The translations under genes were made by a program, and so were the position numbers. From an uncultured Pelagibacteraceae bacterium (GTDB lineage Bacteria > Pseudomonadota > Alphaproteobacteria > Pelagibacterales > Pelagibacteraceae): a DNA stretch of 64,000 nt. The stretch is taken from contig CACJNI010000001.1 of NCBI GenBank assembly GCA_902594705.1, positions 62,001 through 126,000 of the forward strand, given 5' to 3'. Under the pieces are notes generated by a model that was given only the letters and a program-made list of their open reading frames with translations, was not told the DNA's origin and searched no databases. Shown here in pieces: positions 1 to 64,000 of the stretch (the stretch's first letter is position 1; every line of letters begins with the position of its first letter).

Positions 1-765
1 GACCCCTCTATCATTATATAAACTATATTCTAATCTATCTTGAAGAATAGAAATTGATGTTAAAATGTTAAATTTTTTGTTGTTTTCAAATTTATATTTA
101 TTTTTGATTTGTATCTTTGGATTATAGAAATCTATAGTATGTAAGCTCGTGTTGGGATTATTATAATTTCTTTTCCAATCTGATTTAAAATTTAACCCAA
201 AAACTTTACCTTCTATTAATAAATTTTTTACTTTAGTTTTATTATTTATCTTATTAGTAAATTTTTTTATTTGGGATATCAAGATAACTTCTTTATTATT
301 ATTTCTCAAAAATAATTTAGAATTATTTATAATGATTGTGTTATTAACTTTTTTATATAAATGATTTCTAAATTTTATTATATCAGAAAGTTCTAATTCG
401 ATATTTGAGTCTGAAATTTCTGTTGCTGAAAAATTTTTAAGTGTTCTTAAATAGATATCTTTTAAAGATATATAAATTTTTAAGTTTTTAATATTTAATA
501 AGCCATCATTTTCATAAGTTTTAGATAAATTTATTTTTGAATTTTCTACTAGCAAGTGTGGCTTTGGAAATGGCTTGTATGAAATATTTCCTGATGTATT
601 AAGATAAAGTTTGAAATTTTTATAAAAATTTTTTTCTATTATTGAAGCTTTTTTGTTAAAATTAAACAATGCTGGTAAGGATAGAATAGTTAATGATGAA
701 AATAATACGCCAAGGGAAATTAATATTAACGAAAATTTTACTTTATTTTCTCTAATTTTATTCAT
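1..765 (-). CDS. AsmA-like / large exported envelope protein (N-terminal part; truncated by window edge)
   Basis: Open reading frame on minus strand from CAT at 763-765 running off the window start; translation MNKIRENKVKFSLILISLGVLFSSLTILSLPALFNFNKKASIIEKNFYKNF... (N-terminal TM, AsmA-like pattern). Not in ORF track because truncated. Confidence 0.55.
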   Translation of the reverse strand, partial: MNKIRENKVKFSLILISLGVLFSSLTILSLPALFNFNKKASIIEKNFYKNFKLYLNTSGNISYKPFPKPHLLVENSKINLSKTYENDGLLNIKNLKIYISLKDIYLRTLKNFSATEISDSNIELELSDIIKFRNHLYKKVNNTIIINNSKLFLRNNNKEVILISQIKKFTNKINNKTKVKNLLIEGKVFGLNFKSDWKRNYNNPNTSLHTIDFYNPKIQIKNKYKFENNKKFNILTSISILQDRLEYSLYNDRGV

Positions 766-797
766 GAAATCTAGAAAAACTTATACAACAAATATTT

Positions 798-2822
798 ATG
801 TTAAAATCTAATAATTTGTCAAATTTAAATGAAAAGCAACAAGAAGCTGTAGAATATTTAGATGGACCTCTACTGATTGTTGCCGGGGCAGGGTCTGGTA
901 AAACCAAAGTTTTAACATCTAGAATTGCTCATATTATAAAAACTCACAAAGCATTTTCCAGTCAGATACTTGCTGTTACTTTTACAAATAAGGCAGCTAA
1001 AGAAATGCAAATACGAGTATCAAAATTATTAAGCACAAATGCTACTGGCTTACCATGGTTGGGAACATTTCACTCAATAAGCTCAAAAATATTAAGAAAA
1101 CATGCTGAAGCAGTTTCACTTAAATCAAATTTTACAATTATAGATCAAGATGATCAAGTAAGATTGATTAAAAACATTTGCAAAGCCGAAAATATAGATA
1201 TTAAGAAAATTTCCCCTAAATATATTCTTGCAATAATAGACAAGTGGAAAAATAAGGGTTTTTATCCTGAAGATGTTATACTTAAAAAAAAAGAGTCTTT
1301 GGAAAAAAATTTCCTATCAATTTATAAAATCTATCAACAAAAACTTTTAGAATTAAATTGTGCAGATTTTTCAGATTTAATTTTACACACTGTCAAGATT
1401 TTTGAAAAATATCCTGATATCTCTTCAATTTATCAAAAAAAATTTAAGTATATTTTAGTAGATGAGTATCAAGATACTAATTTTATTCAAAGTGAATGGC
1501 TTAAATACCTGTCTAAAGAAAATAAAAACATTTGTTGTGTTGGAGATGACGATCAATCGATATATAGCTGGAGAGGAGCAGAAATAAAAAATTTTTTAGA
1601 TTTTGATAAAATTTACAATAATACGAAAATAATCCGATTAGAAAAAAATTATAGATCAACTCAAAATATTCTAGGAGTTGCATCTAAATTAATCGAAAAT
1701 AATCAAAATAGAGTTGGAAAAACCTTATATACAAATCAGGAAGAAGGCGAACTTGTAACTTTAGATTGTTTTAGAAATGTAAAAGATGAAGCCATTGATA
1801 TTAGTTCTTCTATAGAAAAATTTAAAAAGAAAAACTCTTTAAATGAAATTGCTATTTTGGTAAGAGCAATTTTTCAGACTAGGGAGTTTGAGGAAAGATT
1901 CTTAAAAGTAGGTATACCTTATAGAATTATTGGAGGTATAAAGTTTTATGAGAGAGCTGAAATAAAAGATGCTGTGGCTTATCTTAAGTGTATTCATCAA
2001 CCAATGGATGATTTATCATTTGAAAGAATTATTAATGTCCCTAAAAGATCAATTGGGGATTCAACTATCAAAATTATTACTGAGTTTGCAAAAAAAAATT
2101 TATGCTCATTGGAAATTGCATCCAAAAAATTAGTTGAACTTAATAAAATTAAACCAAAAACAAAAGTTGGTTTAAAATCTTTATTAAATTTATTGGATAA
2201 GTGGAGATACGATATTAGTCAGAAAATAAATCATGTAAAACTTTTGCAAACGGTTTTAGATGAATCTGGTTATAGTGAAATGCTTAAAAATAAAAAAGAT
2301 TTAGAAAATGAAAATAGGCTTGAAAATATAAAAGAGTTATTAAGTGCTATGAAAGAATTTGATAATTTAGAGAGTTTTTTAGAGCACGTAGCACTTGCCA
2401 CATCTCTAGATCAAGATTGGGAAACAGAAAAAGTAAATCTAATGACACTACACGCATCAAAAGGTTTGGAATTTAATATAGTTTATCTACCAGGATGGGA
2501 AGAAGGATTATTTCCTCATCAAAAAAGCATAGAGGAGAAAGGTGAAAATGGTCTAGAAGAGGAGAGAAGACTTGCTTATGTTGGCATTACAAGGGCAAGA
2601 AAAATTGCTAAAATTTCCTTTTCTATGAATAGATTTTACCAAGGAGATTGGATTGACAGCATGGCCTCAAGATTTGTTGATGAATTACCAGATGAATTTA
2701 TAAAAAAAAATAATAGTTTTTCTGAAGAACAAGAAACCGACTTTGAATTTAATCAAGACATTGATTTTGAGAATGAAATAAGAAGTCCTGGATGGCTAAG
2801 ATATCAAAAAAAGTTGAAATGA
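798..2822 (+). CDS. uvrD: UvrD/PcrA-type ATP-dependent DNA helicase
   Basis: Walker A AGAGSGKT, motif DEYQDTN, GDDDQSIYSWRGA, LMTLHASKGLEF, RRLAYVGITRA. Confidence 0.93.
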   Translation: MLKSNNLSNLNEKQQEAVEYLDGPLLIVAGAGSGKTKVLTSRIAHIIKTHKAFSSQILAVTFTNKAAKEMQIRVSKLLSTNATGLPWLGTFHSISSKILRKHAEAVSLKSNFTIIDQDDQVRLIKNICKAENIDIKKISPKYILAIIDKWKNKGFYPEDVILKKKESLEKNFLSIYKIYQQKLLELNCADFSDLILHTVKIFEKYPDISSIYQKKFKYILVDEYQDTNFIQSEWLKYLSKENKNICCVGDDDQSIYSWRGAEIKNFLDFDKIYNNTKIIRLEKNYRSTQNILGVASKLIENNQNRVGKTLYTNQEEGELVTLDCFRNVKDEAIDISSSIEKFKKKNSLNEIAILVRAIFQTREFEERFLKVGIPYRIIGGIKFYERAEIKDAVAYLKCIHQPMDDLSFERIINVPKRSIGDSTIKIITEFAKKNLCSLEIASKKLVELNKIKPKTKVGLKSLLNLLDKWRYDISQKINHVKLLQTVLDESGYSEMLKNKKDLENENRLENIKELLSAMKEFDNLESFLEHVALATSLDQDWETEKVNLMTLHASKGLEFNIVYLPGWEEGLFPHQKSIEEKGENGLEEERRLAYVGITRARKIAKISFSMNRFYQGDWIDSMASRFVDELPDEFIKKNNSFSEEQETDFEFNQDIDFENEIRSPGWLRYQKKLK

Positions 2823-4513
2823 TTAAAAATATAAAAAAATTTATATCTGATAACAATTTGGATGGTTACATTATACCAAAAAACGATGAATTCTTCACAG
2901 AATATTCAAAAATAAATAAACTTGAAATAGTTGCAAATTTTTCTGGATCTGCAGGTTTTATATTAATTTTAAAGAACTCAAATCATTTATTTGTTGATGG
3001 CAGATATATAATTCAAGCTAAACAACAGTCAGGAAAAAAATTCAAAATTCATGAAATTCCTTACGTATGGCCAAAAGATATACTTAAAAATAATGTTTCA
3101 CTAAAAATTGGTTTTGATCCAAAATTATTTACAACAGAAACATTAAAAACATATTTTAATAATTCTTGTAATCTATTTCCCATAAATTCAAATTTGTTCA
3201 AAAATAAAAATGAGATAATTAATAGAAATAATTTAGTTTATCTAATCAATACTTCAATCGTAGGGGAAAGCTCAAAAAGTAAAATTAAAAGACTAAAAAA
3301 AATTCTTGAAAATGAAAAAATAGATAATTTATTTATTAGTTCAGGAGAAAATGTTTGCTGGTTACTTAATATTAGAGGCAAAGATTTACCAAATTCTCCA
3401 ATTGCAAATTTTCAAGCAATTATAACTAGTAATAAAAACATAATTTTATTTGGAAATATAAAAAAATTAAAAAATATAAAAAAAGAATTTATTAAAAATA
3501 AAATTTCTTTTTATGAAAAAAATGATTTCTTTAAAATACTGAGCTCATTGAAAGGAAAATCATTTTGGATAGATAACAAAACTTGCTCTGTAATTAACGA
3601 AAAATTAATTAGTTCAAAGTTTTTAATCAAAAAAAGAATTGATCCAATTAATTATTTAAAGTCAATAAAAAATAGAGTTGAAATAAAGAATATGATTGAA
3701 ACACATATAAAAGATGGTGTTGCAGTTACAAAATTTTTATACTGGATTAAGAATTCAAATATTAAAAAATTGGATGAGATTAAAGTTGAAAAAAAATTGG
3801 AAAGTTTTAGAAAACAAAGTAAAAATTATCTATTTCCTAGCTTTAGTACAATTGCAGGATCAGGACCAAACGGTGCAATAATTCACTATAGATCAAATAA
3901 AAAATCCAATCGTAAACTCAATAAAGATCATCTTTTGTTAATAGATTCAGGTGGACAATACAAGTGGGGTACAACTGATATAACAAGGACAATTTCTTTT
4001 AGTAATCCTAGTAAGAAAACTAAAGAGCTTTATACAAGGGTTCTGAAAGGTCATATTGCGGTGGCAATGTCAAAAATAGATAAATTAAAAAATGGAAATA
4101 ACTTAGATAGACTTGCAAGAAAAAGTCTTAACTCTGTAAATTTAAACTATAGACATGGAACAGGGCATGGTGTTGGATTTTTTATGAATGTGCACGAAGG
4201 ACCACAAAGTATATCTAAAAACAACTTTATAAAACTTAAAAAAGGTATGATTCTCAGCAATGAGCCAGGTATTTATTTGGAAAATAAACTAGGAATTAGG
4301 ATTGAAAATTTAGTTTACATAGATGGAAATAATAAAAATCTTTTCTTTAAAAACTTAACTTTTGCTCCTCTTGAAAAAGATTTAATAGATGAAACTATGC
4401 TAACAAAAATTGAAAAAGATTATATTTTTTCTTACCATTTGGAAACTTACTCAAAAATATCAGCATATCTCAATAACAAAGAGAGAAAGTGGCTTGCAAA
4501 ACTAATTCAGTAA
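2792..4513 (+). CDS. pepP: Xaa-Pro aminopeptidase (M24B)
   Basis: Creatinase N-domain plus M24 metal site motifs LLLIDSGGQYKWGTTDITRT, HGTGHGVG, NEPGIY; overlaps preceding CDS by 31 bp. Confidence 0.88.
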   Translation: MAKISKKVEMIKNIKKFISDNNLDGYIIPKNDEFFTEYSKINKLEIVANFSGSAGFILILKNSNHLFVDGRYIIQAKQQSGKKFKIHEIPYVWPKDILKNNVSLKIGFDPKLFTTETLKTYFNNSCNLFPINSNLFKNKNEIINRNNLVYLINTSIVGESSKSKIKRLKKILENEKIDNLFISSGENVCWLLNIRGKDLPNSPIANFQAIITSNKNIILFGNIKKLKNIKKEFIKNKISFYEKNDFFKILSSLKGKSFWIDNKTCSVINEKLISSKFLIKKRIDPINYLKSIKNRVEIKNMIETHIKDGVAVTKFLYWIKNSNIKKLDEIKVEKKLESFRKQSKNYLFPSFSTIAGSGPNGAIIHYRSNKKSNRKLNKDHLLLIDSGGQYKWGTTDITRTISFSNPSKKTKELYTRVLKGHIAVAMSKIDKLKNGNNLDRLARKSLNSVNLNYRHGTGHGVGFFMNVHEGPQSISKNNFIKLKKGMILSNEPGIYLENKLGIRIENLVYIDGNNKNLFFKNLTFAPLEKDLIDETMLTKIEKDYIFSYHLETYSKISAYLNNKERKWLAKLIQ

Positions 4514-6511
4514 ATCAGACCACTCTTTTTGTGTAAGTATTTTAATTCCTAAATTTTTAGCCTGTTCTACTTTTCTATTTGTTGGTTTCTCACCAGTTAC
4601 CAAATAGTCTAATTTCTTTGTTACACTGCTAACAATACTACCAGCATTTTCCTCAATTAAACTTTTAGCCTCTGCACGACTAATGTTTTGAAGTTTGCCA
4701 GTAAACATGAAAGAAACATTTTTTAATTTACCTTTACTTTTAACTTCTCTATCTTTAATGCTCAGTATCTCACTTAATTTTTCTACAACTTTAATATTTG
4801 TTTTATTTTGAAAGAATTTTTCTAAAGATTTAACTTGAGTTTCTCCTATTCCATCAATATTAATAATTTCTTTAATTTTATCTTTTTTAAAAAAATTTAA
4901 AAAACTTTTTATATTTTTTGTAAAATCAGCAATTATCTTTGCATTTTCTATTCCGATATGTCTTATTCCTAATGAAAAAATAAATTTATCTAATGTAACT
5001 TTTTTTGAATTTTCAATTGAAAATTTAAGATTTGAAGCTGATTGTGACCCCCATCCATCAAGAGAGGAAATTTTCTTGTAATCTAAATTATAGATATCTT
5101 GAGGTAATTTTATAAATTTTAAGTCCCAAAATTTTTCTACCACTTTTTTTCCTAACCCATCGATATTCATTGCATCCTTTGATATGAAATGTTTTATTTT
5201 TTCCACTGCAATTTTTTCACATTCAAATCCTTTATCTGGACAACGTCTCACAGCATCATATTTTTTTGTAATTTTATTAAACTCTTTTATAGTATCGAAA
5301 CCACAGGGACATTTTTTTGGAAAATTAAATTTTATTGATTTTCCATCTCTTTTTTTTTTATCTACTTCTAAAACATGTGGGATAACATCTCCTGCTCTTT
5401 CAATTTTTACTGTATCACCAATTCTTATGTCTTTTCTTATAATTTCATCTTCATTGTGCAATGTTGCATTTGATACCACTACACCTCCAATGTTTACTGG
5501 TTTGACTTTTGCTACAGGCGTTAAAGCTCCTGTTCTTCCAACTTGGATATCAATGTTCAATATTTCAGAATATGCATGATCCGCAGAGAATTTATGAGCT
5601 ATTGCCCATCTTGGGGCATTTGAAGTAAAGCCTAATCTTTTTTGTAGTTGTAAATTATTTACTTTATAAACCAATCCATCAATATCATAATTTAAATTAA
5701 ATCTTTTTTTTTCAAATTGTTCATGAAATATTAATAGGTCATTAGTGCTTTTTATTACTTTATTATAATCACTTGTTATAAATCCCCAACTCTTTAGCTC
5801 ATTTAAAAAATCAGACTGATTTTTAAATTTATTTTCACTCATAAATCCAAATGTATAAGCAATAAATTTGAGTGGTATCTTTGAAGTTTCTTTTGGATCT
5901 TTTTGTCTAAGTGATCCTGATGCTGCATTTCTCGGGTTTGCAAATTTATCTTTTATTCTCAAAAAGTCTTTTTTTTCAATAAAAACCTCTCCTCTAATTT
6001 CTATTTCTTTTGGAATAGTGCTATTTTTAATTATGTGAGGAATATCTTTTATGGTTTTTAGATTATTAGTTATTAGTTCACCTTCTTCACCATCACCTCG
6101 TGAAACTCCGTAAGCCAATTTACCATTTAAATATGTTAAAGATGCCGATATGCCATCAATTTTAGGCTCCACACTATATTCTAAAGGAATTTTTTTATTA
6201 AGATAATTAAGTATTTTTTTTTCAAAATTTATTAGATCATCTGTATCAAATGCATTAGATAAAGATAACATTTGCACCTTATGCTTAAATTTTTCAAATT
6301 TTTTCGATGGATAAAAACCAACATTTTTACTTGGTGAATTTTTGTTATTTAAAAAATTATATTTTTTTTCTAAATTTAAAATATCAATTTTTAACAAATC
6401 ATAATCAGAATCACTTAAAATAGGATTGCTATCTTCAAAATATAATTTGTTATGCTTTAAGTATTCTTTAATTTTTTGATTATAGTTTTTTATTACATCT
6501 TTTTTAGTCAT
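4502..6511 (-). CDS. ligA: NAD-dependent DNA ligase LigA
   Basis: EPKIDGISASLTY (adenylation Lys), GRTGALTPVA, C-terminal HhH and BRCT (VSFMFTGKLQNISRAEAKSLIE). Confidence 0.95.
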   Translation of the reverse strand: MTKKDVIKNYNQKIKEYLKHNKLYFEDSNPILSDSDYDLLKIDILNLEKKYNFLNNKNSPSKNVGFYPSKKFEKFKHKVQMLSLSNAFDTDDLINFEKKILNYLNKKIPLEYSVEPKIDGISASLTYLNGKLAYGVSRGDGEEGELITNNLKTIKDIPHIIKNSTIPKEIEIRGEVFIEKKDFLRIKDKFANPRNAASGSLRQKDPKETSKIPLKFIAYTFGFMSENKFKNQSDFLNELKSWGFITSDYNKVIKSTNDLLIFHEQFEKKRFNLNYDIDGLVYKVNNLQLQKRLGFTSNAPRWAIAHKFSADHAYSEILNIDIQVGRTGALTPVAKVKPVNIGGVVVSNATLHNEDEIIRKDIRIGDTVKIERAGDVIPHVLEVDKKKRDGKSIKFNFPKKCPCGFDTIKEFNKITKKYDAVRRCPDKGFECEKIAVEKIKHFISKDAMNIDGLGKKVVEKFWDLKFIKLPQDIYNLDYKKISSLDGWGSQSASNLKFSIENSKKVTLDKFIFSLGIRHIGIENAKIIADFTKNIKSFLNFFKKDKIKEIINIDGIGETQVKSLEKFFQNKTNIKVVEKLSEILSIKDREVKSKGKLKNVSFMFTGKLQNISRAEAKSLIEENAGSIVSSVTKKLDYLVTGEKPTNRKVEQAKNLGIKILTQKEWSDLLN

Positions 6512-6518
6512 TTTTAGA

Positions 6519-7355
6519 CTACTTGAAGAGAGTTTTGAATTTTTTTAGAATAGTCTCTTTATCCTCTTTTTTTGTTAATTTTTTACTCTTATAATCTTTA
6601 TTTATTATTTTATAGCTAGCTTCATACCACTGACTTGATTGATAATTATATCCTAACAAAAGTGCATATTTTTTTGCTTCCGAAGTTAATCCTATTTTAT
6701 AATGCAATTCTACCAATCTATGTAAAGCCTCTTCAACATAGATTGTTGTTTCATATTCATTTACAACTTTTTTAAATCTTTTAATTGCTGGTACCCATTT
6801 TTCTCTTTCAGTATAGTATCTAGCTAAATACATTTCTTTTGATGCCATTATTTCCGTGATATATTCCATTTTATATCTTGAGTCTTGTGCGTAGTCCGTC
6901 TCAGGGTAATTATTTATAACAATATTAAAATATTTTTTTGCTTTTATAATTTCATTAAGATCTTTTTTTTCATCTACTATTTGATCATAATGACATAAAG
7001 CTAATAAATAATAAGCATAATCTGTCTGTGGATGATTTTTATATTTTACAAAAAAACGTTCTAGATCATTTATTGCATCACTATAATAACCTTGAGAAAA
7101 ATATCCATAAGCAGACATTAAAACTGCTCTTGGAGCCCAAATTGATTGTGGGTATAATAATTCTGCTTCACTAAACTTTTTTCCAGCATAAATTACATCT
7201 CCTTTTTCAAACTCCTCATATGCTTGATTGTAAACTTCTATCATTTGTGTTTCTAAGTTTTTTTCTTTTAAAATTGATATATTCTCATCTTTTTTTGAAC
7301 ATCCCGATATAAACAAAAATAATAATATAATTAAAAAGATATTTCTTAACATCAT
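6519..7355 (-). CDS. bamD: Outer membrane assembly lipoprotein BamD
   Basis: Lipobox LFISGCSKK, TPR (YPQSIWAPRAVLMSAYGYFSQGYY...FFVKYKNHPQTDYAYYL). Confidence 0.88.
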   Translation of the reverse strand: MMLRNIFLIILLFLFISGCSKKDENISILKEKNLETQMIEVYNQAYEEFEKGDVIYAGKKFSEAELLYPQSIWAPRAVLMSAYGYFSQGYYSDAINDLERFFVKYKNHPQTDYAYYLLALCHYDQIVDEKKDLNEIIKAKKYFNIVINNYPETDYAQDSRYKMEYITEIMASKEMYLARYYTEREKWVPAIKRFKKVVNEYETTIYVEEALHRLVELHYKIGLTSEAKKYALLLGYNYQSSQWYEASYKIINKDYKSKKLTKKEDKETILKKFKTLFK

Positions 7356-7392
7356 GATAAATATTATCAGATTAATTTAAAATTTCTAATTA

Positions 7393-8313
7393 TTAAGCTA
7401 TTGATTTTAAGTTATGGTAATTTGCAAAATTATAAGGTAACTGCTTTCCTTTAATTTCTATCAAAGAAAAATTTGATTTATCAGTAAAGACTTTTCTAAG
7501 CAGTTCATTCGTAAGTTTGTGACCACCTTGTGAGCATTTTAATGATCCTATAATTTTGTATCCTGATAAAAATAAATCTCCCATACAATCAAGTATTTTA
7601 TGATTTACAAATTCTGATTTGTTTCTTAATCCTGATGAATTTAATATTTCATTTTTTTTAATAACTATTGCATTATCAAGACTGCCACCCATACCAAGAT
7701 TCATCTGCTTTAATTTTGAAATATCTTCAAACAGGCAAAAAGTTCTTGAATAAAATATATCTTTTAAGTCGTCCTCGAAAACATTAATTTTGTTTGTTTG
7801 AGTACCAATTAAATTTGTTTGATATTTAATTTCAAATTCAATATCACTTGAAACATTTGATTTGTCTATAGATATATATTTATTACCATTCTCAATTTTG
7901 ACATTTTTATTAATTTTAATAACTTTAATTGGTTGGTCACTAAATTTTAAGCCAGCATTATAAATGCTATCTACAAAAATTTTAGCTGACCCATCTAAAA
8001 TTGGAACCTCTTGTGAATTTATTTCAATAATTGCATTATCTATGCCTATTCCATAAAATGCACCCATTAAGTGTTCGATTGTAGAAACTTTTACATTAAA
8101 CTCATTTGAAATTGTGGTGCACAATGTTGTATCAGTGACATTTGAGTAACTTGGGTAAACGATATTATTTTTTTTCAAGTCAACTCTTTTAAAAACTATC
8201 CCAGTATTTGGAGATGCAGGCAAAATATCTAATTTAACATTTTTTCCAGTATGAACACCTATACCTTTAAAAGATAATTTTTTAGATATTGTTTTTTGAT
8301 TAAGAATTGACAC
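7393..8313 (-). CDS. lpxC: UDP-3-O-acyl-N-acetylglucosamine deacetylase
   Basis: QKTISKKLSFKGIGVHTGKNV, TIEHLMGAFYGIGIDNAIIEI, HKILDCMGDL. Confidence 0.95.
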   Translation of the reverse strand: MSILNQKTISKKLSFKGIGVHTGKNVKLDILPASPNTGIVFKRVDLKKNNIVYPSYSNVTDTTLCTTISNEFNVKVSTIEHLMGAFYGIGIDNAIIEINSQEVPILDGSAKIFVDSIYNAGLKFSDQPIKVIKINKNVKIENGNKYISIDKSNVSSDIEFEIKYQTNLIGTQTNKINVFEDDLKDIFYSRTFCLFEDISKLKQMNLGMGGSLDNAIVIKKNEILNSSGLRNKSEFVNHKILDCMGDLFLSGYKIIGSLKCSQGGHKLTNELLRKVFTDKSNFSLIEIKGKQLPYNFANYHNLKSIA

Positions 8314-8374
8314 ATAGTATTTATATTTGAAAGAAAGATATTAAATACTCAATAAATATTACAAGAAAATACAA

Positions 8375-9535
8375 TTATTTCCCCAATAGATTGAAGAATT
8401 TTTCAAAAATGCCCCTTTTTTTGTTACTAATAACGGGTAGTTGATGATTATGTAAATATTTTAGACCAGCTTCGCATATCTCAACATCGCTTAGACTGCA
8501 AAAATTAATCGATTTAAATTCAAATTTGTCATTTAAATGAAAGGTGTTGTTATTAAAAAGTAGCGATCCCTCTCCAATTAAAAAAAGTTTATTATCATTA
8601 TAATCTTTATTTGTAGAATTACTTTTTTCAAATATCATGTCTATGATTTCTTGAACCCTATAAAGAATTACTTTTTTTAATAAATCTATTTGTATATTTT
8701 TACTTAAAATTTTATTGAGTATTGAGTTATTATTACTTTGTTTTGAATCATATGAAAATTCTGTATCAGACTTATTAAATAATTTTTTAATTTTTTCAGC
8801 TTCACTAAAGTCTATTTTGAATATTTTAGATATGTCATTTGAGATATGATATCCTCCAATTGGCACTGTGTATATTGATTTTAATTTATTGTTCTCATAA
8901 TTTAATAGTAGAGATTTTTTTAAACCTATTTCTAAAAAAGAAATATTATTATGATTCATTTTCTCTAAATAAAATAAAGTTTTTAAATAACTAGAGCAAT
9001 AATAATGGGTTATATTTAAATTATTTTTATTAAAGTTTTCTTTAATAAAATTTATTTCTTTTTGTGGAAAGCATATTAATTTAAACTCTATTTTGATATT
9101 ATTGACTTTATTTATTTTTTCAGGAAAATTAGCATAAACAACGTCATCAATTGTGCATTTACTTAATATTGTATGTATTATTTTATATTTGCTATAATTT
9201 GAATTTATTATCTGATTCAATTCTAAAAGTAGTGAGTTATAAACTTTTTTTAACTCAGAACTTTCATCAAGATTTTTGGATAATGATAAATCAACTGAAA
9301 TTAAATGATATGTATCAAACATCAAAACTATATCTTGAACATGCGAAGAAATTTTTTTTTCAGCATTTTTAATTAAATAAACAATTTGCTCATTACTATT
9401 TAAATATAAATTTTGATTAAAAAGTGGTTTTATCTCAGAATATTGTTGAATTGATTTATCATCAAATATGGAAAATCTCAGCTTTGATGATCCTAAATCT
9501 AAAATATTATAATTATGCCCCTTCTTCATGATCAA
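8375..9535 (-). CDS. ftsA: Divergent cell division protein FtsA
   Basis: Position after ftsQ; actin-like start NILDLGSSKLRFSIFD; C-terminal amphipathic helix KKRGIFEKFFNLLGK. Confidence 0.8.
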   Translation of the reverse strand: MIMKKGHNYNILDLGSSKLRFSIFDDKSIQQYSEIKPLFNQNLYLNSNEQIVYLIKNAEKKISSHVQDIVLMFDTYHLISVDLSLSKNLDESSELKKVYNSLLLELNQIINSNYSKYKIIHTILSKCTIDDVVYANFPEKINKVNNIKIEFKLICFPQKEINFIKENFNKNNLNITHYYCSSYLKTLFYLEKMNHNNISFLEIGLKKSLLLNYENNKLKSIYTVPIGGYHISNDISKIFKIDFSEAEKIKKLFNKSDTEFSYDSKQSNNNSILNKILSKNIQIDLLKKVILYRVQEIIDMIFEKSNSTNKDYNDNKLFLIGEGSLLFNNNTFHLNDKFEFKSINFCSLSDVEICEAGLKYLHNHQLPVISNKKRGIFEKFFNLLGK

Positions 9536-10211
9536 TTATTAATCTATTAGAAATTCTTAAATCGATTGTTTTATCTGAATTTATATCATTTTTTTCTTTA
9601 AATTTTTTATAAACTTTTAGAGCATTTGAAATATTTTTGTCAGGCAGCTTTATGATAATATTATTATCAAAATACAAATCCCATCTCTTAGTTTTGTGAA
9701 AGTGATATTTTTTGATATTTTTATAATCTATTTCTAATTCTTTAAGTAGATTTTTTAACTTTAAAAATTCTGAAATTTCAAATTTGCCGAAAATAGTTGG
9801 TAAATTATTTGTTAAATCGATTTCATCCGAAGGTATAAATTTTTCATTTTCTCCAATATAAAATTTTTTTTGGTTTAAATATGTTAAAGCAACAATATTT
9901 GTTTTTTTTGCAGAAAAAATTATGGTTGATGGATATTTTTTTTTTATATTAATATCTTGAAGAAAATTTATTTCATTTAAATAAGTAAAAAAATCTTCTT
10001 TTTTAATTAAAAGTATATTTTGATTAATAAAAGAATTAAATTTAAAAAATTTTTCTTCATTAATATTTAATTTATCAATTTTAATTACTATATCATGTAT
10101 AAGAAAAATATTTTTTATATATAATATAAATTTTTGGTTTGTAATCGTTGTTAAAAATATAAAACAAAATACATAAAAATATATTTTATTTTTATTTATT
10201 AATTGAGGCAT
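9513..10211 (-). CDS. ftsQ: Cell division protein FtsQ
   Basis: Single N-terminal TM, POTRA-like/FtsQ domain (FLQDINIKKKYPSTIIFSAKKTNIVAL), position between ddl and ftsA. Confidence 0.82.
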   Translation of the reverse strand: MPQLINKNKIYFYVFCFIFLTTITNQKFILYIKNIFLIHDIVIKIDKLNINEEKFFKFNSFINQNILLIKKEDFFTYLNEINFLQDINIKKKYPSTIIFSAKKTNIVALTYLNQKKFYIGENEKFIPSDEIDLTNNLPTIFGKFEISEFLKLKNLLKELEIDYKNIKKYHFHKTKRWDLYFDNNIIIKLPDKNISNALKVYKKFKEKNDINSDKTIDLRISNRLIIDHEEGA

Positions 10212-11112
10212 CTATCAAAATTTTTTCTATCAAATTTTTGAACGAAATGTTATTGAATTTTGCAATTTCTGGAACTAAAGATAATGAAGTCATGCCTGGC
10301 TGAGTATTAGTTTCTAATAAATAAAATTTATTTTTATAAAATCTGAAGTCAGACCTCGAAACACCTCTACACTTTAATAATTTATGAACTTTTAACGCAA
10401 TATTAGTAACTTTTTTATATTGTGCATTTGTTAAATCAACTGGAATTATATGTTTTGTTTTAGCTTTTGGATTATATTTGGCCTGGTAATCATAAAATTT
10501 TCTTTTAGGCTTTAACTCTATTGCCCCAAGAATCCTTTCTGATAAAATGGCAACTTGTATTTCTCTGCCCGGTATATATTTCTCAATCAATATCTCACCA
10601 TAATCCTTTAATTTAATTAGATTTTTAAAAAAATTTTTTCTATTACAAATAAAAACATTCACACTTGAGCCTTCATTTATTGGTTTGATTACTAATGGAA
10701 AGCCAATTTTATTTTTTAATTTTTCAATAAATTTTTTTTTTTTGTTAAAATATTTAAATGAATATTTTAAATATTTAGGTGTTGCGATATTAGATTTAAT
10801 GAAAATTTTTTTTGATATGTCTTTATCTATTGCCAGTGAAGACGATAAAACACCTGAGTGAGTATATTTAATTCTTTCACTTTCTAAAATAGTCTGAATA
10901 TAGCCATCTTCACCATATCTGCCATGAAGAAGATTTAAAACAACAGTTGGTTTAAATTTTCTTAAATTTTTTACAAATTCACCATTAGGTTCGCAGATTT
11001 CAATTTTATATTTTTTATTTTTTTTTAATTCTGAATATACACTCTTTGCAGTTTTTAAACTAATTTCCCTTTCATTTGAATACCCTCCAGCAAGAATTAA
11101 TATTTTGTTCAC
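10192..11112 (-). CDS. ddl: D-alanine--D-alanine ligase
   Basis: LAGGYSNEREISLKTA, LHGRYGEDGYIQ, VIKPINEGSSVNV, NTQPGMTSLSLVPEIA. Confidence 0.94.
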   Translation of the reverse strand: MNKILILAGGYSNEREISLKTAKSVYSELKKNKKYKIEICEPNGEFVKNLRKFKPTVVLNLLHGRYGEDGYIQTILESERIKYTHSGVLSSSLAIDKDISKKIFIKSNIATPKYLKYSFKYFNKKKKFIEKLKNKIGFPLVIKPINEGSSVNVFICNRKNFFKNLIKLKDYGEILIEKYIPGREIQVAILSERILGAIELKPKRKFYDYQAKYNPKAKTKHIIPVDLTNAQYKKVTNIALKVHKLLKCRGVSRSDFRFYKNKFYLLETNTQPGMTSLSLVPEIAKFNNISFKNLIEKILIDASINK

Positions 11113-12020
11113 TAATCTATAATTTTAATTTCTAAATTTATTTCAAAGCCTGTTTTATCTTTTACTTTTTTTTTTACATAGCTAATTAATGAATTCATTT
11201 CATCAAACGTAGCATTATTTTTATTGACAAAAAAATTTGAATGTTTTTCTGATATACATGCATCACCAAAACTAATACCTGCTGGAACTGACATTTTAAT
11301 CAATTGCCATGCCTTTTTATCAGTCTGGTCTATAGGATTTTTAAATGTACTTCCACCGGTTTTTATTTTTGATGGTTGAGAAATATTTTTTTCTTTAGAT
11401 AAATTTTCCATTAAAAATTTAATTTTTTTACTTTCTGATAAAGTGCCTTTAAACGTAGCGCTTAGATAAATTAAGTTATCTTTCAACTCAATGCTTCTAT
11501 AGCTAAATTTTATGTCGTTTGAAGTTAAAATTTTTATATTACCTGTTAAATCAATACATTGTAATGAAATTAATTTGTCTTTAAATTCTGAGCCAAAGCA
11601 ACCTGAATTCATCTTAATTCCTCCTCCAATTGTTCCAGGAATACAATACATAAATTCAAATCCAGTAATATCATTCTCCATTGCAAATTCAGAAACTTTT
11701 TTTTGAGAACAGGATGATCCGGCAATAATTTTATCATTATCTAATTTAGAAATTGACGAAAAATTACTACCTAATTTTATAATTACCCCCTCATAGATGC
11801 TATCTTTGAAAAGCACGTTTGATCCAGCCCCAAGAACAAATACTTTGCTTCTATTGGAATACATTTTTAAAAAATCTTTTAATTCTCTTAGATTTTTAGG
11901 TTTATAAAAAATTTTTGATTTTCCACCAATATTAAACCAATTAAGTTTTTTTACATTAAAATCAAAAAATATTTCTGAGTTATTTTTTTTTTTAAACTCT
12001 TTAATATCACTTATTTTCAT
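11112..12020 (-). CDS. murB: UDP-N-acetylenolpyruvoylglucosamine reductase
   Basis: WFNIGGKSKIFYKP, VLGAGSNVLFKDS, FEFMYCIPGTIGGGIKMNSGCFG, SEKHSNFFVN. Confidence 0.94.
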   Translation of the reverse strand: MKISDIKEFKKKNNSEIFFDFNVKKLNWFNIGGKSKIFYKPKNLRELKDFLKMYSNRSKVFVLGAGSNVLFKDSIYEGVIIKLGSNFSSISKLDNDKIIAGSSCSQKKVSEFAMENDITGFEFMYCIPGTIGGGIKMNSGCFGSEFKDKLISLQCIDLTGNIKILTSNDIKFSYRSIELKDNLIYLSATFKGTLSESKKIKFLMENLSKEKNISQPSKIKTGGSTFKNPIDQTDKKAWQLIKMSVPAGISFGDACISEKHSNFFVNKNNATFDEMNSLISYVKKKVKDKTGFEINLEIKIID

Positions 12021-12021
12021 A

Positions 12022-13404
12022 TTAATTCAAATTTCTGACCCAGTTAGAAATAGAGCCTGCTCCCATTGCAATAAAAATTTTGTTGCCAAAAGCTAAATTG
12101 TTTGTGACTTTTTTTAACTCCAATTCATTTTTAATTGTAATTAAATTCACATTCGAATCTTTTGCAATTAATTTTGCAAATGATTTATATGAGAAACCCA
12201 ATTTTATACTTTCTCCTGCTTTGTATAGTGGACAAAGAATTATAGTATTTGCTTTTTTAAAAGATTTGGCAAATTCTGTTTTCAAACTTTTTAATCTTGA
12301 AATTCTATGTGGTTGAAAAATACAAACAATTTCTTTTTTTTTATAAACTTCTCTAACACCATCTAAAACTGATCTAATTTCTGTAGGATGATGGGCATAA
12401 TCATCGAAAAATGATACATCGTTCTTTTTAAACAAGTAATTAAATCTTCTTTGAACTCCTTTAAAATTTTTGAGCCCCTGTTTTATTATTTTGCTTGGAA
12501 CACCTATTGAAAATGCAACTGACAATGCTGATGTTGCATTTTTCACGTTATGTAACCCTAGTAATGGAATAACAATATTTTTAATTATTGTACTTTTTCC
12601 TGGTATTTGAATTTTAACATCGAATTTAGTGTATTTTTTATATTGATGAATTTTATATATAAGAAAATTGGATTTTTCATTAAGCCCATATGTATAATAA
12701 TTTTTATTTTTTAGTTTTGGTAAAATATTTCTAATGTTTCTATCATCTAAACAAACAAATGATTTTCCCAAAGAGGGGGTTTTATCTAAAAAATCAATAA
12801 ATTTATTTTTTAAATTACTCATCGTTTTGTAGTAATCTAAATGTTCATTATCAATATTTGTGATTATAGAATAATTAAATGGTATCTGCATAAAACTTCC
12901 ATCAGATTCATCGGATTCAATTAGGCTCCAATCACTTCTTCCAAGTTTTGCTGAACTACCAATAGAATTTAAAACACCTCCATTGATTATTGTTGGATCT
13001 AGTTTGGCGTAATTTAAAATATTTGATAAGATAGATGTAGTAGTTGTTTTTCCGTGAGATCCAGTGACAACTATATTTTTCATTAATGATACAAGGTGTC
13101 CAAGTAACTCTCCTCTTTTATAAATTGGTATATTTAATTTTTTTGCCTGTTTTAACTCAGAATTATTTTTTTTTATTGCTGAAGAAACAACTAAAACTGT
13201 GCAATTTTTAATATTATTTTTGTTGTGCTTTAAATATATTGGTATTTTTTTTTTTCTTAAAGTCGTAAGATTTTTATTATCTGCAATGTCACTACCTTGA
13301 ATTTTAAATCCTAAACTATTCATTATTAATGCTAAACCACTCATTCCAATACCGCCAATTCCAACAAAGTGTATCAGCTCAGTCTTTCCAAGATTAATTT
13401 TCAT
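12022..13404 (-). CDS. murC: UDP-N-acetylmuramate--L-alanine ligase
   Basis: HFVGIGGIGMSGLA, VTGSHGKTTTTS, ESDESDGSF, FDDYAHHPTEI. Confidence 0.95.
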   Translation of the reverse strand: MKINLGKTELIHFVGIGGIGMSGLALIMNSLGFKIQGSDIADNKNLTTLRKKKIPIYLKHNKNNIKNCTVLVVSSAIKKNNSELKQAKKLNIPIYKRGELLGHLVSLMKNIVVTGSHGKTTTTSILSNILNYAKLDPTIINGGVLNSIGSSAKLGRSDWSLIESDESDGSFMQIPFNYSIITNIDNEHLDYYKTMSNLKNKFIDFLDKTPSLGKSFVCLDDRNIRNILPKLKNKNYYTYGLNEKSNFLIYKIHQYKKYTKFDVKIQIPGKSTIIKNIVIPLLGLHNVKNATSALSVAFSIGVPSKIIKQGLKNFKGVQRRFNYLFKKNDVSFFDDYAHHPTEIRSVLDGVREVYKKKEIVCIFQPHRISRLKSLKTEFAKSFKKANTIILCPLYKAGESIKLGFSYKSFAKLIAKDSNVNLITIKNELELKKVTNNLAFGNKIFIAMGAGSISNWVRNLN

Positions 13405-14470
13405 TAATAATTTCTATAATATGATTATTTATATTATTCCAAGTATTTTTTTCAGTTAAATCTTTAAGATTATTAATTTTTATTTCATAATCATTATAAT
13501 TATTTAAAATTTTTAAAATGAAATTAGAAGTTTCTATAATTTCAAAATTTTTTTGCTCTAAAATCCAGCTACAATTATTCTCATAATAATAAATTGAATT
13601 ATAAAATTGGTGATTATCCTTAGCTGTAGGTAATGGTATTGATACAAAAGGTATTCTTAAGAAGGAGAGTTCACTCAAAGTACCTGCACCTCCTCTTGTT
13701 ATTGCTAAATCAACTTTTTCGTAAATTTTAGAGTAATCCTCAGAAAATTGAAAAAAAGCATGCTTAATTTTTTCTTTATTATATTTTTCTTGTATTGATA
13801 AATTTAAATTTTTATTTGCTATTTGCTGTACAATTTCTATTTTGTGTTTTTTTGAAATTTTTATCATTAATTCTGTAATTTTATCGTCAAAAAAAGATGC
13901 ACCTTGACTTCCTCCAATAATAAGTATCTTACTAATTTTTTTATCAAATTTGGTTGAATTTTTTTTTAAATTGTAAAGTTGACTTTTTAAAATTGGCTTA
14001 ATTATAATTTTTTTAAAATCGTATTTTGTTGGAAAATTTTTTAAATTTTTATGATAACAAATAATCTTGTTTGAAAAATTGAGGGCAATTTTGTTTGACT
14101 TTCCTAAAACACTATTGGGCTCAAATAAAAATATTTTTTTTTTCAAAATAAAAGCAGCAATACAAAATGGTAAGGACATATATCCTCCAGTGCTTATTAC
14201 TATTTCAATTCCAAATTTTTTTATAAATTTATATGATTTAAATATATTATAAAAATATTTAATTACGTAAATTGGCAGTAAATATGGTTTTAAAAATAAA
14301 TTTGGTACATTTATAACTTCATAATCATATTTTTTTTTATCTATAAATTTTTTTCCTCTTTGATCAGTTACAATTTTAACTGAATAGTTTTCTTTTAGAT
14401 GTTCGAACAATGACACCGATGGTGCTACATGACCACCTGAGCCACCTGTAACAATTAAAAGCTTTTTCAT
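13394..14470 (-). CDS. murG: UDP-N-acetylglucosamine--N-acetylmuramyl-(pentapeptide) pyrophosphoryl-undecaprenol GlcNAc transferase
   Basis: VTGGSGGHVAPS, GGYMSLPFCIAA, GGSQGASFFD, ITRGGAGTLSEL. Confidence 0.93.
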   Translation of the reverse strand: MKKLLIVTGGSGGHVAPSVSLFEHLKENYSVKIVTDQRGKKFIDKKKYDYEVINVPNLFLKPYLLPIYVIKYFYNIFKSYKFIKKFGIEIVISTGGYMSLPFCIAAFILKKKIFLFEPNSVLGKSNKIALNFSNKIICYHKNLKNFPTKYDFKKIIIKPILKSQLYNLKKNSTKFDKKISKILIIGGSQGASFFDDKITELMIKISKKHKIEIVQQIANKNLNLSIQEKYNKEKIKHAFFQFSEDYSKIYEKVDLAITRGGAGTLSELSFLRIPFVSIPLPTAKDNHQFYNSIYYYENNCSWILEQKNFEIIETSNFILKILNNYNDYEIKINNLKDLTEKNTWNNINNHIIEIINEN

Positions 14471-14471
14471 T

Positions 14472-15581
14472 TTAAATTAATTTTCTTTTTGTTAAATTCA
14501 AAATTATTCCAGAAAGCAATGATGTGCCTATTATTGATGAGCCACCGTAGCTCAAAAATGGCATTGTCATACCTGTTGTGGGAAGCATTCGTATATTGAC
14601 ACCGATATGAATAAAGGTTTGCAACAAAATTATTGTTATCGATCCAACAAGAATTAGTTTGATATTGTCATTTTCAATTAAATTTATTTTTTTTATAACC
14701 CTATAAGAAAAAATTAAATATAGTAAAATTATACCTATAACTATAATTACTCCGAATTCTTCCGCAATAACTGCCATTATGTAATCTGTATGAGCTTCAG
14801 GTATCTTTGAGTTTAATGTTCCTTCGCCTATACCTTTTCCCAAAAACCCTCCACTTGATATAGCATCACTAGCCTTGTCAGCTTGATAATTGTTGCCTTC
14901 AGAGGCATTAATAAATGATATTAATCTAATTTTTATATACTCAAATTTTGGAAATAAGAAAATTAAAATAAAAGTTAATGAGCAAACCGTTACTAAGGAA
15001 AGAAAAAATAATATTAAATTTATTCCAGATACAAAAATAAGTGTTAACCATACAGATATTAATAATAATGTCTGCCCTAAATCTGGTTGAGATAAAAGAA
15101 GTATTATTGTGGGTAATAAAACAACCATACTCATCAAATATTTAAAATACAGATTTTTTTTATCAATTGATATTATCAATGATATTATAATTACAAAAAA
15201 AGGTTTTAAAGTTTCAATTGGCTGAAACCTTGGTAATGTTCCAATATCTAACCATCTTTTTGAACCTTTTACTTCAATTCCAATTATGGGTACTAAAAAT
15301 AATGTTATAAAACTAAGAAAAAATAATAATATCGACAGATTTATCAATAATTTTTGATCTAATGAAGAAAATATTAAAATAATCAGAATGCCCAAAGTTA
15401 CAAAGACCAAATGTTTTAAAAAAAAATAATACGAATTTGTAGATAATTTATCTGACGCGATTATAGATGTGGATACAAATGAAAAAAATAATCCCAAAGT
15501 AAAAAGTATAGTAATTACAAAAAAAATTGATTTATCTATATTTTTCCACCAATCATAATAAGTATCAAAATATTTATTCAT
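14472..15581 (-). CDS. ftsW: Lipid II polymerase FtsW (SEDS family)
   Basis: Multi-TM; QPDLGQTLLL, GIGEGTLNSKIPEAHTDYIMAVIAEEFG, LPTTGMTMPFLSYGGSS. Confidence 0.95.
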   Translation of the reverse strand: MNKYFDTYYDWWKNIDKSIFFVITILFTLGLFFSFVSTSIIASDKLSTNSYYFFLKHLVFVTLGILIILIFSSLDQKLLINLSILLFFLSFITLFLVPIIGIEVKGSKRWLDIGTLPRFQPIETLKPFFVIIISLIISIDKKNLYFKYLMSMVVLLPTIILLLSQPDLGQTLLLISVWLTLIFVSGINLILFFLSLVTVCSLTFILIFLFPKFEYIKIRLISFINASEGNNYQADKASDAISSGGFLGKGIGEGTLNSKIPEAHTDYIMAVIAEEFGVIIVIGIILLYLIFSYRVIKKINLIENDNIKLILVGSITIILLQTFIHIGVNIRMLPTTGMTMPFLSYGGSSIIGTSLLSGIILNLTKRKLI

Positions 15582-16870
15582 TGCTTAAGTAAATATTTTT
15601 TTATTAAAAAATTGAAATATTCTCCTCTGTGTTCAAAATTTTTAAATTGGTCAAATGAAGCTGCAGCAGGGCTAAATAATATTGTAATTTTATGTTTTTC
15701 ATTTTTTATAATTCTTGAGATTTTTTTTAAAGTTTCTTTTAAATCCTTTGCTATATTTAATTTAAGTTTATTTTTTAAGATTTTTGCAAATATTTTTTTA
15801 TCTTTGCCAAAAATAAATGCCTCTATATTTTTACAATTTTTTTTGTTTAGATTAAATTTATCACCTTTTTTGAATAATCCTCCTAAAATCCAATAAATTT
15901 TTTCATTTGATTTTAGAAAAGGAATTGTAGAAGACAATGTAGTTGATTTTGAATCATTTATTATTTTAAAGTCTTTTGAGTTGTAAATTAATTGTTGTCT
16001 AAATTTTAATGGTTTAAAATTATCTATAGTCTTCAAAATAGTTTTTTTATTTAATTTAAGATAATTAGACAATTCAAAAATAAAATTTAAGTTTTGAAAA
16101 TTGATAGAATTACTAAAATATCTATTTTTAATTTTTTTTTTAAAATGTGTATATTTATTTTGTTTCAAAAATATTACTTTTGATTTTACTAATTTGGATT
16201 TCAATGAGGATTTTATCCTATTAACATTTGGTATAATTGAAATATCATTTTTTTTTTGGTTTGTTACAGATTTTAATTTTGAAGTAATGTAATTTTTCAT
16301 AGTCAAATGTCTCTCCAAATGATCATTGGATATATTCAATATAATAGAATATTTTGATCTAAAATATTTACTGTAGGCTAGCTGATATGAAGATACCTCA
16401 ACTACTAAAATTGTATTTTTTTTTATCTTTTTTTCCTCTAGAATTGGATTGCCTATATTGCCTGTCAATCGTACATCATAACCATGATATTTCAAAATAT
16501 CATGCAACAATTTTGAAGTTGTTGACTTCCCATTTGTTCCAGTGATTGAGATAGTTAATATTTCAGGTCTAAATTCATAAAAAATGTCTAAATCACTAAC
16601 AATTTTCTGTAGATTTTTTTTAAGATAATTAGAAAGTAAGCATTTATTTATATTGATACCTGGACTAAGAATTATTTTATCAAATTTAGCGTCAATTATT
16701 TTTGATTTGTTTAAAAAAAATTTTTTAAAGTTTCTAGTGTTTTTACTTTTATCATCATCAAAAATATAACAACTATTGTTGTGTTTTAAATAATTTAAAG
16801 CAGATAATCCCGATTTTCCAAGTCCGTATATTAAAACTTTTTTTTTTGAAGTTTCATTTTTAAAATTCAT
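15578..16870 (-). CDS. murD: UDP-N-acetylmuramoylalanine--D-glutamate ligase
   Basis: ITGTNGKSTTSKLL, NISNDHLERHLTMKNYI, INDSKSTTLSST. Confidence 0.93.
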   Translation of the reverse strand: MNFKNETSKKKVLIYGLGKSGLSALNYLKHNNSCYIFDDDKSKNTRNFKKFFLNKSKIIDAKFDKIILSPGININKCLLSNYLKKNLQKIVSDLDIFYEFRPEILTISITGTNGKSTTSKLLHDILKYHGYDVRLTGNIGNPILEEKKIKKNTILVVEVSSYQLAYSKYFRSKYSIILNISNDHLERHLTMKNYITSKLKSVTNQKKNDISIIPNVNRIKSSLKSKLVKSKVIFLKQNKYTHFKKKIKNRYFSNSINFQNLNFIFELSNYLKLNKKTILKTIDNFKPLKFRQQLIYNSKDFKIINDSKSTTLSSTIPFLKSNEKIYWILGGLFKKGDKFNLNKKNCKNIEAFIFGKDKKIFAKILKNKLKLNIAKDLKETLKKISRIIKNEKHKITILFSPAAASFDQFKNFEHRGEYFNFLIKKYLLKQ

Positions 16871-17955
16871 TATCTAAGTTTTAAAGTGGCCAAACCAATC
16901 ATTGCAAGTATTATTGAAATTATCCAAAATCTAATAACTACAGTTGATTCAGGCCATCCCTTTTTCTCAAAATGATGATGAATTGGAGCCATTTTAAATA
17001 TTCTTTTACCAGTAAGTTTAAATGAAATAACTTGTACAATGACTGAGATAGCTTCTAAAACAAACAAACCTCCAGTTATTGCTAATACAATTTCATGTTT
17101 TGTTATTATGCCAACAGCTCCTAATGATCCTCCCAAAGATAGAGATCCTGTATCTCCCATAAAAATTTTTGCGGGTGGAGCATTAAACCACAGAAAACCT
17201 AAACATGCTCCAATAATTGATCCACAAAATATTGAGGCTTCTCCTACTCCCTCTATATATGTTATTTGAAGATAGTCTGAAAAAATTATGTTTCCAGAAA
17301 TATAACTAATAAATGCAAAACAAGCTGCAACTAGCATTACTGGGACAGTAGCTAATCCATCTAAACCGTCTGTTAAATTTACTGCGTTTGAGGCTCCAAC
17401 TATTATGAACATATAAAAAGGTACAAAAAACCAACCGATATTTAAAACTAGGTTTTTAAAAAATGGAAAGTAAAGATTATTCAGCTCCTCTGAGTTACTT
17501 GTAAAATAAAGTAAAATAATTCCAGCTAATGCTAAAATAATTTGTAAGGAAAATTTAGTTATTGATGAGATCCCATTAGAACTTTTCATCTTTATTTTTT
17601 TATAATCGTCAAAAGCACCCAATAAACCAAATGATCCTGCTATATAAATTAAAAACCAGTTGTATGGGTTAGATAGATCTCCCCATAATAATACCCCAGA
17701 AAAAACACCAAGTAATATTAATAATCCACCCATAGTAGGCGTTCCAATTTTTCTAATAATATGATCGCTAGGTCCATCTTCTCTTATTGGATTATGTATT
17801 TGTTTTGATGAAAAAAAGTTAATTAATGGATTGCCTACTAAAAAAACAACAAGCATTGCAGTAAACATTGAAAGACCAGTTCTAACAGTTAAGTATTTAA
17901 ATACGTTTAAAAAACTAAATTGTTCAACTAAATTTGAAAATAATAAATATAACAT
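16870..17955 (-). CDS. mraY: Phospho-N-acetylmuramoyl-pentapeptide-transferase
   Basis: GTPTMGGLLI, NAVNLTDGLDGLATVPV, FMGDTGSLSLGG, MAPIHHHFEKKGWPESTVVIRFWIIS. Confidence 0.96.
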   Translation of the reverse strand: MLYLLFSNLVEQFSFLNVFKYLTVRTGLSMFTAMLVVFLVGNPLINFFSSKQIHNPIREDGPSDHIIRKIGTPTMGGLLILLGVFSGVLLWGDLSNPYNWFLIYIAGSFGLLGAFDDYKKIKMKSSNGISSITKFSLQIILALAGIILLYFTSNSEELNNLYFPFFKNLVLNIGWFFVPFYMFIIVGASNAVNLTDGLDGLATVPVMLVAACFAFISYISGNIIFSDYLQITYIEGVGEASIFCGSIIGACLGFLWFNAPPAKIFMGDTGSLSLGGSLGAVGIITKHEIVLAITGGLFVLEAISVIVQVISFKLTGKRIFKMAPIHHHFEKKGWPESTVVIRFWIISIILAMIGLATLKLR

Positions 17956-20783
17956 TAACCTAAAGACCTTAATCGTCTGACAATCTTATTAAGCCCAGTA
18001 GAATTTGAGCCTTTTATCATTAAATAATCCTCTTTTTTCAAATCGTTTTTTATAAAATTTAGAATATCATCATTAGATTTAAGTACTTTTCCCTTTTTTT
18101 GTGTTCTAATTTTGTTAAAGGTATGAACAATATACTTGCCATAAACAAATATTTTTTTGAATTTTGCTTTATTTATATCTTTTGCAGCTTCCAAATGAAG
18201 TTTCTTTGAAAATTTACCTAACTCCAACATATCTCCTAATAATAAATATTTTTTATTATGATTAATATTTAAATTATCGAATTTATTAATTGAGAACTTA
18301 AGTGATAAAGGGTTAGAATTATAACTTTCATCCAAAATATTTATTTTTTTCTTACCAACATATATTTTTTTAATATCTCCTCTACCATTGGGTATTTTGT
18401 ATTGAGAAAAAAAATTAATACCTAATTTATTAACAATTTCTAAACTTTTTAGTATTGCTAAAGATGCCAGTATGTTATCCACATAAGGCAATAGATTATT
18501 ATTAACTTTAAAATTATATACATTGGAATCTATTTGAATAACTAAAATAGAATTTCTTTTAAGCTTTTTAATATTTGATAAGCTAACGTTGGAATTTTTA
18601 TCTTTTCCAAAAGAAATAATTTCTAATTTTTTTTTTTTCGCTAAATTGCAGAAAAAATCATAAAATCTATCATCTTTATTAAGTATCATTGTTCCACTAG
18701 GATTAATATTATTGATAATTTCAGCTTTTGCTTTAGCTATATCAAATAAAGTTTTAAAATTTTTTGCATGAGCATAACTGATATTTGTAATCACTCCAAC
18801 ATCAGGAGAAATTATTCTTGATAAATTATCGATTTCACCTTTTTTATCCATTCCAATTTCAAAAACTCCAAAATTTGTATTTAAGTTTAAATCAGTTAAA
18901 GAAATAGGAACACCAAATTTATTATTATACGAATATTTTGAAAAAACTGTTGAATAGCAATTATTAAGAGATTGCCCAATTAATTCTTTAAGTGAAGTTT
19001 TGCCTGACGATCCCGTTATGGCAACATGACGAGCATTTGAAGATATTCTAATTTTTTTTGAGAATTCTGTAAGTAATTTTAACGTATTTTTTACTTTAAT
19101 TTTTTTTTTACTTGATTTTCTAATATTTTGGACAATTGCAATTTTTGCACCATTCTTAATTGCTTCATCAGCGAAATCATTCCCATTAAAAGAATTTCCC
19201 TTTATACCAAAAAAAATTTTATTTCGATTGATATCTTTTGAATTTGTAGATATTTTAAGTTTCTTTATATTATTCAATTTTTTATCACTAATTAATTCTC
19301 TAAAAATATTAAGCTTCCAATCATTTGATAAAGATTTATTTTTTAAAAATATTGATTTAGTAATAATATTTTTATCTGAAAAATTTTTTTTATTTTTATA
19401 TTCCTGGATATTTTCATGACCTTTTCCTGCAATTATTAATATCTCATCGGACTTAGAATTTAAAACAGCTTTATAAATTGCCAATTTTCTTGATGGTATC
19501 TCTATCAATTTAGACTTGGTAATAGATTTTTTAATACTTGTTCTTATTTTTTTTGGATTTTCATTTCTAGGATTATCATCTGTCAAATATATAGAGCTAC
19601 AAAATTTGTCTGCAATTTTACCCATGATTGGTCTTTTTTCTTTATCTCTCTCACCACCACATCCAAAAACAAGATTAATTTTTCTTAAACTAAATTGATT
19701 TTTAATATTTTCTAAGCATGTTTTGAGTGCTTCAGGTGTGTGTGCATAATCTAAAATAATAATAGAATTATCTTTAGTTTTTCCAACCAATTCTAATCTG
19801 CCATTAACTGGCTTTATATGTTCTAGATTTTTTACAATATCGTCAATTTTTAAATTACTTTTAACAGCTGCAGCTACTGCCATTAACAAGTTCTTGATCT
19901 GAATTTCTCCAATTAATTGGGTTTTAAATTGGAATATTTTATTTTTATATAAAAATGTTACAAGCTGTAAATTATTTTGATTTTTAATTGATATCAACTT
20001 AAAGTCACATTTTTTTGTTCCAATATTTAATAAATTAAGATTTTTATTTTTTCCAATTTTTTTTAAAATTTTAGAAAATTTGATATCATTATCAAATATT
20101 AAATTGCCTTTTTTTTTCGTTAACTTTTTAAATAGAATTAATTTTGAATTTAAATAATTTTTAAAATTTTTATGGTAATCTAAATGATCTCTACTTAAAT
20201 TTGTAAAAATTGAGGTGTTAAAATTAATTCCATGTAATCTTTTTTGCTCTAATCCATGACTTGATGCTTCTAAAATTACATTTTCTATTTTTTTATTTTT
20301 TAAATTAAAGAGTAATTTATTATTTGTGATAATATCTGTTGTAGTATTGTCCAATTTTAAATTAATAGAATCAGACTTAACACCTAAAGTTCCGATTGAA
20401 GCAACCCTTTTTTTGTTAAGCTTCAAGATTTGATAATAAAAATTTGCGATAGATGATTTACCATTAGTTCCTGTCACACCAATAATATTATTAGGTTTTT
20501 TATTATAAAATTTTGATGAAAAACTAGATAAGGATAATCTTGGGTCACTAACCCTAATATAAAGTACTCCATTATTAATTCCTGTTTTGAACTTATTTGA
20601 AACAATTACTTTTGCACCGTTTTTTATTGCATTTTTAATAAAGTTGTTGCCATCAAATTTATTTCCTTTGATCGCAAAAAAAATATAGTTTTTTTTTATT
20701 TTTTTTGAATCAAAATCAAATCCTTTAAATCTAATTTCTCCATGATTTTTTTTTAAATTCTTAAAGAATTTATTTAATTTCAT
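17955..20783 (-). CDS. murE/murF: Fused MurE-MurF (UDP-MurNAc-tripeptide synthetase + UDP-MurNAc-tripeptide--D-Ala-D-Ala ligase)
   Basis: Single 942-aa ORF: N-half VTGTNGKSSIANF, DYAHTPEALK, DDNPRNENP (DNPR motif typical of meso-DAP MurE); C-half second start-like domain, ITGSSGKTSLKELI, DESYNSNPLSL. Confidence 0.93.
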   Translation of the reverse strand: MKLNKFFKNLKKNHGEIRFKGFDFDSKKIKKNYIFFAIKGNKFDGNNFIKNAIKNGAKVIVSNKFKTGINNGVLYIRVSDPRLSLSSFSSKFYNKKPNNIIGVTGTNGKSSIANFYYQILKLNKKRVASIGTLGVKSDSINLKLDNTTTDIITNNKLLFNLKNKKIENVILEASSHGLEQKRLHGINFNTSIFTNLSRDHLDYHKNFKNYLNSKLILFKKLTKKKGNLIFDNDIKFSKILKKIGKNKNLNLLNIGTKKCDFKLISIKNQNNLQLVTFLYKNKIFQFKTQLIGEIQIKNLLMAVAAAVKSNLKIDDIVKNLEHIKPVNGRLELVGKTKDNSIIILDYAHTPEALKTCLENIKNQFSLRKINLVFGCGGERDKEKRPIMGKIADKFCSSIYLTDDNPRNENPKKIRTSIKKSITKSKLIEIPSRKLAIYKAVLNSKSDEILIIAGKGHENIQEYKNKKNFSDKNIITKSIFLKNKSLSNDWKLNIFRELISDKKLNNIKKLKISTNSKDINRNKIFFGIKGNSFNGNDFADEAIKNGAKIAIVQNIRKSSKKKIKVKNTLKLLTEFSKKIRISSNARHVAITGSSGKTSLKELIGQSLNNCYSTVFSKYSYNNKFGVPISLTDLNLNTNFGVFEIGMDKKGEIDNLSRIISPDVGVITNISYAHAKNFKTLFDIAKAKAEIINNINPSGTMILNKDDRFYDFFCNLAKKKKLEIISFGKDKNSNVSLSNIKKLKRNSILVIQIDSNVYNFKVNNNLLPYVDNILASLAILKSLEIVNKLGINFFSQYKIPNGRGDIKKIYVGKKKINILDESYNSNPLSLKFSINKFDNLNINHNKKYLLLGDMLELGKFSKKLHLEAAKDINKAKFKKIFVYGKYIVHTFNKIRTQKKGKVLKSNDDILNFIKNDLKKEDYLMIKGSNSTGLNKIVRRLRSLG

Positions 20784-20794
20784 AATAAAATTTC

Positions 20795-22432
20795 TTAATA
20801 TTTTATGGCTAAAATAGGCCCAATTTTTTCTATTATACTTTTTGCGACTTCAACTGAAGTCCAACCAGCAGTATTGAATGGTGTTCCAATTATATTTCTC
20901 TCTTTTCCATCATTATAACTATAAACATAATCATTACTTATTTTTGGTTCATCTAATAAAACAACTAAAACGTATTTTGGAGAGGATATTGGAAAAATTG
21001 ATGCAAAAGTATTTACTTTTTTTTTCGAATATTTGCCTTCAAATGACTTCTGAGCTGTGCCAGTCTTTCCAGCAATTTCATATCCATCGATATTAGCTAA
21101 ATTAGCTGTCCCCGCAGATGAAGTAACTATCTTTCTTAAAATACTATTTATCTTTTTTGAGTTTTCTTCACTTATTATTTGTTCACCTTTTTTTAATTTT
21201 TCTTTTTTTTTTAATAAGGTTGGATTTATTTTATATCCACCATTTGCAATTATTGCATAAGCTTTTGCTAATTGAAGAGGTGTTGTTGTAATTCCGTGAC
21301 CATAAGCAGAAGTAGCCAATTTACATTTGCCCCACTTAAATGGAATGGGGGTACCAGTTTCTTCTATATCGAATTGTGTTTTATTAAGCAAATCTAAATC
21401 TTCTAAAAATCTTTTAAATTTTTCTATTCCAACCATTTGAGCAATCTTAATTGAACCAATATTTCCAGATCTAATTAATATTTGTTCAGCTGTTAGGTTT
21501 GATGGTATATCCAAATCATATTCAGAAATTGATCTTCCAGCACATTTTACTTTTTTTGGTAAATTTTTAAATAAAGTATCCACTTCAATAACATTTTCTT
21601 GAAGTCCCGCGGCTAAAGTGAAAGTCTTAAAAACAGAACCTAGTTCATAAATGCCCTTTGTAGACCTGTTTATAAATTTTTTGTCTAGAATATTCTCTCT
21701 TTTATTTAAATCAAAGTCAGGAAGAGAAACCATAGATAAAATTTCACCATTATTAATATTCATTAAAATAGCAGTACTTCCATAACTTTTAAATATATCT
21801 TGGTATTTTAATAATTCTTCCCTTGTTATATACTGAAGTTCTGTATCTAAAGTAAGATTTAAAGGATCCTTACTTGTAGTTAACTCATAATCAAATGACT
21901 TTTCTATACCTGATACACCGTTATTATCTGTATCTATTTGACCTAAAATATGGCTAAATAAATTTCCATTGGGGTAAACTCGCGCAATATTATCTTCCTC
22001 TCTTATTGATTTTTCTCCTAATAACTTAACCTTTTTAAGTTTTTCAGGTGATACCTTTTTTTTTATATAAAAAAATTTATTTCCGTTAAATTGTTCTTTA
22101 AAATTTTTGTCTGGAAAGATCAATTTTAATGAAATTAAAAGTTTATCTTTGTTGATTACTTGGTTTGGATTTATTCCTAAATTAGTTACTCGGACCGTTT
22201 TAGCTATTATATTTCCATTTCTATCCATTATAGAAGCTCTAAATTTTTCTTTTTTAATAATACTTTTTGTTTCTGGTTTTTTTTTAAAGCTTAAATAAAT
22301 GGTTTTTGCTGAAAAAGTTATTGCAATAAAAAAAAAAATAAAAAAAATAAAAGCGATACGCTCAAAAGATATTTTTAAATTCGATTTATTTTTTCTAAAT
22401 TTAAAGTTTTCTTCCATACTATTCAATTTCAA
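20795..22432 (-). CDS. ftsI: Peptidoglycan transpeptidase FtsI (PBP3)
   Basis: RASIMDRNGNIIAKT, RSTKGIYELGSVFKTFT (SxxK), RSGNIGSIK (SxN), IAGKTGTAQ (KTG). Confidence 0.95.
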   Translation of the reverse strand: MKLNSMEENFKFRKNKSNLKISFERIAFIFFIFFFIAITFSAKTIYLSFKKKPETKSIIKKEKFRASIMDRNGNIIAKTVRVTNLGINPNQVINKDKLLISLKLIFPDKNFKEQFNGNKFFYIKKKVSPEKLKKVKLLGEKSIREEDNIARVYPNGNLFSHILGQIDTDNNGVSGIEKSFDYELTTSKDPLNLTLDTELQYITREELLKYQDIFKSYGSTAILMNINNGEILSMVSLPDFDLNKRENILDKKFINRSTKGIYELGSVFKTFTLAAGLQENVIEVDTLFKNLPKKVKCAGRSISEYDLDIPSNLTAEQILIRSGNIGSIKIAQMVGIEKFKRFLEDLDLLNKTQFDIEETGTPIPFKWGKCKLATSAYGHGITTTPLQLAKAYAIIANGGYKINPTLLKKKEKLKKGEQIISEENSKKINSILRKIVTSSAGTANLANIDGYEIAGKTGTAQKSFEGKYSKKKVNTFASIFPISSPKYVLVVLLDEPKISNDYVYSYNDGKERNIIGTPFNTAGWTSVEVAKSIIEKIGPILAIKY

Positions 22433-22694
22433 TTTTCAAGGTTTTTAAGTCTGTAATTTTTTTTTTTTTTAACTCTTCTTCAAAGTATTTTTGTGAATAA
22501 TCCATTAGTTTAGATGGGGAAGTAAGATAATTATAATCTAATAAAACTAACTCATAGATATCTTCTAGTGCTCTTAAATCTTCTCGTATTAGGAAAATTT
22601 TTTTATCAAGTTGTTTTGTAGAATTTTTTATTAATGTCGTTGAGATTATTAGTATAATAATTGGAATAAATATAATAGTTTTTTTAAGCATCAA
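22419..22694 (-). CDS. ftsL: Probable FtsL
   Basis: 91 aa, single N-terminal TM plus coiled-coil-like region between rsmH and ftsI; identity mainly by synteny. Confidence 0.72.
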   Translation of the reverse strand: MMLKKTIIFIPIIILIISTTLIKNSTKQLDKKIFLIREDLRALEDIYELVLLDYNYLTSPSKLMDYSQKYFEEELKKKKITDLKTLKIEIE

Positions 22695-23676
22695 AATCTA
22701 AATTTTCAATATCTTTTAAATATGTAAAATTTTTTAAAAAATTTTTAAAATCACACCCGTTTTCTATTTTATAAGCAAATCTTAGTTTTGCAGATCTAGA
22801 GGGAGGATTTATTTTAATTTCATTATATGAGGGAATTATTGGTTTTTTTTTTTCAAGATTAAAATATTTTTTAACTTTCGTGCTTTTTGGTAAATATCTT
22901 GATGTATTTTTTACTTCAGAATATTCTTTAAAAAAAAACTTCACAATTTTATCCTCAATTGAATGGAAAGTAACAACAACTATTACACCTCCTTTTGGTA
23001 AAATATTGTATGCATTTATTAGTCCATTTATTAATTCACTTATTTCTTTATTCACAAAAATTCTTAGAGCCTGAAAAATTTTAGTAGAGCTACTTTTTCC
23101 TTTTTTTTTCATTTTGATACTTTCAATGATCTCAACAAGGTCTTGTGTTTCAATTTTTTTATTTTCTCTTAATTTGACAATTTTTTTTGATATAGGTTTT
23201 GCATATTTTTCATCCCCGAAATATTTAAAAATTTTAAAGAGATTTTGTTGACTCATTTTTTTTATTACCTCGTCACAAGAAAACTCATTTAAACCCATTC
23301 TCATATCCAATTTACCTTTGCTTTTGAAAGACAAACCTCTGTTTAAGTCTAAAATTTGGTTCAATGAATAACCTAAATCAAATATTATTCCTTTAATATT
23401 TTCATTTTTAATTTGATCAATCGCAGAAAATTTTAAATTGTAAAATTTAAATCTTTTTTTATATTTTATTTGAAGTTGAGTTGCGATGCTTTTTACTGAA
23501 CTATCTCTGTCTAAAGCTATTATATTATTTGAATTATGCTCTAATATTTTTTTTGAATAACCTCCTGCACCAAATGTGCAATCAATAAATGTGCCACCAT
23601 AAAGAGGGGAAATAATACTAACTAGTTCATTTAGTAATACTGGAAAATGTTTTTCCAGATTTATGGTGGCATTCAT
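22684..23676 (-). CDS. rsmH: 16S rRNA (cytosine1402-N4)-methyltransferase
   Basis: HFPVLLNELVSII, DCTFGAGGYSKKIL, DLGYSLNQILDLNRGLSFKSKGKLDMRM, VVTFHSIEDKIVK. Confidence 0.95.
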   Translation of the reverse strand: MNATINLEKHFPVLLNELVSIISPLYGGTFIDCTFGAGGYSKKILEHNSNNIIALDRDSSVKSIATQLQIKYKKRFKFYNLKFSAIDQIKNENIKGIIFDLGYSLNQILDLNRGLSFKSKGKLDMRMGLNEFSCDEVIKKMSQQNLFKIFKYFGDEKYAKPISKKIVKLRENKKIETQDLVEIIESIKMKKKGKSSSTKIFQALRIFVNKEISELINGLINAYNILPKGGVIVVVTFHSIEDKIVKFFFKEYSEVKNTSRYLPKSTKVKKYFNLEKKKPIIPSYNEIKINPPSRSAKLRFAYKIENGCDFKNFLKNFTYLKDIENLDFDA

Positions 23677-23694
23677 TTATTTTTTTAAAGACCA

Positions 23695-25143
23695 TTAATT
23701 TTTTTGTCTTCTCAAAAATGCTGGAATTTCTAGATCCTCTTCCTCTTCGGAATTTATTTCATCTGGCTGACTTATTGTTTCATGATTAGTATCAGAGTTA
23801 AATAATTCAGGTGTATCATCATCACTTAATTCAAAATTTTCTAATCCATTATTCTCAGATATCTGATCATCAGTCTTATTCTCTATATCAGTGTTCAACG
23901 GAGAGACTGTGGAAACTTCAGACTGTTCTAAAGACTCGTCTGTTAGGTTGCTTGATATATCATTTAGATTGCTATTTTCGAAATTATTCGAACTCAACTC
24001 TTCATTTTTAACATCATCATCTATTTTAAGGGCGTTTGCTCCATTAGTAATTATAGAGTTACTGTTATTTGTAAATTGGAATGATTGAGTTGATCCAGAA
24101 TTAGAAAACTCAGAATAACCTGGATTTCTATTTTGAATTCTGTGGACCATATTAATAACTGATTTAGGCTCAGGCTGCTGACCATCCAAGGCTGTAGCAA
24201 CAATTGAAACTCTCATAAGACCGTCTAAATTTTCATCTGTGATAGCACCTATGATTAATTCAGCTTCTGGATCAACTTCAGCTCTTACTTTATTTACTGC
24301 CTCGTCAACTTCAAACAATTTCAAATCTTTTCCTCCTGTTATATTTACTAGGAGACCTTTAGCTCCTTTTAACGAATAATCATCAATCAAAGGATTATTA
24401 ATTGCTGATTCTGCGGCTTTAACAGCTCGACCTTCTCCTTCAGCTTGACCAGTTCCCATCATAGCTTTACCCATTGAACTCATAACCGTTTCAACATCTG
24501 CAAAATCTAAATTAATTAGCCCTGGTCTTACCATTAAATCTGTAATACTTTGTACGCCATGAAGTAAAACGTCGTTCGACAATGCAAAAGACTCTTCAAA
24601 TGTAGTTTGTTCACTAGCAATTTTAAATAAGTTTTGGTTTGGCACTACTATTATTGTATCAACATGTTTTCTTAATTCCTCCAGTCCTTGTTGCGCTTTT
24701 CTCATTCTTGAAGGACCTTCATATAAAAAAGGAAGAGTGATAACTCCTACTGTTAAAATATTTAATTCTTTAGCTGCTCTAGCTATAACATGAGCGGATC
24801 CTGTACCTGTTCCACCACCCATTCCAGCAGTTATGAAAACCATATTTGCACCTTGTAATATATTAACAATCTCATTTAATGATTCGTCGGCAGCAGCTTG
24901 TCCAATATCTAACTTTGCTCCTGCTCCTAATCCCTTTGTAAGATTAAGACCCATTTGTATTTTTGTTTGAGCCTTACTTAATCTTAAATCTTGAGCATCA
25001 GTGTTTACTGCAATAAACTCTACCCCTTGTAGTCCAGCATCAATCATACCATTGATTGCATTTCCTCCAGCTCCGCCTACTCCTAATACTAATATTCTTG
25101 GCTTTAGTTCCTTTATATCTGGTGTTTTAAAGTTTATTGTCAT
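23695..25143 (-). CDS. ftsZ: Cell division GTPase FtsZ
   Basis: [31 protein letters not shown]-terminal peptide [13 protein letters not shown]. Confidence 0.97.
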
Positions 25144-25154
25144 TTTCTCCCCTT

Positions 25155-25610
25155 TTAGTTATTAAATTGTTTTTCCCATTTAAGACTTGCTCGATTAATA
25201 TTTGATTTTTTTTTTGCATTTGCCCTAAATTTTTCAAAAAGAGTTGGTTCCCAGATTTGAAATGTTTTACCTTGACCAACAAATATCATACTATTTTTAA
25301 TTTTTGCGTGTTTTAATAATTTTGGAGTTATTTGAATTCTACCCTCGCTATCGAATTGTAAATTTATACTTTCTGATAATATTGAAGTTGCAAAGTAATC
25401 CTTCTTTTCTTCAAATGGATTTAATGTATCTATTGCGTTTGATATTTTTTCTATTCTATCTTGTGGCCATGCTTCAATACAATTATTGTTAAATGATGGA
25501 TAACAAATTATTCCATTATAACCAATGTTTGACAAATATGATCTATATGATGCAGGCACTGAAACCCTTCCTTTTTTGTCTAATTTGTTTTCGTAGGTTG
25601 ATAAAAACAT
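25155..25610 (-). CDS. mraZ: Transcriptional regulator MraZ
   Basis: [20 protein letters not shown] and second SpoVT/AbrB-like repeat [15 protein letters not shown]; first gene of dcw cluster. Confidence 0.93.
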
Positions 25611-25630
25611 AAACCATATAATCCTAAATT

Positions 25631-25660
25631 TGGGTTTTTATGGGATACTATGGGTTTTAT
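25631..25660. promoter_or_regulatory. Candidate MraZ-box: three TGGG repeats with exact 10-bp period
   Basis: tgggttttta|tgggatacta|tgggttttat, 21-50 bp upstream of the mraZ start codon (25610, minus strand). Confidence 0.7.
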
Positions 25661-25737
25661 TAATTAGCGTCAATAGCTAATATTCGAAAAATATTAATAA
25701 ATCTTTACTATAGTTATTTGGAGTAATTCAATGATAT

Positions 25738-26089
25738 GCCAGATAAACTATAAGCCGGGTTCTGTCATTTAAACTTATCATTTATCTAGGCTTTAAATCA
25801 CTTTAAAGCTCAAGCAACTAACCCTGATGACTAGCCAAAGACTGCTTTTAGTTATTACTAACAATGTCATCTCTACTCAGTTTTGCTCCCAGTGGGGTTT
25901 TCCATGCGCTTGTTGTTACCAACCAAGCCGGTGTGCTCTTACCACACCTTTTCACCCTTGCCTCGATAAGGCGGTTTATTTTCTGTGGCACTATCCCTAA
26001 GGTCACCCTCGCCAGCAATTAACTGGCACTGTGTCTTTGTAGAGCCCGGACTTTCCTCTTTTATTAAAGCGATAAGTCGTTTATCTGGC
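25738..26089 (-). ncRNA. rnpB: RNase P RNA (class A)
   Basis: Minus-strand GAGGAAAGTCCGGGCTC near 5' end, GACAGAACCCGGCTTATAG near 3' end, internal GTGGTAAGAGCACACCGG and GGAAAACCCCACTGGGAGCAA; P1 stem GCCAGATAAAC/GTTTATCTGGC sets the ends. Confidence 0.95.
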
Positions 26090-26138
26090 TATTAATAAAT
26101 ATAATTTTTTTTTATAATATCAATACTTAATTATGCTA

Positions 26139-26870
26139 CTAAAGCATAGATTTTATAATCAAGTAGCACTCTTCATCTGCCAAACCATTAATTAACTGAG
26201 GTCTAAATCTTCTTTGGAAACTTTTTAAGATTTTAATTCGATCCAAAGGTTTTTTTGAAAAAAAATATCCAAATTTAAAGAGTAATTTATAAAACTTCTC
26301 ATTATTACTTAATTTTAATTTCCTAGTTACTTTACATTTATTATCATTAACATAGTGCCATTGACCAATTTTATATTTAGCTAATAATTTCCAAGGAAAT
26401 TTTTCTCCTGGGTCTTTCTTTCTTAATGGAGCTATATCCGAATGGCCTAAGATATTTTCTTTTTTTATTTTATATTTTTTTATCAATTTTTTCGAAATTT
26501 TTTTTATTGATTTGATTTGTTTATAATTAAAATTTGTGTATCCATATTGGTGACCAGGATTTGATATTTCTATTCCAATAGATTTCGAATTAAGTAATTT
26601 ATCTTCTTTCCAATATGAAATACCTGCATGCCAAGCTACATATAGATCAGGAACAAGTTGAATGATTTCTCCGTTTTTTTTTATGAAATAATGACAAGAC
26701 ACAGTTGATTTGAGGTTTGTGAGTTTTCGAATTGCACCTCTCTCGCTCTTCATGCCAGTGTAGTGAAATATCAGATATTTCACATCAAATTTTGTTCTCT
26801 TTTTTTTATTAAAATTTGGTGAGTAAATAATTGACATTTTTTCACCTTTTTTATGCATAAATTTTAACAA
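26139..26870 (-). CDS. N-acetylmuramoyl-L-alanine amidase (AmpD/amidase_2 family)
   Basis: FHYTGMKS, VSCHYFIKKNGEIIQLVPD, AWHAGIS, GHSDIAPLRKKDPGEKFPW. Confidence 0.88.
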   Translation of the reverse strand: MLKFMHKKGEKMSIIYSPNFNKKKRTKFDVKYLIFHYTGMKSERGAIRKLTNLKSTVSCHYFIKKNGEIIQLVPDLYVAWHAGISYWKEDKLLNSKSIGIEISNPGHQYGYTNFNYKQIKSIKKISKKLIKKYKIKKENILGHSDIAPLRKKDPGEKFPWKLLAKYKIGQWHYVNDNKCKVTRKLKLSNNEKFYKLLFKFGYFFSKKPLDRIKILKSFQRRFRPQLINGLADEECYLIIKSML

Positions 26871-26910
26871 TTTATCTTTCTATTAGTATTCATTAATATA
26901 TAACTTATTT

Positions 26911-27705
26911 ATGAAGAAACTTGCATCCTTAATAATAATATTAACATTAACCATATTATCAAATTATTCTATTGCTGGAGATGATGGTAATATAAAATTA
27001 AACGAGAGAAAAAATGGATATGTGGAAGTAAAAGATTGTTTTGAAAAAGTTAATAGAGGAATATTTGGATTTAATCAGGTCTTAGATAAAATAATTTTTA
27101 AACCATTGGCAAAAGGATATAGAATGTTCCCACAACCTATAAGATCAGGAACAAGCAATGTTTTGAATAATTTAAGTAACGTTGTGACTATACCTAATAA
27201 TATTCTTCAAGGACAAATTAAAGATGCAGGGATAAATTCAGCAAGATTAGTTATTAATTCGACAGTTGGTATTGCAGGAATTTTTGATGTGGCATCTTAT
27301 TATGGATTAAAAAAACGTGATAAAGAAGATTATGGTCAAACTTTCGGGGTTTGGGGTGCTGGTCCGGGGTGTTATTTTGTTTTACCTGTACTAGGTCCAA
27401 CTACTGTAAGGGACTCGATAGGTTCAGTAGCTAATGTTATTGGTGGAGATGCTTGGTACAATGTAACTGTTGCTAATGATACACGATATTTTTCTGAGGC
27501 AGATTATTGGGCGTCTAGGCTTGGTGCAGGAATTGACTTCAGAGCTAAGAATTTAGAGTCATTCGAAAGTCTTGAAAAAAATTCTGTTGATCTTTACGCA
27601 TCAGTAAGAAGTTTATATTTACAAGACAGATACAGAAAAATAAATAATATTGATGAAAGTACAGAAACTCTAAGTGACGACGACTGGGAAGAATTAGAAA
27701 ACTAA
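26911..27705 (+). CDS. mlaA: MlaA/VacJ outer membrane lipid asymmetry lipoprotein family
   Basis: NRGIFGFNQVLDKIIFKPLAKGY, NNILQGQIKDAG, DFGQTFGVWG-like YGQTFGVWGAGPGCYFVLPVLGPTTVRDSIG. Confidence 0.93.
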   Translation: MKKLASLIIILTLTILSNYSIAGDDGNIKLNERKNGYVEVKDCFEKVNRGIFGFNQVLDKIIFKPLAKGYRMFPQPIRSGTSNVLNNLSNVVTIPNNILQGQIKDAGINSARLVINSTVGIAGIFDVASYYGLKKRDKEDYGQTFGVWGAGPGCYFVLPVLGPTTVRDSIGSVANVIGGDAWYNVTVANDTRYFSEADYWASRLGAGIDFRAKNLESFESLEKNSVDLYASVRSLYLQDRYRKINNIDESTETLSDDDWEELEN

Positions 27706-27720
27706 TAATTTCTCATTAAT

Positions 27721-28311
27721 ATGAAAATTTTAAAATATTTAGCTTGTCTATATTTATTATTTAATATCAATTCCTTATCATATGCAAAAAATCCAAGTGA
27801 TTTAATAAATAATATTGTTGATGAAGCAGCTTTAATTTTATCAAGTGAAGACCCAGTTGAGTCAAAAATTATTAAACTTAATGCGATTGCTGAAAGAAGT
27901 GTAGATATTGATGGTATTGGAATGTATACGTTGGGAAAATTTCGTAAATCAATTTCTGATGAGCAAAAATCAAAATATAAAAAATTATTTAGAAGTTATT
28001 TTTTAAAAAGTTTCTCTAGTAGACTTGTTGACTATACCAATCCAAGAATCAATGTGGTCTCGCAAAAAAAAATTAATGATAAATATACGATTGTTAATAG
28101 TGTTTTAGAGGCAACATCAAAAAGACCACAGGTTAAAATTGATTGGAGAATATATACAAAAAATCCAGATAGACCTTTGATAAGAGATTTAATAGTTGAA
28201 GGATTAAGTTTAGCAAGAACTCAGAAAGAAGAGTTTAATTCTATAATTCAGAATAATGATGGTGATATAAACGCATTATTTAAAACACTCGAAGAGTTTT
28301 TAATTAAATAA
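27721..28311 (+). CDS. mlaC: MlaC/Ttg2D phospholipid-binding protein
   Basis: Signal peptide; DGIGMYTLGKFRKSISDEQKSKYKKLFRSYFLKSFSSRL; VDWRIY-like KIDWRIYTKNPDRPLIRDLIVEGLSLARTQKEEFNSII. Confidence 0.9.
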   Translation: MKILKYLACLYLLFNINSLSYAKNPSDLINNIVDEAALILSSEDPVESKIIKLNAIAERSVDIDGIGMYTLGKFRKSISDEQKSKYKKLFRSYFLKSFSSRLVDYTNPRINVVSQKKINDKYTIVNSVLEATSKRPQVKIDWRIYTKNPDRPLIRDLIVEGLSLARTQKEEFNSIIQNNDGDINALFKTLEEFLIK

Positions 28312-28896
28312 TTAATAAAATCCAATTTCGCTTAAGCAAATATCAGAACTAAAATTATCAAAACCTGCAACTAGCCCAACCGATTTTATACTTTGTCCCA
28401 ATATATTTTTAGGTTGATAGAAATTAGATTTTTTAAATTGTTCGAATGGTGCCCTAATTTCAATCCAATTGTTTTTTGTTGTAAAAGTATAACTGTAATA
28501 CTGCCATGGAGCTAGTGTTAAACCAGTTCTTAAATGAAGATTGTAATTTTTTTTATTGCCATACACTTTTAGATATACTCCATCATAGTCTTTACTATTA
28601 ATTTCAGGACTTAATTTTGTTCTCATTTGTATAAATCCACCATTATTTTTAGTAGATACATCTCCGGTCATTCTATAACATAAAACTCCATCAACTGTCT
28701 CAACCATAAATTTTCCAGTTGATATACCGCCCATTACTTGATCGGTAATAAAATTCCACTTTTGAGATTGATTTGTTATTTTAGGGTTTTTTAATTGATC
28801 TAAAATCATATCATGAGAAAAAGTATCACTTTGGTATAATAATAATAAAGTTAAAATTATTATTTTTTTCAAAATAGAGCTACTTTTTTTTTGCAA
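28312..28896 (-). CDS. CIA30 family protein (complex I intermediate-associated protein 30 domain), exported
   Basis: WNFITDQVMGGISTGKFMVE...GFIQMRTKLSPEINSKDYDGVYLKVYGN...YSYTFTTKNNWIEIRAPFEQFK...SVGLVAG. Confidence 0.82.
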   Translation of the reverse strand: MQKKSSSILKKIIILTLLLLYQSDTFSHDMILDQLKNPKITNQSQKWNFITDQVMGGISTGKFMVETVDGVLCYRMTGDVSTKNNGGFIQMRTKLSPEINSKDYDGVYLKVYGNKKNYNLHLRTGLTLAPWQYYSYTFTTKNNWIEIRAPFEQFKKSNFYQPKNILGQSIKSVGLVAGFDNFSSDICLSEIGFY

Positions 28897-29347
28897 GTTG
28901 CTGTAAGAGGTAAATTTCTTTTTCTGTAAGGGTATTTTTTTCTTCTTTAATTTGGTCCTCTAGACTAAACAAAGTAATTAACGAAAAAAAAGACACTAAA
29001 CCAGTTAATAAAATAAAATAAATTGAGCTTAAATTAACAATCACTAGTATTATAAAAACACTTGTCCATCCAATAAATACTCCTCTTAAAATTGTACGAT
29101 GACTTTTTAGATCAGGTATTTTAATAAACTGTATAAATAAAAGGATTAATAAAAGCATTATTCCTGAAATAGATGCACGCAACAAGACTAATGTATCTAA
29201 TCCACCACCATATAACTCTCGATGAATTAAATATGCAACAACACCTTTATAAGCAAAGTAAAAAAGAATTACAGAAGAGACCAGTATTGAAACATAATAT
29301 GAAATCTTGGGTTTAATTTTAATTTTCAATTTCATTTTATTAATCAT
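28880..29347 (-). CDS. Uncharacterised four-TM membrane protein
   Basis: 155-aa ORF with several hydrophobic segments; overlaps CIA30 CDS by 17 bp. Confidence 0.6.
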   Translation of the reverse strand: MINKMKLKIKIKPKISYYVSILVSSVILFYFAYKGVVAYLIHRELYGGGLDTLVLLRASISGIMLLLILLFIQFIKIPDLKSHRTILRGVFIGWTSVFIILVIVNLSSIYFILLTGLVSFFSLITLFSLEDQIKEEKNTLTEKEIYLLQQLAKKK

Positions 29348-29411
29348 GATAATACAGTTTTAACTTAATTTTTGAAAAACTAAAATTTATTAATAACAAT
29401 TTTGCTTGATT

Positions 29412-29488
29412 TGGTGGGCCCGCCAGGACTCGAACCTGGGACCAATACATTATGAGTGTACTGCTCTAACCAACTGAGCTACAGGCCC
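29412..29488 (-). tRNA. tRNA with CAU anticodon (elongator Met or Ile2; not initiator, G1-C72 paired)
   Basis: Minus strand GGGCCTG TA GCTC AGTTGGTTA GAGC A GTACA CTCATAA TGTAT TGGTC CCAGG TTCGAGT CCTGG CGGGCCC ACCA folds as full cloverleaf with encoded CCA. Confidence 0.95.
29449..29488. repeat. Left 40-bp direct repeat (att-like; tRNA nt 1-40)
   Basis: attatgagtgtactgctctaaccaactgagctacaggccc, identical to 47582-47621; flanking bases differ. Confidence 0.95.
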
Positions 29489-29594
29489 TTGTAAATTGAT
29501 GTTGGTTTTACTTCCTTTTTAATTTCTGATCAAGACAAGATTAAGGCCGATGTTCATTTGATGTTGTTCTTGTGTTCCGTATGTTTAGGAAAGC

Positions 29595-29616
29595 GTTGGT
29601 AATACGTTGGTAAAAA
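29595..29616. repeat. Left copy of 22-bp island-end repeat gttggtaatacgttggtaaaaa
   Basis: Identical to 47469-47490; contains internal duplicate GTTGGTAA. Confidence 0.9.
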
Positions 29617-29651
29617 AAATAGACCTAGGAGTTGTATTTTTCCTAGGTCTA
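29612..29651 (-). terminator. Rho-independent terminator downstream of the 47-aa ORF
   Basis: Minus-strand TAGACCTAGGA - AAAATACAAC - TCCTAGGTCTA followed by TTTTTTT. Confidence 0.9.
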
Positions 29652-29668
29652 TACACCCTTTTTCATAG

Positions 29669-29812
29669 CTACTTGTTAAAACCACCTGCAACTAAGTTCC
29701 AAACAGCAGTTAATGCAAAAAAGCTAAACCACCATCCAGTAGCTGGTAAGATAAATCCGAAAACAATAGCTTGCTCGATTACACCAGCAATAATGTACTG
29801 TTTTAAAGTCAT
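29669..29812 (-). CDS. Small 47-aa hydrophobic (two-TM) protein, not in ORF track
   Basis: MTLKQYIIAGVIEQAIVFGFILPATGWWFSFFALTAVWNLVAGGFNK; upstream AGAAAGGAAA Shine-Dalgarno; followed by strong terminator on the same strand. Confidence 0.8.
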   Translation of the reverse strand: MTLKQYIIAGVIEQAIVFGFILPATGWWFSFFALTAVWNLVAGGFNK

Positions 29813-29901
29813 TTTTTTTTCCTTTCTGTAAGACTTTTTGCCTTACAGAATAAATATAATTACTATCTTGCTAGCTTGTATGTGAAATCCTATTATTAAT
29901 A

Positions 29902-32900
29902 ATGGACAAAAAAAGACCATTAGTTCAAACAATTTTAATTATTTTTTTATTACTAGCCTTTCCTGAAATATCAGTAGCAAAATCTACTGATAAAAATCAA
30001 TTTCTTGAGGAATATGATGAAATTGAGAAATTAATAAAAGAAAATAATTATAAACGAACAAAAAAAACTTTTGAATTATTTAGTGAATTAGAAAAAAAAT
30101 ATGACTTTACAAAAATTAACTCCAAAAGAAAAATTGCATTTTTATATTTCAATATTTGTGAGGGTAAAATTATTTTTTCTGAAATTATTAATCATAAAGT
30201 TGTAGCTAAAGTATGTGAAAAAGCTTACATTTTGAATGCTGAGGCTGGTGTTTATAAAAATAAAAATGCTAAATGGTTAGAAATGTATCTAACAGATAGT
30301 GTGGCGCAAGCTTACACGCAGCACTTTTCTTTTTCTAATGATAAAAAAAGTCTTTTAAAAGCAAATAAGTATACTGATAAGATACTAGAAAATTTGGAAA
30401 TAAAAAAAAAAAATTACAGTGCTCACTATGTAAATGCGTTAAAAAATAAAGTATTTATTTACAGAGCAAAACTAAATATTAAAGAAGCTATAAAATATCA
30501 AGAAAAAATTTTTAATTATTTAGGTTGTAATAAAACAAGATCTGAATTAACAAAATCTTTTCTTCAAGAATGTGCAATTCATAATTCTGATTACGCACAT
30601 TTATTAACTGAAATTGGCACTCCTGAAGTTTATGAAAAAGTAAAAAAGATTTTTGAAAATATAATAAAGTATGAGAATAAAGATGATTTAGATATTTATA
30701 CTAAAAACGCAGCTCGAACTGGACTATTTCTATACTACAAGAATAAAGGAAATTATGACGAGGCGGAAAAGTATATTTATGATGCTGTAGTTTTGTTACA
30801 AAATACTAGATTCGTTCAAACTTATTATGACAACGTAAGAAAGCTTTATTCAGTATATGCAGCTAGAGGACAAACATTTGAGGCAAAACAAGGATTAAGA
30901 AAATTAATTACAGAAATAGAAGATAAATTTGGATCTGAAAGTCCACAGCTTATTTTTCCAATCTCTGAATATATAAATCGTCGCGCAATCGTAAATAATA
31001 TTGATGATAACGAAGAATACGCAGAAAAATTAATTAAAATATTAAAAAAAAACAAAAAATTAAAAATACGTCAACCTCATGCCTATATGGCTTTAGGTTC
31101 TTATTATTTGAAAATTAAAAAGTATGATTTATCAGAAAAATTTTTCGAAAAAGGTTTAAAATTTCAAAAATATAGAAACTCTCAGTTCGTAATATTAAAT
31201 GCTTTATCTAAAATAAATTTAGAAAAATATAAAGAAGCTGAGAAAATTATTAATAAATTTGAGCACCAAGATATTAAAGAGAAAATGCTTTTAATGTTTG
31301 CTAAAAATAAGTTGTATTACAAAACTAATAATATTCATCAGTACAAAAAAAGTTTTATAAATCTTTATTATAATATTTTTGACTATTCACGAGGTATCAC
31401 TTCAGAAGATGGAAATACAAGTATAAATCAATATAATGGTTTTATTATAGGACTTCTTAGAGACATCAAGAATCTTAATAATGATGACTATAAAAAAATT
31501 GAAATATTTTTTAAGAATAATAATGAAGATTTAGATGCATCAATTATTGAATTAACTGAAATATTAAGAAATTCTAAAATAAATAGAAGTGTAAGAAATG
31601 TTATAGATAGATCTTTAACTCCTGAATTAGAACTTGAAAAGAAAAAATTACAAAATTTAATTTTAGAATTTGAAAAGTTGCCAAAAATAAGTGATGAAAC
31701 ACAAAATGCACCCAATCTTGCAAAACAGCTTGCTAATTATAAAAAAATAATTTTTGATCAGCAAAAACTCATAAATTCAAAATTAAATATAAAAGATACC
31801 TTATATTACGAAAAAATTGATAAGAAATTTTTAGAAAAAAATATTAAGAACAATCAAGCAATTATCTCTTACTTTATAGATAAAGAACAATTATTTTTAA
31901 ACTATTTATCAAAAGAAAAAATATTAATTAAAAAAATAAACATTAATAAAAATGAAATTTCTAATCACGTGTCAGCAATTAGAAATTCAATTTTAATTGA
32001 CGAAAATAAGAAATTAAAAAAATTTGATTTCAAAAAATCAAGTGAATTATATAATATTATTATTAAACCACTTCAAAAAGAGATTTATGATAAAAACGAA
32101 CTTATTATTATTCCTGATAAATCTTTGCTAAGTTTACCTTTTGAAGTTTTAATCGAAGATTATGATAATCAAAATAATTATTCTACTGCCAAATGGTTGG
32201 GTAAAAAATATTCAATTATTTACCACCCCTCTATATATTCTTATTTAAATTTAAAAAATATAACTTTTAAGAAAACCAATAACGAATTAGCCTTTTTAGG
32301 ATTAGGGGACCCAAAATTTAAAAGAGAGAAAAAGTTTGCTTCAAAGGAAACAGATTTAACAAAATTTATGTTAAGAAATGTTGCTAATGTAGATGAAATA
32401 AACAATATGACTGAACTTCCTGAAACAGCAGATGAATTAAAAATAATTTCTAATATTTTCAATAATCAGTCTAAGTTACTCTTAGGAAAAAAATTCACAG
32501 AAAATAAAATAAAATCTATGGATTTATCTAATTTTAAATACATAGCATTTGCAACCCATGCTATAGTTGCAAATCAAATTACAAATATTGCAGAACCAGG
32601 TCTAATTTTAACTCCACCCAATAACCCTACAACAAAAGATGATGGAATTTTAACAGTTTCAGAAATTAATAAACTTAATTTAAAGTCTGATATTGTTATT
32701 TTATCTGCTTGCAATACTGCATCAGAAGATGGATCACCAAATGGAGAAGGATTATCTGGATTAACTTCTGCTTTTTTTCAAGCAGGAACAAAAAGTATGT
32801 TAGTTACACATTGGGATGTTGAAACTAATTCTGCAGTAAAATTGACAACTGACTCGTTAAAAAATTTGGAAATTTCAGAAAGTTTATCAAAAGCGCTTCA

Positions 32901-33006
32901 AAAAACTAAAATTTCTATGATGAATGATAAAGAAACTGCCCACCCATTTTACTGGGCACCTTTTGTTTTAATAGGTAATATTTCAATTTCGGAAAACAAA
33001 AATTAA
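29902..33006 (+). CDS. Exported TPR-CHAT (caspase-like) protease 1
   Basis: Signal peptide MDKKRPLVQTILIIFLLLAFPEISVAKS; TPR-like helices; C-terminal CHAT with FKYIAFATHA (His codon 32557-32559) and VILSACNTAS (Cys codon 32710-32712), ending HPFYWAPFVLIG. Confidence 0.93.
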   Translation: MDKKRPLVQTILIIFLLLAFPEISVAKSTDKNQFLEEYDEIEKLIKENNYKRTKKTFELFSELEKKYDFTKINSKRKIAFLYFNICEGKIIFSEIINHKVVAKVCEKAYILNAEAGVYKNKNAKWLEMYLTDSVAQAYTQHFSFSNDKKSLLKANKYTDKILENLEIKKKNYSAHYVNALKNKVFIYRAKLNIKEAIKYQEKIFNYLGCNKTRSELTKSFLQECAIHNSDYAHLLTEIGTPEVYEKVKKIFENIIKYENKDDLDIYTKNAARTGLFLYYKNKGNYDEAEKYIYDAVVLLQNTRFVQTYYDNVRKLYSVYAARGQTFEAKQGLRKLITEIEDKFGSESPQLIFPISEYINRRAIVNNIDDNEEYAEKLIKILKKNKKLKIRQPHAYMALGSYYLKIKKYDLSEKFFEKGLKFQKYRNSQFVILNALSKINLEKYKEAEKIINKFEHQDIKEKMLLMFAKNKLYYKTNNIHQYKKSFINLYYNIFDYSRGITSEDGNTSINQYNGFIIGLLRDIKNLNNDDYKKIEIFFKNNNEDLDASIIELTEILRNSKINRSVRNVIDRSLTPELELEKKKLQNLILEFEKLPKISDETQNAPNLAKQLANYKKIIFDQQKLINSKLNIKDTLYYEKIDKKFLEKNIKNNQAIISYFIDKEQLFLNYLSKEKILIKKININKNEISNHVSAIRNSILIDENKKLKKFDFKKSSELYNIIIKPLQKEIYDKNELIIIPDKSLLSLPFEVLIEDYDNQNNYSTAKWLGKKYSIIYHPSIYSYLNLKNITFKKTNNELAFLGLGDPKFKREKKFASKETDLTKFMLRNVANVDEINNMTELPETADELKIISNIFNNQSKLLLGKKFTENKIKSMDLSNFKYIAFATHAIVANQITNIAEPGLILTPPNNPTTKDDGILTVSEINKLNLKSDIVILSACNTASEDGSPNGEGLSGLTSAFFQAGTKSMLVTHWDVETNSAVKLTTDSLKNLEISESLSKALQKTKISMMNDKETAHPFYWAPFVLIGNISISENKN

Positions 33007-33014
33007 TATAGGCT

Positions 33015-36000
33015 ATGAAAAGAATAATTTTTATTTTATTTTTTTGTTACTCATCAATCTTTAATACTAGCTCATTCTCAGAAGAGAAAAAACCTTGGCT
33101 TGGAATCAGTGTAAAACCAAGTGGAGACAAAGAAATTAAATTAGTTATAAGCAATGTTGAACCTAAAAGTCCTGCAGATGAATCTGATTTAAAAAAAAAT
33201 GATCTTTTAAAAAGTTTAAACGGGAAAAATATTAAAAATTCAATAGATTTTATTAGGCAATTTAACAAACTAAAACTTGGACAAGAAATTAATATTACTG
33301 TCAAGAGAAATAACAAATTAATAAAAAAAAAAATAAAACTTATCGCCAAAGAAATAAATTTGGCTTCAGAAAAGTATGTTGAAAAAGAATATGCAGCTGG
33401 TTTTGCTGGAATTCCATCATACAGAGATATTAAAAATTTGAATTATTACAAATCATCGAAATTAAAAAAAATTATAGATGGTAATAAAAATGAATATTTA
33501 ATTATATCATGTATTTATAAAGGTACTGATGCAAGTGAAAAATTGAGATTATATGACAAAATAACAGAAATAAATAATAAACCAATAAGAAAATCTGGTG
33601 GACTCACATCTTTAGCTGATAAAGAAATACAGGTTACTATTTTAAGAGGAAGTAAAATTTTAAAAGAGAAAATTCAAAACATTAAAAGAGAAAATTTATA
33701 TCAACATCAACTAAATTGTATAAAAGAACATATAGAATATGAATGTCAAGATTTTGTAAATATTGCTCCTGATAGAAGAAAAGAAAATTATTGGGAGGAA
33801 ATATTTGAATGTTTAAATAAAAAGAAAGTAAATACTATACCCATAGGCACTCTATCTTGGGATCTAAGATGGATAAAATTAAAATCATTAGAAAAATTAA
33901 TTAAAAAGTACTCATTAAAGAAAACAAGAGATTTAGAAAAATTAAAATATTATGTTCCAATAGCTCTAGAGGCTCTTAGCGAATTTGAAAATTATCAATT
34001 ATCTGATACGAAAACAGACGTAAAAGGTGAAGATGAATATAAGCGTTTAGTAAAAACAATTTCATACACTATCAAATATGCACAAGTAAGAGGGATAAAA
34101 GGTATTGAAAAATACAATATTAATTTAGGTTTAAAAACAGTAGCAAATACAAAAAAGGATTTAGAAAACATATTAAATAAAAGTAAATTAGAAATTTATG
34201 ATTTAGAATATATAAATGACTCATTTGATATTTTATTAAGTAGAAAAGAGAATGAATATATAAAAAAAATTTGGCCAAAATTAATTAACAAAATTGATTG
34301 GGAAAATATTTATAAGTACTCTAACAATTTTGCTCCAAAAGAGAATACCATAAAATCGTTTCAAATCTTTTTGGATTTGGGTGATCTTTACATAGAAGAA
34401 CAAAATTTTAAAAAAAGTGTAGATATTTATGAATTGGGTTTAAAAAATCTTGAAAATTGGAAAAAAAATAATGATATTAATTTATACTACATAATTTTTA
34501 AAAGAAAATTTGTAGTATCTTATGCAACACCAAAAAATTTTTTATTAATTGCAGAGTATAATTCTAATTTAGATAACAAGAAAAAAGCTGACAAAGCATT
34601 TCAAAAATTGCAATCTGTAGCAGATGAACTCAAAAATATCGAAAAAAGCTTTTATTCTTTAAACTCGAACATAAAATTAGAGATAAGAAAAAGATATCCT
34701 AAACATTTAATTTACGTTTATCAATCATTACAAACAAACTATCAATTCCTACAAGATAAAAAGGAGAGCTATATATGGGCAAAAAAACTTTATGAAGAAA
34801 CAAAATCTTTACCAAAAATTAGAGATAATATTTCTGATATGTTTGAAGCTCACTATACAATGATTATAGCCTCTATAGGTGTAAATAGATTACAAGTTGC
34901 AAATTATCATATAAATGAATTTAAAAATTATTCACTAAGATTAGTAGAAAATGTAAATGGAGTAAAAGACGTTGCAACTTTTTCATCATTTATGTTGCCT
35001 TTTATGCTTCATGCAGGTTTGTACTATGAAGCAGAAGAATTATTAAATTTTGTCGAAAATTACTTAGACTTTAATCAACAAATTTTTGGAAACTTTCAAA
35101 GGGATTCATTTTTTTACACATTGGGAAGAATAAAATTAAAGAATAAAGAATATAAAAAAGCAATTAGTTCATTTGAAATTGCTAGCGAAGAATTTATGAA
35201 TAATCCAAGTGCAAATATTCAATTGAATTATTCTGCACTATCTTCACTAATGTTACTTGAGGCTTATTTGATGAATAATGATTTAGATAAATTCAAAAAA
35301 CATTTTTTTAATTTAACTAACTCATACCCAGAGAATTACAGATCATTCAGTGAAACAAAACCAAGTAAATATTTCTACATTCCTTCAGATATTGCAATGA
35401 GCCAAGTTTTTAGTGTTATTAAATATTTAAAGAAAAAAGATATTCAACTTAAAAAAAATGAAGCCAAAGAAATTATTTCTTTATTAAAAGATGAGTTTAA
35501 AGAATATACACCAGGCGAAGAGTCAAAGATAGAAATGATTAAATATGCTGTTAAAATCGCATCTGAAATTTTTGATGCTAACAAGGATAACACTGTAAAA
35601 TTTATAAAACATTTGAAAGATGAAATTCAACAAGAATATTCTAACGCTTTTTTTAATTCAAATCTTTCGCCTAATCACAAAATTGATGATTTAATATCAG
35701 GCTTATTAAATGTTTCTTATAAGGCAGAGAATGAGAAGATTTTTTCAAGTAATTATCAACTTATTCAAATTGTCTCTAATTCAGTTACTTCTAGAGACTT
35801 GAGAAAGAGTTTTAATAAAAAGAAATTTAAAGAAATTAAACATCGCAAACTAATTGATGAATACCAAAAACTTCAAATATTGAAAAATTCTATTTATATT
35901 AGTGATGAATTTTCTTCTTTTAAGAAAAAGGAATTAAAAGATCTTAATGCTCAATCTTTTAATAGTTTTGAACGATCTAGTAAGATTGATAAAAAAATTT

Positions 36001-37301
36001 TAGAAATTGAAAAAAAAATAAAGTCAGAAATTCCAGAGTATTTTTCAAAAATTAAACCAACCGGCTCAAAATTGAGCACTATAAAAACAAAATTAAATAA
36101 TAAGGATTTATTTTTGGAATATTTCTTTTTTGAAAATAAAACATATGTGATTATGGTTACAAGTAAAAATTATAAAATATTAAAGTTAAATTTAAAAAAA
36201 GACGACCTGGAAAAGTTAGCTCAAAATATAAAACAAAGTCTTACTATTGATGAAAATGGAAATCTAAATAAATATAATGTCAAATCATCATTTGAATTAT
36301 ATTCTAAGATTTTTAAACCGATTGAAAAATTTTTAAATAATAAGAGTAATATTATTTTAGCACCAAATAGTTTTTTAAATTTTATTCCTATGCATATTTT
36401 ACCTACATCAGAAAAAAATAATTGTTTTGATTGCTCTGGGATTTCTTGGCTAAAAGATAAATATAATTTTACATATATTCCAAACTCAGAATTTTTTACA
36501 TTAAAAAAGAAACCTTTGTTAAATTTTTCAAAATTATTATCAAATAAAAAACCTTTTTATTTAGGAATTGGAAATCCAGATTTAAAACCAGATATAGAAA
36601 ATTTGAGAGCAAAAAATAAAAATCAAGATCTAAAAGTTATTACCTCAATGTTAAGAGGTAATAATTTTATTAAAGATACTAGTGAAATAGGTAATATTTA
36701 TACAAGCGTAATTGGTTCTGAAGAGGAAATAAAAAAAATCAGTGAAATATTAAAGCCTTTAAAATCTGACCTGCTTTTAAAGAGTGAGGCAAATGAAAAG
36801 AAATTAAAATCAATGAGTTTACAAGATTACAAAATTATTCATTTTGCAACACATGGAGAGCTTGCAGGGTATATTAAAGGGAAAAATGAACCTTTCCTTG
36901 TGCTAACTCCACCCAAGATTGGTACAGAGGAAAATGATGGTTTATTAAATTTGAGTGAGATAATGAGTCTTGAATTAAATGCTAATTTGGTAATTTTATC
37001 TGCATGTAACACCGCTTCAAATAATATTAGAGAAGCTGAAGGATTTACAGGACTTGCTAGAGCTTTTTTATATGCAGGCAGCAACTCAGTAATGGTTTCG
37101 AATTGGTATATAGAAACTTTTGCTGCACAAAAATTAACAACAAATTTTATTCAAAATTTGAGAGAAAAAAATATCAATAATTCTGAAGCATTGACTATTT
37201 CGATGAATAAACTATCTCAAGATCCTCAAACCTCACATCCTTTCTATTGGGGGCCATTCGTAATTGTGGGTCTAATAGATAATCTAAAGATTAATTCTTA
37301 A
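33015..37301 (+). CDS. Exported PDZ-TPR-CHAT (caspase-like) protease 2
   Basis: Signal peptide; PDZ (WLGISVKPSGDKEIKLVISNVEPKSPADESDLKKNDLLKSLNGKNI...); CHAT with IIHFATHGE (His codon 36852-36854) and VILSACNTAS (Cys codon 37005-37007), ending HPFYWGPFVIVG. Confidence 0.93.
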   Translation: MKRIIFILFFCYSSIFNTSSFSEEKKPWLGISVKPSGDKEIKLVISNVEPKSPADESDLKKNDLLKSLNGKNIKNSIDFIRQFNKLKLGQEINITVKRNNKLIKKKIKLIAKEINLASEKYVEKEYAAGFAGIPSYRDIKNLNYYKSSKLKKIIDGNKNEYLIISCIYKGTDASEKLRLYDKITEINNKPIRKSGGLTSLADKEIQVTILRGSKILKEKIQNIKRENLYQHQLNCIKEHIEYECQDFVNIAPDRRKENYWEEIFECLNKKKVNTIPIGTLSWDLRWIKLKSLEKLIKKYSLKKTRDLEKLKYYVPIALEALSEFENYQLSDTKTDVKGEDEYKRLVKTISYTIKYAQVRGIKGIEKYNINLGLKTVANTKKDLENILNKSKLEIYDLEYINDSFDILLSRKENEYIKKIWPKLINKIDWENIYKYSNNFAPKENTIKSFQIFLDLGDLYIEEQNFKKSVDIYELGLKNLENWKKNNDINLYYIIFKRKFVVSYATPKNFLLIAEYNSNLDNKKKADKAFQKLQSVADELKNIEKSFYSLNSNIKLEIRKRYPKHLIYVYQSLQTNYQFLQDKKESYIWAKKLYEETKSLPKIRDNISDMFEAHYTMIIASIGVNRLQVANYHINEFKNYSLRLVENVNGVKDVATFSSFMLPFMLHAGLYYEAEELLNFVENYLDFNQQIFGNFQRDSFFYTLGRIKLKNKEYKKAISSFEIASEEFMNNPSANIQLNYSALSSLMLLEAYLMNNDLDKFKKHFFNLTNSYPENYRSFSETKPSKYFYIPSDIAMSQVFSVIKYLKKKDIQLKKNEAKEIISLLKDEFKEYTPGEESKIEMIKYAVKIASEIFDANKDNTVKFIKHLKDEIQQEYSNAFFNSNLSPNHKIDDLISGLLNVSYKAENEKIFSSNYQLIQIVSNSVTSRDLRKSFNKKKFKEIKHRKLIDEYQKLQILKNSIYISDEFSSFKKKELKDLNAQSFNSFERSSKIDKKILEIEKKIKSEIPEYFSKIKPTGSKLSTIKTKLNNKDLFLEYFFFENKTYVIMVTSKNYKILKLNLKKDDLEKLAQNIKQSLTIDENGNLNKYNVKSSFELYSKIFKPIEKFLNNKSNIILAPNSFLNFIPMHILPTSEKNNCFDCSGISWLKDKYNFTYIPNSEFFTLKKKPLLNFSKLLSNKKPFYLGIGNPDLKPDIENLRAKNKNQDLKVITSMLRGNNFIKDTSEIGNIYTSVIGSEEEIKKISEILKPLKSDLLLKSEANEKKLKSMSLQDYKIIHFATHGELAGYIKGKNEPFLVLTPPKIGTEENDGLLNLSEIMSLELNANLVILSACNTASNNIREAEGFTGLARAFLYAGSNSVMVSNWYIETFAAQKLTTNFIQNLREKNINNSEALTISMNKLSQDPQTSHPFYWGPFVIVGLIDNLKINS

Positions 37302-37857
37302 TTTCACAAAATTCAACCAATTTTGCTTGAATAACATCGGTGCCACCAGAGTTAAATATTAAATATTCACTTTTATCTGATTTGGGCCATTCTGATTTTC
37401 TAAAATGCATAATTTTTTTTCCAGGATAATCAGATGGATTAATAAATTTTTCCTGAAAAAGATTGATCTTCTTTTTGTTGATTAATTGATAATTAATTTT
37501 TTTGTTTTCAAATTTTTCAAGAAGTTCCTCAAATTCATTAATTAATTTACTATCAATTGCAATATGTACAGTACTTTTTTTTAATGTATTCAAATTTAAA
37601 ATATTTCTGCTTAAAGTCTTATTTTCAAAGTCTACTACTTCATAAATTATTTCATCATTTTGGACTCTATAATCAAATTTAGAATTTAAGACGGTTATTA
37701 TTTTTTCTTTTTCATTAATTGAATTCAAACCTTTTCCAAATTCAAATTCACACATTAAATTAATTATTTCTGATTTAGCAATCGATGGATTCAGTAAATA
37801 TAAGATCAAAATAAATAACGAATAAATTGAATTATGACATTTAACTTTTAATTTCAC
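37291..37857 (-). CDS. Small secreted two-Cys protein, paralog A
   Basis: Signal peptide; shared family pattern: Cys shortly after signal, FINPSDYPGKKI, C-terminal CEIKN. Confidence 0.8.
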   Translation of the reverse strand: MKLKVKCHNSIYSLFILILYLLNPSIAKSEIINLMCEFEFGKGLNSINEKEKIITVLNSKFDYRVQNDEIIYEVVDFENKTLSRNILNLNTLKKSTVHIAIDSKLINEFEELLEKFENKKINYQLINKKKINLFQEKFINPSDYPGKKIMHFRKSEWPKSDKSEYLIFNSGGTDVIQAKLVEFCEIKN

Positions 37858-38401
37858 AATTACTCACAAGTAAAGACTGATAAATTTCCTGTTCCTGACC
37901 TTTGTACAATAAATATTCTCTTGCATCGGCTTTTTTAGAGTTGTTTTTTCTCCAGTTAAAAACTACTCTTCCATCTTTGTATTTTTTTGGATTTATCCAA
38001 TACTTTTCAAAAAGTTTAATTTTAAAATTATCTATTTTATCATATTTAATCTTGTTATCTTTTAAATCATCTAACATTTTTCTCACAAAAATTATATCAT
38101 CCATAGTTACTTTAACAATTTCGGTTAAATTCTGAAAGTTATTTAAATTTAATGTATATCTCGTTAAAAGTTGTCTATCAGATTCAATCATTTCATTTAT
38201 TATAATTGTTTCATTTGAATTCTTTAAGTATCTATAATTAAAATACGGATAATTATCTCTTTTGATTTTTTTATTTTCAATATCGATTATTATATTTATT
38301 TTTCTATCTAGATAATCACATGATAAATAAATAATATCTGATAATACTTTTTGAGGTAAAAATAAAACAAAAAGAAAAAAAATTAATTTTTTATTGAGCA
38401 T
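37841..38401 (-). CDS. Small secreted two-Cys protein, paralog B
   Basis: Signal peptide MLNKKLIFFLFVLFLPQKVLS; WINPKKYKDGRV; C-terminal CEIKS; overlaps neighbours. Confidence 0.8.
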   Translation of the reverse strand: MLNKKLIFFLFVLFLPQKVLSDIIYLSCDYLDRKINIIIDIENKKIKRDNYPYFNYRYLKNSNETIIINEMIESDRQLLTRYTLNLNNFQNLTEIVKVTMDDIIFVRKMLDDLKDNKIKYDKIDNFKIKLFEKYWINPKKYKDGRVVFNWRKNNSKKADAREYLLYKGQEQEIYQSLLVSNCEIKS

Positions 38402-39024
38402 GGAAAAGTAAATTTTGCCTGAAATTCAATTTCATTTTTTTTTAAAATATAATCACCTGAATTTCCAAATGGGATGGTAGTTCCATCCCAATCTTTAGGA
38501 TTAATATAATTTTTATTAAATAATTCTTTTTTTAATTTAAATATTTGATCTGAATATTTATTTTTTTTTAAATCACTTTCGGCTAAAAATTTTGAAGTTG
38601 GGATATTAGCTTTCTTATATAAATTAAAAAGTTTATTTATTTGCTCATCTGGAATCTTTCTTACTGTGAAGCTTCTCTTCATTTTATCTAAATCTATATC
38701 CATTTTCCAAATTTTTGGAAATTCACTTTTGGTTCTAAAAAATGCTAAATAGTATATTATATGATTGTCTTCATATTTAAGATTATAATACCTAGGCTCT
38801 ACACTTGAATTTTCTATATATGCAGAAAGCCTTTGTTTATCTTCATATATTTTTATATCTTCTGACATACAGTTTAATACATATTCTGCTGCTATAGAAT
38901 TTTTATTAGATAAAAAGATAGAACAGCAAATAAATGAAAAATAAACGAAAAATAAAACTATAATTTTGTTATGAAACTTCTTTATACTCATCCCACTTGC
39001 CATCCTGATCGTAATCATAAGCAA
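38383..39024 (-). CDS. Small secreted two-Cys protein, paralog C (start probably the internal Met, MSIKKFHNK, near 38991)
   Basis: Signal peptide; NYINPKDWDGTTI; C-terminal CSIKN. Confidence 0.78.
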   Translation of the reverse strand: MLMITIRMASGMSIKKFHNKIIVLFFVYFSFICCSIFLSNKNSIAAEYVLNCMSEDIKIYEDKQRLSAYIENSSVEPRYYNLKYEDNHIIYYLAFFRTKSEFPKIWKMDIDLDKMKRSFTVRKIPDEQINKLFNLYKKANIPTSKFLAESDLKKNKYSDQIFKLKKELFNKNYINPKDWDGTTIPFGNSGDYILKKNEIEFQAKFTFPCSIKN

Positions 39025-40228
39025 TTAAGTCAATTTTTTTATCTTCATTTTCATCGATAAAAGCTCTATTTGCCTTACCATCTAGGTCATCGTCAATCAA
39101 TTGTAATTCCCAAATACCATTCTCATTTTCATCATATAATATTGCTTCTATAAAACCGTCTTCATCATCATCGACAAGTGCTTTTTCATATTTACCATTT
39201 TTATTTGGGTCTAGATACCAAGTATCGATAATAGCGTTTTTATTAAAGTCCTGTGTTTTTGCATTCGGGTAATCTTTCTTCATAACAATCTCAGCAGGAT
39301 TTATATTTTTTAGATTAGGATTTTTTTTTAAAAAATTGATTGCATGTTCAACGGAAACTGCAAAGTTAATGTTCTCTCCTGGACCCTTTAATGTATTTAC
39401 ACCAACTAAATTTCCGTTTTCTGAAAATAAGGGACCTCCTGAATTTCCAGGATTAATTGGTGTTTGGGTTTGAATTACAGTAGCTGTATGTTGGTATTGG
39501 CTATCAGGATATGTCCAATCCTTTTTTTTTCTTATTTGATTAATTATTCCCTCTGAAAAAGTCCATGGCAACCCCTCTGGATGTCCTATGGCAAATACTT
39601 TATCACCTACTCGAACTTCTTTTATAGATCCAATTGTTACTTTTTTTATAATATCTGGAAAATTGCCTACTTTAACTAAAGCCAGATCTTCTTTTTTATT
39701 TGTTGCTACAACAGCGCCATATAGTGGCTCTAGATCTTCATAAATTTTTTTTTCAGTCGGCACACCTTCGTCCGGAAGTATCCATACTGCAACTTCGTCA
39801 GCTTTTTGGACAACATGCCAATTAGTCAAAATTATTCCAGGTTTCTCAATTAAAAAACCAGATCCAACATTTTTTCCTTCATAATTTCCAATGTAAACAA
39901 CAGTTTTGGCATATCTAGAATAAATTGGTCCACCTCCTCCCCTAGTTTTAATACGTTTTGAGATATTTGTTGCTGATGCACCTAAAAGTTTAGAATAATT
40001 TTTTGCTTTCGTTCTTTTTATCAAATTTTTTTTGAATATTTCTATATCCGTCTTAATTTTTGATTTAAGAATTTTGCCTCCTGATCCTCTTGTAATAATT
40101 TTTGATCCGTCTTTAGCTTCTGATTGGCCATAAGTATAATTATTCGATCTAGATATTGTTTCATCAGAAAAAAGATGACTACTAAGATAAAAAAAAACAG
40201 AAATAAAAATAAATATTTTTTTTATCAT
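38969..40228 (-). CDS. Exported trypsin-like (S1C) serine protease with C-terminal EF-hand-like D-rich repeat array
   Basis: Triad motifs ILTNWHVV, EDLALVKV, INPGNSGGPLF; C-terminal DPNKNGKYE/DDDEDGFIE/DENENGIWE/DDDLDGKAN/DENEDKKID/DYDQDGKWD. Confidence 0.9.
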   Translation of the reverse strand: MIKKIFIFISVFFYLSSHLFSDETISRSNNYTYGQSEAKDGSKIITRGSGGKILKSKIKTDIEIFKKNLIKRTKAKNYSKLLGASATNISKRIKTRGGGGPIYSRYAKTVVYIGNYEGKNVGSGFLIEKPGIILTNWHVVQKADEVAVWILPDEGVPTEKKIYEDLEPLYGAVVATNKKEDLALVKVGNFPDIIKKVTIGSIKEVRVGDKVFAIGHPEGLPWTFSEGIINQIRKKKDWTYPDSQYQHTATVIQTQTPINPGNSGGPLFSENGNLVGVNTLKGPGENINFAVSVEHAINFLKKNPNLKNINPAEIVMKKDYPNAKTQDFNKNAIIDTWYLDPNKNGKYEKALVDDDEDGFIEAILYDENENGIWELQLIDDDLDGKANRAFIDENEDKKIDLIAYDYDQDGKWDEYKEVS

Positions 40229-41787
40229 CTTAAGAAACTTAAAAAACCTGCTGTATAAGGGTTATCTATTGAATTAAAAAAAATAATAAATAGAATTAAA
40301 AATATATATGTTACGGGTCCATATATCCTACTTTTACTATCAATAAATTTCCATTTTACATTTCTATTTTTGTAAAGTTGAAAACTATAAATACTTATAA
40401 AGTTCGGCAAGGTTGCAAAAATATAAGATAATAAAATAATATAATCCATTAAGGTCAAGTAGCCTAATTTAGGTAAATCCTGATCAATTACAAAATTGTA
40501 AGCTATAAGAGATAATAAACAAACGATAGTTATTGTTAATTTGGACTCCAGTTCTCTAGGATGTATCCAAAAGACCGACCAACAAACCAATAAAATCAAG
40601 ACCATTGGAAGAATAATTTTAAAAATGTAATAACCATAATCTCTCTCAATTTCTATTATCATTTGAACGCCATCTGTTGGATAAATTTCAGGATTTTCAA
40701 CTTTTATATATTTTGTACTTGTATCTAGCATTCTCCATTCTAAAATTTTGTTATTATTTTTGAAATAAGCAAGATACCTATCGTTATACAAATTGCTGTC
40801 TAAAGTTTGCATGTCCAAATCTCTAGACAGATCTGCAAATTGGAAAACCAGTTTTTGTTTATCAAATGGAAATGCTTTTAAAAAATATTCAGATGTAAAA
40901 GTAAAAGTTCCAAATTGTTTTGATGTAATTTCTACGAAATTATCATCATATGATGTATCTTTGTACTTTTCATTGCCTTTCCAAATATCACTTATTTGAA
41001 ATATATATTCTCTATTAATTAATGTTTTATCTTGTCTTATAGAATTAATATTTTCAATCCAAGGATTCCAAATTTGCATTTCTTCAAATTCATCCTCTGT
41101 AAATTTACACATCCAAAATTCATTGTTATCTTTATTTATAACTAGATGCTTTCTAGAAACATCATAAATAGATGGAACTTTGTATATTGCGTTAATCTCC
41201 ATATCTGCTTGGAAAGTATTTTCTTTTATGTTTATGCCAGAGACATTACGAATTTTTAATTGTATGTTAACTGGTACTATTTCTGGTTTTTCTATGTATC
41301 CTTTGTCATACTCAATTTTGTTTCCATAACTATTTAAGAAAACTATTTTTGGAGATGGATCGGTAGAATAGATTGCATCAACTAATTGATCCTTAGAAAA
41401 TTCACTTACTTTTTTTCCATTAATTTCAATTATTTCATCTCCAATCTCTAAACCCTTTAAGACTTCATAATCATAAATTTTTCCAATAGTTAAGTTTTTA
41501 TTTTCATTCAAAGCCCATATAAATTCATTATCTTCGTCTATTACTTTATAATTCTTGTTATCCACGCCCCAGATCCATTCATCAATCTCGGAATTGTAAT
41601 ACAAAGAAACATCAAATGGTGGATTATATAATTTAGAGTATGGATGTTCCTGAAACTCAGATGCATTATCTGCATTTTTTATGTCTTCCATCAAAGCTGC
41701 GCATCTTGATAATGAGTATGAGTTAGAGTTTAATAAAAACAAAAATAAAGATAATACGAGGGAAATAATCTTAAATTTTTTTTTCAT
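40225..41787 (-). CDS. Pentameric ligand-gated ion channel (Cys-loop family) with N-terminal PDZ-like domain
   Basis: Signal peptide; PDZ-like LKGLEIGDEIIEINGKKVSEFSKDQL; ligand-binding domain WNPWIENINS, AFPFDKQKLVFQFAD; TM1 ERDYGYYIFKIILPMVLILLVCWSVFWIHP; TM2 ESKLTITIVCLLSLIAYNFVI; TM3 YLTLMDYIILLSYIFA; C-terminal TM4. Confidence 0.88.
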   Translation of the reverse strand: MKKKFKIISLVLSLFLFLLNSNSYSLSRCAALMEDIKNADNASEFQEHPYSKLYNPPFDVSLYYNSEIDEWIWGVDNKNYKVIDEDNEFIWALNENKNLTIGKIYDYEVLKGLEIGDEIIEINGKKVSEFSKDQLVDAIYSTDPSPKIVFLNSYGNKIEYDKGYIEKPEIVPVNIQLKIRNVSGINIKENTFQADMEINAIYKVPSIYDVSRKHLVINKDNNEFWMCKFTEDEFEEMQIWNPWIENINSIRQDKTLINREYIFQISDIWKGNEKYKDTSYDDNFVEITSKQFGTFTFTSEYFLKAFPFDKQKLVFQFADLSRDLDMQTLDSNLYNDRYLAYFKNNNKILEWRMLDTSTKYIKVENPEIYPTDGVQMIIEIERDYGYYIFKIILPMVLILLVCWSVFWIHPRELESKLTITIVCLLSLIAYNFVIDQDLPKLGYLTLMDYIILLSYIFATLPNFISIYSFQLYKNRNVKWKFIDSKSRIYGPVTYIFLILFIIFFNSIDNPYTAGFLSFLR

Positions 41788-42454
41788 ACTCTCTTTTCTT
41801 CCTTTTTTGTTTTCTTTTTAAATTTAAAAATAATTTTACTCCAATAACCCATGCAATTACTATAATTATAAGAGAAATTAGAAAATTAGAGTAGACAAAA
41901 TAATTATAAAAGCCGTGTAAAAAGAATGGAGTCAAAAATGCATAAATCAAATTTTCTCCCTTTTTTACAAAAACATATTTCATAAAAAAATATCCCATAA
42001 ATATGCCAAAAACTGCATGAGCAGGAACTGCTGAGAAAGCTCTTACTAAAGCAAGAGTCATTGCCGAAGTCCCAAATGTATCAGAGATTATATACACATA
42101 GTAAAAGTTCTCTAATGTTGCAAAACCAAGTGAAGCGCAAACACCATAAACAATGCCGTCCATGGGTTCATTAAAATCTTTCATTTTAAATACAAAAAAA
42201 TAAAGAACAGCTAATTTTAATCCTTCCTCTATTGGGGCAGCTGTTAAAAAAGAACCAATTAATTTCTCATCAACACCAATTAAAGAATAATAATTTGCAA
42301 CAGAGGTATTTAAATAAAAAGCTGGAATTGTTATTAAAATTCCATATGAAAAAACTTTAATTATTTCATTTGTTGGTTCTTTAAATTTATCTGAATTCAC
42401 AAAAAACAAAATTATAAGAAGCGATGGTAAAATTGTTGCTAATAGTAAAGACAT
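41771..42454 (-). CDS. PrsW-family intramembrane protease-like protein
   Basis: Multi-TM with APIEEGLKL (EExxK), ATLENFYYV, PAHAVFGIFMG, PFFLHGFYNYF. Confidence 0.85.
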   Translation of the reverse strand: MSLLLATILPSLLIILFFVNSDKFKEPTNEIIKVFSYGILITIPAFYLNTSVANYYSLIGVDEKLIGSFLTAAPIEEGLKLAVLYFFVFKMKDFNEPMDGIVYGVCASLGFATLENFYYVYIISDTFGTSAMTLALVRAFSAVPAHAVFGIFMGYFFMKYVFVKKGENLIYAFLTPFFLHGFYNYFVYSNFLISLIIIVIAWVIGVKLFLNLKRKQKRKKREYEKKI

Positions 42455-42915
42455 TAACTATTTTCTATTGTTGTTTTTATTTTCAAAATTTTATTTTCTA
42501 AAGCCTCAAAAGCAGCAAAAATTTCTTTTTTCTCAACAGCTGAAATTGTTTCACCTTTGTGACCCTCAGGATTTTTTGCAGAATTAATTACATCCATAAG
42601 TTGACCATGTAATATTGTAAATTTAATTAAAAGTTCGTTTAGATCTTGTTGATTGGTATTAATATTTTTAAGTTCTTTTAAAATTATATATTCATGTGCC
42701 CTTAATAAATAGGGCGTTAAACCTTGCTCAACACATGCCTTGTCAATTTTAACAGCATCTCTATGATCTAACTGTTGATCCAAATCAGGATCGCTACATT
42801 TTCTTATAAAAGATTCACTTTTACCAGTTACTTGCTCTATTACTGCAGATTTTAAGTTTTTAATTGCTTCTGCAAGCCCTCTTTCTATCGATGAAATTTC
42901 TCTTAACTTGGCCAT
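42454..42915 (-). CDS. Helical, phage-regulator-like protein (RKCSDPD family), copy 1
   Basis: GKSESFIRKCSDPDLDQQLDHRDAVKIDKACVEQG shares pattern with 45181-45639 product. Confidence 0.6.
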   Translation of the reverse strand: MAKLREISSIERGLAEAIKNLKSAVIEQVTGKSESFIRKCSDPDLDQQLDHRDAVKIDKACVEQGLTPYLLRAHEYIILKELKNINTNQQDLNELLIKFTILHGQLMDVINSAKNPEGHKGETISAVEKKEIFAAFEALENKILKIKTTIENS

Positions 42916-43056
42916 AATATTTAATTCGAAATTTTAATACAAAATTTGGGCAAATAAAATCTAATAAAATATGGAATTGTCCATTATTGCTTGGTCTATT
43001 TCACATACAAAATCTCCAATACAGATCTTATCTAATTTCCATAACAAAGGAGAAAT

Positions 43057-43143
43057 ATGAAGAACTTTTTATTAGTTTTAAAGACAATCAAGATAAATTT
43101 TGAACTTGATTTAATCAAACCTTACCGAAAGGAGGACATATGA
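43057..43143 (+). CDS. Micro-ORF (28 aa), possible leader peptide
   Basis: AAAGGAGAAAT-ATG; MKNFLLVLKTIKINFELDLIKPYRKEDI; stop overlaps next ATG (ATGA). Confidence 0.45.
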   Translation: MKNFLLVLKTIKINFELDLIKPYRKEDI

Positions 43144-43295
43144 AAAGGTTATTAATGACAATTGGTGTATTATCAATGTTAGCAACTTCTGCTAATGCTG
43201 GATACTGGTCTCACACTCCAAAATTTGGAGGAGGATGGGAAAGTCACTATATACCAAGCACAACAGATATATTAAGACAATACGGTATCTGGTAA
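43140..43295 (+). CDS. Micro-ORF (51 aa), secreted Gly/Trp/Tyr-rich peptide, not in ORF track
   Basis: AAAGGAGGACAT-ATG; MKRLLMTIGVLSMLATSANA|GYWSHTPKFGGGWESHYIPSTTDILRQYGIW: clean signal peptide with ANA cleavage site. Confidence 0.8.
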   Translation: MKRLLMTIGVLSMLATSANAGYWSHTPKFGGGWESHYIPSTTDILRQYGIW

Positions 43296-43302
43296 CAACA
43301 AT

Positions 43303-43321
43303 AGCCCCTCGAAAGAGGGGC
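43303..43321 (+). other. GC-rich hairpin GCCCCTC-GAAA-GAGGGGC after micro-ORF
   Basis: 7-bp perfect stem with GAAA tetraloop; no U-tract, so not a clear intrinsic terminator. Confidence 0.7.
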
Positions 43322-43489
43322 AGAAATATTATGAATATTATACACAAAAAATTGAATTTAAAAAAAAAGATGGAATTAATCGGCGAATTTAAAGATTTTT
43401 TAATCCAAAAAATAAATTTTATTTCATTAGAAAAAACTAATTTGAATATTTATTCTACATTTATGAAAGGGAAAAAAGGTAAATAAAAA

Positions 43490-44791
43490 ATGAGTAAAGA
43501 ACTTACAATTGAATGTCCAAAATGTAATCATGTGTTTTCCGCAGATGATGCATTGCAAAATCATTTAAAAAATAAACAACTTGAAATCCAGAAACAATTA
43601 AAGGATAAAGAAAAACAAATTACAGATAAAATCAAAGCAGATTTCGAAAACAAAGAAAAATCTCTTAAACAAAAAGTTGCTCAAGAAATTCAGAGCAAAA
43701 ATAAAAAAATTATTGAAAATTTACAGTCAGAAATCCAGAATTTTGATAAAAAAAGCAAAGAAATAAAAAACAAATTAGAGGCAGAGAAACAAAAAGAAAA
43801 AAAATTGTGGGAAGAACGACTTCAAAATGCTGAGAAAACTAAGAAACAATTTGAAAACAAAATGCAGGTAGATTTTGAAAAAAAACAAAAAGCATTAGAA
43901 GATAAAATTAAAGTTCAAGAAAAAAATCTTGAAAAAGAAATCGAGAAAAAGCTTAAATTACAAATAGAAAAAAATGTTGAGGCCAAATCAAACAAAGAAA
44001 TTGAAAGACTTCAAAATGAAATACTTAAAAAAGAAAAGCAAAGACAAATTGAAAATCAAAGACAAGAAAAAAGAATAAATGAAATGGCAAAACAAATTAA
44101 ACAAAAGTCTGTTGAAATTCAGGGAGAAGTTCAAGAAGAATTAATTGAAGATTTTCTAAGAAATAGATTTCCAGAAGATACCGTGGAAGAGATAAAAAAA
44201 GGATCTAAAGGTGGTGATTGTATTCAAACAATTAACCACAAAGGTCAAAATAATCTTGCTCAAATTTATTTTGAAAGTAAAGACCATAAAAACTTTAAAG
44301 AGGAATGGGTGGATAAGCTTTTAAATGATATGAAAGCAAAACATATTAATTTTGGTGTTTTAATAACTAATGTTATGCCAAAGGATACAGACAAACATTC
44401 TGGGTACGCATTAAGGCATGGAAAAAGAATAATGATTATTCCAATGAATTATCAAATAATTCATTTACTAGTGGATTTTTTAAGAAGAAATCTTATTAGA
44501 GAATTTAATTCAAAAAAAGACTTCGATGCACCAAAAGAATTACAAAAACTTTGGGATCATATTACTGGACCTAGTTTTCAATTACCTTTAAGAAAACTTT
44601 TTCAAACTATTGGCTCTATGGGAGAGCTAATTCAAAAAGAGAAAAAGTTTTATGAATCAAATATGGCTAAAAAGGAAAGAACATTAACCGACATGGAGGG
44701 TGATTTTAGAGATTTAATAAATTCATTTTCATTAAAAGTTGGTAATGTTTTGCCTGAAAACATGCTAGAGATAGAAAATAAAAAGGAATAA
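43490..44791 (+). CDS. DUF2130 family protein (zinc-ribbon-like N-term, long coiled coil, nuclease-like C-term)
   Basis: IECPKCNHVFSADDAL; coiled coil; GSKGGDCIQTI...AQIYFESKDHKNFKEEWVDKL. Confidence 0.8.
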   Translation: MSKELTIECPKCNHVFSADDALQNHLKNKQLEIQKQLKDKEKQITDKIKADFENKEKSLKQKVAQEIQSKNKKIIENLQSEIQNFDKKSKEIKNKLEAEKQKEKKLWEERLQNAEKTKKQFENKMQVDFEKKQKALEDKIKVQEKNLEKEIEKKLKLQIEKNVEAKSNKEIERLQNEILKKEKQRQIENQRQEKRINEMAKQIKQKSVEIQGEVQEELIEDFLRNRFPEDTVEEIKKGSKGGDCIQTINHKGQNNLAQIYFESKDHKNFKEEWVDKLLNDMKAKHINFGVLITNVMPKDTDKHSGYALRHGKRIMIIPMNYQIIHLLVDFLRRNLIREFNSKKDFDAPKELQKLWDHITGPSFQLPLRKLFQTIGSMGELIQKEKKFYESNMAKKERTLTDMEGDFRDLINSFSLKVGNVLPENMLEIENKKE

Positions 44792-44797
44792 CTTAAA

Positions 44798-45172
44798 ATG
44801 AACAAAGTTAAGAAAAAAGAAAAAAGTGGTTTTATAAAAAGTTACTGGAATGGTGAAGAAAGCTTAGGTTTCAGTTTTTGGGCAATTGCAGTCCTTGGTT
44901 TAACAGTATTGAGTATTCCAATGATCGTTATAGAAACCCAAGGAGATGTATTTTACGATAAGATTTCAAATTTTGGAGCTCTACTGTTCCTTGCTTATGT
45001 AATAGGAGTAATTATTGCAAGTGTATTTGTATATGTTGGTTTGTGGAGAAGTGCATCAAAATATATTAATTTAAAAAAAAAGAAAAAACAGTCAGCAGTC
45101 TGGGGTTACTTAACTTACGTTTATATTGTTCTTGCAGTAATTAGATCTGCATCTGCGATGATTGCCGGATAA
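44798..45172 (+). CDS. Small multi-TM protein of unknown function
   Basis: 124 aa with three hydrophobic segments; SYWNGEESLGFSFW. Confidence 0.6.
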   Translation: MNKVKKKEKSGFIKSYWNGEESLGFSFWAIAVLGLTVLSIPMIVIETQGDVFYDKISNFGALLFLAYVIGVIIASVFVYVGLWRSASKYINLKKKKKQSAVWGYLTYVYIVLAVIRSASAMIAG

Positions 45173-45180
45173 AAAAAAAA

Positions 45181-45639
45181 TTAAGTCTCAACCGCTTTCT
45201 TTAAATCAGAAAGTTTGCCCTCAACATCTTTTAGCGCTTTATAAATTTTGTCTTTTTCTTGCTTGCTTAAATTAATTCCACTTTGGCTATTTGGATCTAA
45301 CGCTTTTTCTGTAACATCAGACAAATTTCCAATTCTTGCAACTATCTGCATTAAACTTTGAGAAACTGAAAACTCTTGATTGCTCTCGGTTCTTTTTTTG
45401 TCAATTGTATGTATAAACGTGCTCAACAAAGGTGTTCCTAAACCCTGCCTGTCTAACAATATATCTATTTGGATAGCATCTTCAAAATGTATTATATTAT
45501 CTTTATTGTCTGGGTCGGAGCACTTTCGAAAGTGTGATAAACTTTTACCTGTAGCCGATTTTACTTCCTCTTCTTTTAAGTTTTTGAGGCTATGCGCAAG
45601 GGCTTGCTCTACTGTTCCGAAGTCTCTTATAATTGTCAT
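45181..45639 (-). CDS. Helical, phage-regulator-like protein (RKCSDPD family), copy 2
   Basis: ATGKSLSHFRKCSDPDNKDNIIHFEDAIQIDILLDRQGL; paralogous to 42454-42915 product. Confidence 0.6.
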   Translation of the reverse strand: MTIIRDFGTVEQALAHSLKNLKEEEVKSATGKSLSHFRKCSDPDNKDNIIHFEDAIQIDILLDRQGLGTPLLSTFIHTIDKKRTESNQEFSVSQSLMQIVARIGNLSDVTEKALDPNSQSGINLSKQEKDKIYKALKDVEGKLSDLKKAVET

Positions 45640-45761
45640 AAATCTTTATTTTACTCAATGAAAAATAAAAAATCTATTTCATTATATTTTAAATCACAAA
45701 TAAATTAAACATATAACACATTGTATTGTGTCTTTTGATCTAGACACTCCTTTCTAGTTGA

Positions 45762-45795
45762 CCCCAGCGTGTATCTTTCCGCGCTGGGGTTTTTT
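45762..45795 (+). terminator. Orphan Rho-independent terminator
   Basis: CCCCAGCG - TGTATCTTTCCG - CGCTGGGG then TTTTTT; no plus-strand ORF upstream back to 45640. Confidence 0.88.
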
Positions 45796-45856
45796 AATGA
45801 AAAAACTAATTTTTATTTCACTAAAAAATTTGAATTTAATTTATTAAATTAATCAC

Positions 45857-46102
45857 ATGATTAAAAATATTGAAAATGGCTTTAACAGACTTGCTCAGGT
45901 TATATGGGCTATTTGGATCTTTATAGTTTTAGTGGTTACAAGGGATCAGGTAATTGGATGTATTTTTGATGGTAATATTTTTACAAATTTTAAACATTGC
46001 TATGAAATATTTGAGCTACTTGCTATCTGGATATTTGCTCCATTAATACCTTACTGGATCATTGCCTTTGTCTGGAGAGGGTTCATGAATAAAAATTATT
46101 AA
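45857..46102 (+). CDS. Small membrane protein
   Basis: 81 aa, two hydrophobic segments; MIKNIENGFNRLAQVIWAIWIFIVL. Confidence 0.6.
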   Translation: MIKNIENGFNRLAQVIWAIWIFIVLVVTRDQVIGCIFDGNIFTNFKHCYEIFELLAIWIFAPLIPYWIIAFVWRGFMNKNY

Positions 46103-46103
46103 T

Positions 46104-47138
46104 ATGAGAACTAAAGAATTTAATAAAATCAAACCTTATACATATGTCTTAACTCGTAAGTCTGACAATAAAAAATACCATGGTGTGCGTTTTGGAAACA
46201 TAAAATTAGGACTAACACCAAATGAAGATTTTGGAAAAAAATACTTTGGTAGTAGCACCGGTCGTTTTTGTAAAGATTTTAAATTAAATCCTAAAAATTA
46301 CTTTTTTAAATTAATATGGAGTTTTGATCAGATTGAAGAGGCATTATTTCACGAGAAAAAATTTAATAAACAAATTCTTAAAAATAAAAACTGGGAAAAT
46401 AAAAATGCTTTTCCAGCAATCCAATATGATGTTCATCCACTATTAGGTAAAAAACATTCAAAGGATTCAAGAATAAAAATGTCAAATTCCCAAAAAGGGA
46501 AAAAAGCTTCTCCAGAGACAAGACTAAAGTTGTCAAAAATGAGAAAAGGAAGAAAATTGACCAAAGAACATATTGAAAATATTAGAAAAGGAAATGTCGG
46601 AAAAAAAAGAAGTACGAAAACCAAAGAAAAAATAAGATTGGCAAATTTAGGAAGGAAGGCTTCAACAGAAACAAAATTAAAAATGTCAATGATGCGCAAA
46701 GGAGTTCCTAAAAGTAAAAAACATAAAGCTAAACTTAAAAAACATTTAAAAAAATTTATGTTTAAAAAAGGTGAGATGCCTTGGAATAAAGGACTTAAAG
46801 GAAAGCAAGTAGCTTGGAATAAAGGAAAAAAATTTTCCATTGAGTCTAGAATGAAAATGTCTTTAAGCCAAAAAGGCAAAGTACCTTGGAACAAAGGGAA
46901 AAAAGGTCTTCAAGTAGCTTGGAATAAAGGGAAAAGAGGTCTTCAAGTACCTTGGAATAAAGGGAAAAAAGGTCTTCAAGTAGCTTGGAATAAAGGAAAA
47001 AAATTTTCCATTGAGTCTAGAATGAAAATGTCTTTAAGCCAAAAAGGTAAAGTACCTTGGAATAAAGGACTTAAAGGAGTGATGATTGCTTGGAATAAAG
47101 GAAAAAGATTTAAAAAAAATATTTATGCTACCACCTGA
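46104..47138 (+). CDS. Homing-endonuclease-like protein with NUMOD3 repeats
   Basis: N-term YTYVLTRKSDNKKYHGVRFG (GIY-YIG-like phage endonuclease style); repeated GKKHSKDSRIKMSNSQKGKK / PWNKGKKGLQVAWNKGK motifs. Confidence 0.75.
   Translation: MRTKEFNKIKPYTYVLTRKSDNKKYHGVRFGNIKLGLTPNEDFGKKYFGSSTGRFCKDFKLNPKNYFFKLIWSFDQIEEALFHEKKFNKQILKNKNWENKNAFPAIQYDVHPLLGKKHSKDSRIKMSNSQKGKKASPETRLKLSKMRKGRKLTKEHIENIRKGNVGKKRSTKTKEKIRLANLGRKASTETKLKMSMMRKGVPKSKKHKAKLKKHLKKFMFKKGEMPWNKGLKGKQVAWNKGKKFSIESRMKMSLSQKGKVPWNKGKKGLQVAWNKGKRGLQVPWNKGKKGLQVAWNKGKKFSIESRMKMSLSQKGKVPWNKGLKGVMIAWNKGKRFKKNIYATT
46809..47069 (+). repeat. Internal repeats of endonuclease gene: ~90-bp direct repeat offset 171 bp (46809-46898, 46980-47069) plus 33-nt tandem units between
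   Basis: gtagcttggaataaaggaaaaaaattttccattgagtctagaatgaaaatgtctttaagccaaaaagg twice; ggtcttcaagta(g/c)cttggaataaaggg... 33-nt units. Confidence 0.9.
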
Positions 47139-47457
47139 AAAAGCTAAAGAAATTCTAGTTAAAAATATTTATAATGCACAAAAATATGCAGCCACAAATG
47201 GTTTGAAAAAAAAATTTATAAAAGAAATTCAAGATAATTTTTATGGGCACTTTATTGATTGTACTATTAGAAATATAAGCCAATATGTAAGCCCAATAGC
47301 TTTGGAAGAAATCAAGTTATTTGTTGAAAAAGAGCTAAAAAATGGTGATCCAGAAATTTGGCAAAATTACCAAGAAATGTTCCCAGAAGAATTTACTAGA
47401 TTAACAATATTGTTATTAGATATGATGACAGGAGAATTTAAGAGGAAATTAAATTAA
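47125..47457 (+). CDS. Hypothetical helical protein (ORF track start 47086 probably too far upstream)
   Basis: MLPPEKAKEILVKNIYNAQKYAATNGLKKKFIKEIQDNFYGHF...; starts within end of preceding ORF. Confidence 0.6.
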   Translation: MLPPEKAKEILVKNIYNAQKYAATNGLKKKFIKEIQDNFYGHFIDCTIRNISQYVSPIALEEIKLFVEKELKNGDPEIWQNYQEMFPEEFTRLTILLLDMMTGEFKRKLN

Positions 47458-47468
47458 TATTATTGTTT

Positions 47469-47490
47469 GTTGGTAATACGTTGGTAAAAA
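47469..47490. repeat. Right copy of 22-bp island-end repeat gttggtaatacgttggtaaaaa
   Basis: Identical to 29595-29616. Confidence 0.9.
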
Positions 47491-47581
47491 TATTTTTTTA
47501 AAATTAATTAAAAACATTCTCAAATATCATTATAAATGCTATCTTATTTGAAGTTTGAAATGGGTGATTTAAGAAAGCTAA

Positions 47582-47621
47582 ATTATGAGTGTACTGCTCT
47601 AACCAACTGAGCTACAGGCCC
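47582..47621 (-). pseudogene. tRNA(CAU) 5'-half fragment (right att-like repeat)
   Basis: 40 bp identical to nt 1-40 of tRNA at 29412-29488; no 3' half follows. Confidence 0.95.
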
Positions 47622-47633
47622 GAAAAATGATTT

Positions 47634-47639
47634 ATTATA
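47634..47639 (-). promoter_or_regulatory. Perfect -10 box (TATAAT) 13-18 nt upstream of the tRNA fragment
   Basis: Minus strand ...TTGATTTGTCAAAATAAATGATATAATAAATCATTTTTC|GGGCCTG. Confidence 0.6.
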
Positions 47640-47670
47640 TCATTTATTTTGACAAATCAATTAAAGTAAA

Positions 47671-47745
47671 TGGTGGGCCGTGTTGGTTACGCTCCAACTA
47701 CCCCTGCAATGTCAATGCAGTACTCTACTATTGAGCTAACGGCCC
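47671..47745 (-). tRNA. tRNA-Val(GAC) with noncanonical D/T loops
   Basis: GGGCCGT TA GCTC AATAGTA GAGT A CTGCA TTGACAT TGCAG GGGTA GTTGG AGCGTAA CCAAC ACGGCCC ACCA; stems paired throughout. Confidence 0.88.
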
Positions 47746-49568
47746 TAACTTTCTAAGAAACTCTTTAATTGCTTCGACCTGCTTGGATGTTTTAGTTTTC
47801 TTAATGCTTTTGCTTCAATCTGCCTGATCCGTTCTCTAGTAACAGAAAACTGAAGGCCAACTTCTTCAAGTGTATGATCTGTATTCATTCCAACACCAAA
47901 TCTCATTCTTAATACACGTTCTTCTCTTGGTGTAAGAGTAGATAAAATTTTTGTTGTAGCTTCGCTTAAATTAGATTTTATCGCCTGTTCAAGTGGTGCT
48001 AGTGCCTTTGTATCCTCGATAAAATCACCAAGACTACTATCTTCTTCGTCGCCAACAGGTTTTTCAAGTGATACAGGTTCTTTTGAAATTTTTAAAACTT
48101 TTCTAACTTTTTCTAAAGGCATTCTTAATTTTTTTGCTAACTCTTCAGGTGTAGCTTCTCTACCAAACTCACTTAATATTAACCTTTGTGTTCTTACAAT
48201 TTTATTTATAGTTTCTATCATATGAACAGGAATTCTTATTGTTCTTGCTTGATCTGCTATGGATCTAGTGATCGCTTGTCTAATCCACCAAGTTGCGTAT
48301 GTAGAAAATTTATATCCTCTTCTATATTCAAATTTATCAACTGCTTTCATCAATCCTATATTTCCCTCTTGAATTAAATCTAAAAATTGGAGACCTCGGT
48401 TTGTATATTTTTTTGCAATAGAGATAACTAACCTTAGGTTGGCCTCAACCATTTCTTTTTTTGCAATCCTAGATTCTTTCTCCCCTTTTTGAACTCTGCT
48501 AACAAGCTTTTTATAATCAGTTACAGATACTCCCAACTTATGACTAATTTCAACTAGTCTATCTCTTATATTTTTAAATTCATTTTTATTTTTTTGAAAA
48601 AACTTTTTCCACGTTTCATTTGTGTCAAGAAATTCTTTAAGATTTGGATTTATTTCATTTCCAATATAAAATTTTATAAATTCATCTCTTGAAATTTTAG
48701 ACTCGAGTGCCAATCTCAACAAATTTCCTTCTAATGAGATTATTTTTTTATTTTCAGCATAATGTTTTTGAACCAATTCCTCGAGAACAGAGGGTGATAA
48801 CTGTAAAGACTTAATATGTTCTAGTATGTTATCAACTATTTTTTTATAACCTTTTTCTTTGTTTGAAGAAAATTTTTTTGATTGCAAAACATTATCTAAT
48901 TTCTCTTTTTGGTATTTAATAAGTTTATTGTACTCTTTTGTTAATGTATGGACTGTATGTAAAACTTTTGGTTTGATTTCTGTTTCCATAGCTGCCAAAG
49001 TAGGATTAAATTCATCTTCTTCAACACTAGCGGTTTCATCACCTGACTGCTCTTCTTGTTTTTTTTGTTTTGATCCATTTTCATTTTCATCATCTTCCAT
49101 ATAATTTGTATCAATATCAATAATTTCTCTTACCAAAATTTCATCATTTTGAAGTTTATTATTCCATTCAAAAAATTGTTGAGCTGTTATTGGGCTTTGA
49201 GATAACGCATTAAGCATTACATCTTTTCCTGCTTCAATTCTTTTTGCAATTGCTATCTCACCTTCTCTGGAAAGTAATTCGACACCACCCATTTCACGTA
49301 GATACATTCTAATCGGATCATCACTTTTTTCTAAAGTTTTCCCTTCTTCTTTAGAGTTTGCATCTTTCTTTCTTAAGACTTTGTAATCAGATTTTTTTTC
49401 AACAAGAACTATACTTTCATCAAGAATATGTATAAATGCTTGAGCGAGATTTTCACTCGATAAATTTCTTTTTCCTAAAGACTTGTTAAGTTCTTCATGA
49501 GTTATAAAACCTCTGTGGATCCCACGACCCATCAATCTTGCAAATGATTTTGTAATTATTCTTTCCAC
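47745..49568 (-). CDS. rpoD: RNA polymerase primary sigma factor RpoD
   Basis: [87 protein letters not shown]. Confidence 0.97.
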
Positions 49569-49633
49569 AATATAAAGTTTGAACGACTTATATAATGTCT
49601 ATTATAGAAAAATCTATGTGATTTTTTTTATTT

Positions 49634-51409
49634 TTAGTTAATTTTTTGTTGTTTTTTCAACTCTTTTATCTCATTAAATACGGACTCGCTCATATCCTGG
49701 GAAAACTTTGATTCTAAATCTAATATTCTTTGTTCTAATTCATAATTTTTTAGATCTTGAATGACTTCATTAAAAATTTCTAAAATTTTTTCATCATCGT
49801 TTAAATTTTTTGAAATTATATGTTTAATGGAAGCATAATTCATCACTCTACTAATCAGATTGTTATCAACATCTAATTTTTGAATATCTAAATTGGACAA
49901 GTGTTCTGACTGATCAAGTATTTTATGATATAATTGTTTATTTTCATAACTGTAGAGTTTAACATTATCTAATAAATGTAAATTTTTATAAATTAATTTT
50001 GGTTTAGTGAGCAAAATATATAAAAATGAAAATTCTTTTATTTCAAAAGATTTTAGTGATTTTGTTTCATTATAATAACTTTTAGTCTTATCAAGAGATT
50101 TAGGAAATTTTTTATAAATTTTATTATATTTGGAATTTATGTTTGGTGTTAATTCCGATACCTTTTCAAGAAAATACTCTAACGTATATTTTCTTATAAA
50201 ATTATCTTTAATATTTGAAGCAATTTCTCTTAGTTTTTTTTCTAAAATAGCTTTTGAACTTGGATTTTCAGTTGTCAGACCCATGTAATGTTGAAAGATA
50301 AATTTGTGTATAGGTATAGATTTCTGATTTGAGATTTCTAAAAACTTATCTTTACCATATTTATTTACGTAACTATCAGGATCTAAATTATTTTCCAAAA
50401 GGAGAAATGAAATTTTTTTGTCAGGTTTCATTTCATCTATAATGTTTTCAGCAGCTCTCAATGCAGCTTTATAGCCACTTTGATCTCCATCAAAACATAT
50501 AATGATATGATTATAGAACTGATATAAAATTTGTATTTGTTTACTTGTTAAAGCAGTTCCTAAATTCGCAACGGTATTTTCTATTCCATTTTTGTATAAA
50601 CCTATAACATCCATATATCCTTCTACTAAATATACTTCCTCTAATTTATTAGATAATCTTCTAGCTTTATCAAGATTGTATAAATTTGAACCCTTCTTAA
50701 AAAAAGGTGTCTCAGGTGAATTAATATATTTGGCTAAATTTTTATTATCATCTATAATTCTTCCTCCAAAACCAATTATATTTCCTGAAATATTATTTAT
50801 TGGAAAAATTATTCTATTTCTAAATCTTGATATATGTTTCTTTCTATTCTCATCAAAGTAGAATAATCCTGTTTCTTTAATAATTTCTTCATCAAAATCT
50901 TTTGTTAATTTCTCATAATAATTTAAGTCTTCTGTAACAAAACCTAGATTAAAATTTTTAACTTCTGTAACAGACAGTCCTCTTTCTTTGAGATAATTTT
51001 TTGCCTTTATCGATTTCTCATTTTTGAATAATTCATTTATATAAAATTCAGAAAAATTTTTATGTATTGATTTATATAATTTCCATTTTTTTTCTTTTTC
51101 TTCATCTTGTTTTGAAAATGTATAAGGTTGCATACCTGCAAGACTTGAAAGCATTTTGACCGCTTCACCAAATCTAAGGTTTTGAGTTTTCATAACAAAG
51201 TCAAATATATTTCCATGCTCGCTTGTGCTAAAACAATGATAAAATTCTTTTTCATCATTAACTGTAAATGATGGAGTTTTTTCTGTTTTAAATGGAGATA
51301 AACCAACAAACTCCTTGCCTCTTTTTTTTAGTTTAACAGTTTTAGAGACTACTGTTGAAACTTTTAATCTAGTTTTTATTTCGTCTAAATATTCTTTTGG
51401 ATATTTCAT
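49634..51409 (-). CDS. dnaG: DNA primase DnaG (short zinc-binding region variant)
   Basis: LSPFKTEKTPSFTVNDEKEFYHCFSTSEHGNIFDFVM; RFRNRIIFPI; VEGYMDVIGLYKNGIENTVANLGTALT; CFDGDQSGYKAALRAAE. Confidence 0.94.
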   Translation of the reverse strand: MKYPKEYLDEIKTRLKVSTVVSKTVKLKKRGKEFVGLSPFKTEKTPSFTVNDEKEFYHCFSTSEHGNIFDFVMKTQNLRFGEAVKMLSSLAGMQPYTFSKQDEEKEKKWKLYKSIHKNFSEFYINELFKNEKSIKAKNYLKERGLSVTEVKNFNLGFVTEDLNYYEKLTKDFDEEIIKETGLFYFDENRKKHISRFRNRIIFPINNISGNIIGFGGRIIDDNKNLAKYINSPETPFFKKGSNLYNLDKARRLSNKLEEVYLVEGYMDVIGLYKNGIENTVANLGTALTSKQIQILYQFYNHIIICFDGDQSGYKAALRAAENIIDEMKPDKKISFLLLENNLDPDSYVNKYGKDKFLEISNQKSIPIHKFIFQHYMGLTTENPSSKAILEKKLREIASNIKDNFIRKYTLEYFLEKVSELTPNINSKYNKIYKKFPKSLDKTKSYYNETKSLKSFEIKEFSFLYILLTKPKLIYKNLHLLDNVKLYSYENKQLYHKILDQSEHLSNLDIQKLDVDNNLISRVMNYASIKHIISKNLNDDEKILEIFNEVIQDLKNYELEQRILDLESKFSQDMSESVFNEIKELKKQQKIN

Positions 51410-51894
51410 TAGCTATTAAGTAAATTTTTAATAATCTGACCTGCTTTAGAAAAATCAATTGTATCAGCATGGTTTTTTTTTAACTCACCCATTACTTTGC
51501 CCATATCCTTAATTGAAGAGGCTCCAGAACTTTTTATAATTTCTTCACATACTTTTTTTGTATCTTCCTCAGATAATTGCTTAGGTAAATATTCAGATAA
51601 AACATCAAGCTCCCCTTGTTCAATTTCTAATAAATCTGACCTGTTATTTTTTTTGTATATTTCAATTGATTCGGATCTTTGTTTGATCATTTTTTTTAAG
51701 AGTTTTTTTATGTCATCATCGTCTGTCTCTTTTTTATTTGGGCCAGATCTGTTGTTAATGTCTAAGTCCTTAACTCCAGATAAAATTAACCTATAAGTTG
51801 ATATCTTATTTTTATCTTTTGATTTTAAAGCATTTTTGTAATCGTTATCTATTTTATCTCTCATGGTCATAATCAGAATGTACTTCATAGACAA
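51409..51894 (-). CDS. yqeY: GatB/YqeY domain protein
   Basis: RDKIDNDYKNALKSKDKNKISTYRLILSGVKDLDI...EYLPKQLSEEDTKK...MGKVMGELKKNHADTIDFSKAGQIIKNLL. Confidence 0.9.
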   Translation of the reverse strand: MSMKYILIMTMRDKIDNDYKNALKSKDKNKISTYRLILSGVKDLDINNRSGPNKKETDDDDIKKLLKKMIKQRSESIEIYKKNNRSDLLEIEQGELDVLSEYLPKQLSEEDTKKVCEEIIKSSGASSIKDMGKVMGELKKNHADTIDFSKAGQIIKNLLNS

Positions 51895-51993
51895 AATTGT
51901 TCAAAAGAAAAAATTGTATTTTTAAAAAATTATTATAGATCTGTTGCGGATAAATACGTTTTATTGTATTAACCTTTAACTTATGAGTTGTAA

Positions 51994-53187
51994 TTGACTT
52001 TAAAACGAAAAAACAAAACTTCACATCTCTCCAATTTTAACACAGCTATTTTAGTTCTTGAAAATAGATCAGTCTTTAAAGGGATTGGACTAGGACATGC
52101 AGGAGAGGCAACTGGAGAGGTATGCTTTAATACATCATTAACTGGTTACCAAGAAATAATATCTGATCCATCGTATGCAGGACAGATAATAAATTTTACA
52201 TTTCCACACATTGGGAACGTTGGGGTTAACAAAGAAGACATAGAGTCTGATAAAATATGGACAAGAGGAGTTATTTTTAATTCAGAGATAACAAGTCCTT
52301 CAAATTATAGGTCTCTTCAAAATTTAGATAAGTGGCTTAAAAAAAATAAAATAGTAGGCATAACTGGTCTTGATACTAGAAGTTTAACAAATTTTATCAG
52401 AGATAAAGGGGCTCCAAAAGGAACAATATCAAACAATAAAAATGGTAAATTTAATATTAATAAACTAATAAATAAATCAATAAAATGGCCTGGTTTAAAC
52501 GGAATGGATCTAGCTGAAGAAGTCTCAACTAATAAAACTTATATTTGGAAAGGATATAAAACTTGGAAAAAAAATAAGGGTTATGAAAAAAATAAAAAAA
52601 AAAAATTTAGGGTTGTGGCGATAGATTATGGAATTAAAAAAAATATACTTAGGTATTTTTCTGATTTTGATTGCGAAGTTAAAGTCGTTTCCTGCAAAGA
52701 AAATGCAAATAATATACTTAATCTAAAACCTCATGGAATTTTTTTGTCAAACGGTCCTGGTGATCCTGCTGCAACAGGAAAGTATGCGATTAAAGTTGTT
52801 AAAAATTTAATAAAAAAAAATATTCCATTATTTGGGATATGTTTGGGTCATCAAATATTAGCTTTAGCATTAGATGCAAAAACTAAAAAAATGAAATTGG
52901 GGCATAGGGGTGCAAATCATCCAGTAAAAAATTTAATTACAAAGAAAGTTGAAATTACCAGTCAAAATCATGGATTTGAGGTTGTTAAGCAAAGCTTAAA
53001 AAAAAATACAGAAATAACTCATCTATCATTATTCGACAATTCTATTGAAGGAATAAGATTAAAAAATAAACCAGTTTGCTCAGTCCAATATCATCCCGAA
53101 GCTAATCCTGGACCACAAGATAGTAAATATTTGTTTAGTAATTTTGTTAAAGACATAAAAAAATATGCCAAAAAGAAAAGATATTAA
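51994..53187 (+). CDS. carA: Carbamoyl-phosphate synthase small subunit
   Basis: [57 protein letters not shown] start. Confidence 0.96.
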
Positions 53188-56100
53188 AAAAATTTTAGTC
53201 ATTGGAGCTGGACCAATTATTATTGGTCAAGCTTGTGAATTTGATTATTCAGGAACACAAGCATGTAAAGCATTAAAAGATGAAGGTTATAAAGTAATAT
53301 TAATAAACTCAAATCCAGCAACTATAATGACAGATCCTGGTGTTGCTGATAAAACTTATATTGAACCAATATCTTTGGAAGTGCTTGAGGAAGTCATCAA
53401 AAAAGAGAGGCCTGATGCTATTCTCCCTACAATGGGTGGTCAAACAGCATTAAATCTTGCAATTAATGCAGAAAAAATTGGTTTGCTTAAAAAGTATAGA
53501 ATTGAACTTATCGGAGCAAACTCCAAAGCTATAGCAAATGCTGAAGATAGAAAAAAATTTAGAAAGAATATGTCTGATATTGGTATTGATTTACCAAAAT
53601 CAGAAGTTCTAAATAAATTTTCAAAAGCGAAAAAATGCTTAAATAAAATTGGTCTTCCTGCAATTATTAGACCCTCATTTACTTTAGGTGGATTAGGTGG
53701 AGGAATTGCAAGAACATCAAAAGATTTTTTTAAAATTATTAAAGAAGGAATGAACGAGTCTCCTCAAAATCAGGTTTTGGTTGAAGAATGTTTAGATGGA
53801 TGGAAAGAGTTTGAGATGGAAGTTGTCAGAGATAGAAATGATAATTGTATAATTATATGTTCAATAGAAAATATTGATCCAATGGGAACTCATACTGGTG
53901 ATTCTGTTACAATAGCTCCAGCATTAACACTTACAGATAAAGAGTATCAAGTAATGAGAAATGCATCTATTGCTTGCTTAAGAAAAATAGGTGTTGAAAC
54001 AGGAGGTTCAAATGTTCAATTCGCCATAAATCCAAAAAATGGAAGAATGGTAATTATTGAAATGAATCCGAGAGTTTCAAGATCATCTGCATTAGCTTCA
54101 AAAGCAACTGGCTTTCCAATAGCAAAAGTAGCCGCAAAATTAGCAGTCGGTTACACTCTAGATGAATTACAAAATGAGATAACAAAAGTAACACCAGCTT
54201 CTTTTGAACCAACAATTGATTATGTTGTTACAAAAATCCCAAGGTTTACCTTTGAAAAATTTTCTGACACGGAAGCAATTTTAGGAACATCAATGAGATC
54301 AGTTGGTGAAGCAATGGCAATAGGAAGAAATTTCAAAGAATCTTTTCAAAAAGCTTTGGTTTCACTTGAAACTGGCTTATCGGGATTAGATGATATTTTT
54401 AAATATTCTAAAAAAGAAATTAAAAAAAATTTAAAAATTAATATTCCAAATAAATTGCTATTAATTGCTGAAGCTTTTAGAAAAAAAATTTCTTTAGATG
54501 TTATATATAAATTATCGAAGGTAGATCCATGGTTTTTAAATCAAATTAAAGAAATAGTTGATGAAGAAAAAATATTGATTTCAAAAGGGCTACCCAAAAC
54601 TTTTGTGGAATTTAATAGAATAAAATCAATAGGCTTTTCTGACAAAAAAATATCGCAATTAACTGGTCAAAAAGAAGCTATTGTCAAATCAAGAAGAAAA
54701 GGCTTAAAAGTTATGCCTGTTTTTAAGAAAGTTGATACCTGTGCCGCTGAATTCAAATCTTTCACACCTTATATGTATTCTACTTATCAAAGAAATTTCT
54801 CTATTAAAACTGAGTGTGAAGCTGATCCAAGTAATAAAAAGAAAATAATAATTTTAGGTGGAGGACCAAATAGAATTGGTCAAGGTATAGAGTTTGATTA
54901 CTGCTGTTGTCAGGCTAGCTTTTCATTAAAAGAAACAGGTTTTGAAACAATAATGATAAATTGTAACCCGGAAACTGTTTCTACAGATTATGATACAAGT
55001 GATAGATTATACTTTGAACCTTTAATTGAAGAGTATGTTGAGAATATAATCTTAAAAGAAAAATCAAAAGGAAATCTAATTGGGATTATTGCACAATTTG
55101 GAGGCCAAACTCCTATCAAATTAGCTAAATTTTTAGATGAAAATAAATTGCCTATTTTAGGGACACAATATAAATCGATTGATCTTGCAGAAGATAGAGA
55201 CAGATTTAGAGAGTTGCTCATAAAGCTTAAATTAAAACAAGCAGAAAGTGGAATAGCCTACAAATTCGATCAAGCTATTAATGTTGCTGAAAAAATTGGA
55301 TTACCAGTAGTTGTAAGACCTTCTTATGTTTTGGGAGGAAGGGCTATGGAGATTGTTCATGATAAAAGTCAATTGAAACAATTTATTAATGAGGCCTTCA
55401 AAGCATCAGAACAAAATCCAATTTTAATTGATAAATTTATCGACAGTGCGATGGAAGTAGATGTTGATGCAATTTCTGACGGAAAAGATGTTTATGTTGC
55501 TGGAATAATGCAACATATCGAAGAAGCCGGGATTCATTCTGGAGACTCTGCTTGTTGCTTGCCGCCAGTATCAATAAAAGCGAACCTTTTAAGAGAATTA
55601 AAAATACAAACAAGAAAATTGGCTTTGGCTTTAAAAGTCAAAGGATTTTTAAATATTCAATTCGCAATTAAAAATGATGAAATATTTGTCATTGAAGTTA
55701 ATCCTAGAGCAAGCAGAACTGTTCCTTTTGTTTCAAAAGCAAATGGTATTCCACTTGCAAAAATTGCATCAAGAATAATGTCTGGGGAAAAGTTAAGTAA
55801 ATATAAATTAAAATATAAAACCAATAAAAAATTTGCTGTTAAGGAAGCAGTATTTCCATTCAATAAATTTCCAGATAGTGATTTATTACTTGGCCCTGAG
55901 ATGAAGTCTACTGGTGAGGTAATGGGTTTTGATGATGATTTTGGAATGGCTGTTGCAAAAAGTCAAATTGCTGCATCAAATTCATTGCCAACTAAGGGCA
56001 TGGCATTCTTATCAGTGAAAGACTCGCATAAACAAGAAATAATCGGTGTTGCGCAAAGATTAATAAAACTTGGATTTACACTTTCTGCAACCAAGGGAAC

Positions 56101-56389
56101 TTCAGAGATTTTAAAACAAAATGGAATGAAATGTAAAAAAATTAATAAAGTGAGCAGTGGTAGACCACATATAGTAGATGTTTTGAATTCAAAAAAAATA
56201 TCATTGGTAATAAATACTGGAGGTGGAAACTCTGAGCACAGGATTAGTGATGCAAGAGCATTAAGAAGAGGAACTCTTGCAAACAAAATTCCTTATTGTA
56301 CGAATATGTCTACAGCCTACTCATTCTTAGAAGCAATTAAATCCTTAAAAACAACGAAGTTAAGAGTTAGATCTCTGCAAGATAATTAA
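53165..56389 (+). CDS. carB: Carbamoyl-phosphate synthase large subunit
   Basis: [39 protein letters not shown], duplicated ATP-grasp, C-terminal MGS-like domain. Confidence 0.97.
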
Positions 56390-56391
56390 TT

Positions 56392-57054
56392 TTAATTGAC
56401 TTTCCAATCTGTCTCGAATGTAACGTAATTTACTTGAAGACATCTTCTCTCTTTTACTATTTCTTTTTTTTCCATACCATGCCAAGTGTTAGGGCCACTT
56501 GAAAAGAAATAACCATAATTATCCTTGTAAGGAACAGTTTTTGCTAATTTTAGATTTTCATCATAAAAATCTGTGCCTAAATCTTCTTTTTCATTATGTT
56601 TGTTTACGAATAATAAACATGACATCAGTTTCTCTTTAATATCGCAATGTGGTTTTAACCAGAATCCTTTTCTGTCACAGATAACTTCAACTCTTACATA
56701 TGAATTAGAAAGATCTTTATTGATCATTTCTGAAATTTTTTTGTAAGTTGATGGATTTTGAAGTTCTTTAATAAATTCAACAAGATTAGGGAATTGTTTT
56801 GAATTTTCTTTTGTCACAAAACATCTAAATTTTAATGCTTTGCCGCCGTCTGATATACCTTCTCTAAACTTACCTTCGCCCCCATCAATTGCTCTTGTAC
56901 CATCATAGTTTAAATTATGTTCTATCGGATTAGCTATATCAGCATTTACAATTTCCTGAACTTGTAGGTCGGTAAGTGGTTGATTTAATTCCCAATGTTC
57001 AAAAGGAGTTTTGTGATTTGAAGAATTTTTTAATATTGAATTTAAAAATGCCAT
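56392..57054 (-). CDS. 2OG-Fe(II) oxygenase-like protein
   Basis: WLKPHCDIKEKLMSCLLFVN (HxD) and distal NTWHGMEKKEIVKERRCLQVNYV. Confidence 0.65.
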   Translation of the reverse strand: MAFLNSILKNSSNHKTPFEHWELNQPLTDLQVQEIVNADIANPIEHNLNYDGTRAIDGGEGKFREGISDGGKALKFRCFVTKENSKQFPNLVEFIKELQNPSTYKKISEMINKDLSNSYVRVEVICDRKGFWLKPHCDIKEKLMSCLLFVNKHNEKEDLGTDFYDENLKLAKTVPYKDNYGYFFSSGPNTWHGMEKKEIVKERRCLQVNYVTFETDWKVN

Positions 57055-58001
57055 TATAATTGAATTTTATCTTTAATGATATTTGCTACTCTATTCGTTT
57101 CATCTAGTTTTTCATAGTTCCAATTTTCAAGTTTTTCTCCCAATTCTTTTACAATATTCATTTCTTGAAATAATTTTCTAAAATTTTTAAACCTTTTATC
57201 GCTTTTTTTAGGTGGAATAGTAGCAACATAAATTGGTTTTCCAGTTAAAGCTGCCTCGGAAATCATAGAGCTTGAATCGCAAGTAACAACTATATGTTTT
57301 GATATTGCAAGCGCGCTTAAATAGGCCTTTTTATCAACACCATCTAATACTAAATGATCATTTCCAAAATATATTTTTGCATGTTCTATAGTTCCCTTTG
57401 GTGTTCTCATAGAGGGAATAACTACTAAACTAAGATTATTTTCTTTTACTAAATAATTTACTTTTGAAAAAATTTCTTGGATATTTCTATCTGAATAATC
57501 GTAATACTGAGTAGGACCACCAATTATTAATGATATTATATTTTTATCCATCAATTTGTTAGAAATATTAAACAAATATTCTTTGTCTTCTTCAATTTCT
57601 TCACTTGTTAAATAATGAATAGCTCCTTTTGTTTTTACTACGTTATGCCCATCAAGATTATCATGCTCGGGTACTACAACTAAATCAAAATTATCTAATT
57701 TTACTTTTGGGTTTTGAATATGAATATTAAATACTTTTTTATTTGAATTTTTTTTTAAGAATAATGATGGAATAATACTTTTTCTCCCACATGAAATTAT
57801 TAAATCAACATCTTCGCATTCAATTTTTTTAAAAACTGAGTCGGATATTGGAGTGAATTTTGGTGGAATAATTTTCCAGAAACCTTTTGTTTCAACTATG
57901 TGGTGAGAAAAATTTATGTCTAAAGCTTTAGCCAAACCTTCTACTTGGCTAATCATCCCATGCATACCTTCTGTTAATAATATACCTTTCAATTTAGTCA
58001 T
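57054..58001 (-). CDS. ELM1/GtrOC1-type putative nucleoside-diphosphate-sugar epimerase/glycosyltransferase-like family
   Basis: LTEGMHGMISQVEGLAKAL, LIISCGRKSIIPSLFLKK, FNIHIQNPKVKLDNFDLVVVPEHD, VTCDSSSMISEAALTGKPIY. Confidence 0.78.
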   Translation of the reverse strand: MTKLKGILLTEGMHGMISQVEGLAKALDINFSHHIVETKGFWKIIPPKFTPISDSVFKKIECEDVDLIISCGRKSIIPSLFLKKNSNKKVFNIHIQNPKVKLDNFDLVVVPEHDNLDGHNVVKTKGAIHYLTSEEIEEDKEYLFNISNKLMDKNIISLIIGGPTQYYDYSDRNIQEIFSKVNYLVKENNLSLVVIPSMRTPKGTIEHAKIYFGNDHLVLDGVDKKAYLSALAISKHIVVTCDSSSMISEAALTGKPIYVATIPPKKSDKRFKNFRKLFQEMNIVKELGEKLENWNYEKLDETNRVANIIKDKIQL

Positions 58002-58022
58002 TAATCATTATATAGCTTTCAT

Positions 58023-58967
58023 ATGAGTGAAAATCCAACTAAACACACAAAAGTGTTAATAATAGGGTCAGGTCCCGCTGGATATACAGCAGCAATTTAT
58101 GCAGCAAGAGCAATGTTAAAACCAATATTAGTTTATGGTATGGAACCTGGTGGCCAGTTAACTACTACAACTGATGTTGAAAATTTTCCCGGATTTAAAG
58201 ATGTAATACAAGGGCCATGGCTTATGGATCAAATGAAAGGTCAGGCAGAAGTTGTTGGAACTGAAATGATTCAAGATCATATAGCGTCAGTGGACTTAAA
58301 ATCTAAGCCATTTAAAGCTGTTGGAGATAGCGGCCAAATTTATGAAGCAGAGTCAATTATTATCTCAACAGGAGCTCAAGCTAGATGGTTAAATATTGAC
58401 TCCGAACAAAATTTCAGAGGTTTTGGTGTGTCTGCATGTGCAACATGTGATGGATTTTTCTTTAAAGACAAAACTGTGGCAGTTGTAGGAGGTGGAAATG
58501 CTGCAGTTGAAGAAGCTATGTTTTTAACAAAATTTGCCTCAAAAGTTCAGCTTATACACAGAAGAGATAGTCTTAGAGCAGAAAAATTACTCCAAAAGAA
58601 ATTAATGGAAAATAAAAAAATTGAAATAATTTGGGACTCGGTTGTTGATGAAGTTATTGGGGATAATGATCCTAAAAATGTAACAGGATTAAAAATTAAA
58701 AATGTTAAAACAAATAAAATAGATGAACTAAAAATTGATGGATTGTTTATAGCTATAGGACATGATCCAGCAACTTCATTATTTAAAGACCAACTAGAAA
58801 TGGATAATGAGGGTTATTTAATTACAAAACCAGAGTCAACGGAAACAAATATACCAGGAGTGTTTGCTGCTGGTGATGTAAAAGATAAAATATTTAGACA
58901 GGCCGTTACAGCAGCTGGAATGGGATGTATGGCAGCATTAGAAGCTGAAAAACATTTATCTGAATAA
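58023..58967 (+). CDS. trxB: Thioredoxin-disulfide reductase
   Basis: IIGSGPAGYTAAIYAARA, SACATCDGFFFKDK (CATC), GGGNAAVEEA, FAAGDVKDKIFRQAVTAAGMGC. Confidence 0.96.
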   Translation: MSENPTKHTKVLIIGSGPAGYTAAIYAARAMLKPILVYGMEPGGQLTTTTDVENFPGFKDVIQGPWLMDQMKGQAEVVGTEMIQDHIASVDLKSKPFKAVGDSGQIYEAESIIISTGAQARWLNIDSEQNFRGFGVSACATCDGFFFKDKTVAVVGGGNAAVEEAMFLTKFASKVQLIHRRDSLRAEKLLQKKLMENKKIEIIWDSVVDEVIGDNDPKNVTGLKIKNVKTNKIDELKIDGLFIAIGHDPATSLFKDQLEMDNEGYLITKPESTETNIPGVFAAGDVKDKIFRQAVTAAGMGCMAALEAEKHLSE

Positions 58968-59987
58968 ATGAATGAAACAGTATTGTTAACGGGGATAAGT
59001 GGATGGATCGCTAAACACACTGCAATTGAATTATTAAAATCGGGATATAAAGTTTTAGGCACTGTTAGAGATTCTGGTTTAATAGAGCAAACAAAAAAAA
59101 CCATAAATGAATATGCATCAATTGATAAATTATCATTTGTCGAATTAGATCTTTTAAAAGACGAAGGCTGGGATGAGGCATTAAAAGGCTGTAAGTATGT
59201 AATGCATGTGGCTTCTCCTTTCCCTTTAAAGACCTCTAGAGATCGTGAAAGTCTTGTTCCAACAGCTAAAGATGGAACTATAAGAGTTTTAAAAGCTGCT
59301 GTTAATGCGGGAGTTGAACGTATTATTAAAACTTCTTCAATTGCAACAATGTTTAGAAAACCTAATAGGACAAATCCATATACATTTGGTGAAAATGATT
59401 GGAGTGATGCTAATTGGAAAGGTTGTAATGATTACTTTGTTTCAAAAATCAAGGCTGAAAAAGCAGCTTGGGAATTTATGGAGAATAAAGGTTTAAAGAA
59501 TAAGTTGGTATGTATATGTCCTGGAGGTGTCTTTGGAGACGCTTTAGATACTAAAGAAAAAACTTCGATAAGTTATGTTAAATTATTTCTAGAAGGTAAA
59601 TATCCAGGTGCTCCAGATTTTAGTATTTTAGTCTCAGATATGAAAGATGTAGTGAAAGCTCACATCAACTCTTTAACAAGACCAGATGTTGGTGGAAGAC
59701 GACTAATAATTGGCTCTGAGGTCAAAAGAATGATAGACTTTTCTAATATTATGGCTGAAGCATTACCTAAATATTCAAAAAAACTTCCAAAAAGAGTGTT
59801 GCCAAACTTTTTAGTGAGAATAATTAGTCATCTGGATACGAGTGCAAAAATGATGGTTCCAGATTTAGGGATAGAAATGCAAACTGATGCTTCGTATGCT
59901 GAAGATTTATTGGGATTTAAATTTCAGCCGGCTAGAGGATGTATTGAGGATGCAGCAAAATCAGTAGTTAGACTTGGATTAGTATAA
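58968..59987 (+). CDS. NAD-dependent epimerase/dihydroflavonol-4-reductase-like SDR
   Basis: LLTGISGWIAKHTAIELLKSGY, YFVSKIKAEKAAW (YxxxK), immediately follows trxB stop. Confidence 0.87.
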   Translation: MNETVLLTGISGWIAKHTAIELLKSGYKVLGTVRDSGLIEQTKKTINEYASIDKLSFVELDLLKDEGWDEALKGCKYVMHVASPFPLKTSRDRESLVPTAKDGTIRVLKAAVNAGVERIIKTSSIATMFRKPNRTNPYTFGENDWSDANWKGCNDYFVSKIKAEKAAWEFMENKGLKNKLVCICPGGVFGDALDTKEKTSISYVKLFLEGKYPGAPDFSILVSDMKDVVKAHINSLTRPDVGGRRLIIGSEVKRMIDFSNIMAEALPKYSKKLPKRVLPNFLVRIISHLDTSAKMMVPDLGIEMQTDASYAEDLLGFKFQPARGCIEDAAKSVVRLGLV

Positions 59988-60053
59988 TATCAATAATTTA
60001 CAAGCTATTTCAGTATAGAATAAAAAGTTATTTTAAATTATAAAAGAATGTAA

Positions 60054-60428
60054 ATGGAAAACATTGTAAAGCAAATCCAGCTTGTAGCATTAGTAATCAT
60101 TTTAGTTAGTACAGTTATTGCTTTTGGGCAAGAAATGTACCAGATGATACTCGTGCAAAGAGTTACTTTGGCCGATCTGCTTTTACTTTTTTTATATCTT
60201 GAAGTGCTTGCAATGGTTAGAGTATTTTGGGAAAGCCAATCAATTCAAATTACACTGCCGTTATTTATTGCTATAACTGCACTTGCTAGATTTATTATTT
60301 TACAAGGAAAATCTCTAAATCCAGAGATATTACTATATGAAGCAGGTGCGATTGTTTTAATTGCTTTAGCAATTGTAATTTTAAGATTTAGAAATTCTTC
60401 ACTAATTGGACTAAATAAAAAAAAATAG
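60054..60428 (+). CDS. PsiE-family membrane protein
   Basis: 124 aa, four TMs; LADLLLLFLYLEVLAMVRVFWESQSIQITLPLFIAITALARFIIL. Confidence 0.8.
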   Translation: MENIVKQIQLVALVIILVSTVIAFGQEMYQMILVQRVTLADLLLLFLYLEVLAMVRVFWESQSIQITLPLFIAITALARFIILQGKSLNPEILLYEAGAIVLIALAIVILRFRNSSLIGLNKKK

Positions 60429-60430
60429 GT

Positions 60431-61618
60431 TTATCCTAAATCCTCACAAAACTTTTTAATTCTAGACATTGCTATTTTAAGTTTTGCCATTGAAGTCGCA
60501 TATGAAATTCTAAAATATCCGTCTAAACCAAATGCTGAGCCCTGAACAGCTGCAACATTTTGTTTTTCTAAAAGCTTTTGGACAAAATCAGTATCTTTTT
60601 TAAGTTTCGTTCTTTTATTTAAAAGTTTTTTACAATTCGGAAATACGTAAAATGCACCATTAGGTTTTAAACAGCTAATACCATCAATATTATTTAAACT
60701 TTTTACAACAAAATCTCTTCTTTCTTTAAATGATTTTGCTCTTTTCTTAATAAAGTCTTGTTTTCCATTCAGAGCTTCAACAGCTGCTGCTTGACTAATT
60801 GACGAAGGATTCGAAGTTGACTGAGATTGAATTTTTCTAATTGCAGAAATTATTTCTTTTGGTCCAGCTGCATAACCAATTCTCCATCCAGTCATTGCAT
60901 ATGACTTGCTTACCCCATTCATTGTTAATGTTCGAGATTTTAATTTTGAAATTTGTGCAATAGTAAAGAATTTAAAATTATCATATTTAACATGCTCATA
61001 AATATCATCGCTCAAAATGTGAACTTTTTTGTTTTTGATTAAAACCTTAGCTAATTTTTGAATTTCTGATTTGCTGTATCCAGATCCAGTTGGATTAGAT
61101 GGTGAGTTAAGGATGATCCATTTCGTTCTTTTTGTAATTGCAGCTTTTAATTTTGCAGGTGTAATTTTAAATTCATCTTTTTCATCACATTTTACTATTT
61201 TTGGTTTTCCTCCTGCTAAGAAAACCATATCCGGATATGAAACCCAGAATGGAGCAGGAATAATAACTTCATCTCCTTTATTTAAAGTTGCCATAAAAGT
61301 GTTATAGAGAACTTGTTTCCCTCCAGTTCCAACTGTGATTTCATCTATTTTATAATTTAGTTTATTTTCTCTTTTAAATTTTTTTAAAATTGCTTTTTTT
61401 AATGCTGGAGTTCCATCAACTGCTGTATACTTTGTATCTCCGTCTCTTATTGCTTTAATAGCTGCATTTTTAACATTGATAGGAGTATCAAAATCTGGTT
61501 CCCCTGCCCCAAGTCCAACTACATCTTTTCCTGCAGCTCTTAATTCTCTTGCCTTTTGAGTAACTGCAATTGTTGGGGATGGTTTAATTCTTTTTAAATT
61601 ATTAGATATTATGCTCAT
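60431..61618 (-). CDS. aspC: Class I/II pyridoxal aminotransferase (aspartate aminotransferase)
   Basis: VVGLGAGEPDFDTP, LNSPSNPTGSGYS, MNGVSKSYAMTGWRIGYAAGP. Confidence 0.94.
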   Translation of the reverse strand: MSIISNNLKRIKPSPTIAVTQKARELRAAGKDVVGLGAGEPDFDTPINVKNAAIKAIRDGDTKYTAVDGTPALKKAILKKFKRENKLNYKIDEITVGTGGKQVLYNTFMATLNKGDEVIIPAPFWVSYPDMVFLAGGKPKIVKCDEKDEFKITPAKLKAAITKRTKWIILNSPSNPTGSGYSKSEIQKLAKVLIKNKKVHILSDDIYEHVKYDNFKFFTIAQISKLKSRTLTMNGVSKSYAMTGWRIGYAAGPKEIISAIRKIQSQSTSNPSSISQAAAVEALNGKQDFIKKRAKSFKERRDFVVKSLNNIDGISCLKPNGAFYVFPNCKKLLNKRTKLKKDTDFVQKLLEKQNVAAVQGSAFGLDGYFRISYATSMAKLKIAMSRIKKFCEDLG

Positions 61619-61654
61619 TGAATTATGAAATTATTCAATTACGTTGTTTAATAT

Positions 61655-63829
61655 ATGGAGAATACATATCAAGACCTAATTACAGACATTCAGAGCAAAA
61701 ACCCAAAAATCGGTGGAAAACTCGAAGGTGGAAAAAAATTCAAAATAAAGTCAGATTTTACCCCGGCTGGTGACCAGCCAGATGCAATTAAAAGGCTTGT
61801 CCAAGGAGCTAAAAAAAATGAGTTTAATCAAGTATTATTAGGAGTAACTGGATCTGGAAAAACTTTTACAATGGCAAAAGTTATAGAAGCTACGAATAGA
61901 CCAGCGTTAATATTGGCACCAAATAAAACTTTAGCAGCTCAACTTTACGGTGAGATGAAAACTTTTTTTCCAGATAATGCTGTTGAGTATTTTGTATCTT
62001 ACTATGATTATTACACTCCAGAAGCTTACGTACCAAGATCAGATACTTACATCGAAAAAGAAGCTTCTATAAACGAGCAGATTGATAGAATGAGACACTC
62101 GGCAACAAGATCTCTTCTTGAAAGAGACGATGTTTTAATAGTTGCAAGTGTTTCTTGTATTTATGGTTTGGGATCAGTTGAAGCTTACAGCAAAATGACT
62201 TTAACTCTTCAGAAAAACTACGAATATAATAGAGAACAAGTAATAAAATCTCTTGTTGCTCTTCAGTATAAGAGAAATGATCAAAATTTTTTTAGAGGAA
62301 CATTTAGGGCAAGGGGAGAATATTTAGAAATATTTCCATCTCATCTAGAGGATAGAGCATGGAGACTAAGTTTATTTGGTGATAAACTTGAGAAGATTGA
62401 GGAATTTGATCCTTTGACAGGAGATCAGGTTAGAGATCTTAGTCTAGTAAAAGTTTATGCTAATTCTCATTACATCACTCCTAAACCAACTGTAGAACAA
62501 GCAATCATAAAAATAAGAAAAGAATTAGAGGAGACTTTAAAAAAACATAAAGCAGAAAACAAGTTATTAGAGGCGCAAAGATTAGAAGAGAGAACTAAAT
62601 TTGATTTAGAAATGATTGAGGCAACCGGATCTTGTGCAGGAATTGAAAATTACTCAAGATTTTTATCTGGTAGAAAACCAGGAGAGCCACCTCCTACCCT
62701 TTTTGAATATTTTCCTGATAACACATTAGTTTTTGTAGACGAGTCTCATGTTACAGTTCCTCAACTTAATGGGATGTTTAAGGGAGATAGATCTCGAAAA
62801 AGCACATTGGCTGAATACGGTTTTAGATTGCCTTCTTGCATGGACAATAGACCTTTAAAATTTGAAGAGTGGGATTTGATGAGAACTCAAACTGTATTTG
62901 TTTCAGCAACTCCTGGCCCGTGGGAGTTAGAACAAACTAAAGGCAAGTTTATTGATCAGGTAATAAGACCTACAGGATTAATAGATCCACCAGTTGAGAT
63001 TAGACCAGCAAAAAATCAAGTAGACGACCTTATGCATGAATGTAAAAAAGTAGTTGAAAATAATTATAGAGTTTTAGTTACAACACTTACAAAAAAAATG
63101 GCAGAGGATTTAACCGAGTATCTTCATGAAAATGGAATAAAAGTAAGATACCTTCATTCTGACATAGATACACTTGAGAGAATAGAGATTATGAGAGATC
63201 TTAGAATGGGTGTATTTGATGTTCTAGTTGGAATAAATCTATTAAGAGAAGGTTTAGACATTCCAGAATGTGCATTAGTTGGAATACTTGATGCTGATAA
63301 AGAAGGATTTTTGCGATCAGAAACTTCACTAATTCAAACAATAGGAAGAGCCGCAAGAAATGTAGATGGAAAGGTTATTCTCTATGCCGATAAGGAAACA
63401 AAAAGTATAAAGAAAGCAATTAAAGAAACTGAGAGAAGAAGAAAGATTCAATTAGATTACAATAAGAAAAATAAAATCGATGCTAAATCTGTAAAAAAAG
63501 AAATAAGTGATATTTTAGAAAGTGTTTACGAGAAAGATTACGTCAAAATAAGCGAAGGTTCCAATATTGGCGGTAACCTTAAGAAACACTTAAAAGGATT
63601 AGACAAAAAGATGAAGGAAGCTGCATCTAATCTGGAATTTGAAGAAGCTGCTAAAATTAGAGATGAAATGAGAAAACTTCAAAGTACTGAATTAGAAATT
63701 ACTTTAAACCCCAAAATTAGACAGTACGATGTTAAAAATAAAATTTATCCCAAAGGTAGATCAACACTAGGTATGCCTGGCACAAGGGTCACAAAAAAAA
63801 GAGATAAAAAATGGAAGCACGGAAGATAA
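61655..63829 (+). CDS. uvrB: Excinuclease ABC subunit B
   Basis: [70 protein letters not shown]-terminal UVR motif. Confidence 0.97.
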
Positions 63830-64000
63830 TAATTACTGGAGCAGCAACTCGAATGGGGGCTGCAATAGCTAAAAAATTATCTGGGCCTAATATTGAAATT
63901 GTTATCCATTATAACAAATCAAAGTCCAAAGCAGAAAGTCTTAAAAAAGATTTAAATAAAAGTGGTACAAAAATTTATTTGGTAAAAGCAGATTTAACTA
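63811..64000 (+). CDS. Short-chain dehydrogenase/pteridine-reductase-like (truncated by window edge)
   Basis: [48 protein letters not shown]...; overlaps uvrB stop by 19 bp. Confidence 0.75.

Follow-up and report, generated by a model that had tools for sequence, protein, structure and literature searches.

A conserved SAR11 slot holding interchangeable micropeptide cassettes with signal peptides

Replacement flexible genomic islands of aquatic prokaryotes carry different genes, presumably with the same role, at the same position, and are exchanged by homologous recombination in the flanks (PMC4033161). In polymorphic toxin systems, including PrsW-linked ones, a variable exported product is swapped as cassettes with a PrsW-family protease nearby (PMC3482391). 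The locus described here resembles both. It was found in the window, by which we mean the whole analysed stretch of 64,000 nucleotides from an uncultured Pelagibacteraceae (SAR11) bacterium, and coordinates below are those of the window. In contrast to the replacement islands, what is replaced in SAR11 is one micropeptide cassette of about 125–300 bp, set in a constant regulatory module. Unlike polymorphic toxins, it has no toxin domain, PrsW fusion or immunity gene, and the whole mature peptide is swapped. The hallmark of those toxins, a constant trafficking region fused to a variable toxin domain, is absent, since the signal peptide and the mature part both vary; searches of Pfam, NCBIfam, PHROGs and PADLOC gave no toxin domain.

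The cassette in the window consists of two tiny ORFs on the plus strand. The first (43057–43143) encodes a 28-aa leader, MKNFLLVLKTIKINFELDLIKPYRKEDI, and is preceded by the Shine-Dalgarno (SD) region AAAGGAGAAAT (43046–43056, +), which is retained in the alignment of upstream regions. The second (43140–43295) encodes a 51-aa micropeptide, with the signal peptide MKRLLMTIGVLSMLATSANA at 43140–43199 and a mature part of 31 aa, GYWSHTPKFGGGWESHYIPSTTDILRQYGIW, at 43200–43292. The two ORFs overlap as ATGA (43140–43143), and the SD of the second, AAAGGAGG at 43128–43135, is located inside the leader ORF; both SDs are strong. The signal-peptide-like N-terminus ends ANA/G and is kept in relatives (both judged by eye), which meets the export-signal criterion for an exported bacteriocin or microcin. 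The cassette is closed by a GC hairpin, GCCCCTCGAAAGAGGGGC (43304–43321), that starts 8 nt past the stop codon of the peptide. The pattern GCCCCTC(N3-8)GAGGGGC occurs only once in the 1.32-Mb genome, at this hairpin, and in 13 of the 16 loci collected below the same place is taken by a perfect hairpin of 7 bp or more with a different sequence. We call it a cassette-closing or mRNA-end hairpin rather than a proven terminator because no U-run follows it on the plus strand; the terminator scan scores it as a terminator on the minus strand alone, and it is not a textbook intrinsic terminator on the plus strand. RNA folding over 43020–43345 is stronger than that of shuffled sequences (z −3.8).

These elements had been proposed by a first-pass annotation made from sequence alone, namely a coupled pair of 28- and 51-aa micro-ORFs with near-consensus SDs and an ATGA overlap, a signal peptide followed by a 31-aa Gly/aromatic mature peptide, a GC hairpin directly after the pair, and an ORF (43235–43486) running over this site in another frame. 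The ORFs, SDs, overlap and hairpin were all confirmed, and the signal peptide (textbook-looking by eye) and mature peptide were supported. The other ORF, of 83 aa, holds as well; it comes from a mechanical listing and overlaps the coding peptide in another frame, and no counterpart of it was seen when the related loci were inspected. Coupled translation is only plausible, being inferred from the ATGA overlap and the SD within the leader.

Related loci were collected by a search with the CII-like regulator encoded beside the cassette, which gave 16 loci in contigs of Pelagibacteraceae single-cell genomes; a collection based on the regulator is biased toward intact slots. A small signal-peptide ORF with an SD, divergent from the regulator, is present in 15 of these 16 and in the window, which makes 16 Pelagibacter loci, and one genome of a neighbouring genus brings the total to 17. 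In the remaining contig locus (L055, regulator 57% identical), other small exported-looking ORFs occupy that position. A PrsW gene lies on the other side of the regulator, with a PDZ/pentameric-ligand-gated-channel protein beside it or one gene further on, in 16/16 loci. The order of the slot is fixed as PDZ-channel protein, PrsW, CII-like regulator, divergent promoter region with an inverted repeat, SD, cassette and GC hairpin. The module occupies more than one chromosomal site: seven loci have it in the priA / lpd-sucB-sucA interval (genes named by eye), and in the window, L044, L051 and L054 it adjoins rpoD-dnaG. The slot is rare in the genus: among 399 genomes, the regulator was detected at E ≤ 1e-30 in 20 and close copies at E ≤ 1e-70 in only 8, several of which are the same genomes as the contig loci.

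Beyond the cassette, a zinc-ribbon gene (c5) and a small membrane protein (c3) are often encountered. The c3 gene of the window (44798–45172, +), which has no family in Pfam, is near the slot in most loci by gene order and has the opposite orientation in the other loci. A DUF2130 gene (43490–44791, +; PF09903, E 1.4e-30) is located downstream in the window genome only; most other loci have c5 in its place or proceed straight to c3, and the window lacks c5. As this gene adjoins the slot only in the window and has a relative in only 5 of 121 related genomes, it was rejected as a fixed partner. Membership of a defence system was also rejected, its support being limited to weak coiled-coil matches to DUF2130 in the defence-system search.

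Searches with the peptide alone were far less informative than synteny. The mature peptide has one copy in its own genome, and a search of 200 relatives gave weak matches only, with E values of 0.05–0.08. Two of them (G044 and G048) overlap another gene and were discarded as chance. The marginal match in G042 (E 0.08) proved to be a syntenic locus, where the same neighbours accompany a leader ORF and an exported peptide of quite another kind. No family was found for the peptide in Pfam, PHROGs, NCBIfam or PADLOC, and the comparison with phage records gave no convincing match (best E about 1). A profile search with another peptide type, type B (defined below), through 197 genomes of the order identified a single genome, G530, from another genus of the family, and there too the match occupies the slot, accompanied by the same set of channel, PrsW, regulator and c3 genes. 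Since this search used the type B peptide alone, G530 provides an independent, reciprocal confirmation of the slot.

The mature peptides of these loci fall into at least six types. Type A is present in the window, L051 and L053; type B in L042, L049 and L054 and as a second ORF in L053; type C, with four Cys, in L040, L045, L046, L047 and L050; type D, with SSLNWDN repeats, in L044, L048 and L052; type E in L041; and type F in L043. Type F is possibly a relative of type B, with which it has PNIYGG in common. The cassettes are replaced while the flanks stay nearly identical. L041 and L042 share 99% identity in regulator DNA and 98% in the intergenic region, and their peptides are unrelated (E versus leader plus B); L045 and L048 (93% and 88%) have types C and D, and L051 and L050 repeat the pattern at 91% identity. 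On a tree built from regulator and PrsW DNA, in which the long branches of L052 and L053 are placed uncertainly, peptide type changes 11 times against a minimum of 5, and shuffled labels give a mean of 10.0 changes and a count as low or lower in 200/200 shuffles, so the flanking genes and the peptide type are not linked. The chromosomal site changes only twice on the same tree. The criterion for a replacement cassette, different content at one site between near-identical flanks, is thus met by L041/L042 and by the 11 changes on the tree.

Both tiny ORFs are real protein-coding genes under protein-coding constraint. Within types, the mature parts show purifying selection, with dN 0.20 and dS 1.81 for type A (window versus L051), dN/dS pairs of 0.17/1.49 and 0.19/1.89 for type B, and dN of about 0 with dS 0.87 for type C, and the mature peptides are accordingly coding. 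A homologous leader is found in 7 loci, with dN/dS of 0.08–0.26 among close copies; in L042 its frame continues into a longer overlap. Frame conservation, dN/dS, the ORF pair in 7 loci and the slot in 17 thus support the first-pass claim of a leader and of an exported Gly/aromatic peptide that has an SD of its own. The observation that would have refuted it, a lack of frame conservation in relatives, was not made, and synteny was needed to establish this.

The leader accompanies only peptide types A, B and F and is missing with C, D and E; the 9 of 16 loci without it all still have the peptide. Upstream of the SD of the peptide, the leader carries a conserved stem-loop of 7 bp (43086–43111, +; arms 43086–43092 and 43105–43111). 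In the 7 sequences 94% of the cells are paired and three pairs are changed on both sides, and sliding the partner arm leaves at most 57% paired. The amino-acid changes accompanying the stem (IK...LD, IE...FD) are non-conservative, a point in favour of selection on the RNA, although seven sequences are few. The leader does not satisfy the description of an attenuator: it has no codon run, and the stem is conserved but no U-run terminator lies between leader and peptide.

The unrelated types converge in composition. They share the form of uncharged, aromatic and mostly Gly/Asn/Ser/Thr-rich mature peptides of 21–75 aa behind a signal peptide. Aromatic residues make up 14–33% (10% in the proteins of the window), Gly/Asn/Ser/Thr, in which the peptides are mostly rich, 27–61% (25%), charged residues 0–15% (27%) and Lys 0–5% (13%). 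A combination of at least 20% aromatic, at least 40% Gly/Asn/Ser/Thr and at most 20% charged residues is met by only 1 in 3300 35-aa windows of ordinary proteins encoded in the window. The net charge ranges from −6 to +1, so that the cationic character common, not universal, among bacteriocins and microcins is lacking. What the types share points to a role at the envelope or outside the cell that depends on composition or exposure, rather than to a cationic antimicrobial. Beta-flower proteins (PF21785; PMC10584680) are the nearest described family for type D, whose peptides match the repeat at E values of 1.4e-4 to 4e-3; however, only a partial repeat is matched and the score of 22.1 bits is below the cut-off of 38, so type D does not qualify as a member. 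Type A, the type of the window, has no match to beta-flower.

Between the regulator and the cassette is an operator-like inverted repeat, TTGGGCAAA ... ATTGTCCAT (42946–42984), with half-sites 30 bp apart from start to start. The spacing of TTGGACAAA and TTTGTCCAA is exactly 30 bp in 15/15 loci that retain both halves. The operator pattern has one other match in the genome, within a sigma-factor-like coding gene, and this second match was taken as chance. A conserved TTTCACATAC box (42999–43008, +), present in nearly all of the 17 aligned upstream regions, may be the −10 region, a function that is inferred. The G530 locus, from the other genus, retains the TTTGTCCAA half-site and TTTCACTAT.

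The regulator (42454–42915, −) is divergent from the cassette. It resembles phage 186-type CII regulators, with weak profile matches to PF06892 (E 2.9e-5) and to the CII-like PHROG 101 (E 1.5e-4), and the top PDB match of its predicted fold is phage 186 CII (E 0.35, prob 0.99), which is statistically weak. At 24.4 bits it falls below the Pfam cut-off of 26 and does not meet the family criterion. In contrast to the phage regulators, no phage structural genes were seen alongside, and the protein belongs to a family of diverged SAR11 paralogues. Binding of the inverted repeat by the CII-like protein is inferred from position, without binding data.

The PrsW-family intramembrane protease (41771–42454, −), whose gene overlaps that of the regulator, meets the Pfam criterion (PF13367, E 8e-34, 117.3 bits against a cut-off of 23.5); its match to NF033739 (E 1.7e-38) is below the stricter NCBI equivalog cut-off. 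The next gene (40225–41787, −) encodes a PDZ domain (PF00595, above cut-off) that precedes the ligand-binding region of a pentameric ligand-gated ion channel (pLGIC). The protein matches the prokaryotic pLGICs (ELIC, GLIC and DeCLIC; PMC549065) both by sequence (ELIC chains, E 7e-16) and by predicted fold (Foldseek to ELIC and DeCLIC, E about 1e-14), the confidence of the model being moderate (pLDDT 69). The family criterion of an extracellular beta domain, an FPFD Pro-loop and four membrane helices is met, and FPFD is invariant in 12 relatives. Bacterial ligand-gated channels with additional N-terminal periplasmic domains are known, and PDZ is not mentioned in that report (PMC549065). Compared with the known pLGICs, the window protein is distinguished by the PDZ fusion and by its link to PrsW, a CII-like regulator and micropeptides.

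The periplasmic part of the channel protein is hypervariable, mostly 15–30% identical between loci; the membrane part is mostly 45–60% identical to that of the window and up to 99% identical between close loci. Does the channel follow the peptide? The channels of L047 and L048 are 87/94/98% identical, yet the peptides are of types C and D, and those of L045 and L047 are 52/63/99% identical, yet both peptides are of type C. A strict coevolution with peptide type was therefore rejected for the neighbouring channel copy, and a direct ligand–receptor pairing is unsupported. Of 20 more distant CII-like genes, 11 also have a channel-like gene no more than 1.5 kb away (L014, L015, L017, L019, L025, L031–L033 and L035–L037), so the link between channel and regulator is wider than the peptide slot.

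Several other genes lie about the module. Insertions beside the channel gene, namely an amine-oxidase-like gene (c9; L044, L049, L050, L053 and L054), a gene for a secreted-looking protein (c12; L046–L048 and L050) and second copies of the channel, make this side of the module variable too. In the window, a trypsin-like protease gene (38969–40228, −) adjoins the channel gene, and such a gene is beside the module also in L051 and L052. A 344-aa protein (46104–47138, +) with five NUMOD3 motifs, homing-endonuclease-type repeats of which several are near-identical, suggests that the region collects mobile genes. A second CII-like paralogue is encoded at 45181–45639 (−); upstream of it, 45640–45800 contains no convincing ORF, ends in a clear terminator-like hairpin, GACCCCAGCG...CGCTGGGGTTTTTT (about 45761–45796), and is possibly a small RNA.

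Our preferred explanation, which could equally well prove right or wrong, is that the two ORFs together represent one allele of an exchangeable cassette for an exported micropeptide, in a regulated slot for envelope or extracellular peptides under diversifying selection. An envelope cue would act on the PDZ-channel protein, and PrsW and the CII-like regulator would relay the signal to the divergent promoter, where the CII-like protein would bind the inverted repeat and control both divergent units. Ribosomes on the leader would open or reach the SD of the peptide, so that leader translation and the stem would set peptide output. Sec would export the peptide to its place of action, whether periplasm, cell surface or surroundings, and diversifying selection by phage, grazers or kin would favour its exchange through homologous recombination in flanking DNA. 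Without expression, secretion or binding data, all of this is inferred: the binding by the regulator, the relay, the coupling, the export, the function of the peptide and the selection pressure on it. The regulator and channel are tied to the peptide by neighbourhood alone, and diversifying selection is deduced from replacement, not from dN/dS, which is purifying within types.

Among the alternatives, autosignalling survives best, though it is unlikely. Here the exported peptide would be the ligand of the PDZ-channel protein, and that protein, PrsW and the CII-like regulator would make up a strain-specific pheromone circuit. PDZ domains bind C-terminal tails. The conserved neighbourhood, the high variability of the PDZ and ligand-binding regions beside a conserved membrane part, and the wide linkage of channel and CII-like genes speak for it. 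However, closely related loci show no covariation of channel and peptide, a test left incomplete by loci with two channel genes, and peptides of different types have unrelated C-termini (W, N, Y, D and F).

A narrow-spectrum, bacteriocin-like antimicrobial, exchanged as toxin cassettes are and with PrsW as immunity or processing protease, is also improbable. Cassette replacement, the occurrence of PrsW-like peptidases in polymorphic toxins (PMC3482391) and the small size of the exported peptides, some with 4 Cys, are in its favour. Against it, the net charge is near zero or negative; no neighbour switches with type, as an immunity gene should, PrsW being the same across types and the presence of c5 and c3 ignoring type; and there is no exporter and no toxin or immunity match in PADLOC or Pfam. 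The antimicrobial option raised by the first-pass annotation thus has no positive support, given a charge near zero, no type-following gene and no dedicated exporter.

Unlikely too is a structural role, in which the peptides would be low-complexity aromatic filler of the envelope (coat, adhesive or assembly aid), with the exact sequence of minor importance and replaced neutrally. The convergent composition, the repeats in types B and D and the weak similarity of type D to beta-flower fit this idea, but the strong purifying selection within types and the rigid spacing of the promoter region do not. That the leader is the functional part, an attenuator or stalling peptide with the downstream peptide secondary, is suggested by its conserved coding and stem and is very unlikely, as 9 of 16 loci keep the peptide without it, it has no run of repeated codons, and it accompanies types A, B and F only.

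The preferred reading of a regulated slot for exchangeable exported peptides can be extended into a bolder one, which we think less likely than not: a PDZ-bearing ligand-gated channel and an intramembrane protease would govern a CII-like switch, and the output of the switch would be a hypervariable exported micropeptide, exchanged among strains in the manner of an identity or evasion marker. If true, SAR11 would possess a class of variable surface or signalling peptide system not described before; searches of the open-access literature, with subscription papers and preprints outside their scope, gave no account of a slot of this kind in SAR11. Should the inferred circuit prove correct, prokaryotic ligand-gated channels would gain a regulatory role with a defined output, and the loci would supply natural variants with which to test what the channels sense. 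SAR11 bacteria rank with the most abundant of marine cells, and their genomes are streamlined; that they keep a conserved slot for interchangeable exported micropeptides implies a strong pressure from outside. Annotation easily misses genes of such small size.

Relatives of the peptides are not confined to the slot. Those of type A are found in L051 (73% identical), L053, G208 and G232, and in G208 (near rpoD) and G232 the setting is different, under a repeated promoter-like motif. There (L074 in G208, beside rpoD, and L075 in G232), several small signal-peptide ORFs are clustered, one of them the type A relative, and some stand behind the repeated motif TTGAATAAAATCTGACTTCAAACGTTA with a shared MNTNKQLTKGNK start. 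The cluster adjoins ECF-sigma-like and anti-sigma-like proteins, identified by eye only and neither confirmed by Pfam. Viral contigs searched with types A and D and the CII-like protein gave no matches. Two phage-like contigs (L058:823–1092 and L076:2094–2417) encode signal-peptide proteins with PN(V/I)(F/Y)GGYN repeats that resemble type B.
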